Positions 1 to 40,668 of a stretch of DNA of 40,668 nt are shown here, one piece after another. The notes beneath the pieces are model-generated. The model saw only the letters and a list, made by a program, of their open reading frames with translations. It was not told the origin of the DNA and made no database searches. Both the position numbers and the translations under genes were made by a program. How positions within the stretch are numbered: the first letter of the stretch is position 1; every line of letters begins with the position of its first letter. The stretch is from Euryarchaeota archaeon SM23-78 (lineage in GTDB: Archaea > Nanobdellota > Nanobdellia > Woesearchaeales > SM23-78), in NCBI GenBank assembly GCA_001595785.1, contig LSSJ01000008.1, positions 1 through 40,668 on the forward strand, written 5' to 3'.

Positions 1-1
1 T

Positions 2-556
2 TCTAATTTTAATAATAATGTTCAGAGCAACCCTTTTTTTGTTGATGAGCCTGGTTATGATTTTAACCTTCTAAACAACAGCCCAGCAATTGATGCAGGA
101 ACCTGGTTAACAACAACAATTAGTGCTGGCACTGGAACCAATCTTCCTGTACAAGATGCTAGTTACTTTATTGATGGTTATGGCATAGTAGAGGGTGACT
201 TAATCCAGTTAGAAAACCAGACTGTTACTGCTCGTATTATTGGTGTTGATTATAATGCTAATGTCTTAATGCTCAATATTTCCTTAACCTGGGATGAGGG
301 GCAAGGAGTGCACTTGCCTTACTCAGGAGCAGCCCCTGATATAGGGGCTTATGAGTTCGTAAGTAGCTCGCCAACTCCAACGCCCCTTCCCATCCCTGGC
401 GACTTGAATGAAGATGGAGTGGTTGATATAGCAGATTTGATAATTATTGCAACTAGTTTCGGCTTGTCATCTGGCTTTGATGAGCGAGCTGATACTGACA
501 GCAATGGAGAAGTAGATATTTTTGATATTGTATTCGTAGCTAGCAGGTTCACATGA
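2..556 (+). CDS. secreted beta-helix-type protein with C-terminal dockerin-like doublet (5' partial)
   Basis: The reading frame is open from base 2, so this is the C-terminal end of a gene that begins outside the window. The segment ending in PDIGAYEF is the closing stretch of a right-handed beta-helix domain and is closely similar to the same region of the next gene. After a short Ser/Thr/Pro linker come two Ca-loop repeats, DLNEDGVVDIAD and DTDSNGEVDIFD, the D-x-N-x-D/N-G-x-V-D-x-x-D pattern of a type I dockerin doublet, ending in VASRFT. Dockerins bind cohesins to assemble extracellular complexes; no cohesin is visible here. The stop codon is followed at once by GGTGA and the ATG of the next gene, so they are probably co-transcribed. 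Confidence 0.8.
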   Translation, partial: SNFNNNVQSNPFFVDEPGYDFNLLNNSPAIDAGTWLTTTISAGTGTNLPVQDASYFIDGYGIVEGDLIQLENQTVTARIIGVDYNANVLMLNISLTWDEGQGVHLPYSGAAPDIGAYEFVSSSPTPTPLPIPGDLNEDGVVDIADLIIIATSFGLSSGFDERADTDSNGEVDIFDIVFVASRFT

Positions 557-565
557 GGTGAGAAA

Positions 566-2914
566 ATGAAGAAAACTTTTTTGATTGAAATTGTTTTGCT
601 GGTTTTACTACCATTTTTTGTAAACGCAGCAACATACTATGTTGCAAAAGATGGCAGTGGAGACTTCACAACAATAGCAGCAGCTTCTAACGCTGCCCAG
701 CCAGGAGACACCATATACATTCGCGCAGGAACATACAGCGAGACAATCAGACCTGCAAGGTCAGGAACTGCAGGTAACCCAATAACATATGCAAGATACG
801 GAAATGAACAAGTGACCATTACTAATGTTGGTGATGGTATTGATATTAACGACAGAAATTACATTGTTATTGATGGAATAAGAATAGTGGATGTTAACAG
901 ATTCGTAGACATGCAAAGAGCAACCCATAATATCATAAAAAACTGCTATATGAATCAATTTAGTAGCTGGATTGGAATCTTTTTGTGGGAAGGCTCAGAT
1001 CATAATAAGATACTTAATAATACAATCCTAGGCCCGTGTTTTGGAGGTGCAGAAGCAGGTGATTTAATTTATTGCTACGGAGGATGCCATTATAATGTAA
1101 TTGAAGATAATTATTTTGAATATGGCTCTCACACAACAGTAGAATTCAGGGGACAAACAGGACACACATCAAATAATGTAATAAGAAACAATAGAGTCTG
1201 GAATCCATGGCACACCCTTATAACTGCTTGGCCAGCAGCAGACTACACACTCATAGAAGGAAATATTATACTTGACGGAGGAGAAAAAGCTAGTGAAAAT
1301 TCTTGTGGCTCTGACAGAGACAGGACTGCACCCAGAAAATATCACGCAGGCATCCAGCTGGGCTCTGAAAACTGCATTATCAGGAATAATGTTCTTATAA
1401 ATAATGGCTGGATGGAAATAAACTCTTATCCTCCAGAAGGAAGCCCGCCAGGGCCGCCCATAAGCGCCTTAAATAACAGGATATATCATAATACTTTTCA
1501 TAAAAATCATTATGGACCAGCAAGCGAAGCTAGCGAGCCTGTTGATGGTAATGTTTTTAAAAACAATATTTTCTATAAACAGGTCAGCGCTGAAATAAGT
1601 ATGAGCATTCCTTCTGGAACTAATTATTTCATCAACAACGACATATTAGGAGCTAGTTATTACGCAGGAGGCAATGATATTTGGTCAGGCACACTTAATG
1701 AGAATCCCTTATTTGTAAATGAAAACGCAGTTGATGATGTCAACAACAAAAACTTTAATGAGGGATATGTTTATCTTCAATCAAGTTCACCAATGATAGA
1801 TGCAGGAGCATTTTTAACAAAAGCCAGAAGCGCAGGAAGCGGAACAAACATCCCAATAGAAGACGCAAGTTATTTCTATGACGGCTGGGGGATTGAAGGA
1901 GAAGTTGGAGATTTAATACAGCTAGAAGAGCAAAGTGTAACTGCTTATATTGTTAATGTAGATTATAATAGCAACACAATTACAGTTGACAAAAGCCTAA
2001 CCTGGAGTTCAGGAACAGGAGTAACCCTAGCATACAACGGCAATGCACCAGACATAGGAGCATACGAATACGGAGGAACAACACCGCCACCTCCACCGCC
2101 AACATGCACCAACTGCAAAACCAATCCCTGTAACACATACAATGACTGCACAACAGCATCAGGAACATGCATATCAGGCTACTGCTGCCAAGGAACCTGC
2201 ACAGAAACATCAACTTGTTCAAAATGCAAAGAACAGGCCTGCAATACATATTATGATTGTGCTCCTGGGTCAGGAACATGTAAAACAGGATATTACTGCT
2301 GCCAAGGAACCTGCACAGAAACACCACCCCAACCACCTCCACCAATTGGCGATGAACTAATTGTTAATGGCGATTTTTCCAGCTGGAGCAATGACAATCC
2401 TGTAGGGTGGACAATGGAGTATTCTGAAGGTGCAAATAATTATATAACGCAAAGTTCTGGCAGGTGCAGACTTGTTGACCTGAATACAGGCGGAGCCAGA
2501 ATTACACAAAACATTTTGACTCCAGGTAAACAGTACCGTGTAACTTACACTCTGGTTTCTGTTAATCAAGGTGCCATAAAGGTAGGCTCTGAAGACCCAT
2601 GGAAAGACATTATTGTGAATGACAACACTCCAGGCACCAAAACCTTTGATTTCACAGCTATAGGAACTACTTTTAGCATTGGAAGGTCAGGGGTTCCAAC
2701 AGATGTAATAATTGATGATGTGTCTGTAAAAGATATTAGCAGTACCCAAATACCAGGAGACCTCAATAATGACAAAGTAGTAGACATAGATGACATAACA
2801 ATTGTAGCAATCAACTTCGGCCTAAGCTCTGGCTTTGATGAAAGAGCAGACACTGATAATAACGGAATAATAGACATATTTGATATCGTATTCGTGGCCA
2901 GCAGGTTCACATGA
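566..2914 (+). CDS. secreted right-handed beta-helix protein with Cys-rich repeats, CBM-like domain and dockerin-like doublet
   Basis: The protein has 782 residues. A signal peptide (about 1-21, ending FFVNA) is followed by ATYYVAKDGSGDFTTIAAA, the typical start of a pectate-lyase/NosD-like parallel beta-helix, and by many Asn-rich coils such as NVIRNNR and NCIIRNN to about residue 500. After a Pro-rich linker come two copies of a Cys-rich module (CxxC...CNTY.DC...GYCCQGTC), then a domain of about 130 residues starting ELIVNGDFSSW with the look of a CBM4/9-like carbohydrate-binding fold, and finally a dockerin-like doublet ending VASRFT. It is likely exported and may bind or cleave polysaccharide, but no catalytic residues can be named. 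Start: ATG after GAGGTGA, which overlaps the end of the preceding gene. The 3' half favours A-ending codons, unlike its neighbours. Confidence 0.88.
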   Translation: MKKTFLIEIVLLVLLPFFVNAATYYVAKDGSGDFTTIAAASNAAQPGDTIYIRAGTYSETIRPARSGTAGNPITYARYGNEQVTITNVGDGIDINDRNYIVIDGIRIVDVNRFVDMQRATHNIIKNCYMNQFSSWIGIFLWEGSDHNKILNNTILGPCFGGAEAGDLIYCYGGCHYNVIEDNYFEYGSHTTVEFRGQTGHTSNNVIRNNRVWNPWHTLITAWPAADYTLIEGNIILDGGEKASENSCGSDRDRTAPRKYHAGIQLGSENCIIRNNVLINNGWMEINSYPPEGSPPGPPISALNNRIYHNTFHKNHYGPASEASEPVDGNVFKNNIFYKQVSAEISMSIPSGTNYFINNDILGASYYAGGNDIWSGTLNENPLFVNENAVDDVNNKNFNEGYVYLQSSSPMIDAGAFLTKARSAGSGTNIPIEDASYFYDGWGIEGEVGDLIQLEEQSVTAYIVNVDYNSNTITVDKSLTWSSGTGVTLAYNGNAPDIGAYEYGGTTPPPPPPTCTNCKTNPCNTYNDCTTASGTCISGYCCQGTCTETSTCSKCKEQACNTYYDCAPGSGTCKTGYYCCQGTCTETPPQPPPPIGDELIVNGDFSSWSNDNPVGWTMEYSEGANNYITQSSGRCRLVDLNTGGARITQNILTPGKQYRVTYTLVSVNQGAIKVGSEDPWKDIIVNDNTPGTKTFDFTAIGTTFSIGRSGVPTDVIIDDVSVKDISSTQIPGDLNNDKVVDIDDITIVAINFGLSSGFDERADTDNNGIIDIFDIVFVASRFT

Positions 2915-2924
2915 GGTGAAAAAA

Positions 2925-5507
2925 ATGAAAAAAGTGAATAAAAAATTATTTGTTGGAATTGTTTTGGTTTTGTTTTTTGTTTTTAACCTGGGCATCGCTA
3001 GTGCTGACATGACCACAGGGCTTGTTGGTTATTGGAATTTTGAGGAAGGCAGCGGAACCATTGCAGCAGACTCTTCAGGTAATGGTAATGACGTTACTTT
3101 GAGGAATGGCCCTACCTGGACTATTGGAAGGGTTGGTCAGGCCTTGAACTTAGATGGAGTGGATGACTATGCATTAAAATTAAATCCATCGTATAATTTC
3201 ACTGGCAACCCCACTAAGAGCTTCTCAGTTTCTGCTTGGTTTAATCCTAGGGCATGTGTTTCTTTGTCAGGTCTTGCACTTGCTGATGATGGCACTTCTT
3301 ATTCGGATGTGTTAAGACTAGCAACTGTTGGAGAATATTGGATCATGCAGCTTAGACCAGGAGGCACTCATGCTGATGGAGGTAATTGTGCACTTAATCA
3401 ATGGCATCACCTGACTGGAGTTTATAATGCAGGTGAAACAAAAATATACTTATATTATAATGGCGTTCTAGCCGACTCCAAGGTTGTATCTAATCCCAGC
3501 ACTTCAGGTTTTAGGGATCGTGTGAACATTGGCTTTGCTCAAGAATATTTTGATGGGCTTATAGATGAGGTTCGTGTTTATGATAGAGCCTTAAGTGCTA
3601 GTGATGTTATGGAAATCTATAATTCTGCTGGTGCTCCTCCTCCACCTGACACTGAACCCCCTTCTACACCTACTAATCTCATAGCTACAGCTATATCGTA
3701 TTATCAGGTTAATCTTTCATGGAGTGCTGCAACTGATGATGTAGGAGTGACTGGTTATCGTATTTATAGAGATGGCACTTTGATAGGCAACTCAGTTACT
3801 ACTATTTATCTAGATGCTAATGCTTATCCCTCAACCACTTATTCCTATACTGTTTCTGCTTATGATGGTGCTGGCAATCAAGGCTCACAGTCATCTCCTG
3901 CTTTAGCCATTACTCCAGCTGCACCAAGAGGACAGACTTATTATGTATCAAAAACAGGAGACGATGCTAATCCAGGTACACAGGCTCAGCCCTGGAGAAC
4001 CATACAAAAAGCAGCAGACACAGTAACAACAGGAGACACAGTTTATGTAAATGCAGGTATTTATGATGAAAAGGTCTTTATTAGAGCATCAGGAAATCCA
4101 GGGGCAATGATAAGTTTTATTGCCAATGGCAATGTTAAATCTTATGGTTTCCATATTGTTGCTGATTACGTCCGAATCAAAGGCTTCAATATTACTTCTG
4201 TTGACTCAGGATGGACTACTACTGCTTATGGCATCTTTGTTCGAGGAAACTACTGTATTATTGAGGATAATTATATTTATTACTGCCCAAACTCAGGGAT
4301 TTGTACAGCAACTGCTTCGCATGGCTGCATTATTAGGAATAATAAATTACAAAGAAACACTCTTGCTGGGATGGAAATTGATGGAACCAATCATCTGATT
4401 GAAAATAATGAGATATGGGATACAATTGTTTATCACACCCCAACGCAGTCAATGCTTACTCAAGATTCTAATGGAGCATTTTATCATGGATCAGGCCACA
4501 TCTTCAGAGGAAATTATATACACAATATTACCTTTACCCACCCTGAAGCCCAGGGTTACCATCCGCACATTGATGCATTTCAAACATTTAGTGGAGCACA
4601 GAACGTATTATTTGAGAAGAACCTAATTGTGATGCCTGAATATGTGGATGAACCAGGCAACAGCTTAGCTGGATGGATGCTGGCAAGAGCTACAAACATA
4701 ACAATAAGGAACAATATCGTTGTCATACACAGGGGAACTGAAACAGGGGGCGGAGGCTGCAGTCATCTAAAGGTCATGAATAATGTCTTTGTAGGAAGCC
4801 TGAATTATACTGGTGGCTGGCCTGGCGGAGTAATGCTGGAAAGAGCTCCTAATTCAATAGTCAGGAATAATATTATTTTCAACCAGGTGAATCAGGCTAT
4901 TTATCTAACTGGAACAACCTTTGATGGATTGGATATTGGCAATAATCTTGTCTATAATTCTGATGGAAGCACACCATCAGCATACACCTATACAAATTGG
5001 TCCAGTGATTTATGGGGTGTGAATCCATTGTTTGTTGACCCTGACAATGGTGATTATCATCTACAAGCAGGCAGCCCTGCAATCGATGCAGGCTATGACC
5101 TAACTGGCATGGTAACTGATGACTATGAAGGTAATCCAAGACCTCAAGGAGCAGGCTATGATATTGGTGCTTATGAAACTAGTAGTGGTCCTCCTCAGTA
5201 TTGCTCTGATGGCACCTTGTATGCCCAGTGCTCTTCTACCCTACCTTTGTACTGCAATAACGGAGTCCTCGAAGACAAGTGCTCAAAATGCAACTGCCCA
5301 GCCAACTATACTTGCTTGGTTAATGAGAGCTGCAGAGTACCAATAACAGGAGACCTCAACAATGACGGAGTAGTTGATATTCAAGACATAACAATAGTCG
5401 CAACTAACTTCGGCTTAACAGCAGGTTTTGACAACCGGGCCGACACTGACAGTAACAATATTATTGATATTTTCGATGTAGTATTCGTAGCCAGCAGATT
5501 CACATAA
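2925..5507 (+). CDS. secreted LamG / fibronectin III / beta-helix protein with dockerin-like doublet
   Basis: An upstream in-frame ATG at 2880 overlaps the previous gene; ATG 2925 is preferred because GAGGTGA lies just upstream and a clean signal peptide follows (KKLFVGIVLVLFFVF...ASA). The 860-residue product has a concanavalin A/LamG-like domain (about 25-230, starting GLVGYWNFEEGSG), a fibronectin type III domain (about 240-330, containing VNLSWSAATDDVGVTGYRIY), a parallel beta-helix (about 335-745, starting TYYVSKTGDDANPGT), a Cys-rich stretch and a dockerin-like doublet (DLNNDGVVDIQD, DTDSNNIIDIFD) ending VASRFT. Such proteins act outside the cell on glycans or surfaces. Codon style changes near 3930, at the border between FN3 and beta-helix, consistent with domain shuffling. 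Confidence 0.88.
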   Translation: MKKVNKKLFVGIVLVLFFVFNLGIASADMTTGLVGYWNFEEGSGTIAADSSGNGNDVTLRNGPTWTIGRVGQALNLDGVDDYALKLNPSYNFTGNPTKSFSVSAWFNPRACVSLSGLALADDGTSYSDVLRLATVGEYWIMQLRPGGTHADGGNCALNQWHHLTGVYNAGETKIYLYYNGVLADSKVVSNPSTSGFRDRVNIGFAQEYFDGLIDEVRVYDRALSASDVMEIYNSAGAPPPPDTEPPSTPTNLIATAISYYQVNLSWSAATDDVGVTGYRIYRDGTLIGNSVTTIYLDANAYPSTTYSYTVSAYDGAGNQGSQSSPALAITPAAPRGQTYYVSKTGDDANPGTQAQPWRTIQKAADTVTTGDTVYVNAGIYDEKVFIRASGNPGAMISFIANGNVKSYGFHIVADYVRIKGFNITSVDSGWTTTAYGIFVRGNYCIIEDNYIYYCPNSGICTATASHGCIIRNNKLQRNTLAGMEIDGTNHLIENNEIWDTIVYHTPTQSMLTQDSNGAFYHGSGHIFRGNYIHNITFTHPEAQGYHPHIDAFQTFSGAQNVLFEKNLIVMPEYVDEPGNSLAGWMLARATNITIRNNIVVIHRGTETGGGGCSHLKVMNNVFVGSLNYTGGWPGGVMLERAPNSIVRNNIIFNQVNQAIYLTGTTFDGLDIGNNLVYNSDGSTPSAYTYTNWSSDLWGVNPLFVDPDNGDYHLQAGSPAIDAGYDLTGMVTDDYEGNPRPQGAGYDIGAYETSSGPPQYCSDGTLYAQCSSTLPLYCNNGVLEDKCSKCNCPANYTCLVNESCRVPITGDLNNDGVVDIQDITIVATNFGLTAGFDNRADTDSNNIIDIFDVVFVASRFT

Positions 5508-5520
5508 AAGGTGAAATAAA

Positions 5521-6210
5521 AAATGAACCTCCCCACCCTAAAGGGCGAGGTATCATTTGAAATAAAAACAAAATATTTTTTATGCAACGAAAGCCGGAAG
5601 CTTTCGTTGTTGGTAATAGGAAGGAAGGTTGCTAAAATTAGTTTTCCAGCTCCCTTGGCTGTAACGAATGTAATTTTGAATTACATCATAAGTCACATTA
5701 CCTACAGAACAATAAAACTTTCCAGGACTCCAGAAATGACCCTTACGAAAGTGCTTCCTCAGCCAAGGAAAATTCCTGAACAAAGCACCTGCTGTTTTTG
5801 CTTTCAAAACAGCAAAAACATAAGTTGGTGATACTGTTGGTGGAAAACTAATAAACAAATGCACATGATCAGGCATAACCTTAAGCTCATAGATTTCCAG
5901 CCTTTTTCAAGGGAAACAAGGTTAATTATGCCTTCAACACAACACCTCAAAGATAACCTCGCCAAAACAATGTAAGAATACTTCACCTTCCAAACAAGGT
6001 GAAAACAGTTTTGACCCACGCTATGTTTACTTCGTTTCAAACCTTCCATTTAAATCGCCTCCGCGTTTTTTTGCGGAGCTAACGCTAACACAAACGGTTT
6101 GTTTGAGTGCGGCAAAATTCGCCCCGCACTCATTCATAATCAAACACCAAAGAAAAAATTAACGGAGGACGGCGGTTCCTCTCGGCTAAACTCCGAGTAT
6201 CCTCCGCCGT
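5521..6210 (-). mobile_element. IS200/IS605-type insertion sequence (decayed)
   Basis: This is a block of about 690 bp, the size of an IS200-type element, carrying only a Y1-transposase reading frame on the minus strand. Both ends hold imperfect hairpins expected as TnpA recognition structures. At 5528-5550, CCTC/GAGG and CCCT/AGGG pair; read on the minus strand it is GATAC-hairpin-GAGGTTC. At 6163-6210, CTCGG (6181-6185) pairs with CCGAG (6193-6197) inside ACGGCGG/CCGCCGT (6169-6175 with 6204-6210), with an alternative outer stem CGGAGGA/TCCTCCG. Two more inverted repeats lie at 6059-6078 (CTCCGC/GCGGAG) and 6104-6132 (TGAGTGCGG/CCGCACTCA). The exact ends are inferred. The element sits immediately after AAGGTGAAATAAAAAATG, which looks like the original start region of the next operon gene. 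Confidence 0.75.
5580..6049 (-). pseudogene. tnpA: IS200/IS605 family transposase TnpA, frameshifted
   Basis: The N-terminal part (HSVGQNCFHLVWKVKYSYIVLA, starting at 6049) and the C-terminal part (MPDHVHLFISFPPTVSP... to AFVA at 5580) lie in different minus-strand frames. Together they would give a Y1 (HUH) single-strand transposase of about 155 residues. The frames join near 5895-5905, where LEKG is followed by W-K-S in one frame and by L-E-I-Y-E-L-K-V-M-P-D-H in the other, which looks like loss of one base. The HUH motif (HVH) and the likely catalytic Tyr (in VIQNYIRYSQ) are both in the second fragment. It is either inactive or affected by a sequencing error. No tnpB accompanies it. Confidence 0.85.
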
Positions 6211-6217
6211 AAATGTA

Positions 6218-8086
6218 ATGAAGAAATCAAAAAATTTTCAATTTTTTGGTCCAGAAAATCACAAATCTAAGATTTGTGAATCCAAAAATTATATTTTTGG
6301 AAATATAAAATATTTTCTGAAAATATTTTTTGCACTGGCTTTGTTGCTCTTCATTCCCAACCTGGTCTTTGCAACTGACTGGTATGTAAGACCTCCGGGT
6401 GGAGATTATGGAACAGAGGATGGAACAGATTATGACAATGCATGGGACGGGTTGCTTAATGTTGTATGGGGTCCTGGTGGTGTACGAGGAGGTGATAACT
6501 TATATATTTGCGGGCTTCATGTGCATGAGATTACTAATCCTTATGATAATTTTGTTAGTCAAGCAGATATTTTTCCTGTTTCTGGTAATAGTGAGAATGA
6601 GAGAATAATTATTAGGGGTGACTGTCCTGGTAACCCTGGTATTGTGTGGGGTGCTTATAGGAACATGTTTAGTAACTGGACTCATATAGGTGGTGGTGTA
6701 TGGAATACAAGTATGACTGGTAATAGTGATCGTGTCTGGTATTTCCAAGATGTGGGTGTTCCTAATGATGATTCTTATATTGTTTTGAATATTGTGTATA
6801 GCTTGGAAGAGCTAAGAGCTCATCCTGGCGGGGCTTATTATTCTCCTGATTTTTTGGGTTACTCACCTTTTTATGTTAAGCTTACTGATGGAAGTGATCC
6901 TTTTGGCAGGGTTGTTTTTAATGAGTGGGGTTATGATTTCAAGCTGAATGGCACATCATATATATCATTTATTAATCTTAAGTTTTATGGTGTTAAGCGT
7001 ATGTTTAAAAGGTTGCATGAAGAAGTGCATCATATTAGATGGGAGAACTGTACTTTGTGGTATGCTAGCCATTCAATCATGGGTTTTCGTAACAAGAATC
7101 ATCATATAGAGATGATTAACAATGATATTGCCTGGGCTCAGAACGGCATAGGCTTTAGTGTTGATCCAGTTGATTCCCCTGATGTTCCTCATCACATTAC
7201 TTTTAGTAATAACACAATACATCATATTGCTCAAAGGATTTGTGACGGAGATGCTCATGCAATCTGGGGTCAAGGAAGCAGGGATATAATCATTGAGAAT
7301 AATATTATGTATAATACAGGCACAGGCATTACTTTTTACAACTGGGACTACCAACAGTCTATGAAGAACATGACTGTGAGGTATAACTGGGTTTATAACA
7401 CTCATACAACAGGATGTGGTAATAGTAGAGGGATTGAGTTTAACTGTGGTGAGGGCCAGGGTCCTGATACCAATGGTGAGTGCTATGGGAACATTGTGGG
7501 CCCTAATGTTTCTGATGTTGGCTACAGGTATAAATGGACAGAGCTAAGCGAGTTTTATAATAATGTTTGTTATGATTGTGGAATATCATTTTATATCAGC
7601 AGCACCTTGCTGCCTTACTATGTAAGTGCTAAGTTAAGAAACATTATTTCTTTAAATCCAAGGCAGACGCATATATATTATGCTTCTACTGCTGAAGGTA
7701 GTTATATTATTGATTCTGATTATAACATCTTTTATCCAATCTCAGGAGACCAGTTTTATTTTAGAGATGAAAATGGTTGGGGATACATGAATTTTACAGA
7801 GTGGCAGGCTTTATCAAAACAGAACTGCACCTTTGACCCTCACTCCATTATTACCGACCCCTTGTTTGTTAATCCTGATAAAGGTGACTTTCATCTTAAA
7901 CCTGGTAGTCCTGCTATTGATACAGGTGTTGATGTGTGGTTTAGCACTGATTTTGAAGGTAATCCTGTTCCTCAAGGCTCAAGACCTGACATTGGTGCTC
8001 TTGAATATATATCAGGCACTGGTTGTGGTGTTGCTGACCTTAACTGTAATGGAGCAGTTGATATCTTTGACTTAATGTGGCTTTGA
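6218..8086 (+). CDS. secreted right-handed beta-helix protein with disrupted dockerin
   Basis: The protein has 622 residues. Residues 1-30 are an odd extension encoded by a mini-hairpin array. The signal sequence follows (about 31-52, FLKIFFALALLLFIPNLVFA), then TDWYVRPPGGDYG and a long beta-helix with coils such as HITFSNNTIHHI and DIIIENNIMYN, ending PDIGALEY. The first dockerin repeat (DLNCNGAVDIFD) is present, but the frame ends LMWL instead of continuing, and the second repeat lies in another frame (8079-8162). The start is uncertain: ATG 6218 has no good ribosome binding site, and the native one may be the AAGGTGA stranded before the insertion sequence at 5508-5516. It belongs to the same operon family as the three genes upstream. 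Confidence 0.8.
   Translation: MKKSKNFQFFGPENHKSKICESKNYIFGNIKYFLKIFFALALLLFIPNLVFATDWYVRPPGGDYGTEDGTDYDNAWDGLLNVVWGPGGVRGGDNLYICGLHVHEITNPYDNFVSQADIFPVSGNSENERIIIRGDCPGNPGIVWGAYRNMFSNWTHIGGGVWNTSMTGNSDRVWYFQDVGVPNDDSYIVLNIVYSLEELRAHPGGAYYSPDFLGYSPFYVKLTDGSDPFGRVVFNEWGYDFKLNGTSYISFINLKFYGVKRMFKRLHEEVHHIRWENCTLWYASHSIMGFRNKNHHIEMINNDIAWAQNGIGFSVDPVDSPDVPHHITFSNNTIHHIAQRICDGDAHAIWGQGSRDIIIENNIMYNTGTGITFYNWDYQQSMKNMTVRYNWVYNTHTTGCGNSRGIEFNCGEGQGPDTNGECYGNIVGPNVSDVGYRYKWTELSEFYNNVCYDCGISFYISSTLLPYYVSAKLRNIISLNPRQTHIYYASTAEGSYIIDSDYNIFYPISGDQFYFRDENGWGYMNFTEWQALSKQNCTFDPHSIITDPLFVNPDKGDFHLKPGSPAIDTGVDVWFSTDFEGNPVPQGSRPDIGALEYISGTGCGVADLNCNGAVDIFDLMWL
6228..6329 (+). repeat. array of four mini-hairpins overlapping the 5' end of the beta-helix gene
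   Basis: Four inverted repeats follow one another, each with a 3-nt loop: 6228-6248 (CAAAAAATT, loop TTC), 6259-6279 (TCACAAATC, loop TAA), 6281-6301 (TCCAAAAAT, loop TAT) and 6307-6329 (AAAATATTTT, loop CTG). Arms are 9-10 bp and perfect. All lie inside the reading frame that starts at 6218 and encode the extra residues before and into the signal peptide. The arms differ in sequence, so this is not a simple direct repeat. Confidence 0.8.
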
Positions 8087-8162
8087 TGCAAGAGCAGACA
8101 CTGATGAAAGTGGGGAAATAGATATACTTGACCTTGTGTTTGTTAGTGGTAGGTTTAGTTGA
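8079..8162 (+). pseudogene. out-of-frame remnant of the second dockerin repeat
   Basis: Read from 8079, the frame gives GFDARADTDESGEIDILDLV and then FVSGRFS before a stop, matching the second Ca-loop repeat of the three upstream proteins (GFDERADTDSNGEVDIFDIV...). Compared with them, about 9-10 codons joining the two repeats (IVATNFGL-type) are missing and the frame is shifted, so the upstream gene stops at 8084-8086 before this repeat. It indicates a small deletion that broke the dockerin of the fourth gene. Confidence 0.75.
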
Positions 8163-8207
8163 AAAGCCGAAACTAATTAAAAGAAGACTATTTTCCTTTC
8201 TTTTCCT

Positions 8208-8867
8208 ATGAAAACCTTTTTTATTGAAGCAAGGTATAAAGGTAAGATTGAGCTTCCTGATGAGCTAGTTGGCTTGTTACCAGGTAAAGTTGCTTTATTT
8301 TCTTCAGTGCAATTTTTGGATGGCCTTGAAAAGGCTAGGAAGAAAATTGAGAGCCGAGGTAAAAAGGTTTTTTTATTAAAAACAGAGCACACAAAATATC
8401 CTGGACAACTGCTTGGCTGTAGTATAAAAGAGTTCAAAAAAGACTTTGACGCCTTCTTATACATCGGTGATGGATGCTTTCACCCAAAGGCATTAGTGTT
8501 GAAAAACCATAAACCTGCCTTTGCGCTTAATCCTTTTTCTAAAAAATATTTTAAACTAGATGAAAAAGATGTTAAGGATATGAAGAAGAAGCAAAAAGGC
8601 GCAATGCTAAAGTTTATGAGCAGTAAAGAAATTGGTGTATTAGTAAGCATAAAGCCCGGACAATACAACATCAAGAAGGCTCATGAGCTTGAAAAGAAAT
8701 TTCCAGACAAGAATTTCTATCTATTAATCTTTGACACCCTTGACTTTGCAGAGCTAGAGAACTTCCCCTTTGTTGAATGTTTTGTGAATACTGCCTGTCC
8801 AAGAATAAGCTATGATGAATATGACAAGATAAGCAAGCCTGTGATTAATGTTGATGATTTATCTTGA
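8208..8867 (+). CDS. dph2: diphthamide synthase Dph2, C-terminal part (split gene)
   Basis: The 219 residues match the middle and C-terminal domains of archaeal Dph2, the radical-SAM-like [4Fe-4S] enzyme that moves the 3-amino-3-carboxypropyl group of SAM to a histidine of elongation factor 2. Two of the three cluster cysteines are present: Cys71 in PGQLLGC and Cys197 in NTACPRISYDEY. The usual N-terminal domain with the first cysteine is absent; the product starts at MKTFFIEARYKG, equivalent to the strand after the first domain. That first domain is encoded separately at 29153-29404. The gene ends 9 bp inside the convergent S7 gene. I infer a two-chain Dph2 rather than a pseudogene, because both halves keep the conserved residues. 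Confidence 0.85.
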   Translation: MKTFFIEARYKGKIELPDELVGLLPGKVALFSSVQFLDGLEKARKKIESRGKKVFLLKTEHTKYPGQLLGCSIKEFKKDFDAFLYIGDGCFHPKALVLKNHKPAFALNPFSKKYFKLDEKDVKDMKKKQKGAMLKFMSSKEIGVLVSIKPGQYNIKKAHELEKKFPDKNFYLLIFDTLDFAELENFPFVECFVNTACPRISYDEYDKISKPVINVDDLS

Positions 8868-9458
8868 AGCATCCGCCTGTCTCTCCAACTCAAACTTCTT
8901 AGAAATAGCTAGTGAATCTCCTGAAGAATCGTATGCTCCTATTATCTCTCTGGCTAAGCTTTCCTCTGCACTTATCCTTTTATTAAAGGCTTTGTGATAA
9001 GCTCCTTGCACAAAGAACTTAAGAGCAGTGTCCACTCTTCTCTGAGGAGCCATCTCAACTGCTTTGGGATAACGAGCTCCTCCGTACTCAATGGTTATGA
9101 TTTCTTCTCTTGGAGCAGCGTTCTCAATGGCGTTGACAAACACCTCAACAGGGTTCTTCTTGGTTTTCTGCTCAATAATCTTAAGGGCTTCTTCTACTAT
9201 CCATAAAGCATTTGCTCCTTTACCAGTCACATGATAACTAGTCTTAAAATGCTTTTTTCCTTTATGCCCAGGATTCATAACCCGATTGATTAACCTCTCA
9301 ACTATGAAGAGCTTTGATTTATGGAATCTGTTCCCAGCGTATCTTGCCCCTGTTTTTGGAACAATAACTGGGTTAACATTAATATATCTAACTAAGCCAG
9401 GGTCTTTTACTTTTATGCCTGAGCAGTCCCATTTGTTGAATGCAAGTACTTTTGTCAT
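8859..9458 (-). CDS. rps7: 30S ribosomal protein S7
   Basis: The 199-residue protein is the archaeal/eukaryotic-type S7 (uS7), a primary 16S rRNA binder that organises the 30S head. Recognisable stretches are NRVMNPGHKGKKHF, VEVFVNAIENAAPREE, GGARYPKAVEMAPQRRVDTA and the C-terminal SLAREIIGAY...KKFELERQADASR. Its length is typical for archaea. A TATA box (TTTATAAA on the minus strand, 9491-9484) lies about 26-33 nt before the ATG, giving a nearly leaderless transcript. It overlaps the convergent Dph2 gene by 9 bp. It stands apart from the usual rps12-rps7-EF2 cluster, at least within this window. Confidence 0.95.
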   Translation of the reverse strand: MTKVLAFNKWDCSGIKVKDPGLVRYINVNPVIVPKTGARYAGNRFHKSKLFIVERLINRVMNPGHKGKKHFKTSYHVTGKGANALWIVEEALKIIEQKTKKNPVEVFVNAIENAAPREEIITIEYGGARYPKAVEMAPQRRVDTALKFFVQGAYHKAFNKRISAEESLAREIIGAYDSSGDSLAISKKFELERQADASR

Positions 9459-9483
9459 ATTTATTGAGGAGAAAAGAGGACGC

Positions 9484-9491
9484 TTTATAAA
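9484..9491 (-). promoter_or_regulatory. TATA box for rps7
   Basis: TTTATAAA on the minus strand, about 26-33 nt upstream of the ATG at 9458, is the spacing expected for an archaeal TATA box with a very short leader. Confidence 0.6.
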
Positions 9492-9542
9492 TGTTTTGTA
9501 TGTTTTTTACAAAACATTCTCAAAAACCGTTTTTGGTTTTTG
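9490..9542. repeat. two adjacent hairpins between rps7 and the methyltransferase gene
   Basis: AATGTTTTGTA (9490-9500) pairs perfectly with TACAAAACATT (9508-9518) over a 7-nt loop, and CAAAAACC (9521-9528) pairs with GGTTTTTG (9535-9542) over a 6-nt loop. They lie between divergent promoters. The second resembles the CAAAA...TTTTG members of the mini-hairpin family seen elsewhere in this window. Confidence 0.6.
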
Positions 9543-9596
9543 TTGAAGCTTTTTGTTTAAATATATTTAAATAGATAAATCTACTTCCTGATTTTC

Positions 9597-10253
9597 ATGG
9601 CATTAGATTATAAAGGAACATTTGATATTAGTTTTAAAATGCTGGAAACAGCGCATGACCCTAATCAAGCTAAAATTAGAGCATATTTTTTTGAAAAAGA
9701 AAATGAGTTCTTTAGAAAGCATATTAGAAATCAGAAGGTTTTAGTGGCTGGCTCTGGGCTTGGCCATGATTCTTTCGAGTTAGCAAGATACAATAAACAA
9801 GTTATTGGTATTGAGCTTCATGAACCCTTGGTTGAAATTGCAAAAAAAAGGGCACAGGAACTGGGTTTAAAAAATGTTGAATTTAGAGGCGGAGATTTTA
9901 CACAATTAGATTATAAAGATAAGTCCTTTGATTCTGCTGTGCTTAATATGGGGACTATTGGTACTTTAGAAGATAAGGTTAAAGCAATTAAGGAATTATT
10001 AAGAATAGCTAATCTTGTTTATCTAGATTTTTATCCCCCAACCCAAACAGGGTTGCAAATAAGAAAAAAGATGTATGAAGAAGAGAAATGGAAGAACGTA
10101 AGAATTAATGATACAAGGATTGTTAGTGATGATGGTCTAGATTCAATACCTATTTCAAAGAAAGAAATGAGTGAAATTGTTAATTCTATTAATGCAAGGG
10201 TTAAGTATTATCCCTTATGTGATTTTGCTGTTATGGCTGAGATTACTGTTTAG
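9597..10253 (+). CDS. SAM-dependent class I methyltransferase
   Basis: The 218-residue product has a Rossmann-fold methyltransferase core: motif I is KVLVAGSGLGHDSFELA (about 48-64), the acidic end of strand 2 is VIGIELHEP, motif II/III lies at VEFRGGDFTQLDYKDKSFDSAVL, and LLRIANLVYLDFYP follows. The Gly-rich loop reads GSGLG. The substrate cannot be told; the N-terminal helix rich in charged residues and the small size fit a Methyltransf_11/25-type enzyme for a small molecule or a protein. TTTAAATA-type A/T stretches precede the start. Its stop codon overlaps the end of the convergent gene by 11 bp. Confidence 0.8.
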   Translation: MALDYKGTFDISFKMLETAHDPNQAKIRAYFFEKENEFFRKHIRNQKVLVAGSGLGHDSFELARYNKQVIGIELHEPLVEIAKKRAQELGLKNVEFRGGDFTQLDYKDKSFDSAVLNMGTIGTLEDKVKAIKELLRIANLVYLDFYPPTQTGLQIRKKMYEEEKWKNVRINDTRIVSDDGLDSIPISKKEMSEIVNSINARVKYYPLCDFAVMAEITV

Positions 10254-10779
10254 ATAAAATACTAAACATAACATGGTAAAAGCCAGGTTCTGGTCCTTTA
10301 ATCTCTTTTAGATGAATTCCTGCATACACAACTGGCTTTTTATATAGCTCAACTGAAGTTACTGTAACTTTTAGAAAATCCCAATTAACAAGAATTTCTT
10401 CTTCTGGTTTTGTAGAAATCTCCATTATTACTAGCAAAGGATGTTCAACAAAGCTTATAAGACTCAGTGCATAATATTCAAAAGCTTTTTTGCCTAGAGG
10501 AGTGTCACCAGTAAGGTAAGAGTGCAAGGCATGATAAGCATCAAAGCGCAGGTTTTCCTCAGGCATAGGTGTCTTCCCATGTTTTTTCTTTACGCTTATA
10601 TTCATAGGAGCAAATGCAACTGATTCTGGATTAATATATATTTTGTCTCCTTGGTTTAAGCCTAGTGCATCTTCCAAAGACAAACTTTTCATATCAATTT
10701 TCTTTATACCTAACTTTGATTCTTTTACGAATCTTTTTAATTCTAAATTTTTCAGTAATTCTAATGACTTCTCTGTCAT
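10243..10779 (-). CDS. hypothetical protein
   Basis: I do not recognise this 178-residue protein. The frame extends upstream to 10833, but the ATG at 10779 (MTEKSLELLKNLELKRF) is preferred because the extra residues are hydrophobic and AT-encoded and a TATA-like TTAATAAAT (minus strand, about 10809-10801) lies roughly 30 nt before it. It has no signal peptide or membrane segment; it is mixed alpha/beta with a central KKKHGKTPMPEENLRFDAYHALHSYLTGDTPLGKKAFEYYALSL-type helical region. It faces the methyltransferase gene convergently with an 11-bp overlap and shares a promoter region with the MFS gene. Confidence 0.65.
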   Translation of the reverse strand: MTEKSLELLKNLELKRFVKESKLGIKKIDMKSLSLEDALGLNQGDKIYINPESVAFAPMNISVKKKHGKTPMPEENLRFDAYHALHSYLTGDTPLGKKAFEYYALSLISFVEHPLLVIMEISTKPEEEILVNWDFLKVTVTSVELYKKPVVYAGIHLKEIKGPEPGFYHVMFSILSKQ

Positions 10780-10843
10780 ATTCGTAAGAAACAATAGGGA
10801 ATTTATTAATATTATGGAAATAATTGTTCTCAAGGAAAAACCA

Positions 10844-10850
10844 TTTAAAT
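10844..10850 (+). promoter_or_regulatory. TATA box for the MFS transporter gene
   Basis: TTTAAAT preceded by CCA lies 22-28 nt before ATG 10872. This supports 10872 rather than the in-frame start at 10824 and implies a leaderless transcript. Confidence 0.55.
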
Positions 10851-10871
10851 AAGAATATCCAGAAAATAGGT

Positions 10872-12011
10872 ATGCTCAACCATCACGTACGATTTTCGCA
10901 TTATTTCCCGTTTTTAAAAAAGGAGATTAATGAGATTTTCCTGGTTCATTCTATCGACGGCTTTGTTAACTCCTTATTCGGTATTTTCGTTCCTATTTAC
11001 CTCTTAACTCTGGGTTTCTCTGTATCACAAGTCTTAATATATTACATTTTGAAGTATTTAGCAGTTTCTGCTTTCTTTTTTCTGGTGGGTTATATATCTA
11101 ATCGTCTTGGATTAAAGCATACTATGCTTGCAAGGTTGCCTTTCTTCTTGCTTTTCCTTATCTTACTGTATTTCCTTTCTTCAATATATATACCTTTAAT
11201 CATGATAATACTTCTGCATGCTTTTTATGAAGCTATGTATTGGATGCCTTTACACTCCTTGTTTGCTAGAAGTGCAAAGCATTATGAGATGGGTTCTCAG
11301 GTGGGTAAATTATCTTCTCTTCCAAAAATTGCTCACATAATAGCTCCTCTGATAGGAGGTTCTATCACTGTCTTCTTTGGGTTTGGCACCTTGTTCCTGG
11401 TCTCAATGGTACTCCTAGCTACTTCTATAGTTCCTTTATTCTATACTCCTGAGATTAAGCCTCATGTTAAGTTCAGTATGAGAGAAGTAAAGGATATTGT
11501 TAAGAAACACATAAAATACTTTCTTGGCCTTGGTTTCCAGTACATCAGTGATTCTGCAGAGATTGTTATCTGGCCTATTTTTGTTTTTTTAACTCTGAGG
11601 AGTCTTTTGTCCATTGGGATGATTGGTAGCTTACTAGCTGCCGGAGGTATCTTGTTCACTTTGCTGGTGGGCAAGCTCTCTGATAAGGTTAATAAGAAGT
11701 TCCTTATTAGAATGGGAGCAGGGCTTATGGCTCTTATATATTTTTTCAGGTTCTTTGTAAGCACAGAGGCCAGTATTTATTTATTGACCATTCTGGCAGG
11801 TTTCTTTATTGTATTGCTCTTTGTTCCTTTTGATTCAATAATCTATAATATTGCTAAGAAGAGTAATATTGATGAATTCATAATTATAAGAGAAATCTTT
11901 GTTACTATTGGTAGAATATCTCTGCTAATTATTGCGCTTGCCTTTGTAGATAGACTAGGAGTTACCTTTATTGTGACAAGTGTTTCTCAGCTGTTCTTTT
12001 TGTTCTTCTAG
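10872..12011 (+). CDS. MFS-type transporter
   Basis: The 379-residue, very hydrophobic protein has about 11-12 predicted membrane helices, starting near VNSLFGIFVPIYLLTLGF, and the MFS loop 2-3 signature in a weak form (GYISNRLGLKHTML, equivalent to GxLaDRfGrRk). A second such loop, GKLSDKVNKKFLIR, follows helix 8, the expected internal pseudo-repeat. The substrate is unknown. Start 10872 (MLNHHVRFSHYFP) is chosen over 10824 from the TATA spacing. It ends with a run of Phe codons; aIF2-gamma follows with its own promoter. Confidence 0.8.
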   Translation: MLNHHVRFSHYFPFLKKEINEIFLVHSIDGFVNSLFGIFVPIYLLTLGFSVSQVLIYYILKYLAVSAFFFLVGYISNRLGLKHTMLARLPFFLLFLILLYFLSSIYIPLIMIILLHAFYEAMYWMPLHSLFARSAKHYEMGSQVGKLSSLPKIAHIIAPLIGGSITVFFGFGTLFLVSMVLLATSIVPLFYTPEIKPHVKFSMREVKDIVKKHIKYFLGLGFQYISDSAEIVIWPIFVFLTLRSLLSIGMIGSLLAAGGILFTLLVGKLSDKVNKKFLIRMGAGLMALIYFFRFFVSTEASIYLLTILAGFFIVLLFVPFDSIIYNIAKKSNIDEFIIIREIFVTIGRISLLIIALAFVDRLGVTFIVTSVSQLFFLFF

Positions 12012-12026
12012 ATTTTTTCAACAATC

Positions 12027-12034
12027 TTTATAAA
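12027..12034 (+). promoter_or_regulatory. TATA box for the aIF2-gamma gene
   Basis: TTTATAAA lies 25-32 nt before ATG 12059; it favours ATG over the upstream TTG at 12053 as the start. Confidence 0.6.
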
Positions 12035-12058
12035 TCCCGTCTATTTTCAGGGTTGGTA

Positions 12059-13558
12059 ATGGTAGGAAAGAAAAAAACAGCTGTAAAAAAGAAGAAAGAT
12101 GCTACTAAGAAAACTACTAAAAAGAAAGAAACTAAAAAAAAAGAAAAGAAAGCAACAAAGAAAAAAGAGCCTAAGGAGAAAAAAGTTAAGAAAGAAATAA
12201 AGAAATCACAGAAATCTAAGATTTCTGGGAAGTTAGAGACTACGTCTCAAACTAAAGAAGTTAAGGAGAAGAAAGAAGTTAAAAAAGCTAAGGAAGAGAT
12301 AAAGGAGGAAAAAATAGAGATAGATACAAAGGAGGGTGGCCAGCCTGTTGTTAATATTGGTCTTGTTGGTCATGTTGATCATGGAAAGACTACGCTTACT
12401 GAGAAGTTGAGTGGTAAGTGGACTGATACTCATTCTGAGGAGATTAAGAGGGGTATTACTATTAGGCTTGGCTATGCTGATGCTGTTTTTAGGAAGTGCC
12501 CTAAGTGTAAAGGAGTTGAGGCTTTTACTGTGAGCAAGACTTGCTCTAAGCACAAGGTTCCTACTACTTTTGTGAGAAAGGTTAGTTTTATTGATGCTCC
12601 TGGGCATGAGAGTCTTATGGCTACTATGCTTAGCGGCGCTACTATTATGGATGGTGCTTTGCTCTTAATTGCTGCTAATGAACCTTGTCCTCAGCCTCAG
12701 ACAAGAGAGCACTTAATGGCTTTGAAGATTGCTGGAATAAAGCACGTTGTTGTTGTGCAGAACAAGATTGACCTTGTTGCAAAGGAAAGGGCTATGAGGA
12801 ATTATAAGGAGATTAAGAATTTCTTGAAAAGCACTGATTATGAAGGCGCTCCTATTATTCCTGTGAGTGCTCAGCATGGTGTTAATATTGATGTTCTGAT
12901 TAAGGCTATTGAGGATTATATTCCTACTCCTGTTAGAGACCCTAAGGCTAAGCCTTTGCTCATTGTTGCTAGGAGTTTTGATATTAACAAGCCTGGTGTT
13001 GTTCCTGATAAGATGGGGGGTGGTGTGCTTGGAGGAGCCATTATTAAGGGTAAGCTTAGAGTTGGTGATAGGATTGAGATTAGGCCTGGTAGAGTGGTTG
13101 AGGAGCAGAACAAAACTGTTGCTAAACCTATAACCACCACTATTGTGAGTGCTATGACTGGTGGCGGAATAGTTGAGGAGCTTGGCCCTGGTGGTAGTGT
13201 TGCTGTTCAGACAACTCTTGACCCTAGTGTTGTGCATTCTGATAGTCTTACTGGTAATCTGGTGGGTTTACCTGATAATCTACCTAAGATATGGTATGAC
13301 TTAAGCTTAGAGGTTCATCTCTTGGAAAGAGTGGTCGGCAGTCAGGAAGAGCTTGAGGTTGAACCTATTAAGATGAATGAAGTCTTATTGCTCAATGTTG
13401 ATGGTGAGAAGAGTATTGGGTTTGTATATGAGCTTAGCAAAGACACTGTTAAGTGCAAGTTAAAGATGCCTTTATGCGCTAATTCTGGTGATAAGGTAAC
13501 CATTTCTAGGCGTATTGGCACTAGGTTTAGGCTTATTGGTTATGCTGTTATAAAATAA
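12059..13558 (+). CDS. eif2g: translation initiation factor aIF2 subunit gamma with Lys-rich N-terminal extension
   Basis: The core (about residue 95 on) is the GTPase that carries initiator Met-tRNA to the small subunit: P-loop GHVDHGKTTL (104-113), switch I RGITIRLGYAD, zinc knuckle CPKC...CSKH (a His in place of the last Cys), DAPGHESLM, NKIDLV, and SAQHG, followed by two beta-barrel domains. The core length is normal; the first 90 or so residues are an added Lys/Glu-rich tail that archaeal homologues usually lack. Within it, residues about 50-67 (SQKSKISGKLETTSQTKE) are encoded by two mini-hairpins and share an exact 30-nt stretch with the S3Ae gene. Codons here end mostly in T, unlike the A-ending PHP gene next door. 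Confidence 0.95.
   Translation: MVGKKKTAVKKKKDATKKTTKKKETKKKEKKATKKKEPKEKKVKKEIKKSQKSKISGKLETTSQTKEVKEKKEVKKAKEEIKEEKIEIDTKEGGQPVVNIGLVGHVDHGKTTLTEKLSGKWTDTHSEEIKRGITIRLGYADAVFRKCPKCKGVEAFTVSKTCSKHKVPTTFVRKVSFIDAPGHESLMATMLSGATIMDGALLLIAANEPCPQPQTREHLMALKIAGIKHVVVVQNKIDLVAKERAMRNYKEIKNFLKSTDYEGAPIIPVSAQHGVNIDVLIKAIEDYIPTPVRDPKAKPLLIVARSFDINKPGVVPDKMGGGVLGGAIIKGKLRVGDRIEIRPGRVVEEQNKTVAKPITTTIVSAMTGGGIVEELGPGGSVAVQTTLDPSVVHSDSLTGNLVGLPDNLPKIWYDLSLEVHLLERVVGSQEELEVEPIKMNEVLLLNVDGEKSIGFVYELSKDTVKCKLKMPLCANSGDKVTISRRIGTRFRLIGYAVIK
12209..12260 (+). repeat. mini-hairpin insert inside aIF2-gamma coding sequence
   Basis: CAGAAATC (12209-12216), loop TAA, GATTTCTG (12220-12227) is followed by GAGAC (12236-12240), loop TAC, GTCTC (12244-12248). 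The 30 nt at 12231-12260 are identical to 28899-28928 in the S3Ae gene and read in the same frame (LETTSQTKE). Confidence 0.85.
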
Positions 13559-13601
13559 AAAAATAAATTAAGTACTTAATAGTAGTAACAATTTAGAAAG
13601 A

Positions 13602-13609
13602 TTTATAAA
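13602..13609 (+). promoter_or_regulatory. TATA box for the PHP-domain gene
   Basis: TTTATAAA overlaps the first in-frame ATG (13609), which therefore cannot be the usual start; the next in-frame ATG at 13639 lies at a suitable distance. Confidence 0.55.
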
Positions 13610-13638
13610 TGGTATCTGCTTCTATCTCTAGCAGTAGA

Positions 13639-14517
13639 ATGGTAAAACCCAAGAACAAAACACACATAGAACTCCACGCTCATCCAAACTTTGATTCTTA
13701 TGGACTAGAAAAAGTAGTCAAAGCTATGAAGAAAAAAGAACTAGACATAGTAGCACTAATAGACCTTGACAGGCCCATCTTTGAGCAAATACTAGCAGAA
13801 GCATACTATCAAACAAAGAAAAATAAAACCAGTGTAGAGGATGACAGCCTGGCAGTAGTAATAAGAAAAGAAAAAAGAAAATACATAGAAGAATACATCT
13901 TTCTAAAAGGCATAGAGCTAACTACCAAAGACAATTTCCACTTAATAACCATAGGATACAACCAAGTGCCAGAAAAACCAGAGCCAATAAGAAAAATAAT
14001 AGACACAGCCCTGGAAAAAGAAGCCCTGGTCATATTCGACCATCCACTAGTAGACAACGCAAATGTAAGAAAAGAGCTAAGCAGAGAGCAGGAAGAAGAA
14101 ATAAAAAAAATATGCAGGGACTATACAGGAAGAATAGCTCTTGAATGGAACGCCCACCTCATACCTTGGGTAAGAAAACTCCTGGGAGGAAGCGATGCTA
14201 ATAAGAGAACAAGATTTGACTTCTCATACAAGCTCTACCAGGACGAAAGAGTAAATGCTCCAATAGTCACAGACACAGACCTGCATGCCAAGAACAAGTA
14301 CGGCTTAGGAGAGCTAGGAAGAGCAAGAATAAAAATAGATAATCAGAACATGGACAAAAGTTCTGGCAGAGCAATCATAGACTCATTAAAAGAAAACATT
14401 TTTGCAGGAAAGTACGAGAACACCTATGAATATGTATCATTCCTGCACTTCACCTTCTTATTTGGGCTGCCCTACTTACTAAACCCTATCAAAGCAAGGT
14501 TTGCTGGTAAGCACTAG
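13639..14517 (+). CDS. PHP-domain metal-dependent hydrolase-like protein
   Basis: The 292-residue product starts MVKPKNKTHIELHAHPNFDSYG, with the HxH motif (His13, His15) of the PHP superfamily, followed by IELTT (metal-bridging Glu region), LVIFDHPL and TDTDLHAKNKYG (Asp/His ligands). PHP enzymes are phosphoesterases acting on nucleic acids or small phosphates; the substrate here is unknown. The motif order is right, but one would need a structure model to check that all ligands are there. The C terminus has a hydrophobic stretch, FLHFTFLFGLPYLLNPI. Start 13639 is chosen because a TATA box overlaps the earlier ATG. The gene uses strikingly A-ending codons (ATA, CTA, AGA). Confidence 0.75.
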   Translation: MVKPKNKTHIELHAHPNFDSYGLEKVVKAMKKKELDIVALIDLDRPIFEQILAEAYYQTKKNKTSVEDDSLAVVIRKEKRKYIEEYIFLKGIELTTKDNFHLITIGYNQVPEKPEPIRKIIDTALEKEALVIFDHPLVDNANVRKELSREQEEEIKKICRDYTGRIALEWNAHLIPWVRKLLGGSDANKRTRFDFSYKLYQDERVNAPIVTDTDLHAKNKYGLGELGRARIKIDNQNMDKSSGRAIIDSLKENIFAGKYENTYEYVSFLHFTFLFGLPYLLNPIKARFAGKH

Positions 14518-14575
14518 TTTTTTCCGCAAAATTTAAATACAAAACTAGCTTCACCACTTTAAAGGGGGGATAAAA

Positions 14576-14878
14576 ATGAAGGTTTCCAAACTAGCTCTGT
14601 GTATTATCCTAGGATTAATGTTCGTGTTAATGGGAGTTCTTAGTGTAGCAGCGTATAGTTATTATTATCCATCTTACAGGTATCCTTATAATTATCAAAG
14701 GTACCGCTACTACCAACCTTATATATATTACGGACCTTTCTATATGCATGGCTGGTATGCGCCTGCTTATTACTATTACAGATACAGCCCACCGAGATAT
14801 TTTTACTACTACCACACACATTATTATTATTACCCTTATTATAACAGGCCTTGCACTAACTGGGGGGGTTGCTGGTGA
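14576..14878 (+). CDS. small exported tyrosine-rich protein
   Basis: The 100-residue protein has a signal peptide (about 1-26, LALCIILGLMFVLMGVLSVAA) and a mature part in which about 31 of 74 residues are Tyr, with runs such as YYYYRYSPPRYFYYYH and HYYYYPYYN, plus Arg, Pro and His. The only two cysteines are in the tail CTNWGGCW and could form a disulfide or a metal site. I do not recognise the family; Tyr-rich exported proteins can be surface adhesives or structural coats, but this is a guess. An AAAGGGGGGATAAAAATG ribosome binding site fixes the start, and TTTAAATAC upstream is a likely TATA box. Confidence 0.75.
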   Translation: MKVSKLALCIILGLMFVLMGVLSVAAYSYYYPSYRYPYNYQRYRYYQPYIYYGPFYMHGWYAPAYYYYRYSPPRYFYYYHTHYYYYPYYNRPCTNWGGCW

Positions 14879-15021
14879 TAAGCTAAACACAAACTTTTTA
14901 AACAACCCTTTTTCTCTTTTACTCGTTGATAGATGAACCGGTCCTTTGGCTTGTTCATACTGGAAGCATAAGAGTTCTTATGTTTCTAATCGATAATAAA
15001 AAGTCCATTCGTTAGCTTATA

Positions 15022-15160
15022 GGGGACTAAGCACACGAAGTGTGCGCATGTCGCCTGCCTTTTGTAAACTCATCAGAAATGCTTAGCATTTCTGGGAGTC
15101 CCAAAAAGCTTTGCTTTTTGATGACTTTGGGTAGTAAACGAAGCGAACGAGTGAAAAGTT
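15022..15160 (-). repeat. structured intergenic element, copy 1
   Basis: The stretch before rps15 holds three hairpins: GCACAC/GTGTGC (15031-15045, loop GAA), CAGAAATGC/GCATTTCTG (15074-15094, loop TTA) and CAAAAAGC/GCTTTTTG (15102-15120, loop TTT). GGGACT (15023-15028) pairs with AGTCCC (15097-15102) and closes a junction around the first two. Its reverse complement aligns with 24932-25064 over almost its whole length. No reading frame is visible; the 293-bp gap between genes also holds CATAAGA/TCTTATG just upstream (about 14968-14983). Confidence 0.75.
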
Positions 15161-15171
15161 AAGGTGAAAAT

Positions 15172-15627
15172 ATGGCACGTATGCATTCAAGAGCAAGGGG
15201 TAAGAGCAGGAGTACTAGGCCTAGTAAGAAGGTTGCTCCTAGTTGGTTGAAGTACAAACCCAAAGAAGTGGAGTTGCTTGTTATTAAGTATGCCAAGGAG
15301 GGTAAGAATCCTTCTCAAATAGGAATCTATCTTAGAGACGGATATGGTATTCCTGATGTTAAGCTGGTGACTAATAAGAGCATAACCCAGATTTTAAAGG
15401 AGAAGAATCTGTTAAAAGAGATTCCTGAGGATTTGATGGCTCTGATTAGAAAGGCTGTGCTCATTAGAAAGCATCTTGGGGAGAACAAGAAGGATATGCC
15501 TGCTAAGAGGGGTTTGCAATTAACAGAGTCTAAGATTAAGAGGCTTACCAAGTATTATAAGAAGATTGGTAGATTACCAATGACTTGGCGTTATGATCCT
15601 GAGAGGATCAAGTTAGTGGTAGAGTAA
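15172..15627 (+). CDS. rps15: 30S ribosomal protein S15 (archaeal type)
   Basis: The 151 residues match archaeal/eukaryotic S15 (uS15), which binds the 16S rRNA central domain. It has the archaeal N-terminal extension (MARMHSRARGKSRSTRPSKK...PSWLKYKPKEVE) and the conserved helical core with LVTNKSITQILKEKNL, EDLMALIRKAVLIRKHL and SKIKRLTKYYKKIGRLPMTWRYDPE. The start has a good ribosome binding site (AAGGTGAAAATATG). It is followed 10 nt later by the DHH nuclease gene, an arrangement common in archaea. Confidence 0.96.
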   Translation: MARMHSRARGKSRSTRPSKKVAPSWLKYKPKEVELLVIKYAKEGKNPSQIGIYLRDGYGIPDVKLVTNKSITQILKEKNLLKEIPEDLMALIRKAVLIRKHLGENKKDMPAKRGLQLTESKIKRLTKYYKKIGRLPMTWRYDPERIKLVVE

Positions 15628-15637
15628 GTAGAGAAAC

Positions 15638-17053
15638 ATGAGTTCTACTAATTTAAGCAAATTTGAGGCAGCTCTTAAAAGAGCTGCTGAGAATCTAAAG
15701 CAAATAAAGAGAAACCACACTATTAAGTTGATTAGTAATCTGGATGCTGATGGTATAAGTGCTGTTAGTATCATGATTAAGACTCTTGAGAGGCTTAACT
15801 TTTCTTATTCTGTGACTATCTTGCACCAGTTAAAAGATGAGAATGCAAAGGAGCTTGCACAAGAGGATTATGATTATTATGTTTTTTGTGATCTTGGCTC
15901 TGGTCAGGTAAGAGCTCTTAACAAGCATTTTGAAAAAAAGAAAGTATTTGTATTAGACCATCATGAGGTTCAAGGAGAACCAGGAAAGAATATTATTCAT
16001 ATCAATCCTCACAGCTTTGGTTTTGACGGCTCTTCTGAGATTAGTGCTGCTGGTGTTTGTTTCTATTTTGCAAGAACTGTTAATAAGAAGAATGAGGATT
16101 TGGCTCATCTTGCAATCATTGGTGCTATTGGTGATGTGCAGGCTAAAGAAGGGTTTACTGGTTTGAATAAGAAAATCCTTGAGATTGCTGTTAAGAAAGG
16201 AAAAATAAGGGTTGAAAAAGGTCTTAGACTGTTTGGCTTGCAAACCAGAGCTTTGCATAAACTGCTTGAGTACAGCTCTGACTTATCTATTCCTGGGATT
16301 ACTGGTAATGAGTCTGGTGCTGTGCAGTTCTTGCAAAGCATTGGTATTGAACCTGTTAGTAAGGGTAAGTGGAAGACTTTTAGTGACCTTAAAGAAAATG
16401 AAAAGAAAAAACTGGTGGCTGGCATAATAATGAAAAGACAGTCTGGTGGTATTGAAAATGCTGATGATGTTTTTTCTGATGTATACATCCTTCCTAATGA
16501 GATGCCTGGTCATTTTAGAGATGCAAAGGAGTTCTCTACTCTGCTGAATTCATGCGGTAGAATGGATAATGCTTCTCTTGGCATTGGTGCTTGTCTGGGT
16601 GATGAAAAGCAAAGAGCAAAGGCTGTTAGTAGTTTGATGGATTATAAACGAGAGATTGTGACTTCTATGAACTGGTACAAAGAGCACTCTAGGAAAGAAG
16701 AGTCTGACAGGATTATTAAGGGCAGTAATTATGTTATTATTAATGCCAAGGATAAAGTGCTCTCAACCATGATAGGAACCATTGCCAGCATTATTTCCAA
16801 GAACAATGAGATGGATGATAATATATTTATTCTGAGCATGGCGCGTAACCCTGATAACACTACCAAGGTTTCTCTAAGAATCACTGGCAAACCAGAAGGT
16901 GTTGATTTGAAAGGCATTGTTTCTGAGCTTGTGCAAAGAGTTGGTGGCGAGGCAGGTGGGCATCAGCATGCAGCAGGCGCAATTATTGATACTGATAAAG
17001 AGGATAAGTTTATTGAAGAGGCTAAGGGGTTGTTTGAGAGCAAGAAGTTTTAG
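15638..17053 (+). CDS. DHH-family phosphoesterase (archaeal RecJ-like / GAN-type)
   Basis: The 471 residues carry a DHH domain with SNLDADGISA (about 30-39), VFCDLGSGQ, VLDHHEVQGE (the name-giving DHH) and AIIGAIGDVQ, and a C-terminal DHHA1 domain with RVGGEAGGHQHAAGAII. This is the layout of archaeal RecJ homologues that act as single-strand exonucleases with the replicative GINS-MCM complex. It probably shares a transcript with rps15. The 3' end faces a minus-strand gene with only 4 nt between stop codons. Confidence 0.88.
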   Translation: MSSTNLSKFEAALKRAAENLKQIKRNHTIKLISNLDADGISAVSIMIKTLERLNFSYSVTILHQLKDENAKELAQEDYDYYVFCDLGSGQVRALNKHFEKKKVFVLDHHEVQGEPGKNIIHINPHSFGFDGSSEISAAGVCFYFARTVNKKNEDLAHLAIIGAIGDVQAKEGFTGLNKKILEIAVKKGKIRVEKGLRLFGLQTRALHKLLEYSSDLSIPGITGNESGAVQFLQSIGIEPVSKGKWKTFSDLKENEKKKLVAGIIMKRQSGGIENADDVFSDVYILPNEMPGHFRDAKEFSTLLNSCGRMDNASLGIGACLGDEKQRAKAVSSLMDYKREIVTSMNWYKEHSRKEESDRIIKGSNYVIINAKDKVLSTMIGTIASIISKNNEMDDNIFILSMARNPDNTTKVSLRITGKPEGVDLKGIVSELVQRVGGEAGGHQHAAGAIIDTDKEDKFIEEAKGLFESKKF

Positions 17054-17057
17054 TTAT

Positions 17058-17420
17058 TCATTTAGTTGATAGTGAAGCTGCATATTCTTGTAACATTTTA
17101 TTATACTTCTTAACATAGGGTAAATCTATTTTTGCATTTTGCTTGGCTACAGAACGGTCAGACCATTTTTTAACAGTATTTTGGGCAATGGATTCTAGGT
17201 CTTGTTCAATTATCTGAGCGTGCTTTAAATCCCTTTCTAATAAGCCTGGAGACTTAGTGTACATTTCAGCAATAGCTTCTTTATTATTAAAGAGAAGTTT
17301 TGCCCTGTCACGAAACTGCTTTCTATACTCGAATTCGTCTTGGAGCACTCTTGGTACATGCAATATTTTTTTAGTAATGTTCCCTGACAACATTGCCCAT
17401 GCGTCATGATCTGGCATCAT
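17058..17420 (-). CDS. hypothetical protein
   Basis: This 120-residue protein is not recognised. It is highly charged and helical (EFEYRKQFRDRAKLLFNNKEAIAEMY, LKHAQIIEQDLESIAQNTVKKW), without signal peptide or membrane segment. It begins MMPDHDAWAML, so the start could be either of two ATGs. A perfect 7-bp hairpin (CTCCAAG/CTTGGAG, 17440-17459) lies 20 nt upstream and could be an operator or leader structure. Confidence 0.6.
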   Translation of the reverse strand: MMPDHDAWAMLSGNITKKILHVPRVLQDEFEYRKQFRDRAKLLFNNKEAIAEMYTKSPGLLERDLKHAQIIEQDLESIAQNTVKKWSDRSVAKQNAKIDLPYVKKYNKMLQEYAASLSTK

Positions 17421-17530
17421 ATTAATTCACTCTTATATTCTCCAAGAAAATGCTTGGAGTGGTTAATCCTCACCCCTTTTTACATAGAGAATAAAGATGG
17501 GCTTTATAAGCATTTTGCTCTCTTAATTAT

Positions 17531-17583
17531 TGTTACCATTATGTTACCATTAATAAGTAGTCAAAAATCGAAAGATTTATAAA
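17531..17583 (+). promoter_or_regulatory. tandem 11-bp operator-like repeat and TATA box
   Basis: TGTTACCATTA occurs twice head to tail (17531-17541 and 17542-17552), one helical turn apart, and TTTATAAA follows at 17576-17583. A dimeric regulator could bind here upstream of the TATA box. The promoter would start transcription near 17605, just before GGGGGAT and the ATG at 17626. Confidence 0.5.
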
Positions 17584-17625
17584 TGATGAATACCGTTCTA
17601 TTCTAATATATTGGGGGATAACAAA

Positions 17626-18018
17626 ATGGGTTTTGCATTTTGCAGGTTTCAAGAAGAAACAGGTTGCAATGAAACAGGCAGCCAGCACTACATTATTCAT
17701 CTACAAGACCAAAATGTTGTGATAAATGTACCGTCTATGTGGAAGCATTATATGACAGGCCATCTTGTCCAGCCAAGCCAAAGAGAAAGAGAAATTATAA
17801 TGGCTGCTGACCCAGAGAAAGCAACAGGCACAAAGATTCAAACTAGAGGTTTGGAAGGACCAGAACACCTCATGGTTCTATATGTTGAGAAAACAGAAAA
17901 AGGATATACACATCAGATAGGAACAAAACCAGATACTGAGTTCATAGGAAAGCTTGAAACCATTCTGAAAAAGTTTGAACCATACCAAACCAAGGGATTC
18001 AAGCCTGGCTATAGATAA
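17626..18018 (+). CDS. hypothetical protein
   Basis: This 130-residue soluble protein is not recognised. Start ATG 17626 is supported by GGGGGAT 8 nt upstream; the TTG at 17611 overlaps that site and is rejected. The N terminus, MGFAFCRFQEETGCNETGSQHY, has two Cys and a His; a beta-rich segment (YIIHLQDQNVVINVPSMWKHYM) and LEGPEHLMVLYVEKTEKGYTHQIG follow. Upstream lie a TATA box and a doubled 11-bp repeat, so it may be individually regulated. It is followed 44 nt later by the signal-peptidase-like gene. Confidence 0.6.
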   Translation: MGFAFCRFQEETGCNETGSQHYIIHLQDQNVVINVPSMWKHYMTGHLVQPSQREREIIMAADPEKATGTKIQTRGLEGPEHLMVLYVEKTEKGYTHQIGTKPDTEFIGKLETILKKFEPYQTKGFKPGYR

Positions 18019-18062
18019 GTATGATTAAAAGATAATTGATAATCAAAACCAAGGAGGATAAA

Positions 18063-18617
18063 ATGTTAAAAAAAATATTACTTTTAATCTGCGTATTCTT
18101 CTTAGGAGTAATAGCTACAAATATCTATTCTTATTATGCATCTGCACAGAACAATCTACAACTACCAGAGAACAATAATGGAGGCTATGAATATCAGGAA
18201 GAAAGTGCTTTTGACAGAGCCCTGGCAATGCTGCACACCAGAAGTAATGAGATAGCCTCACCCCAAGATAGAGTAAGAGAAGACCAAATCATAGTGACAG
18301 ATGAAGGAATTCTTATAGATATTAAAGGAGCAGAATGGGCTAGATTCACAGACACCAACTCAATGGATCCAATCTTTGATGAAGGAGCCAATGCAATAGA
18401 ACTAATCCCAAAATCAGAAGAAGAAATCCAAATCGGAGATATAGTTGCTTATGACTCAGAATATGCACAAGGAATCATAGTCCACAGGGTTGTATACAAA
18501 GGACAAGATGAAAAAGGCACCTATTTTGTAATGAAAGGAGATAATAATCCTACCAGTGACCCTGGTAAGATAAGGTTTGAGCAGATAAAAAGAGTAGTTG
18601 TGGCAATAATTTATTAA
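18063..18617 (+). CDS. membrane-anchored signal peptidase I-like serine protease (archaeal/ER type)
   Basis: The 184 residues start with one membrane segment (about 4-20, KILLLICVFFLGVIA), then a linker and a S26-type catalytic domain: Ser100 in NSMDP, His141 in VHRVV in place of the bacterial Lys, and Asp160 in KGDNNPTSDPG. Ser-His is the archaeal/ER arrangement. It would cleave signal peptides or other exported proteins at the outer face of the membrane. It is small compared with typical archaeal signal peptidases, and no C-terminal membrane helix is seen. ATG 18063 follows AAGGAGGAT, a near-perfect ribosome binding site; the upstream in-frame ATG at 18036 is rejected. Confidence 0.75.
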   Translation: MLKKILLLICVFFLGVIATNIYSYYASAQNNLQLPENNNGGYEYQEESAFDRALAMLHTRSNEIASPQDRVREDQIIVTDEGILIDIKGAEWARFTDTNSMDPIFDEGANAIELIPKSEEEIQIGDIVAYDSEYAQGIIVHRVVYKGQDEKGTYFVMKGDNNPTSDPGKIRFEQIKRVVVAIIY

Positions 18618-18631
18618 TAAAGAGCATAAAA

Positions 18632-19033
18632 ATGACTGAAAAAATATGGAAAATATTAATGGTTGATGATGAACCATCTGCACTTAAAGATCCAAAAATC
18701 CTTCTAGAGAACATTATAAGAGCATCTGGACGTAATAATTTTCATATTGACACTGCAGAAAGCGGGGATATAGCTCTTAAGAAAATAAATGAAAAGAATG
18801 GTTATGATTTAATAATAACTGATTATAAAATGCCTGTAGATGGGGTTTGTCTGTATAAAAATTTAAATCCAGAGCAGCAAAAGAAAGTGGTTTTCTGTAC
18901 TGGAAAAACAGGTGAAGTAAGAGAAAGACTTGACTTAGAACTAAAAGAAACTGATTTTAAAACTCCTGAAATAATCCACAGAGTAGATATACTTTTCAAA
19001 TACGATGAAATTGTTCAAAATTATTTAAGTTAA
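18632..19033 (+). CDS. stand-alone response-regulator receiver domain protein
   Basis: The 133-residue product is a single receiver domain: acidic pair Asp12-Asp13 (KILMVDDEP), likely phospho-acceptor Asp64 (LIITDYKMPVDG), Thr90 (VVFCTGKTG) and Lys123 (ILFKYDE). There is no output domain. Single receiver proteins relay phosphate to or from histidine kinases; none is encoded in this window, so the partner is unknown. It begins 14 nt after the signal-peptidase-like gene and probably shares its transcript. Confidence 0.75.
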   Translation: MTEKIWKILMVDDEPSALKDPKILLENIIRASGRNNFHIDTAESGDIALKKINEKNGYDLIITDYKMPVDGVCLYKNLNPEQQKKVVFCTGKTGEVRERLDLELKETDFKTPEIIHRVDILFKYDEIVQNYLS

Positions 19034-19079
19034 TTAGTTATAGAAAAAATTTATTAAAAAAATACAAAAAGATGAGTAT

Positions 19080-19613
19080 ATGAACAATCAAAACCAAATC
19101 CAACCAGGATTAGAAGAAAAAATAAACTGTGCCTTAAAGATAATTTATCACCTTTTCCCAAAAAAGAAAGAAGGGACGGACAAGCCATATGAATTAAAAA
19201 AAGAAACAAGAGGGAGTTCTGACCTAGCAAACTTTAACTTTATAAGGTTGGGGTATGATAAATCAGGTTTTGAAAAACCTCTAGAAATTAAGGATTTTAG
19301 TGAGGCATTGATAGGATATTATCAATTGGTTACAGGAGAAAATCCTAAAATAATAACAGAGATAGTAGATAAAAATAGAGTGCGTATAATAGCGCCCGTA
19401 GAAAACATACTAATGCCCGGGAAAAAAACAGAAATAATAAGAGAAAGAGTATTTGGTCAAAACAGAGTAAGAATAGAAATACCTAAGGAAAACACCAGAA
19501 TAATCGGATATTTAGATACAGATAATCAATACATGTATTTTGCTTATAAAATGACTGATACTGAAGCTCAAAAAATGATTGATGCATATACTAATCATTT
19601 AATGAATGAGTGA
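19080..19613 (+). CDS. hypothetical protein
   Basis: I do not recognise this 177-residue soluble protein. It contains a Lys-rich start (HLFPKKKEGTDKPYELKKETRG) and two similar-looking segments, NRVRIIAPVENILMPGKKTEIIRE and NRVRIEIPKENTRIIGYLDTDNQ, hinting at an internal beta repeat. It lacks Cys except one near the N terminus, and lacks a signal peptide. Spacing of 46 nt after the receiver gene permits co-transcription. The ribosome binding site is weak. Confidence 0.55.
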   Translation: MNNQNQIQPGLEEKINCALKIIYHLFPKKKEGTDKPYELKKETRGSSDLANFNFIRLGYDKSGFEKPLEIKDFSEALIGYYQLVTGENPKIITEIVDKNRVRIIAPVENILMPGKKTEIIRERVFGQNRVRIEIPKENTRIIGYLDTDNQYMYFAYKMTDTEAQKMIDAYTNHLMNE

Positions 19614-19668
19614 ATTATTTCTTCTTATTTAGATTAATTTTTTATACTACCTTTATTCTCTTCTTCCT

Positions 19669-20568
19669 ATGGACAAGGAAATCTTTGATTCATATATAAA
19701 GGCTGGTAAAATAGCTGCTCAAGCATTGGAGCATGGTAAGAATCTCATTAAGATAGGCGCCAGCTTGCTAAAAGTCACAGAAGCTGTTGAAAAAAAGATT
19801 ATTGAGCTTGGCGGAGACTTTGCTTTTCCTCCTCAGATTAGTCTTAATGATATTGCTGCTCATTACTGTGCAGGACCTGATGATAAAACAGTGTTCAAAG
19901 AAGGAGATGTTGTCAAGCTTGATGTTGGTGTGCATATTAATGGCTTTGTAGGTGACACTGCTGTTACTGTTGTGCTTAGCAAGGATGAAAAACTTAAACT
20001 TCTAGAGGAAGCCAGCAGAGCAGCTCTTAACTCTGCTCTTAAAATAATTAAGCCAGGAGTTACTCTTAGTGAAATCGGAAGAGCAATACATGCAGAAATC
20101 ACTAAAAGAGGTTTTTCTCCTATTAGAAACCTGTCAGGCCATGGCTTAGACCAGTTTGTTATTCATGACAAGCCTAGTGTTCCTAACTTTGACACTGGCA
20201 GTGAGGAAGAACTAGTAAAAGACCAGGTGATTGCTATTGAGCCTTTTGCAAGCACAGGAGCAGGGATTATTTATGAGAGCAGCAATCCAACTATTTTTTC
20301 AATAAAAGGTAAGAAGCCTGTTAGAAGCCCTATGACCAGGGATGTGCTTAAGGATTTAGAGCAGTACAATGAATTGCCTTTTGCTCTTAGATGGATTGTT
20401 AAGAAGCATGGAGAAGGAAAAACCCGCTTTGCTCTGCGAGAATTAAAAAACATTGACATATTAAAAGAGTATCCTCCTCTGCCAGACAAGGCTCATGGCC
20501 TTGTGAGCCAGGCAGAGCACACAGTTATTGTTAGGGATAAGCCTGTGATTACCACGCTACAGAAGTAA
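19669..20568 (+). CDS. map: methionine aminopeptidase, type II
   Basis: The 299-residue protein removes the initiator methionine from nascent proteins. The pita-bread metal site is visible: KLDVGVHINGFVGDTAVTV (two Asp ligands), NLSGHGLDQFVIHD (His), AIEPFAS (Glu), and QAEHTVIV (Glu). An insertion of about 60 residues between the last two Glu motifs (LPFALRWIVKKHGEGKTRFALREL) marks it as type II, as in archaea and eukaryotes. The length is normal. AAHYCAGPDD contains the substrate-binding His. Confidence 0.95.
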   Translation: MDKEIFDSYIKAGKIAAQALEHGKNLIKIGASLLKVTEAVEKKIIELGGDFAFPPQISLNDIAAHYCAGPDDKTVFKEGDVVKLDVGVHINGFVGDTAVTVVLSKDEKLKLLEEASRAALNSALKIIKPGVTLSEIGRAIHAEITKRGFSPIRNLSGHGLDQFVIHDKPSVPNFDTGSEEELVKDQVIAIEPFASTGAGIIYESSNPTIFSIKGKKPVRSPMTRDVLKDLEQYNELPFALRWIVKKHGEGKTRFALRELKNIDILKEYPPLPDKAHGLVSQAEHTVIVRDKPVITTLQK

Positions 20569-20586
20569 AAATTTATAAAGGAAAAC

Positions 20587-22305
20587 ATGTTCTCTTCTGC
20601 CGATATGGGATTTCAGGGTGGTGGTAAATCCAGAGGACTGGAGCAATTATTACAACACACAGACCTAGGCTATAGCGTTCCTGAATATGACCAAATTGAT
20701 GTTTCTTATTATGATGCTGTGGAAAAACAAGAACAAATGGCTCTCATGGCTTCTTTTCTTAGTGCATCAAAAAAACCTGACAAAAGAGTTATGCCCTATG
20801 TTGCTTCAAAGCTGCCAACAGTTATAGAGGAAAGGGTGAGTGAACTAGCAAATAAATATAAGGGAAAAAATGTTATTGTAAGATCTGATTCTTTTAGAGA
20901 GGATGGAAAGCACTCATTTGCAGGCATATACAAGTCTGTTGAAGTTGAAAGAGCTTCAAAGAAAAAACTCATAGATGCTGTTACACAAGTGTATGCATCT
21001 CTTTATTCTGACAAAGCCAAGAGATACAGGCAAGAGCATAACATACCTGATGATAAGATGGGTATTATTATTCAAAAATTCATTGAACCTAACTGGGCAG
21101 GAGTTATGTATACTTCTAATCCTAGTTTTCCTTCTGATTTAAGTGTAGAGTTCTGTCCTGGCCGCAACACAGTTGTTAAGGGAGAAGGCCCAACATGGAT
21201 TAAGGAGTTTGAAAAAAGAACAAAAGACAGTGTGTTTGAAAGTGAGAATTTTCGTTATGTGGAAGAAGAACAAGAAAAAATCGTTGATAAACTAGCTGAA
21301 ATTGGTATAAACCTAGAAAAATTAATTGGTCCTTCTTATATTGAGTTCCTAGTTAAGGATAAAAAAATATTTTTGGTGCAGAGAAGAGAGGTAACTGACT
21401 TGGAAGAGCCAGTTGATGTTGAGATCCCTAAATATGATAAAGAACAATACATAGGGTTTACCAATGTTATGAGAGGAAAAGGTAAATTTACTTTGCCTGT
21501 TGTTTGTATAACTGATACAAGTGCTCTTGGTCAGATGGTTTCAATATTAAGCCTTGCAGACCCAAGAAAAGCAGAAGAAGAAATAAGAAAGTATTTTGAT
21601 AAAATTATGCAATTAGACGAAAAATATAAGGACGGATATGTTCTTTTAACCCCTCATTTTGATGCTACTGTCATAAAAGAATGGGGTGTTTTTGCTTCAT
21701 CTAAAGTACCTCATAAGCCTACCATGGATATTCTTACTCCTCATAAAAAAGCAGTGATTACCACTACCCATGGATTAGTTAGTTCTCATATTATGACTGT
21801 TGCAAGAGAAAGAGGCATAGCCTATGCTGGATTTGAAAGAGGAGAAGAGGTATTTAAGGATGTTTTTACTGGAGATGTATTGTCAGTTTATTTCAAGAAA
21901 AGAAAAGCTTTTGTTTATAAGGAAAAAACACCTCTGAAAAGTATGAAAGAAACACATCCAAAGGCATCAATTAAAATTAAGAAAAGAAAAAAAGGCTATG
22001 TAAGCTTTGAGACACCTAATTACGACTACCTAGGCTCTCATAAGTCTATAGTGAATGATTTTGAATATTTTCTTAACCATAATACTAATTATGAATGGAA
22101 GCGTATAACAATTGCACATGATATGGGTGCTGTATTTACAAACTCAAAAGAAAAGAGCATATATTTAAGCATTGCTGCTCAACATGGCTCTTATTATGAT
22201 TGGTCATTACTTCATGATTCGTGTATAATTGGTTTTAAAAAACCATTGCCTAAGCAAGAATTTGATGATATTCTGAAAAGATATGTTAAGTATGTGAAAA
22301 AATAA
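20587..22305 (+). CDS. PEP synthase/PPDK-like phosphotransferase: ATP-grasp plus phospho-His domain, no PEP barrel
   Basis: The 572 residues carry a PPDK_N-type ATP-grasp domain (about 10-270) with VIVRSDSFREDGKHSFAG (97-113), FIEPNWAGVMYTSNP and the closing FLVQRREVTDL, then a PEP-utiliser mobile domain with the phosphorylatable His401 in THGLVSSHIMTVARERGI. The C-terminal 130 residues (from about 440) are not the PEP/pyruvate TIM barrel and I do not recognise them. The layout recalls enzymes that hydrolyse ATP to phosphorylate a different acceptor, such as rifampin phosphotransferase, but the acceptor here cannot be named. A TATA-like TTTATAAA (20572-20579) could instead favour the in-frame ATG at 20605; AAGGA before 20587 supports the longer form. 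Confidence 0.75.
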   Translation: MFSSADMGFQGGGKSRGLEQLLQHTDLGYSVPEYDQIDVSYYDAVEKQEQMALMASFLSASKKPDKRVMPYVASKLPTVIEERVSELANKYKGKNVIVRSDSFREDGKHSFAGIYKSVEVERASKKKLIDAVTQVYASLYSDKAKRYRQEHNIPDDKMGIIIQKFIEPNWAGVMYTSNPSFPSDLSVEFCPGRNTVVKGEGPTWIKEFEKRTKDSVFESENFRYVEEEQEKIVDKLAEIGINLEKLIGPSYIEFLVKDKKIFLVQRREVTDLEEPVDVEIPKYDKEQYIGFTNVMRGKGKFTLPVVCITDTSALGQMVSILSLADPRKAEEEIRKYFDKIMQLDEKYKDGYVLLTPHFDATVIKEWGVFASSKVPHKPTMDILTPHKKAVITTTHGLVSSHIMTVARERGIAYAGFERGEEVFKDVFTGDVLSVYFKKRKAFVYKEKTPLKSMKETHPKASIKIKKRKKGYVSFETPNYDYLGSHKSIVNDFEYFLNHNTNYEWKRITIAHDMGAVFTNSKEKSIYLSIAAQHGSYYDWSLLHDSCIIGFKKPLPKQEFDDILKRYVKYVKK

Positions 22306-22347
22306 TTCTCCAGTTACTTATAATATTGTTCTTATAAACTACTTTTC

Positions 22348-22842
22348 TCAACCCACTACTTGCGGCATTACCTCTGGTCTTGCTAAAAAGTTTTCTCTTT
22401 TTATATCTTCTATTACATAGAACACTTTCTTGTCTTTTAATTTGAATTTGTCTTCTAGCATTTCTAGGAAGTCTTCTAGTTCTTTGACATTCTCAAACAC
22501 TCCTTCTGCTAAGAAGTCATAGCCATTGTTGATTTTGAACAAGCTGTTTATGCTTTGGTGCTCTTTTAAGTAACTTTTTAGTTTGTCTCTGTCTTCCTTT
22601 GCTGTTGAGAGCATTATCTTTGCTCTTGAGTTGTAGCCTAGCTTGTTAAAGTCTATCAGTGTGGTGTGTTTTAAGATTAGGTTTTGTTCGTGTTGTCTTA
22701 GCTTGTCGTACAAGGTGCTTATGGGTATCTTGGTTTTTCTGCTTATCTTGGTCAGGGTTTGCCTTGAGTCTTGTCTTAGATGGGTTAAGAACAACAGGTC
22801 TGATCTTTTTATCACGTATTCACCCCTGATTGTTTTTTTCAT
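22348..22842 (-). CDS. Lrp/AsnC-type transcriptional regulator
   Basis: The 164-residue product has an N-terminal winged helix (about 14-60): LLFLTHLRQDSRQTLTKISRKTKIPISTLYDKLRQHEQNLI, with recognition helix near PISTLYDKLRQ, and a C-terminal alpha/beta domain (FNKLGYNSRAKIMLS...NNGYDFLAEGVFENVKELEDFLEMLE) like an Lrp/AsnC effector/oligomer domain. It would bind DNA as a dimer or higher oligomer. A minus-strand TATA box (22868-22862) lies 26 nt before the ATG. It is divergent from the gene at 23111, and the shared intergenic region holds four CTGAAACAA boxes, so autoregulation and control of that gene are plausible. Confidence 0.75.
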   Translation of the reverse strand: MKKTIRGEYVIKRSDLLFLTHLRQDSRQTLTKISRKTKIPISTLYDKLRQHEQNLILKHTTLIDFNKLGYNSRAKIMLSTAKEDRDKLKSYLKEHQSINSLFKINNGYDFLAEGVFENVKELEDFLEMLEDKFKLKDKKVFYVIEDIKRENFLARPEVMPQVVG

Positions 22843-22892
22843 CTAGGTAATCTTGGTTTTGATATAAACCTTTTTTAAGAATAAAAATTGTT

Positions 22893-23043
22893 TGTTTCAA
22901 AAATTTCCTGAAACAAAGCATGATTTTTTCTATTAATATGAACAAAACAACCTATTAATCAAAAGAAAAAACATGTTTTCCTGAAACAAATCAAGAATAA
23001 ATCAAAAGAACCTAATGAATTTGCTGAAACAACCCTGAAACAA
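22893..23043. promoter_or_regulatory. operator cluster: four CTGAAACAA boxes, one inverted repeat
   Basis: CTGAAACAA occurs at 22908, 22981, 23024 and 23035; the last two are 11 bp apart, i.e. one helical turn. At 22893-22915, TGTTTCA and TGAAACA form an inverted repeat with a 9-nt centre. AAAACATGTTTT (22968-22979) is a separate palindrome. All lie in the 268-bp region between the Lrp-type regulator gene and the divergent 532-aa gene, so they are the obvious candidate sites for that regulator. Confidence 0.65.
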
Positions 23044-23077
23044 CAAACTTTATATATTTAGCCATGTTCCCACTCGT

Positions 23078-23085
23078 CTATAAAA
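23078..23085 (+). promoter_or_regulatory. TATA-like box for the 532-aa gene
   Basis: CTATAAAA lies 26-33 nt before ATG 23111, like other promoters here. A second candidate, TTTATATA at 23049-23056, lies right next to the operator boxes and would give a leader of about 35 nt. Confidence 0.45.
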
Positions 23086-23110
23086 CAAGCTTGAGCAGGG
23101 TTTGGGGAAA

Positions 23111-24709
23111 ATGCATATTATTGAGCAAAGAATCTTAAACAATTTTAAAAAAGAACCTGGAAGAGAAATCCCAACCACAGAAATAGTAAGAGCAGTCTAC
23201 CCAGAAGAATATGCAAAAATAATAAGAGGAATGAGTGACGAACTCTCAGATAAGAGGCTAATCCAACAAGCAAGAAGAAAAAAAGGACAACTACACAGAA
23301 AAATCCTTTACCACCTCGGCAACCTAGTAAAAGATGACATCCTAAAAGTCACTTCTATAAAAGGAAAAGGAGAAAAATACTTCTCTCTTAGCATAGAAGA
23401 AGGAGAACTAATAATAGAGAAGAAACACAAAAAAATAGTAATCTCAAAGCCCTCAATCTCAACCACCCTGATAGAAGAATACGAGGATAAAGGCATAGTA
23501 CACAAGTTTGACCCTGATAACTGGATAAACAAAGTAAACTGTATACTCTTAGAAAGCACTAAACACACAGGACTTAACAGCTTCTACAATTTAATATATA
23601 CCTGCTTTTCAGAAGTAAACGATGTACTAGGATTAAACAACTTTGAACACCTAATCCAGAAAAGCAGCCAAGAAAATGTTGAGGAAATACTGAAAAAACT
23701 AGACATAGACACCAAAGACCATGAAAGATTTGTAAGTCTTATAATAAATGTAAAGAACATAGATGATGATAAAAAAGTATCAGACTTCATAAAATCCTTT
23801 GCAAAAATAAACCCAAAGAATGTAACTCTAGTGTTTAAAACAGAGAGCAAAGAATTAAGAGCACACAAAACCTTATTCAAAACCCTTATCTCAGAGCTAT
23901 CAGAAGCAGAGATAAAGATAAACATACATAACAGAAAAGTGCATAATGCACCCATAATAATAGGAAAAGCAGGACCTTACACCTTATTAGAAGAAGAATG
24001 GAAAGAGTATGAAGAGAACATAAGAGGAAAAACCATGGGCTTAGTAATAGCCAATACCACCATAGCAATAGATGTTAACCGCTTTTTCAGCCAAACAAGA
24101 GATAACCAGGAGTTCAGAAGCCTAATCCAGAGAACAGCAAAGACCTTGCTAAAAGTAAACACCACACAAAAGAAAAAAGCCAATGAGTATTTTAAAAGAC
24201 TCGATGAATTGAACAAACCTTATACCAAGAAATTCTTTGCCTATGCAAAAAATTATATACGCTTCTGGAACTATGACTGGAGAGAGAAACAACACGAACA
24301 CATCCTAGAGCTACTGGAGAGTACAATACAAGAGATAAAAAAGTTCTGCACAACCCAGCAAACCATATACAGAGCCTGCGGCATACCCTTTAACTTCAAC
24401 ATAGTATTTTCAAGTGTTTTCAGAAAGTATATACAAAACCTATCAACCAGAAGATACATAAAAACCACTATAAGAAAATTCAAGGACTATCACACTCCTG
24501 AAATAATTAAATTCATAGAAACAAGAGAGAAACTGTTCAAAATCTTTGAAGGCGGAGACAGAATAAGATTCTTTAGAAGCGAAGAATTTGTACCAGAAGA
24601 AGTAATAAGAGAATTCACCTTTTTAATAAATACATATGAATTGCCCTTAATAACCTATGATTTTAGGGAAAGAAGAGGGGAAACTAAGTTGACCAGTTTT
24701 ATGGAATGA
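23111..24709 (+). CDS. large protein with N-terminal winged-helix region, function unknown
   Basis: The 532-residue product is not recognised. The first 100 residues look like a winged-helix DNA-binding module (KGQLHRKILYHLGNLVKDDILKVTSIKGKGEKYFSL); the remainder is a long, Lys/Glu-rich, mostly helical region containing a beta segment, ENIRGKTMGLVIANTTIAIDVNRFF, and ending YELPLITYDFRERRGETKLTSFME. No catalytic motif, membrane segment or signal peptide is seen. ATG 23111 is preferred over TTG 23102. Codons are strongly A-ending. It is followed 3 nt later by a zinc-ribbon gene and is divergent from the Lrp-type regulator, which probably controls it. Confidence 0.65.
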   Translation: MHIIEQRILNNFKKEPGREIPTTEIVRAVYPEEYAKIIRGMSDELSDKRLIQQARRKKGQLHRKILYHLGNLVKDDILKVTSIKGKGEKYFSLSIEEGELIIEKKHKKIVISKPSISTTLIEEYEDKGIVHKFDPDNWINKVNCILLESTKHTGLNSFYNLIYTCFSEVNDVLGLNNFEHLIQKSSQENVEEILKKLDIDTKDHERFVSLIINVKNIDDDKKVSDFIKSFAKINPKNVTLVFKTESKELRAHKTLFKTLISELSEAEIKINIHNRKVHNAPIIIGKAGPYTLLEEEWKEYEENIRGKTMGLVIANTTIAIDVNRFFSQTRDNQEFRSLIQRTAKTLLKVNTTQKKKANEYFKRLDELNKPYTKKFFAYAKNYIRFWNYDWREKQHEHILELLESTIQEIKKFCTTQQTIYRACGIPFNFNIVFSSVFRKYIQNLSTRRYIKTTIRKFKDYHTPEIIKFIETREKLFKIFEGGDRIRFFRSEEFVPEEVIREFTFLINTYELPLITYDFRERRGETKLTSFME

Positions 24710-24712
24710 AAA

Positions 24713-24928
24713 ATGAAAAATAACAAGAAATACATCAAAGTGTGCCCTCAATGCGGCAGCACAATTACAAAGATTCCTCCTGCAGGCTTAGATATTAAGA
24801 TGACTCAACCAGATTATTGCAACGAATGTAATAATCGAGGCATATTTCCAGAAGTAGAGGAGGAAAGAGTAGAGGAGTTTAGGAAGGAATTAAAGAAAAA
24901 GGATAATAAAAGCCTGTCCGGCGTTTGA
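24713..24928 (+). CDS. small zinc-ribbon protein
   Basis: The 71-residue product has two CxxC pairs, Cys11/Cys14 (VCPQCGST) and Cys36/Cys39 (YCNECNNRGIFPE), the ligand set of a rubredoxin-like zinc ribbon, followed by an acidic/basic helix (EEERVEEFRKELKKK). Partner and role are unknown. It starts 3 nt after the 532-aa gene, so the two are co-translated or co-transcribed. The last residues (LSGV) and the stop codon are encoded within the left end of a repeated element (GTCCGGCG-N-TTGAG) that also ends the S3Ae gene. Confidence 0.7.
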   Translation: MKNNKKYIKVCPQCGSTITKIPPAGLDIKMTQPDYCNECNNRGIFPEVEEERVEEFRKELKKKDNKSLSGV

Positions 24929-25186
24929 GGAAAACTTTTCGCCCGTTCGCTTCGCTCACTACCAAAAGTCATCAAAAAGCAAAGCTTTTTGGGACATCAA
25001 AATTGAAAATTTTGAGTTTACTAAAGGCATGCGACATTCGCAACAAAAATGTTGCTCAGTCCCATAGTTTAAGGGGACTCCGGTCCGTTTTTGGACTAGG
25101 AGTCGCCTAGTTTTCGTTAACGTTTTGCGCCGTAGGCGGAAAAGGTTATTTTATTTGCTCGCTCGCCAAAGCTCGCGAGGGAAAAA
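24916..25186 (+). repeat. structured intergenic element, copy 2, spanning stop codon to ribosome binding site
   Basis: The element starts with GTCCGGCGTTTGAG (overlapping the zinc-ribbon stop codon) and ends with the CTCGC...GCGAG repeat that supplies GAGGGA to the next gene; both ends recur at 29020-29120. Between them lie CAAAAAGC/GCTTTTTG (24973-24991, loop AAA), TCAAAATT/AATTTTGA (24997-25015, loop GAA), GCAACA/TGTTGC (25040-25055, loop AAAA), and GACTCCGGTCC pairing with GGACT-A-GGAGTC (25076-25104). GGGAC (24991-24995) pairs with GTCCC (25059-25063) to enclose the second and third hairpins. The 24932-25064 part is homologous to the reverse complement of 15022-15160. No gene is visible. 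Confidence 0.75.
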
Positions 25187-25840
25187 ATGGAAATCACAAA
25201 AGATTCAACCCTTGAAGCATGGAAAGCAACTTTAGAGTTAATAAGAAATAAAGGAATAGAAACAACTGACAGAGAGAACAGAGTGTCAAAAGAGATAATA
25301 GATGTGATAATAAAGATTAATAATCCTGAGCAAGACATTACCAAGCCAATAGAAATAATGAAAGGCTTAAAAAAATGGGTGTATCCAGAACTAGAAGAAC
25401 TAGAAGATGTTTTTTTTAAAAAACAAGCCTCATCTGTTTATTATTACACTTACGGAGCAAGAATATTCAATTATGCAAACACCAAGAACCAGGTGGATGA
25501 CTACATAGTACCTTTATTAAAAAAGAATCCTAGCACCAGAAGAGCAATAGTTGTGCTCTACCACCCAACAATTGATTCCAGGCTAAGCATAAAAGAAGTC
25601 CCAGGCTTGACCAGTATATACTTTAAGATACTGGATAATAAGTTAACAATAACTACAGTTATAAGAAGCAATGACATGTTCATAGGCTGGCCAGCAAATA
25701 TCTATCAAGTCTACTTGTTACAAAAGTATGTTGGAAAAGAGCTAGGCTTAGAAACAGGCAGTATAACAACAATATCCCACTCAGCGCATGTATTTGAAGA
25801 GTACAAGGAAGAAGTGGAAGAGGTTTTGAAGAAGGGATAG
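25187..25840 (+). CDS. thymidylate-synthase-fold protein lacking the catalytic cysteine
   Basis: The 217 residues match the short archaeal thymidylate synthase family: an NPSTRRAIVVLYHP stretch (the phosphate-binding Arg-Arg region), TTVIRSNDMFIGWPANIYQVYLLQKYVG (the RSxDxxxGxPxNI motif, here with W-P-A-N), and a C-terminal SHSAHVFEEY (dxHiY-like). Where ThyA has PCH, this protein reads VPGLTSIYFK, and there is no Cys anywhere in it. The nucleophile that attacks dUMP is therefore missing, so it may bind a nucleotide without methylating it, or do a different reaction. The start is set by GAGGGA, part of the upstream repeated element. Length is normal for the family. Confidence 0.75.
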   Translation: MEITKDSTLEAWKATLELIRNKGIETTDRENRVSKEIIDVIIKINNPEQDITKPIEIMKGLKKWVYPELEELEDVFFKKQASSVYYYTYGARIFNYANTKNQVDDYIVPLLKKNPSTRRAIVVLYHPTIDSRLSIKEVPGLTSIYFKILDNKLTITTVIRSNDMFIGWPANIYQVYLLQKYVGKELGLETGSITTISHSAHVFEEYKEEVEEVLKKG

Positions 25841-25948
25841 AAGCGCCAAAACCCCCAAATTCATTGATTTCAAGCCTTCTAGAGCCATTCTAAAATGAAA
25901 AGCTTTATAAGTAAATAATGCCTACTATTAGTATGTTTTTCTGAATGA

Positions 25949-25962
25949 AAAACACGTGTTTT
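25949..25962. promoter_or_regulatory. palindrome in the gyrB upstream region
   Basis: AAAACACGTGTTTT is a perfect 14-bp palindrome, extended as CTGAA...TTCAG with mismatches, lying 55 nt before the gyrB ATG and about 35 nt after a TTTATAAG box (near 25904-25911). It could be an operator or an mRNA hairpin in the leader. Nothing else is seen in the 177-bp gap between the genes. Confidence 0.5.
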
Positions 25963-26014
25963 CAGACGGTAAAAATTGATAAGAACAAGTAAAGTATTAA
26001 TGTTAAAAAGATGA

Positions 26015-27925
<1,911 letters not shown>

Positions 27926-28155
27926 TTCAAAAAAGTTGCCCTTAAGGCAAAATTTCTTCAATTAAAAGATGCTCGTGCGTTGCCTGGGGTTGGCCCAATC
28001 AAAAATCCTTTGGATTTTTGGTGTGCTCAAAAACTTGTTTTTGGCACCCAAAATCAAAGATTTTGGTGTGCCAGAAATCTTCGATTTCTGAGCACCGTCT
28101 GGGAGGCAGCACCCTTAACTTGAAGAAGCGAAAATTTTGAGGGCAATTTTTTGAA
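27926..28155. repeat. 230-bp structured element bounded by a 17-bp inverted repeat, with four mini-hairpins
   Basis: The bases immediately after the gyrB stop (27926-27943, starting TTCAAAAAAGTTGCCC) pair with 28139-28155 over 17 bp with one bulge. Inside are CAAAAATCC/GGATTTTTG (28000-28020, loop TTT), CAAAAAC/GTTTTTG (28028-28043), CAAAATC/GATTTTG (28049-28065, loop AAA) and CAGAAATC/GATTTCTG (28072-28090, loop TTC). The last three are each extended by GTGC/GCAC-type outer stems with one bulged base, and neighbouring hairpins share these outer strands. No reading frame is visible. It may be an RNA structure at the gyrB 3' end or a small mobile element. Confidence 0.75.
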
Positions 28156-28162
28156 CGCAACC

Positions 28163-28170
28163 TTTATAAA
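28163..28170 (+). promoter_or_regulatory. TATA box for rps3ae
   Basis: TTTATAAA lies 26-33 nt before ATG 28196, with GAGGAGA in between as ribosome binding site. Confidence 0.6.
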
Positions 28171-28195
28171 GCACTCATATTTCCAGAGGAGACAG

Positions 28196-29032
28196 ATGGC
28201 TAAACAAGTAGCAAAACCAAAGGTTAGAAAAAAGAAATGGTACCCTATACTAGCTCCTAAGCTGTTCAAAGAGATGGTAATAGGAGAAGTTCATCTCTAT
28301 GATTCAAACAATATGCTTAACAGAAGCCTGACTGCTAACATGATGAACCTCACAGGCAACCCTAGAAACCAGCACATCAATGTAATGCTAAGGATAAGTG
28401 AGGTAAAGGATGGCAAGGGCTTAACCCAGGTGCTTGGCTTTGAGATGATGCCTAGCAGCGTGAAGAGAATAGTAAGGAAAGGCAGAACCAAGATTAGTGA
28501 TTCAGTGATTGTTGCTACTAGTGATAACAAGAAGGTAAGAATAAAACCCTTACTTATAACTAACACCACTGTTAACAAGTCAGCTGCTAATAGCATTAGA
28601 CTCACAGTAAGAAACCAGATAGCATACCTGGTGAGTAAGCTCAGCTATGAAAAACTAGTCCAAGAGATAATGATGTTCAAACTCCAAAAACACCTCGGAA
28701 GCACAGCAGCCAAGATAGCGCCTATAAAAAACTCTGAGATAAGAGGTTTTAAGCTGGTAGAAAAAGAAGGTGTAAGAGTGCTTAAGACTGGAAAGATAGA
28801 GGAGCCTGTTAAGGAAGAGAAATCGCAGAACTCAAGGAGTTCTGAGACGCTCAGAAACGAAGTTTCTGGCGTACAGAAACGCAAAGGCGTTTCTCGCGAG
28901 TTAGAGACTACGTCTCAAACTAAAGAAGAAGTAAAGGAAGAGAAGAAGAAAGAAGAGAAAGAAGAAGAGGGAAAGGAAGAAAAGAAAGAAAAGGAAAAGA
29001 GTAAAGAAAAAAAGAGCCGGTCCGGCGATTGA
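28196..29032 (+). CDS. rps3ae: 30S ribosomal protein S3Ae with repeat-encoded C-terminal tail
   Basis: The core (about residues 1-200) is the archaeal/eukaryotic small-subunit protein eS1/S3Ae: KKWYPILAPKLFKEMVIGE, VMLRISEVKDGKGLTQVLGFEM, RKGRTKISDSVIVATSDNKKVRIKPLLI and KLSYEKLVQEIMMFKLQKHL. Start ATG 28196 (MAKQVAKPK) follows GAGGAGA. The tail of about 75 residues is extra: residues from about 210 are encoded by four mini-hairpins (giving NSRSSETLRNEVSGVQKRKG and then VSRELETTSQTKE), and the rest is Lys/Glu-rich. Part of this tail is identical at DNA level to aIF2-gamma. The stop codon lies in a GTCCGGCG-N-TTGAG repeat end. Confidence 0.93.
   Translation: MAKQVAKPKVRKKKWYPILAPKLFKEMVIGEVHLYDSNNMLNRSLTANMMNLTGNPRNQHINVMLRISEVKDGKGLTQVLGFEMMPSSVKRIVRKGRTKISDSVIVATSDNKKVRIKPLLITNTTVNKSAANSIRLTVRNQIAYLVSKLSYEKLVQEIMMFKLQKHLGSTAAKIAPIKNSEIRGFKLVEKEGVRVLKTGKIEEPVKEEKSQNSRSSETLRNEVSGVQKRKGVSRELETTSQTKEEVKEEKKKEEKEEEGKEEKKEKEKSKEKKSRSGD
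28826..28928 (+). repeat. four mini-hairpins inside the S3Ae coding sequence
   Basis: CAGAACTC/GAGTTCTG (28826-28844, loop AAG), CAGAAAC/GTTTCTG (28852-28868, loop GAA, with flanking ACGC/GCGT pairing around a bulged T), AGAAACGC/GCGTTTCT (28875-28894, loop AAAG) and GAGAC/GTCTC (28904-28916, loop TAC). 28899-28928 is identical to 12231-12260 in the aIF2-gamma gene. Confidence 0.85.
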
Positions 29033-29120
29033 GAACTCAAGACTTAAGTTAATTTAAAAATTTAATTTAAAATTTTAAAATATTTATTTGCTCGCTCGCC
29101 AAAGCTCGCGAGGGGAAAAA
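29020..29120 (+). repeat. short version of the stop-codon-to-RBS element
   Basis: It begins GTCCGGCGATTGAG (29020-29033, overlapping the S3Ae stop) and ends with a CTCGC...GCGAG hairpin block (29084-29120) nearly identical to 25151-25186. The interior is only AT-rich sequence containing AATTTAAAAATTTAATTTAA, so it looks like the 24916-25186 element without its hairpin core. Confidence 0.65.
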
Positions 29121-29122
29121 GG

Positions 29123-29130
29123 TTTATAAA
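29123..29130 (+). promoter_or_regulatory. TATA box for the Dph2 N-terminal gene
   Basis: TTTATAAA lies 23-30 nt before ATG 29153, so this half-gene has its own promoter and a leaderless start. Confidence 0.6.
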
Positions 29131-29152
29131 CTTATTCTAATTCTTTAATACA

Positions 29153-29404
29153 ATGATGCAAGATTATGATTTAGAGCTGGATAAAGTAGCAAAGAAGATT
29201 AAACAAGAGAGTGCAAAGACTGTTCTAATCCAACTACCAGATGGTCTTAAGCCAAGAGCAAAAGAGATTAAAGAGGAATTAAAGAAAAACATTAGCAAAG
29301 ATACAAAACTATTATTCTGGGCGGGCAGTTGTTTTGGTTCCTGTGATATTCCTAATGTGAAAGTTGATTTAATAATACAATTTGGGCATAGTGAGTGGCA
29401 ATAA
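29153..29404 (+). CDS. dph2: diphthamide synthase Dph2, N-terminal part (split gene)
   Basis: The 83 residues match the first domain of archaeal Dph2: YDLELDKVAKKIKQ, KTVLIQLPDGLKPRAKEI, the first cluster cysteine region AGSCFGSCDIP (Cys64 is the likely [4Fe-4S] ligand, Cys60 next to it), and VDLIIQFGHSEW. The frame stops right there, in the linker before domain 2. The remaining two domains with the other two cysteines are encoded 20 kb away at 8208-8867. It has its own TATA box, so it is likely expressed. Together the halves total 302 residues, close to an intact archaeal Dph2. Confidence 0.85.
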   Translation: MMQDYDLELDKVAKKIKQESAKTVLIQLPDGLKPRAKEIKEELKKNISKDTKLLFWAGSCFGSCDIPNVKVDLIIQFGHSEWQ

Positions 29405-29482
29405 ATTAAATTTTTCCTTATTTCTTAATAAAAATAGCAAAAACCATAACTTTTTATATGATTTCTTTAATAACGGTTAGGC

Positions 29483-31699
29483 ATGGCTTATGAATTAATC
29501 ATTAGTGAGAAACCAAATGCTGCTAAAAGAATAGCTGAAGCACTGGCAGATAAAAGACCTAAAAAGCAGAGTGTTGCTAAGGTTCCTTACTATGAATTAG
29601 AGCATAATAAGAAATCTGTCATCGTGGCTTGCGCTGTTGGTCACCTCTACACTGTTGCTGAGAAAGAGAAGTCTTTTACTTATCCTAGCTTTGATTTGCA
29701 CTGGATTCCTAGTTCTGAAGTTGCTAAGAGCGCTGCTTTTTCAAAAAAATATCTTAATCTTATTAAGAAACTTGCAAAAAAGGCTAAAACCTTCACAGTG
29801 GCTTGTGATTATGATGTTGAAGGAGAAGTGATTGGTCTTAACTGTATTAGATATGCTTGCAAGCAAAAAGATGCTAATAGGATGAAGTACTCTACTCTTA
29901 CCAAGGATGACTTATTAGATTCCTATAAGCATGCTTCTAAGCACCTTGACTGGGGCTTGGCTAATGCTGGTGAAGCACGTCACTTCCTTGACTGGATGTA
30001 TGGGATTAACATTTCCCGTGCTTTAACCTTGGCTGTTAAGAGCACAGGCGCTTTCAAGATTCTTAGCAGTGGAAGAGTACAAGGACCCACTCTTAAGATT
30101 CTTTATGATAAGGAAAAAGAAATACAAGCTTTTAAGCCTGAGCCTTACTGGCAAATCTATCTTGAGATAGAGAAACAGGGTAAACACATAAGTGCTTTTC
30201 ATGAAAAAGACAAGTTCTTTAATCATGACGAGGCAAAATCAAGGTTTGAGCGTGCTCTTTGGAAACCTGCTCATGTTAAAAGCATAGATAAGAAAGAGAT
30301 AAAGCAGAACTCTCCTAACCCTTTTGATTTAGGTTCTTTGCAAATGGAGGCTTATAAATTATTTGGTATTAATCCCAAAGAAACTCTTAGTCTTGCGCAA
30401 AATCTCTATACCATAGGGGTTATCTCTTATCCAAGAACCAGTTCTCAGAAACTATCCGAAAAGATTAATTACAAGAAAATCTTGAGTGCGCTTGCTAATA
30501 ATGATGAATATAATAAGAAAGCCAACAAAGTACTTGGTTTCAAAGAACTCAAACCCAACGAAGGAAAAAAGAAGGACCCTGCTCATCCTGCCATCTACCC
30601 AACAGGTGTTAAACCTGAAAAGCTTAGAGACAAAGAAGTAAAGATTTATGATCTTATTGTAAAGAGGTTCTTTGCTACTTTTGGAAGGGTTGCTATCAGA
30701 GAATCCCTAATGCTAAACATAAATATTGGGGGAGAAAGCTTTGTTGCTAAAGGTATGAGAACCAAGGAGAAGAACTGGTTTGAACTATACGAACCATATA
30801 TAAAACTAAAAGAAGAAGAATGGCCTGAGTTTAAGCAAGGAGAAAGTTTGGATATTAAGAAGCTTGAGTTAGTGCAAAAAAAGACTCAGCCTCCAAAAAG
30901 ATATACTCCTGCCAGTATTATTAATGAGCTTGAAAAGAGAGGATTAGGCACCAAGGCTACAAGAGCAGACATAGTTGATTCTCTTTACCAACGAAAGTAT
31001 GTTGCCGACCAATCAATAAGAGTGACAGATATTGGTATGAGAATAATTGAGACTCTGCAAAAACATTGTCCTGATATTATTGATGAGCAACTAACCCAGC
31101 ACTTTGAACAGGAAATGGAGAAGATAAGAACCAAGCAAATAAAAAAGGAAGAGATCATTGAAGAGGCAAAGAAGGTACTTACAAAAATCCTTAAATCATT
31201 CAAAGCAAAAGAAAAAGAGATTGGTGAAGAGCTAAAAGAGGCACATCATGAAACCATGCACAAGGAGAGCTATGTAACTAAGTGTCCTAGTTGTGATGGA
31301 AATCTCAGAATTAAATTCACAAGAAAAGGAAAAGCAAGAATAAGGTTTGTTGCATGTGATAATTATCCTGAGTGCAAAACCACCTTTGCTATTCCTCAGA
31401 GAGGAGGTATAAAAGGAAGTGATAAGCAATGTCCTCACTGTGGTCAACCCATAGTACAGATTATAATGAAAAGAAAAAAACCCCAAGAGGTTTGTCTTAA
31501 CAAGGAGTGTCCTGGAAAAAGAGTAGAACATGAACATGAAGTTGAAAAAAAAGAGAACGGCATTGAAGTTTTAAAAAAGAAGTGTCCTAAGTGTGGCAAA
31601 GACCTGGTTCTTAGAACATCTGTTTATGGAAAATTCATTGGCTGCTCTGGCTATCCTAAGTGTAGGTACACAGAGAATCTTAACCAGAACAACAAGTAA
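29483..31699 (+). CDS. topA: DNA topoisomerase I (type IA) with C-terminal zinc ribbons
   Basis: The 738-residue enzyme relaxes negative supercoils by single-strand passage. The N-terminal Toprim domain has LIISEKPNAAKRIAEAL and VACDYDVEGEVIGLN; then ILSSGRVQGPTLKIL, the active-site Tyr316 in GVISYPRTSSQKL, and RGLGTKATRADIVDSLYQRKY. The C-terminal part has three zinc ribbons: CPSC...CDNYPEC, CPHC...CLNKEC, and CPKC...CSGYPKC. This is the archaeal/bacterial topoisomerase I layout, not reverse gyrase, so the organism is probably not a hyperthermophile. TATA-like sequence precedes the start. Confidence 0.96.
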   Translation: MAYELIISEKPNAAKRIAEALADKRPKKQSVAKVPYYELEHNKKSVIVACAVGHLYTVAEKEKSFTYPSFDLHWIPSSEVAKSAAFSKKYLNLIKKLAKKAKTFTVACDYDVEGEVIGLNCIRYACKQKDANRMKYSTLTKDDLLDSYKHASKHLDWGLANAGEARHFLDWMYGINISRALTLAVKSTGAFKILSSGRVQGPTLKILYDKEKEIQAFKPEPYWQIYLEIEKQGKHISAFHEKDKFFNHDEAKSRFERALWKPAHVKSIDKKEIKQNSPNPFDLGSLQMEAYKLFGINPKETLSLAQNLYTIGVISYPRTSSQKLSEKINYKKILSALANNDEYNKKANKVLGFKELKPNEGKKKDPAHPAIYPTGVKPEKLRDKEVKIYDLIVKRFFATFGRVAIRESLMLNINIGGESFVAKGMRTKEKNWFELYEPYIKLKEEEWPEFKQGESLDIKKLELVQKKTQPPKRYTPASIINELEKRGLGTKATRADIVDSLYQRKYVADQSIRVTDIGMRIIETLQKHCPDIIDEQLTQHFEQEMEKIRTKQIKKEEIIEEAKKVLTKILKSFKAKEKEIGEELKEAHHETMHKESYVTKCPSCDGNLRIKFTRKGKARIRFVACDNYPECKTTFAIPQRGGIKGSDKQCPHCGQPIVQIIMKRKKPQEVCLNKECPGKRVEHEHEVEKKENGIEVLKKKCPKCGKDLVLRTSVYGKFIGCSGYPKCRYTENLNQNNK

Positions 31700-31797
31700 A
31701 AACTAATTCTGAAATAATATAACTCTATCAAGAACCACAGTTAATGCACCAGAAAAATAAAAAATAAAATAAAAAATAAAAATTCAAAGAAGCTCAC

Positions 31798-31872
31798 TTA
31801 TTTCTTCTTCTTTTTCTTTGCTTTCTTCTTTGTTTTCTTCTTTTTCTTCTTTGCTTTCTTTTTCTTTGCCAT
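31798..31872 (-). CDS. 24-residue polylysine microprotein
   Basis: A short frame on the minus strand reads MAKKKKAKKKKKKTKKKAKKKK and two more Lys: 19 of 24 residues are Lys, the rest Met, Ala and Thr. GGGTGA (31884-31879) lies 6 nt before the ATG, a good ribosome binding site. Lys is written with both AAA and AAG in irregular order, so this is not just a simple nucleotide repeat. It could be a nucleic-acid-binding peptide like the Lys-rich tails on aIF2-gamma; that is inference. The surrounding 31700-31797 holds nothing else that I can support. Confidence 0.55.
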   Translation of the reverse strand: MAKKKKAKKKKKKTKKKAKKKKKK

Positions 31873-32119
31873 AATCTTTCACCCATTTATTTTTTTAACT
31901 GATTAAGCCCATTTATGAACTTTTAAAATATTTTTAGATTTACTCATTTATAAAGTTTATTATTTTTTCGCAAGAAAAGTATTGAAAAAAAATATTTTTT
32001 TCAAAAAGATAAGTTGAATGCTGAAAAGTTTTAAGAAAAAAATTAAAAAAAGATAAGAAAAAAATTATTTGCAAATAAAAAAGTTAATTTTATAAACCAA
32101 AGATTATCCTCATACTAGA
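31873..32119. other. AT-rich intergenic stretch
   Basis: Very AT-rich sequence between the polylysine frame and the tRNA precursor, with several A-runs and T-runs. TTTATAAAGT (about 31949-31958) and TTTTATAAACC (about 32089-32099) are TATA-like; the second lies about 40 nt before the tRNA exon and is its likely promoter. Nothing else seen. Confidence 0.4.
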
Positions 32120-32135
32120 AAGCTACCAACAGAAT

Positions 32136-32241
32136 GGGATTGTATGAGTTAATGCTTGTACAACATTAAGCTATGGGGTAGCTTGGATCATCCTCTCTGG
32201 TTTGGGGCCAGAAGACCCCGGTTCGAATCCGGGTAGCCCCA
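32136..32241 (+). tRNA. tRNA-Pro (UGG) with an intron in the acceptor stem
   Basis: Exon 2 (32170-32241) gives a full tRNA body: D arm GGGTAGCTTGG, anticodon stem TCTGG/CCAGA with loop TTTGGGG (anticodon UGG, 32203-32205), T arm CCCGG-TTCGAAT-CCGGG, acceptor 3' strand TAGCCCC and discriminator A. Directly upstream only GCTA can pair with it. Joining GGG at 32136-32138 to G32170 restores GGGGCTA, a perfect 7-bp acceptor stem. The 31 nt between form a bulge-helix-bulge. The mature tRNA would be 75 nt. CCA is not encoded. Confidence 0.88.
32139..32169 (+). other. 31-nt tRNA intron at position 3/4 with canonical bulge-helix-bulge
   Basis: AATG (32133-32136) pairs with CATT (32164-32167), a 4-bp helix flanked by two 3-nt bulges, GGA (32137-32139) and AAG (32168-32170). 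The inner stem TTGTATGAG/CTTGTACAA (32140-32148 with 32155-32163, two G-U pairs) has a 6-nt loop. Outside, AG/CT and then AAGCTACC (32120-32127)/GGTAGCTT (32177-32184) pair. Cutting each bulge after its second base gives GGG + GCTA, exactly the acceptor stem needed. Confidence 0.88.
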
Positions 32242-32422
32242 GTTTATTCTATTTGTTAATATCATTTAGTTCGGGGGATTGAGCAAAGCGAATATCCCCC
32301 TTAAGTCTTTTCGTCAAAAAGCCTAAAGCTTTTTGTGATACCAGAAACTCAGTTTCTGAGCATCGTCAACGTTTTTTTTAAAGGTTGTGCGGATAGCCCC
32401 ATGTTTTCTATATTATTTAGTC
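32234..32422. repeat. tRNA-end duplication enclosing a hairpin element
   Basis: TAGCCCCA and the following TTCTAT...ATTTAGT downstream of the tRNA (32234-32271) recur at 32394-32422. Between them are GGGGGAT/ATCCCCC (32273-32300), CAAAAAGC/GCTTTTTG (32315-32335) and CAGAAAC/GTTTCTG (32342-32358, loop TCA) with outer strands GATAC/GCATC and a bulged A, followed by a T-run (about 32371-32379). The mini-hairpins belong to the same family as those after gyrB. No gene is visible from 32242 to 32513. Confidence 0.65.
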
Positions 32423-32513
32423 TACCTAAAAACCATTATATTTATAAATAAAGGACCAGTTCATTCCTCTAATAAGATATTTAATATAAATAGAAGAGAA
32501 TATATGGATTAAA

Positions 32514-32846
32514 ATGGTTAAGCGAGCAACTTATGGCTCTGTTAGAAGGCTTGGCTCACGTTATGGTAGAACAGTCAGGTTCAAGCTTGGAAAGATAGAA
32601 GCAGAGCAGAGGAAGAAGCATAAGTGTCCTTATTGTAATTATATAAAGGTCAGGAGAGTGTCTGCAGGCATTTGGCACTGCAAGAAGTGCAAATCCACTT
32701 TTACTAATAAGGCTTACACTGTTGGTAAGATTAGTCCTATAAGACAGGTTGTTGAAGAAGAAACTAAGATTAAAACTCGTAAAACCTCAAAAAAAGAGGT
32801 AAAAGAAGAGAAAGCTGAAGAGAAGAAAAAAGGACAAAGAAAATAA
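32514..32846 (+). CDS. rpl37ae: 50S ribosomal protein L37Ae
   Basis: The 110-residue protein is the archaeal/eukaryotic large-subunit protein eL43: GSVRRLGSRYGRTVRFKLGKIE, zinc finger CPYC...CKKC (Cys38, Cys41, Cys56, Cys59) and KSTFTNKAYTVGK. The core is normal; about 25 Lys/Glu-rich residues are added at the C terminus, as in the S3Ae tail but without hairpins. It opens the operon with rpoP, pcc1, prefoldin beta and the UPF0147 gene, an order common in archaea. Confidence 0.95.
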   Translation: MVKRATYGSVRRLGSRYGRTVRFKLGKIEAEQRKKHKCPYCNYIKVRRVSAGIWHCKKCKSTFTNKAYTVGKISPIRQVVEEETKIKTRKTSKKEVKEEKAEEKKKGQRK

Positions 32847-32880
32847 AAATAATAACTATGCACGCAGAAACGCGTGGGAA

Positions 32881-33024
32881 ATGAAAATGAGCGAGTACAA
32901 ATGCTTTTTTTGTAACAAAGTTATAAGTCCTGATAATATTAAGCGAAGAGTCAGATGTATTTATTGCGGTTCAAAAATTATTTTTAAAGCAAGAAGTGTT
33001 AATACCAAAGTAAAAGCAAGATGA
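32881..33024 (+). CDS. rpoP: DNA-directed RNA polymerase subunit P
   Basis: The 47-residue protein (start at ATG 32881, or at the in-frame ATG 32887) is the smallest archaeal RNA polymerase subunit, the homologue of Rpb12. Zinc ligands are Cys8/Cys11 (YKCFFCNK) and Cys26/Cys29 (VRCIYCGSK), followed by KIIFKARSVNTKVKAR. Length is typical. Its stop overlaps the start of the next gene (ATGA at 33021-33024), implying coupled translation. Confidence 0.93.
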   Translation: MKMSEYKCFFCNKVISPDNIKRRVRCIYCGSKIIFKARSVNTKVKAR

Positions 33025-33257
33025 ATCTGAGCGCTGAGATAATTGTCAAAGAAGATATTAATAACCTTGAGAAATTATTTGCTGCTGAGGAAAAAACTTT
33101 TAAGAATAAAAGAGCAGGTTATGAGATAAAAAAAATAAGGGATAAACTTGTTTTCAAGATAAAGGCAAAGGACAGCTCTGCTTTAAGAGCTGTGCTTAAT
33201 TCAATTACAAAATTAATAAGTGTTTACCAGTCAACCAAGCAGGTTGTGAAAAAATAA
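33021..33257 (+). CDS. pcc1: KEOPS complex subunit Pcc1
   Basis: The 78-residue protein is the dimerisation subunit of KEOPS, which makes the t6A modification at tRNA position 37. It shows the small alpha/beta Pcc1 pattern: a first strand with acidic residues, RAGYEIKKIRDKLVFKIKAKDSSALRAVLNSITKLISVY. Size and the position after rpoP are as in other archaea. The start codon overlaps the rpoP stop. Confidence 0.88.
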   Translation: MNLSAEIIVKEDINNLEKLFAAEEKTFKNKRAGYEIKKIRDKLVFKIKAKDSSALRAVLNSITKLISVYQSTKQVVKK

Positions 33258-33268
33258 AGGAAAAGAAA

Positions 33269-33607
33269 ATGAAAAAGGAATTGCAAAACAAAATCAACCA
33301 ATTATCCCTAATTGAGCAGAATCTTCAGAACTTTTCTTTGCAAAAACAACAGTTCCAAGTACAGTTAATGGAGGTTGAAAGCGCAGAAAAAGAATTAAGT
33401 GACTCAAAAGAAGCATACAAAATTATAAGTAACATAATGGTGGCTAGTGATAAAGAAAAAATTAAAAAAGAACTAAAAGACAGAAAAGAAGTTTTAAAAA
33501 CAAGGATTGAATCATTTGAAAAACAAGAAGCCAAGCTCAAAGAAAAAGCAGAGGAGCTGCAAAAAGAAGTGCTTGATGAGATGAAACAAAGTGAGAAGAG
33601 TGATTGA
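33269..33607 (+). CDS. pfdB: prefoldin subunit beta
   Basis: The 112-residue protein is the beta subunit of the hexameric chaperone prefoldin. It shows two long coiled-coil helices (KINQLSLIEQNLQNFSLQKQQFQVQ; LKDRKEVLKTRIESFEKQEAKLKEKAEEL) around a short beta hairpin (AYKIISNIMVASDKEKI, in place of the usual VYKxVGxxLV). It follows pcc1 by 11 nt and ends 1 nt before the next start. Confidence 0.9.
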   Translation: MKKELQNKINQLSLIEQNLQNFSLQKQQFQVQLMEVESAEKELSDSKEAYKIISNIMVASDKEKIKKELKDRKEVLKTRIESFEKQEAKLKEKAEELQKEVLDEMKQSEKSD

Positions 33608-33608
33608 A

Positions 33609-33857
33609 ATGGTAAAAGTAGGCGATGTAGTAGAGATTGTTAATGAAATAGTAGAAGACCCTACTCTTCCCAAGAATATAAAAGCCAAACTCGAAGAGAT
33701 TGTTGCTGAACTCAAAGAGACCAATCCCAAAGACATAAGACTGAGAGCAGATAAGTGCATTCATGAGCTTGATAGCATCTCAAGCGATGTTAATCTCCAA
33801 CCCTTTGTAAGAACACAGCTCTGGAGTATTGTTAGTATGTTGGAAGCCTTGGAGTAG
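33609..33857 (+). CDS. UPF0147 family protein
   Basis: The 82-residue protein is the small helical UPF0147 family, unique to archaea and of unknown role, often encoded after prefoldin beta. Conserved elements are MVKVGDVVEIVNEIVEDPTLPKNIK and NLQPFVRTQLWSIVSMLEALE. ATG 33609 is preferred to the upstream in-frame GTG at 33591. A structured element begins 11 nt after the stop. Confidence 0.85.
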   Translation: MVKVGDVVEIVNEIVEDPTLPKNIKAKLEEIVAELKETNPKDIRLRADKCIHELDSISSDVNLQPFVRTQLWSIVSMLEALE

Positions 33858-33868
33858 ACTGTTTCTTA

Positions 33869-34004
33869 AGTTCAAAAAAAGTAAGTGCCTATTTGCGAGG
33901 GCATCATCTACTAAACCGTCAAAGCGAAAGAGGGGGTTGCCCCATCCGGGGAGTTGAAGCTTTCGATAAAATAAGTGGGCCCGAGCTGGCACTTTTTTTG
34001 AACT
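33869..34004 (+). ncRNA. candidate structured RNA, copy 1 (3' of the UPF0147 gene)
   Basis: AGTTCAAAAAAAGT-aa-GTGCC (33869-33889) pairs with GGCACTTTTTTTGAACT (33988-34004), closing a 136-nt element. Inside are TATTTGCG, TCAAAGCG, then GGGGGTTGCCCCATCCGGGG (CCCC can pair with either G-run), and GGGCCCGAGC near the 3' side. The interior aligns with the minus strand of 36953-37073 over its length, but the closing stem is entirely different there and still self-complementary. It starts 11 nt after a stop codon. The 3' arm runs over the stop codon of the convergent MscS gene. No known RNA family is recognised. Confidence 0.65.
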
Positions 34005-34587
34005 ACTTTTTCCTAAAAGCTTTCCTCTTAATAATTACCTCCCTCTTATTAAAGATAGAGTTAGGAATAATCACTTCTTCTTTCTGAGCTGTTAAGAGTC
34101 TGGTCTCTAAGAAGCCAATGGAAGTTATCCTTCCCTTAACCTCTTTTATCTGGACCACATCTCCCTCATTAAACATCTTCTTACTCTTAATCATGATGCC
34201 AGCTATGAAATTAGGGAAAAAATCCTTAATTGCTAGGAGAAAAGAAACCACAACAATGATTATTATAGCTGCTGCTATCATGTTCAGAACTGCTGTTGTT
34301 AACCCAAGGCTGTTAAGAGACATCACAACAGCTATGAAGTAAATAAAGTAAGATACAAAGTTAGCAATAATTTTTTCTAAAGAAAACCTAAACCCAGCAA
34401 CTGTTCTTAAGTGCTTATCAAGCTTAACCTCGTTAAGAGCTCTTCTAACAATATTACCAATAAGCTTGCCAAGAATAAGCCCGATTAATAATATAAGTAT
34501 AGCTATAACAATCTTTGAAAGCACAGGCGTGAACGTGTCAGTTACGCCACTAATAGCCTCAATTGACTCATTAACAGCATCTGCCAT
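34003..34587 (-). CDS. mscS: small-conductance mechanosensitive channel (MscS family)
   Basis: The 194-residue membrane protein has three helices (about 22-45 VLSKIVIAILILLIGLILG; about 70-95 KIIANFVSYFIYFIAVVMSL; pore-lining helix about 100-130 with ALNMIAAAIIIIVVVSFLLAIKD) followed by the MscS beta domain signature NFIAGIMIKSKKMFNEGDVVQIKEVKGRITSIGFLETRLLT and IIPNSIFNKREVI. It releases solutes under osmotic shock. It lacks the C-terminal alpha/beta vestibule of larger MscS proteins. Its stop codon overlaps the 3' arm of the candidate structured RNA. Confidence 0.92.
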   Translation of the reverse strand: MADAVNESIEAISGVTDTFTPVLSKIVIAILILLIGLILGKLIGNIVRRALNEVKLDKHLRTVAGFRFSLEKIIANFVSYFIYFIAVVMSLNSLGLTTAVLNMIAAAIIIIVVVSFLLAIKDFFPNFIAGIMIKSKKMFNEGDVVQIKEVKGRITSIGFLETRLLTAQKEEVIIPNSIFNKREVIIKRKAFRKK

Positions 34588-34610
34588 GAAAAAGAGATAT
34601 ATACATTTGT

Positions 34611-35528
34611 TTATAAAGGTTTTTCCAAACTCCTCAAATAATCTTTTTTATATTCAAACCCCTCCTTCTTTGCAAGCTTAGCAATAGCTTTATCCAACCT
34701 GCTGCCGTACTGCGCTGCTCTTTTTCTTCTCCAAGCTATTTCTTTGGGTAAGCCAAGTTCCTCTGCTGCTTCACGCAATATTATCTTTGCGTTGTTATCA
34801 TCAATCTTAAAATTATCAGGTATCTTCATAGCAACACCTATTAATTCCTTATCTAGGAAGGGTGTTGAGAAATATATATCTTGGCTTGATGCAACAGCAA
34901 ATTCTCTTAATAAGTCTCGTTCATACATTTTTATTAATCCTCTCCAGCACTCTGCTTGTTTATCATCTGCCTCTTTGTGTCTTTGGTAGCCTGCAAATAC
35001 TTCTTCTGAGCCAAGACCAGTAAACAGGCATTTAACATTATCTTGTTTTGCCATCTCAATACTTGTGAGTTCTACACTACCAACACCAACATTGATTACA
35101 TTATTTAATTCTTTACCAAGTATTTTTACTGTTTTCTTAAAGAGTTCATGAGCTTGTTCTAATGAAATAATTTTAACTCTTAACTCAAATCCTAATTCCT
35201 TTGCAACCTTATTAGCATAAACAACGTCCTCAGGCTCTTTAGTACCTTTATCCTTAAAACCAACAGTGTAGCAAACAAAGTTTTTGCCTGCTTTTTTTGC
35301 AATCAAAGCTATGCTTGAGCTGTCAACTCCACCAGAAAATAATATTCCAAACTTTTCATCAGGGAAGCGGTTCTCAATTGCCTTAATTAATTCATTTGAG
35401 AGCAATTGCTTGATTTTATTCTTATTATCTAAATATTCTTTTATAGAATTTTTAATACCCAGGATTGTTTTTTCCCATTCTTTCTTACTTATAAGTTTGT
35501 TATTCTTGATATAAAACTCTGATTTCAT
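34611..35528 (-). CDS. asparagine-synthetase-type amidotransferase domain without glutaminase
   Basis: The 305 residues carry the ATP-pyrophosphatase domain of asparagine synthetase B: PP-loop ILFSGGVDSSSIA (SGGVDSS at 65-71), LFTGLGSEEVFAGYQRHKE, and the FSTPFLDKELIGVAMKIPDNFKI and REAAEELGLPKEIAWRRKRAAQYGS stretches. The N-terminal class II glutaminase domain with its catalytic Cys2 is absent: the protein begins MKSEFYIKNNKLI. It may use free ammonia or a separate glutaminase, or act on another substrate. The MscS gene follows 23 nt downstream. Confidence 0.8.
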   Translation of the reverse strand: MKSEFYIKNNKLISKKEWEKTILGIKNSIKEYLDNKNKIKQLLSNELIKAIENRFPDEKFGILFSGGVDSSSIALIAKKAGKNFVCYTVGFKDKGTKEPEDVVYANKVAKELGFELRVKIISLEQAHELFKKTVKILGKELNNVINVGVGSVELTSIEMAKQDNVKCLFTGLGSEEVFAGYQRHKEADDKQAECWRGLIKMYERDLLREFAVASSQDIYFSTPFLDKELIGVAMKIPDNFKIDDNNAKIILREAAEELGLPKEIAWRRKRAAQYGSRLDKAIAKLAKKEGFEYKKDYLRSLEKPL

Positions 35529-35634
35529 GCTAAATAATGGATAATTGTATTAATTTATTAAGATTTTCATGGAAAGTTTTAAAAACAACTATAAATCACT
35601 GTTAAGCATCATAATAAATCTTAAAGGTGATATT

Positions 35635-35898
35635 ATGGCAAAGAAAAAAGAAGAAAAAGCAGAAGCACCTGTTGGTGCTAGCAAGGAAGAACAGATAGGC
35701 TTTCATAAAGGAGCATTAAGCACGCTTGCAAAGGAAAGACAGGAGCTTGCAAGACTCCTCCAAATAGTTGAGCAACTCATGCAAATGCACCTAGCAGCTC
35801 TAAAAGAGCTAGGAGTGGACCTTGAAAAAGAAGCCCAAGAAGCAATGGAAGGCGCACCTCCAAAAAAACCTGACAAGCCAATCGATGAGATGCTTTGA
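35635..35898 (+). CDS. small helical hypothetical protein
   Basis: The 87-residue protein is not assigned a function. ATG 35635 (MAKKKEEKAEAP) is chosen from AAAGGTGAT just upstream; the longer frame from 35569 overlaps the promoter region (ACTATAAATC). It has a disordered Lys/Glu-rich start, a helix likely to form a coiled coil (QIGFHKGALSTLAKERQELARLLQIVEQLMQMHLAALKEL) and a Pro-rich end. Possibly a binding or scaffold protein. Confidence 0.65.
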   Translation: MAKKKEEKAEAPVGASKEEQIGFHKGALSTLAKERQELARLLQIVEQLMQMHLAALKELGVDLEKEAQEAMEGAPPKKPDKPIDEML

Positions 35899-35934
35899 GA
35901 TTATTAACTTATTTTTTATTTTTAATTCATAAAA

Positions 35935-35968
35935 GAGGTGGTGAAGGCACCTCAGAAGCCTAATTCTG
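35935..35968 (+). promoter_or_regulatory. two back-to-back hairpins before the next gene
   Basis: GAGGTG (35935-35940) pairs with CACCTC (35948-35953), loop GTGAAGG, and CAGAA (35953-35957) pairs with TTCTG (35964-35968). The GAGGTGGTGA is the best ribosome-binding-like sequence before ATG 35981, yet it is 40 nt away and inside the first stem. Confidence 0.4.
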
Positions 35969-35980
35969 GGATTTGTTAAG

Positions 35981-36469
35981 ATGGAGTATGATATAAAAGC
36001 AATCATTGAAAAACGTGAAAAAGCAAGGAAAGAGTATAAAAAGCTTAGAGACTTGGACAGCATGGTGTTTTTTGAAATTCCTCAAACTGAAATAAAAAAC
36101 ACTAATAAATACAGATGGTGGCTTTCCAACCTTCAACAAAAATGGATGACTGAATTCAATGATAAGAATAAATTTCATAGATCTTCTAACCCATGGAATG
36201 AAACAGGAGGTATATATGGCTATTTTGGTGACGAATATATTCCTCATTGCAAATTTCATAGATATGATGGGACTAAAGAGACTTGGAATGCAGATGATTT
36301 CAGAGTAAAAAGAGGTATATTAATTCGTGACCATTACACTTGGTATGATGTTGTAAAAGTTCAGAGAATATCAAACAACCTTGAAGAGTTCTTAAAGCAA
36401 GAAAAAATTGCTTATACAAGAACTGATTTCAAACTGCCTAAAGGTTTAACTCCTGATGAGCCACGTTAG
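35981..36469 (+). CDS. hypothetical protein
   Basis: I do not recognise this 162-residue soluble protein. It starts with a charged helix (MEYDIKAIIEKREKARKEYKKLRDLD), then an aromatic-rich middle (KYRWWLSNLQQKWMTEF, HRSSNPWNETGGIYGYFGDEYIPHCKFHRYDGTKETW) with several His and one Cys, and RDHYTWYDVVKVQRISNNLEEFLKQEKI. There are no membrane segments. It overlaps the convergent PUA-domain gene by 4 bp. Two hairpins lie just before its start. Confidence 0.6.
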   Translation: MEYDIKAIIEKREKARKEYKKLRDLDSMVFFEIPQTEIKNTNKYRWWLSNLQQKWMTEFNDKNKFHRSSNPWNETGGIYGYFGDEYIPHCKFHRYDGTKETWNADDFRVKRGILIRDHYTWYDVVKVQRISNNLEEFLKQEKIAYTRTDFKLPKGLTPDEPR

Positions 36470-36936
36470 ATATTCAGAGTTTTAATCCGCCTGTTCTTGC
36501 TTATCAGGTTCTGGGCTGTTCCTCTGACTATTCTGGTGCATCCCAAGAAATCTTTTTTATGCTTGACAAGATAGTAACCTCCTTGTTGGGACTCATTAAG
36601 TTCCAAGTCTTCTCCTTTAACCCAGGGCTCAACCTGTTCATCACTAATTTCAAGAATGTTTTTCTTTGCACTTGGCCCTATTAGTTGACTGCCTTCGACA
36701 CTTAATCTTATTCCATCAGGCATTACCTTGCCGATGTATAAGCCTGCCTTGTCAATCCTTAGCTGTCTTTCCTCTCCTTTTTCAATCACATCAAAGCCTC
36801 CTGTTAATAAAAAGAGTTTTTGCTTTGAACTAAGAAACAAGACGCCGTCTAGCTTATCATTAAAATCATAAATTTGTTTAAGACTATCAAGTATGTTTCT
36901 TTTTTCTCGAGTATTAAGAATTTTTAGTTTTTGCAT
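36466..36936 (-). CDS. PUA-domain RNA-binding protein (NOL1/NOP2/fmu C-terminal-like)
   Basis: The 156 residues look like a pre-PUA plus PUA protein of the kind found alone in archaea (COG3270-like or Nip7-like): an N-terminal alpha/beta part (DGVLFLSSKQKLFLLTGGFDVIEKGEERQLRIDKAGLYIGKVMPDGIRLSVEG) and a PUA-like end with DEQVEPWVKGEDLEL and GGYYLVKHKKDFLGCTRIVRGTAQNLISKNRRI. It probably binds rRNA or tRNA in ribosome assembly or modification. It lies downstream of aIF5B on the same strand, separated by a structured element. Confidence 0.6.
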   Translation of the reverse strand: MQKLKILNTREKRNILDSLKQIYDFNDKLDGVLFLSSKQKLFLLTGGFDVIEKGEERQLRIDKAGLYIGKVMPDGIRLSVEGSQLIGPSAKKNILEISDEQVEPWVKGEDLELNESQQGGYYLVKHKKDFLGCTRIVRGTAQNLISKNRRIKTLNI

Positions 36937-36952
36937 TTTTCTTCTTTTTGTT

Positions 36953-37073
36953 GGTTAGCACCAGGCTCCGGCCCGCTTGTGATTCCGAGGGCTCCACCTC
37001 CCCGGATGGGGCAACCCCCTGTTCCGCTTTGATTGTAAAGAAGATGTTGCCTCCGCAAATAATGGTGCTAACC
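36953..37073 (-). ncRNA. candidate structured RNA, copy 2 (between aIF5B and the PUA gene)
   Basis: GGTTAGCACCA and TGGTGCTAACC (36953-36963 and 37063-37073) close a 121-nt element. Read on the minus strand it shares with 33869-34004: TATTTGCGGAGGCA, ATCAAAGCGG, the exact 22-base run around GGGGGTTGCCCCATCCGGGG, and GGGCCGGAGCC near the end. The terminal stem has no sequence similarity to that of copy 1. It begins 11 nt after the aIF5B stop codon, the same spacing as copy 1. It is therefore transcribed with aIF5B and may lie in the leader of the PUA gene. Confidence 0.65.
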
Positions 37074-37084
37074 TTGACTATAAC

Positions 37085-38884
37085 TCAAACCCCCCACACA
37101 ACATTGTCTTTTCTCATTATCTCTGCGATTTCTTTCATTACTTGTATTTCATCAGGGGTTAAGTATTTCTTTAGTTTCTTAAGCTTCTTAAAGTCTTGCT
37201 CTGGGATTGCACTGTAAAGAATGTCTTTTTCATGTATCTGTCTACCGCACATCACTCCTGGAAGACCAATAGCTATCTGTTTTCCTTGCTCTACTCTTCT
37301 AAGGTTTTCTTTTTCTGACTGAATAGACTTAACCTCTGTTAATTTCTTGCCTGTCTTCATAAGAGGAGTGCCTACTTTAAGAATGCCTGCAAGCACATGT
37401 ACTCCAACAATAGCTGGGTTGCTCTGCCTAAAAATACAATTCTGCAGTATCTCTAACTTGCATGGTCTTACTAGTTGTTCTATTTGTTCTGCTTCAAGAG
37501 CCTTTTTCTTCTCCTGTGTCCAGAGCAAGTAATCATCAAGTAACTTATAGATTATGTCTCCTGTAATTATCTTAACCCTTTTAGAAGTTTCAACATTCTT
37601 GCCTAGCTCTACATTAAAACCTATTATAACACTCAAAAGAGGATCCTCTTCATAATTACTCTCAGCATCTGTCATGTCTTTTTTTGTTATTGCTCCAAGG
37701 CTTGCTTTTCTTATCTTAATATTCTTTTCTCCAAATAATTTGAGCACTGCTTCTAGGCTTCCTAGGCTATCAGCTTTGATAATAATTCCATGCTTTCCTG
37801 TGTCAAGCAACACTTCTTCTACTTCTGACTGGACTTTCTGCTTTGCCTTATCAATGCTCTTCTCATCATCCTCGCAGCTCACCAAGGGCATACCTGCAAC
37901 TGCTTCTTCTAGGTGAGGAGCACTTATCCTTACACCTATTGCTGCAACCACTGTATCAATGCACACAAAACTAGACTTCTTATCCCTCATCTCATGCAAA
38001 GGTGCTGGCTGGAATAAAGCCCTAACCTTTGTAACAATAGGCTTGTGCACTCCTCCAATAACAATTGTATCATTAGTATTAAGGGTTCCATTATAGATTA
38101 TCACATCCATGGTCTTGCCAAGACCTTCAACTTCTTTTACCTCTAGGATGGTGCCTTTGGCTGGCCCACTCACATCAATCTTAAGATTCTGCTCCAAGTA
38201 TTTTTGGGCAAGACCTGTTAATACCATTAAGAGCTCTGCTAGTCCTAGCTTGGTCTTAGCACTGCAAGGAACAATAGCTATCTGCTTGGTGTAGTCCTCT
38301 ACTCTGTCAAAGCGCTCAGCACCCATCTTAAACCTGTCATAGAGCTGGCCTATTATCTTGTAAATCCTTTCATCAATCATCTGTTTGGTGCTCTCATGTT
38401 GCTCTTCCAAATCTACTAGTAATCCAGGCTTTTTATTAGTATAACCAGGCACTAAGTCTAGTTTATTCGCAGCGATTACAAAAGGAGTCTTAGTGTTCTT
38501 AAGGATTTCAACTGCTTCTTTTGTCTGAGGTTTAAAACCTTCATTAATATCAACTACTAGCACAGCAATATCTGCAAGAGCTCCTCCTCTCTTTCTAAGG
38601 CTGGTAAAAGCAGCATGACCAGGAGTATCTATGAATAATAAGCCTGGGATTGAGAACTTCATCTTTAATTTATCAAGAAGCTTGCCGCACTTGTCCTGAA
38701 TAACCTTTAAAGGAATAATGCTTGCTCCTATTGCCTGAGTAATAGCACCTGCTTCTTTAGCAACAATATTGGTCTCTCTAATAGCATCTAGGATAGATGA
38801 TTTTCCATGATCCACATGCCCTAGTACTGATACAATAGGGCTTCTTGTGCTCTTCTCTTTCCTAGGGCTTTTTTCTTTGGTCAT
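37085..38884 (-). CDS. infB: translation initiation factor aIF5B (IF-2 homologue)
   Basis: The 599-residue GTPase promotes subunit joining. It starts, after a short Lys/Arg-rich lead, with IVSVLGHVDHGKSSILDAI (P-loop), EAGAITQAIGAS (switch I), FIDTPGHAAFTSLRKRG (G3) and IAANKLDLVPG (G4), then the domain II barrel (GTILEVKEVEGLGKTMDVIIYNG), domain III (IIIKADSLGSLEAVLKLF) and domain IV (KLEILQNCIFRQSNPAIVGVHVLAGILKVGTPLMK). Length and order are those of archaeal aIF5B; no intein is present. A minus-strand TATA-like stretch lies around 38905-38925. Confidence 0.96.
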   Translation of the reverse strand: MTKEKSPRKEKSTRSPIVSVLGHVDHGKSSILDAIRETNIVAKEAGAITQAIGASIIPLKVIQDKCGKLLDKLKMKFSIPGLLFIDTPGHAAFTSLRKRGGALADIAVLVVDINEGFKPQTKEAVEILKNTKTPFVIAANKLDLVPGYTNKKPGLLVDLEEQHESTKQMIDERIYKIIGQLYDRFKMGAERFDRVEDYTKQIAIVPCSAKTKLGLAELLMVLTGLAQKYLEQNLKIDVSGPAKGTILEVKEVEGLGKTMDVIIYNGTLNTNDTIVIGGVHKPIVTKVRALFQPAPLHEMRDKKSSFVCIDTVVAAIGVRISAPHLEEAVAGMPLVSCEDDEKSIDKAKQKVQSEVEEVLLDTGKHGIIIKADSLGSLEAVLKLFGEKNIKIRKASLGAITKKDMTDAESNYEEDPLLSVIIGFNVELGKNVETSKRVKIITGDIIYKLLDDYLLWTQEKKKALEAEQIEQLVRPCKLEILQNCIFRQSNPAIVGVHVLAGILKVGTPLMKTGKKLTEVKSIQSEKENLRRVEQGKQIAIGLPGVMCGRQIHEKDILYSAIPEQDFKKLKKLKKYLTPDEIQVMKEIAEIMRKDNVVWGV

Positions 38885-38949
38885 AATGGTATTAGTATAA
38901 CCCTGTGTTTTAAAAAGTTTTATATATCTGGATTAGTTAAGTATAAGAG

Positions 38950-40668
38950 ATGAGAAACAAAGTTTTAGTTATTTTTACTAGCATGCTCTTATTATTCTCA
39001 GTCTTGTTACTATCTTCTTGCAAACCCTCTGAACCAGAACTTGTTGTTTACCCGCACATTTGCGGTGATGGTGTGTGCAGTGCTGATGAGCTAGGCTTGT
39101 GTGATTTTGACTGTGACTTGAACTTAGAGCCAGAGCCTGTTATCATAACACCAGCAGATGTGTTAGAAGATTTAAGAAGCAGGATAAGGAATTATTCTCC
39201 GGTTGAAAGGCTGGGCATGGGCAACCCTGTTGTTGAGAGCGATGACAAGATATTTGTTGAGTCATTTGTGAGTTATCTGCCTGAGAAAGGCTTTAGAATT
39301 GCTTCTCGCCACAACTTGTTAAGCATAGGAGAGAATATATCTGATGTTATGGCTGTTCTGCACAAATTCCATTTAAGAGAAATTCTTAGGAGTGGAAGAT
39401 TAAGCAGTAATACTGAGGCTTTTGGACCAAGGGCAGCCATGTATGAGCAGTTCCTAAGATTAAGAACAGGAAAAGTTGATTTTGGACTTGATGAGTATGA
39501 AGAGATTATCAGCACTTTCTTGTTGTTTGAAGAAGAAGAACCCATCCTTGATTATATAGTAGAGATGAAAGGAGGAATCTTTAAGTTTTTTGAAGGAGAA
39601 GAAATAAATTTTTTAGGTCACAAATACTTTATAGAAGAAGTCACTAATACATCAATGAGGCTTGTAGGAGTCACAACACCAGACACTATCCTTTTTAGAC
39701 ACAAGCACGGAGTATGGGTTAATGATATCATAATACCTAACACTGTGCTTAATGTAACTCTAAGGCATGATTATCTAAGAGTAACCCTTGTTGCTGACGA
39801 GGACATAAGGATTTTACCAGGCACAGGACTAAGAGCTTATCTCATCAGACCAGAAGCCATGCTTACTAATAGATTAGACCTTGTATACGAAGGCTTAATG
39901 GAGGTGCCTGAGTATGACATTATATTTGACCAGAGCAGTGGCAAGTTCAAGCTGGACTTCACCAGTAATAAAAACCTTTCATACAAGATTCCTTTTGCAC
40001 TTATGAGCCCTATTAAGACTGGAAGTGAGAAATATGACTTAGTGTATAAGGAAGGCAGTGATAAGTATGATTATTTTATTGAAGAAAATGACTACTTTAT
40101 TATTAATAACAAGAAAGAGTATAAAGGCTTGACTAATATAATAAGATTATTAAGTGTTAAGGATAATGTTATTCTGTTCGAAGACCCTGCTCTTGAAAAA
40201 TTCTATGTTTATTATGAAGGCACACCAGGAGTTAATGCAACAGCAGAGCTAATAGTTGATAATGTGGTGCATAAAGTTTACATTGGACCCAATGACACTA
40301 TAAGTGTTGACCTTGATGGTAATGGAAGGATAGGAGGTGATAATGTTCCTATAGTTACTGCTGGCAATGGCATAATAAAGATAAAAAATGTTGATAATAA
40401 TACCATAAACTTCTCCATCATAACACCCAAACAGATGAGGGAGAATGAGAACACAGACTTAGAGATAAGAATAGTAATAGACAAGTACAGGATTAAGGTA
40501 AATAAAGAAGACCTTGAGCTCTTTAAAATGCGAGGAGAATCCTCATTAATCGGGATGAGTGATTATGGAGCCTTATTCATAATAAGCAGAAACATTGATG
40601 AAGATGAGCAAGGCGGACAAGACTTAAGCATAAAGTATCCAATAGTGCAGAGAGTTGCAGATGTGTTG
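38950..40668 (+). CDS. secreted lipoprotein-like surface protein (3' partial)
   Basis: The frame opens at ATG 38950 and runs past the end of the window (573 codons seen). It has a signal peptide with a lipobox-like LLLSSC (Cys24), then a Cys-rich stretch HICGDGVCSADELGLCDFDC, and a long region with beta-rich segments such as GEEINFLGHKYFIEEV, FKLDFTSNKNLSYKIPFALM, VVHKVYIGPNDTISVDLDGNGRI. The GEEI-x-FLGHKY-x-I segment resembles repeats in archaeal S-layer-type surface proteins, but I am not certain. TTTATATATC about 30 nt upstream is a TATA box shared with the divergent aIF5B promoter region. Confidence 0.7.
   Translation, partial: MRNKVLVIFTSMLLLFSVLLLSSCKPSEPELVVYPHICGDGVCSADELGLCDFDCDLNLEPEPVIITPADVLEDLRSRIRNYSPVERLGMGNPVVESDDKIFVESFVSYLPEKGFRIASRHNLLSIGENISDVMAVLHKFHLREILRSGRLSSNTEAFGPRAAMYEQFLRLRTGKVDFGLDEYEEIISTFLLFEEEEPILDYIVEMKGGIFKFFEGEEINFLGHKYFIEEVTNTSMRLVGVTTPDTILFRHKHGVWVNDIIIPNTVLNVTLRHDYLRVTLVADEDIRILPGTGLRAYLIRPEAMLTNRLDLVYEGLMEVPEYDIIFDQSSGKFKLDFTSNKNLSYKIPFALMSPIKTGSEKYDLVYKEGSDKYDYFIEENDYFIINNKKEYKGLTNIIRLLSVKDNVILFEDPALEKFYVYYEGTPGVNATAELIVDNVVHKVYIGPNDTISVDLDGNGRIGGDNVPIVTAGNGIIKIKNVDNNTINFSIITPKQMRENENTDLEIRIVIDKYRIKVNKEDLELFKMRGESSLIGMSDYGALFIISRNIDEDEQGGQDLSIKYPIVQRVADVL

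Follow-up and report, generated by a model that had tools for sequence, protein, structure and literature searches.

The analysed stretch of 40,668 nucleotides (the window), which comes from Euryarchaeota archaeon SM23-78 (contig LSSJ01000008.1), contains two copies of a structured element, W1 (33869 to 34004, plus strand) and W2 (36953 to 37073, minus strand), as well as a broken Y1 transposase. A preliminary description of the sequence had recorded this pair of look-alikes, and both the copies and the sequence blocks common to them were found where it had placed them. As it had also noted, each copy lies in sense direction relative to the upstream gene and 11 nt from its stop codon (33857 to 33869 for W1 and 37085 to 37073 for W2), and the closing stems pair with their own far ends (AGTTCAAAAAAA with TTTTTTTGAACT in W1, GGTTAGCACCA with TGGTGCTAACC in W2).

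W1, taken as bounded by its outer arms, scored 124.6 bits with a first structure (R1) and 124.3 bits with a corrected one (R2), which are the best covariance-model matches of its own genome. Its 5' outer arm (AGTTCAAAAAAA, 33869 to 33880) pairs with the 3' outer arm (33993 to 34004). This 5' arm is similar to the inner part of the IS end GCGTTCAAAATCT from the same genus and is probably a degenerate or truncated terminal inverted repeat (TIR). Between the arms lie the 5' strand of the covarying helix P1 (33885 to 33889), the bulge TATTT (33890 to 33894), which is of the family's AAUUU type, the 5' strands of P2 (GC-GA-GGGC, 33895 to 33902) and P3 (33922 to 33930), the apex AGGGGGTTGCCCCATCCGGGGA (33931 to 33952), and the 3' strands of P3 (33953 to 33962), P2 (GCCC-GA-GC, 33979 to 33986) and P1 (33988 to 33992), all on the plus strand. 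W2, bounded by P1, scored 119 bits with R1 and 115.6 bits with R2. On the minus strand it has the 5' strand of P1 (GGTTAGCACCA, 37063 to 37073), the bulge TTATTT (37057 to 37062), the 5' strands of P2 (GC-GGA-GGC, 37049 to 37056) and P3 (37021 to 37029), the apex AGGGGGTTGCCCCATCCGGGGA (36999 to 37020), and the 3' strands of P3 (36988 to 36998), P2 (GCC-GGA-GC, 36965 to 36972) and P1 (TGGTGCTAACC, 36953 to 36963). Compared with shuffled sequences, W1 and W2 had folding z values of -3.15 and -3.26, and none of the 200 shuffles was as good.

A blastn search with W1 against its own genome returned 20 matches (E values from 1.8e-66 to 1.7e-4), so that the likeness cannot be due to chance, and a covariance-model search of the same genome (G000) returned 30, with about 18 strong copies. 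Extended to 59 related genomes, as the preliminary description had proposed, the scan detected the dispersed family in 19 of them, with up to 30 copies per genome. The folded body is nearly constant in length, at about 115 nt, and contains no gene. In a search over 84,980 species the apex pattern proved diagnostic of the family, which is apparently confined to Woesearchaeota, where alone it has been found so far; viral contigs gave zero matches to the pattern. The element had been called undescribed, and indeed it matched no Rfam family at gathering score, including the known ribozyme families, either in the window or in two sets of copies. The copies stand singly among diverse genes, and among 117 neighbouring genes neither transposases nor any other common gene were enriched.

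The conserved fold opens with P1 and the AAUUU-type bulge, continues with P2, which contains tandem G·A, and with P3, and ends in an apex with a G-run, CCC and a second G-run. The fold had been claimed to be under selection, a claim that lack of covariation in further copies would have weakened. In 112 copies, changes affecting both partners were seen at 21 of the 22 pairs (547 cells, compared with 164±13 when shuffled), and alignment-free covariation gave Z values of 22.5, 8.6 and 11.6; this strong covariation of the stems bears the claim out. The proposed apical CCCC helix stood in part: pairing with the second G-run is supported by the compensatory changes CUCC/GGAG and UCCC/GGGA, and a switch with the first G-run is only possible. 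Among the unpaired parts, the AAUUU-type bulge, the tandem G·A and the apex AGGGGG..YCCC..CGGGGA are conserved, and the joining strands have no remaining similarity across families. These strands are A-rich, which hints at a function of the single strand. The stems are nearly pure Watson-Crick. G·U pairs are not more frequent in them than A·C, so they do not demonstrate an RNA role; nor can this ratio separate RNA from DNA, because the same value is expected if inserted copies decay neutrally.

Several other structural readings were rejected. The structure R1, with P2 formed by CGAGGGC/GCyyUCG, was wrong, as most of the distant members score higher under R2. A kink-turn calls for a 3-nt bulge directly 5' of the tandem G·A, and here two covarying pairs (GC/GC, AC/GT, GT/AC, CT/AG) stand between the bulge and the G·A pairs. 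The pairings CAUC/GGUG and CGGA/UCCG near the apex are broken in many copies, as judged by eye in alignment A2. A guide-like hypervariable loop was discarded since the joining strands are partly conserved within their own genome. P2 was misaligned in alignment A6, made with MAFFT from distant copies, and this alignment was left out of the analysis.

Many copies are bounded by IS5-type terminal inverted repeats (GGCTNNGNNNAAAA). TIRs together with 9-bp target duplications were found in 30 of 121 copies, compared with 0 to 1 in controls, and in 17 further copies; in the own genome they are present in L028 and, as read from the flanks, in L034. The site of W1 is empty in the same-genus genomes G003, G002 and G005. 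That of W2 is empty in the same three, holds a divergent copy in G006 and has left remnants in G004 and G001. These comparisons show lineage-specific insertion. The preliminary view that selection on the fold makes this an RNA "rather than a plain insertion" could not be kept, given the many copies with inverted ends and 9-bp duplications and the fact that relatives have an empty W1 site. The mark of a mobile element had been named as near-identical copies with target duplications; the duplications are present, whereas the copies have diverged strongly and retain the fold. In W1 and W2 no clear target duplication is seen and the outer arms are devoid of the outermost TIR bases, and their predicted membership of a MITE family is based on homology of the body and on the empty W1 site. 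At the family level, the element is short, gene-free, multi-copy and dispersed, with TIRs, target duplications and an autonomous relative with matching ends, as MITEs are.

A TATA box is located 14 to 18 nt outside the element in 39 of the 46 copies with target duplications (24 of 29 in a first set, where controls had a mean of 1.3 and a maximum of 6, and 15 of 17 in a second). The same spacing separates an IS copy in G051 from a TATA box. Insertion at a nearly constant distance from archaeal TATA boxes, seen for the element and apparently also for its IS partner, suggests that it is guided by basal transcription factors. Guidance of this kind is known mainly from eukaryotic elements.

IS5-type elements with matching ends are present in G051, G001 and G005. 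NF033579 (cut-off 140 bits) was the best match for the transposases of G001 (166.8 bits) and G002 (142.9 bits), and those of G005 and G051 fall just below the cut-off. A search for an IS5 transposase in G000 and G006, the copy-richest genomes of the genus, found none.

Taken together, W1 and W2 are best explained, with a probability of about 85%, as older insertions of a MITE family apparently confined to Woesearchaeota, which has IS5-type ends, inserts upstream of promoters and carries a fold that probably serves the element. An intact copy measures about 165 bp and comprises a TIR (GGCTNNGNNNAAAA...), a 4-nt foot (GTAG/GAAG/AAAG), the body of about 115 nt with P1 as its closing helix, a short hairpin (CGAG-gaa-CGAG) and the other TIR. 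It is presumably moved in trans by transposases of the IS5 family that recognise such ends, and insertion, with duplication of 9 bp, nearly always takes place immediately upstream of the BRE/TATA box of a host promoter, possibly through tethering to TBP/TFB-bound promoters. The single-stranded fold of the body is retained by selection while the stem sequences turn over. We infer that this selection acts mainly on propagating copies, and the fold would therefore serve the element. Gene-free transposons are usually thought to require their ends alone. Since the fold is kept across many genera despite changes in stem sequence, it probably has a function for the element; a read-through RNA is the likeliest form, followed by folded single-stranded DNA. 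It is a rather speculative proposal that this functional RNA or single-stranded DNA helps the transposon to find or use a TBP/TFB-bound promoter; if true, this would be a promoter-targeted archaeal DNA transposon assisted by a structured nucleic acid.

A fold acting as DNA, in which single strands fold back and join the ends or offer a hairpin for binding by the transposase or by a protein of the host, is possible though on balance unlikely. It agrees with the nearly pure Watson-Crick stems in which G·U about equals A·C, with P1 adjoining the TIRs and with the fact that neither strand is preferred with respect to genes; mini-hairpins of the GCGAAGC type and tandem G·A are very stable in DNA too. 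However, neutral decay of inserted copies would yield the same G·U to A·C ratio, IS5-type cut-and-paste or copy-in transposition is not known to require single-stranded DNA, and the G051 IS has the same ends without such a body.

Much less probable is a host-beneficial cis-acting RNA (a 3'-end or processing element, a riboswitch-like RNA or a ribozyme) spread by duplication and kept at each site for its function. The strong conservation of the fold, the A-rich loops as in structured RNAs, the sense position of W1 and W2 shortly after stop codons and the IF2 site, occupied in G000 by a copy and in G006 by a diverged one, are in its favor. However, the 11-nt spacing is no rule, as other copies range from overlapping the stop codon to several hundred nt away, and the orientation of neighbouring genes is mixed, with no significant bias (tandem sense 32, antisense 21, p 0.17). 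The 3'-end or processing element suggested earlier from the 11-nt gap fails because neither spacing nor orientation is conserved. Moreover, well-preserved copies are found upstream of the TATA box, on one strand or the other, where they are not part of the transcript of the gene concerned, insertion sites are not kept among same-genus genomes, and an excess of G·U is absent. Selection on a mobile element accounts for the evidence better than does an RNA with a regulatory role in the host.

Slightly less credible still is covariation of mutational origin, in which template switching keeps inverted repeats perfect without selection. It would account for near-perfect stems and the lack of G·U excess, but leaves unexplained the near-constant length of about 115 nt and the conserved unpaired motifs, though the joining strands lost their similarity; these motifs refute it as a complete account, and it may contribute. 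The least probable reading, a REP-like element with a GTAG foot and a hairpin moved without duplication by a Y1/HUH (IS200/IS605 or RAYT-type) transposase, draws on the GTAG/GAAG/AAAG foot 5' of P1 in many copies, the W1-type copies without visible duplication and the broken Y1 transposase in the window, but is already disfavoured for TIR-bearing copies, as TIRs and 9-bp duplications are foreign to Y1 transposition and the search for Y1 gave no match in any of the copy-rich genomes G006, G051, G038, G040 and G035.

Prokaryotic MITEs related to IS include Correia elements, QMITE2 and those of Sulfolobus and other archaea (PMC10969869). Like them, the present family is short, gene-free, multi-copy and mostly intergenic, with inverted ends and target duplications; for such MITEs, too, an IS sharing their ends is presumed to mobilise them in trans, and their transcripts are predicted to form stem-loops. 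In contrast, the Woesearchaeota body folds into several helices, with tandem G·A and an apex that stays fixed, and this fold is kept by covariation across an archaeal order; the element, a new family not in Rfam, inserts at a fixed TATA distance. With the IS5 family (NF033579, Pfam DDE_Tnp_1) it shares matching TIRs and, in the G051 IS, the TATA spacing, whereas it has no transposase, and the IS examined along its length has no folded body. BOX and RUP of Streptococcus pneumoniae are structured small dispersed repeats that can be transcribed; unlike these, the present family is archaeal, of another clade, and has IS5-type ends. REP/RAYT elements also have a GTAG-like foot adjoining a hairpin, whereas the Woesearchaeota family has TIRs and 9-bp duplications, and several copy-rich genomes are without Y1 transposases. 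Yeast Ty3, a promoter-targeted eukaryotic element that works with TFIIIB, likewise keeps a set distance from a basal element of the promoter when it inserts. This is a working likeness and not membership, as the present element is an IS5-type DNA element in an archaeon, lies upstream of BRE/TATA and would depend on a putative tether.

The family is a marker of genome change in an uncultivated, genome-reduced lineage. Against the favoured explanation stand, besides the features of W1 and W2 noted above, the negative transposase search in G000 and G006 and the G·U to A·C ratio, two further observations. Six copies of the own genome have the same blunt GTTC...GAAC ends and different flanks. Some intergenic insertion sites are common to more than one genome, in one case with the copies in opposite orientation, and either hot spots or long retention could be the reason.

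The two copies of the element in the window, W1 (33869-34004, +) and W2 (36953-37073, -), lie where the preliminary description placed them, with the same shared blocks, with closing stems that each pair with their own far end, and with the 11-nt gap after the upstream stop codon and the sense direction reported there. Each folds better than all 200 of its shuffles. The genome itself amounts to 1.48 Mb in 47 contigs; W1 as blastn query found 20 matches in it, and a covariance-model scan returned 30, about 18 of them strong. No Rfam family matched the element.

The structure of the folded body was derived from distant copies. It comprises, in order, helix P1, a 5' bulge that is AAUUU-like in most copies, helix P2, two A-rich joining strands, helix P3 and an apex of the form A-GGGG(G)-NNG-YCCC-loop-GGGG-A. 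P2 has the form [2 bp]-GA-[4-5 bp]/[4-5 bp]-GA-[2 bp], so that tandem G·A sits within the helix; some copies have GGA/GGA or GTA/GAA instead, or only Watson-Crick pairs, for example GCAAAACTC/GAGTTTTGC. A first assignment of P2 was rejected because the corrected model (R2) gave higher scores to most of the distant members. The first model (R1) and R2 were built from the same 16 own-genome copies, so the distant members scored were outside the build set; L062 rose from 37 to 55 bits, L111 from 35 to 51, L103 from 38 to 53 and L137 from 29 to 42.

In an alignment of 112 copies, 91.8% of cells were paired and 21 of 22 pairs showed both-sided changes, which affected 547 cells as compared with 164±13 in shuffled alignments and at most 79 in slid structures. 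Since this alignment had been fitted to the model, an alignment-free control was also run, scoring how much better 5' strands pair with their own 3' strands than with those of other copies (Z = 22.5 for P1, 8.6 for P2 and 11.6 for P3). Compensatory changes (CUCC/GGAG and UCCC/GGGA) identify the second G-run as the partner of the apex CCC. Four copies (L021, L023, L122 and L087) are lengthened by additional hairpins within or close to the apex loop, a region that thus tolerates insertions. Genome G271 contains two head-on core pairs, on opposite strands and about 18 nt apart (contig 1:21546-21796 and contig 61:31603-31852).

R1 matched 19 of 59 related genomes, with 1 to 30 matches each, and in a class-wide sample, where few candidates were scored per genome, all nine matching genomes belonged to the same order. 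The apex pattern AGGGGGNYGYCCCHTHCGGGGA, searched over 84,980 species, matched at least 113 stretches. Among the 80 matches listed, all but one carried archaeal titles, mostly Woesearchaeota and otherwise 'Nanoarchaeota', 'Nanoarchaeia' or plain 'archaeon'; the sole bacterial one (L286) did not match the covariance model. The model matched 27 of 34 other apex-pattern loci checked, and no viral contig matched the pattern.

The element is mobile. In 30 of 121 copies the inverted ends are immediately flanked by 9-bp direct repeats with no more than one mismatch, against 0 or 1 with swapped flanks, and a second copy set added 17 more. Nearly all of the 30 have ends of the form GGCTNNGNNNAAAA; one, L025 of the own genome, has a doubtful A/T-only repeat and was excluded from the later promoter test. 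The layout is constant: on the left, the terminal inverted repeat (TIR) and a GTAG-like foot, mostly 18-20 nt from P1; on the right, a CGAG-gaa-CGAG hairpin and TIR, usually 28-30 nt from P1'. In the own genome, L028 has this TIR and duplication form with TATTAAGCA, as does L034 with AATTTGAGT, the latter read from its flanks, outside the automatic scoring. The W1 and W2 sites are both empty in G003, G002 and G005; in G006 the W2 site is filled by a divergent copy, while G004 and G001 keep remnants there. Compared with the genus TIR, the W1 arms (GTTCAAAA...) correspond to its inner part and are missing its outermost bases, and no clear target duplication was found in the flanks of W1 or W2. 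Both were assigned to the family on the strength of body homology and the empty site, not of their own ends.

L042 (own genome, contig 4:32277-32397) is one element nested in another: a complete inner copy lies between outer arms GGGTGGGTGAGGCC/GGCCCCACCC, which have a bulge and CGAG of their own. In G006 and G004, which belong to one genus, L084 and L122 respectively sit in the same intergenic region but face opposite ways; L055 (G002) and L056 (G006) have both site and orientation in common.

Genome G051 carries an IS5-family transposon with ends matching those of the element (DDE_Tnp_1, 1.3e-11; NF033579, 9e-35), and G001 (GGGCTGCGTTGAAAA) and G005 (GCGTTCAAAATCT), both of the same genus, have such transposons too. 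The G051 IS, the one read through, has no folded body, so the element does not appear to be a simple internal deletion of it. A 1.7-kb element in G053 (L167:248-1979, contig 91) has the ends of the family, a perfect 9-bp duplication (TAAAACAAC) and a body interrupted by two genes, one for an MNT-like nucleotidyltransferase (PF01909) and one of the HEPN type, which apparently form a toxin-antitoxin cargo. In two IS5-type transposase leaders (L168:2048-2930 and L178:197-290), the start codon is immediately preceded by G/C-run hairpins that might mask the ribosome site in read-through transcripts.

Outward from duplication-bearing copies, the 9-bp duplication is followed by a stretch of about 6 nt, in many cases ACAACA or AAAAC, and then TTTATATA or TTTAAATA, with a start codon often 45-48 nt out. 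In 24 of 29 copies, a TATA-like box begins 14-18 nt beyond one or both ends of the element, against a mean of 1.3 and a maximum of 6 for randomly rotated flanks; the same holds for 15 of 17 copies of a second set absent from the first. Among these 46 copies are L057, L075, L081, L136 and L256. The G051 IS and the 1.7-kb cargo element have the same spacing. Survival alone would scatter insertions over the region upstream of promoters rather than concentrate them in a 4-nt peak; insertion probably involves tethering to TBP/TFB-bound promoters, or their recognition.

Several observations bear on the role of the fold. Many families have kept the unpaired motifs, and the loops are A-rich on one strand (A>T in 66 of 83 copies). 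The stems consist almost entirely of Watson-Crick pairs, and G·U is not more common in them than A·C (14 to 8 in P1, 12 to 10 in P2, 32 to 37 in P3). Copies show no significant orientation bias relative to genes, and well-preserved copies lie upstream of a TATA box and therefore outside that gene's transcript. This argues against a cis-regulatory RNA of the host at the individual sites. It fits selection acting on elements as they propagate, followed by neutral decay of the inserted copies. As a second choice, the body could act as folded single-stranded DNA; our first choice is that it would act as RNA produced by read-through transcription.

A limited search of the open-access literature, weak evidence of novelty, turned up no report of this Woesearchaeota MITE family, of a MITE body that covaries across an order, or of IS5-type elements in archaea whose insertion is anchored to TATA boxes. 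The kind of element is known, since stable transcripts of MITEs, and MITE RNAs processed by RNase, have been described (PMC10969869).

Elsewhere in the window, a tRNA lies at 32170-32237 (+) (Rfam RF00005, 33 bits), and a broken Y1 (HUH) transposase extends over two frames at 5580-6049 (-), with a PF01797 match at 5664-5906.
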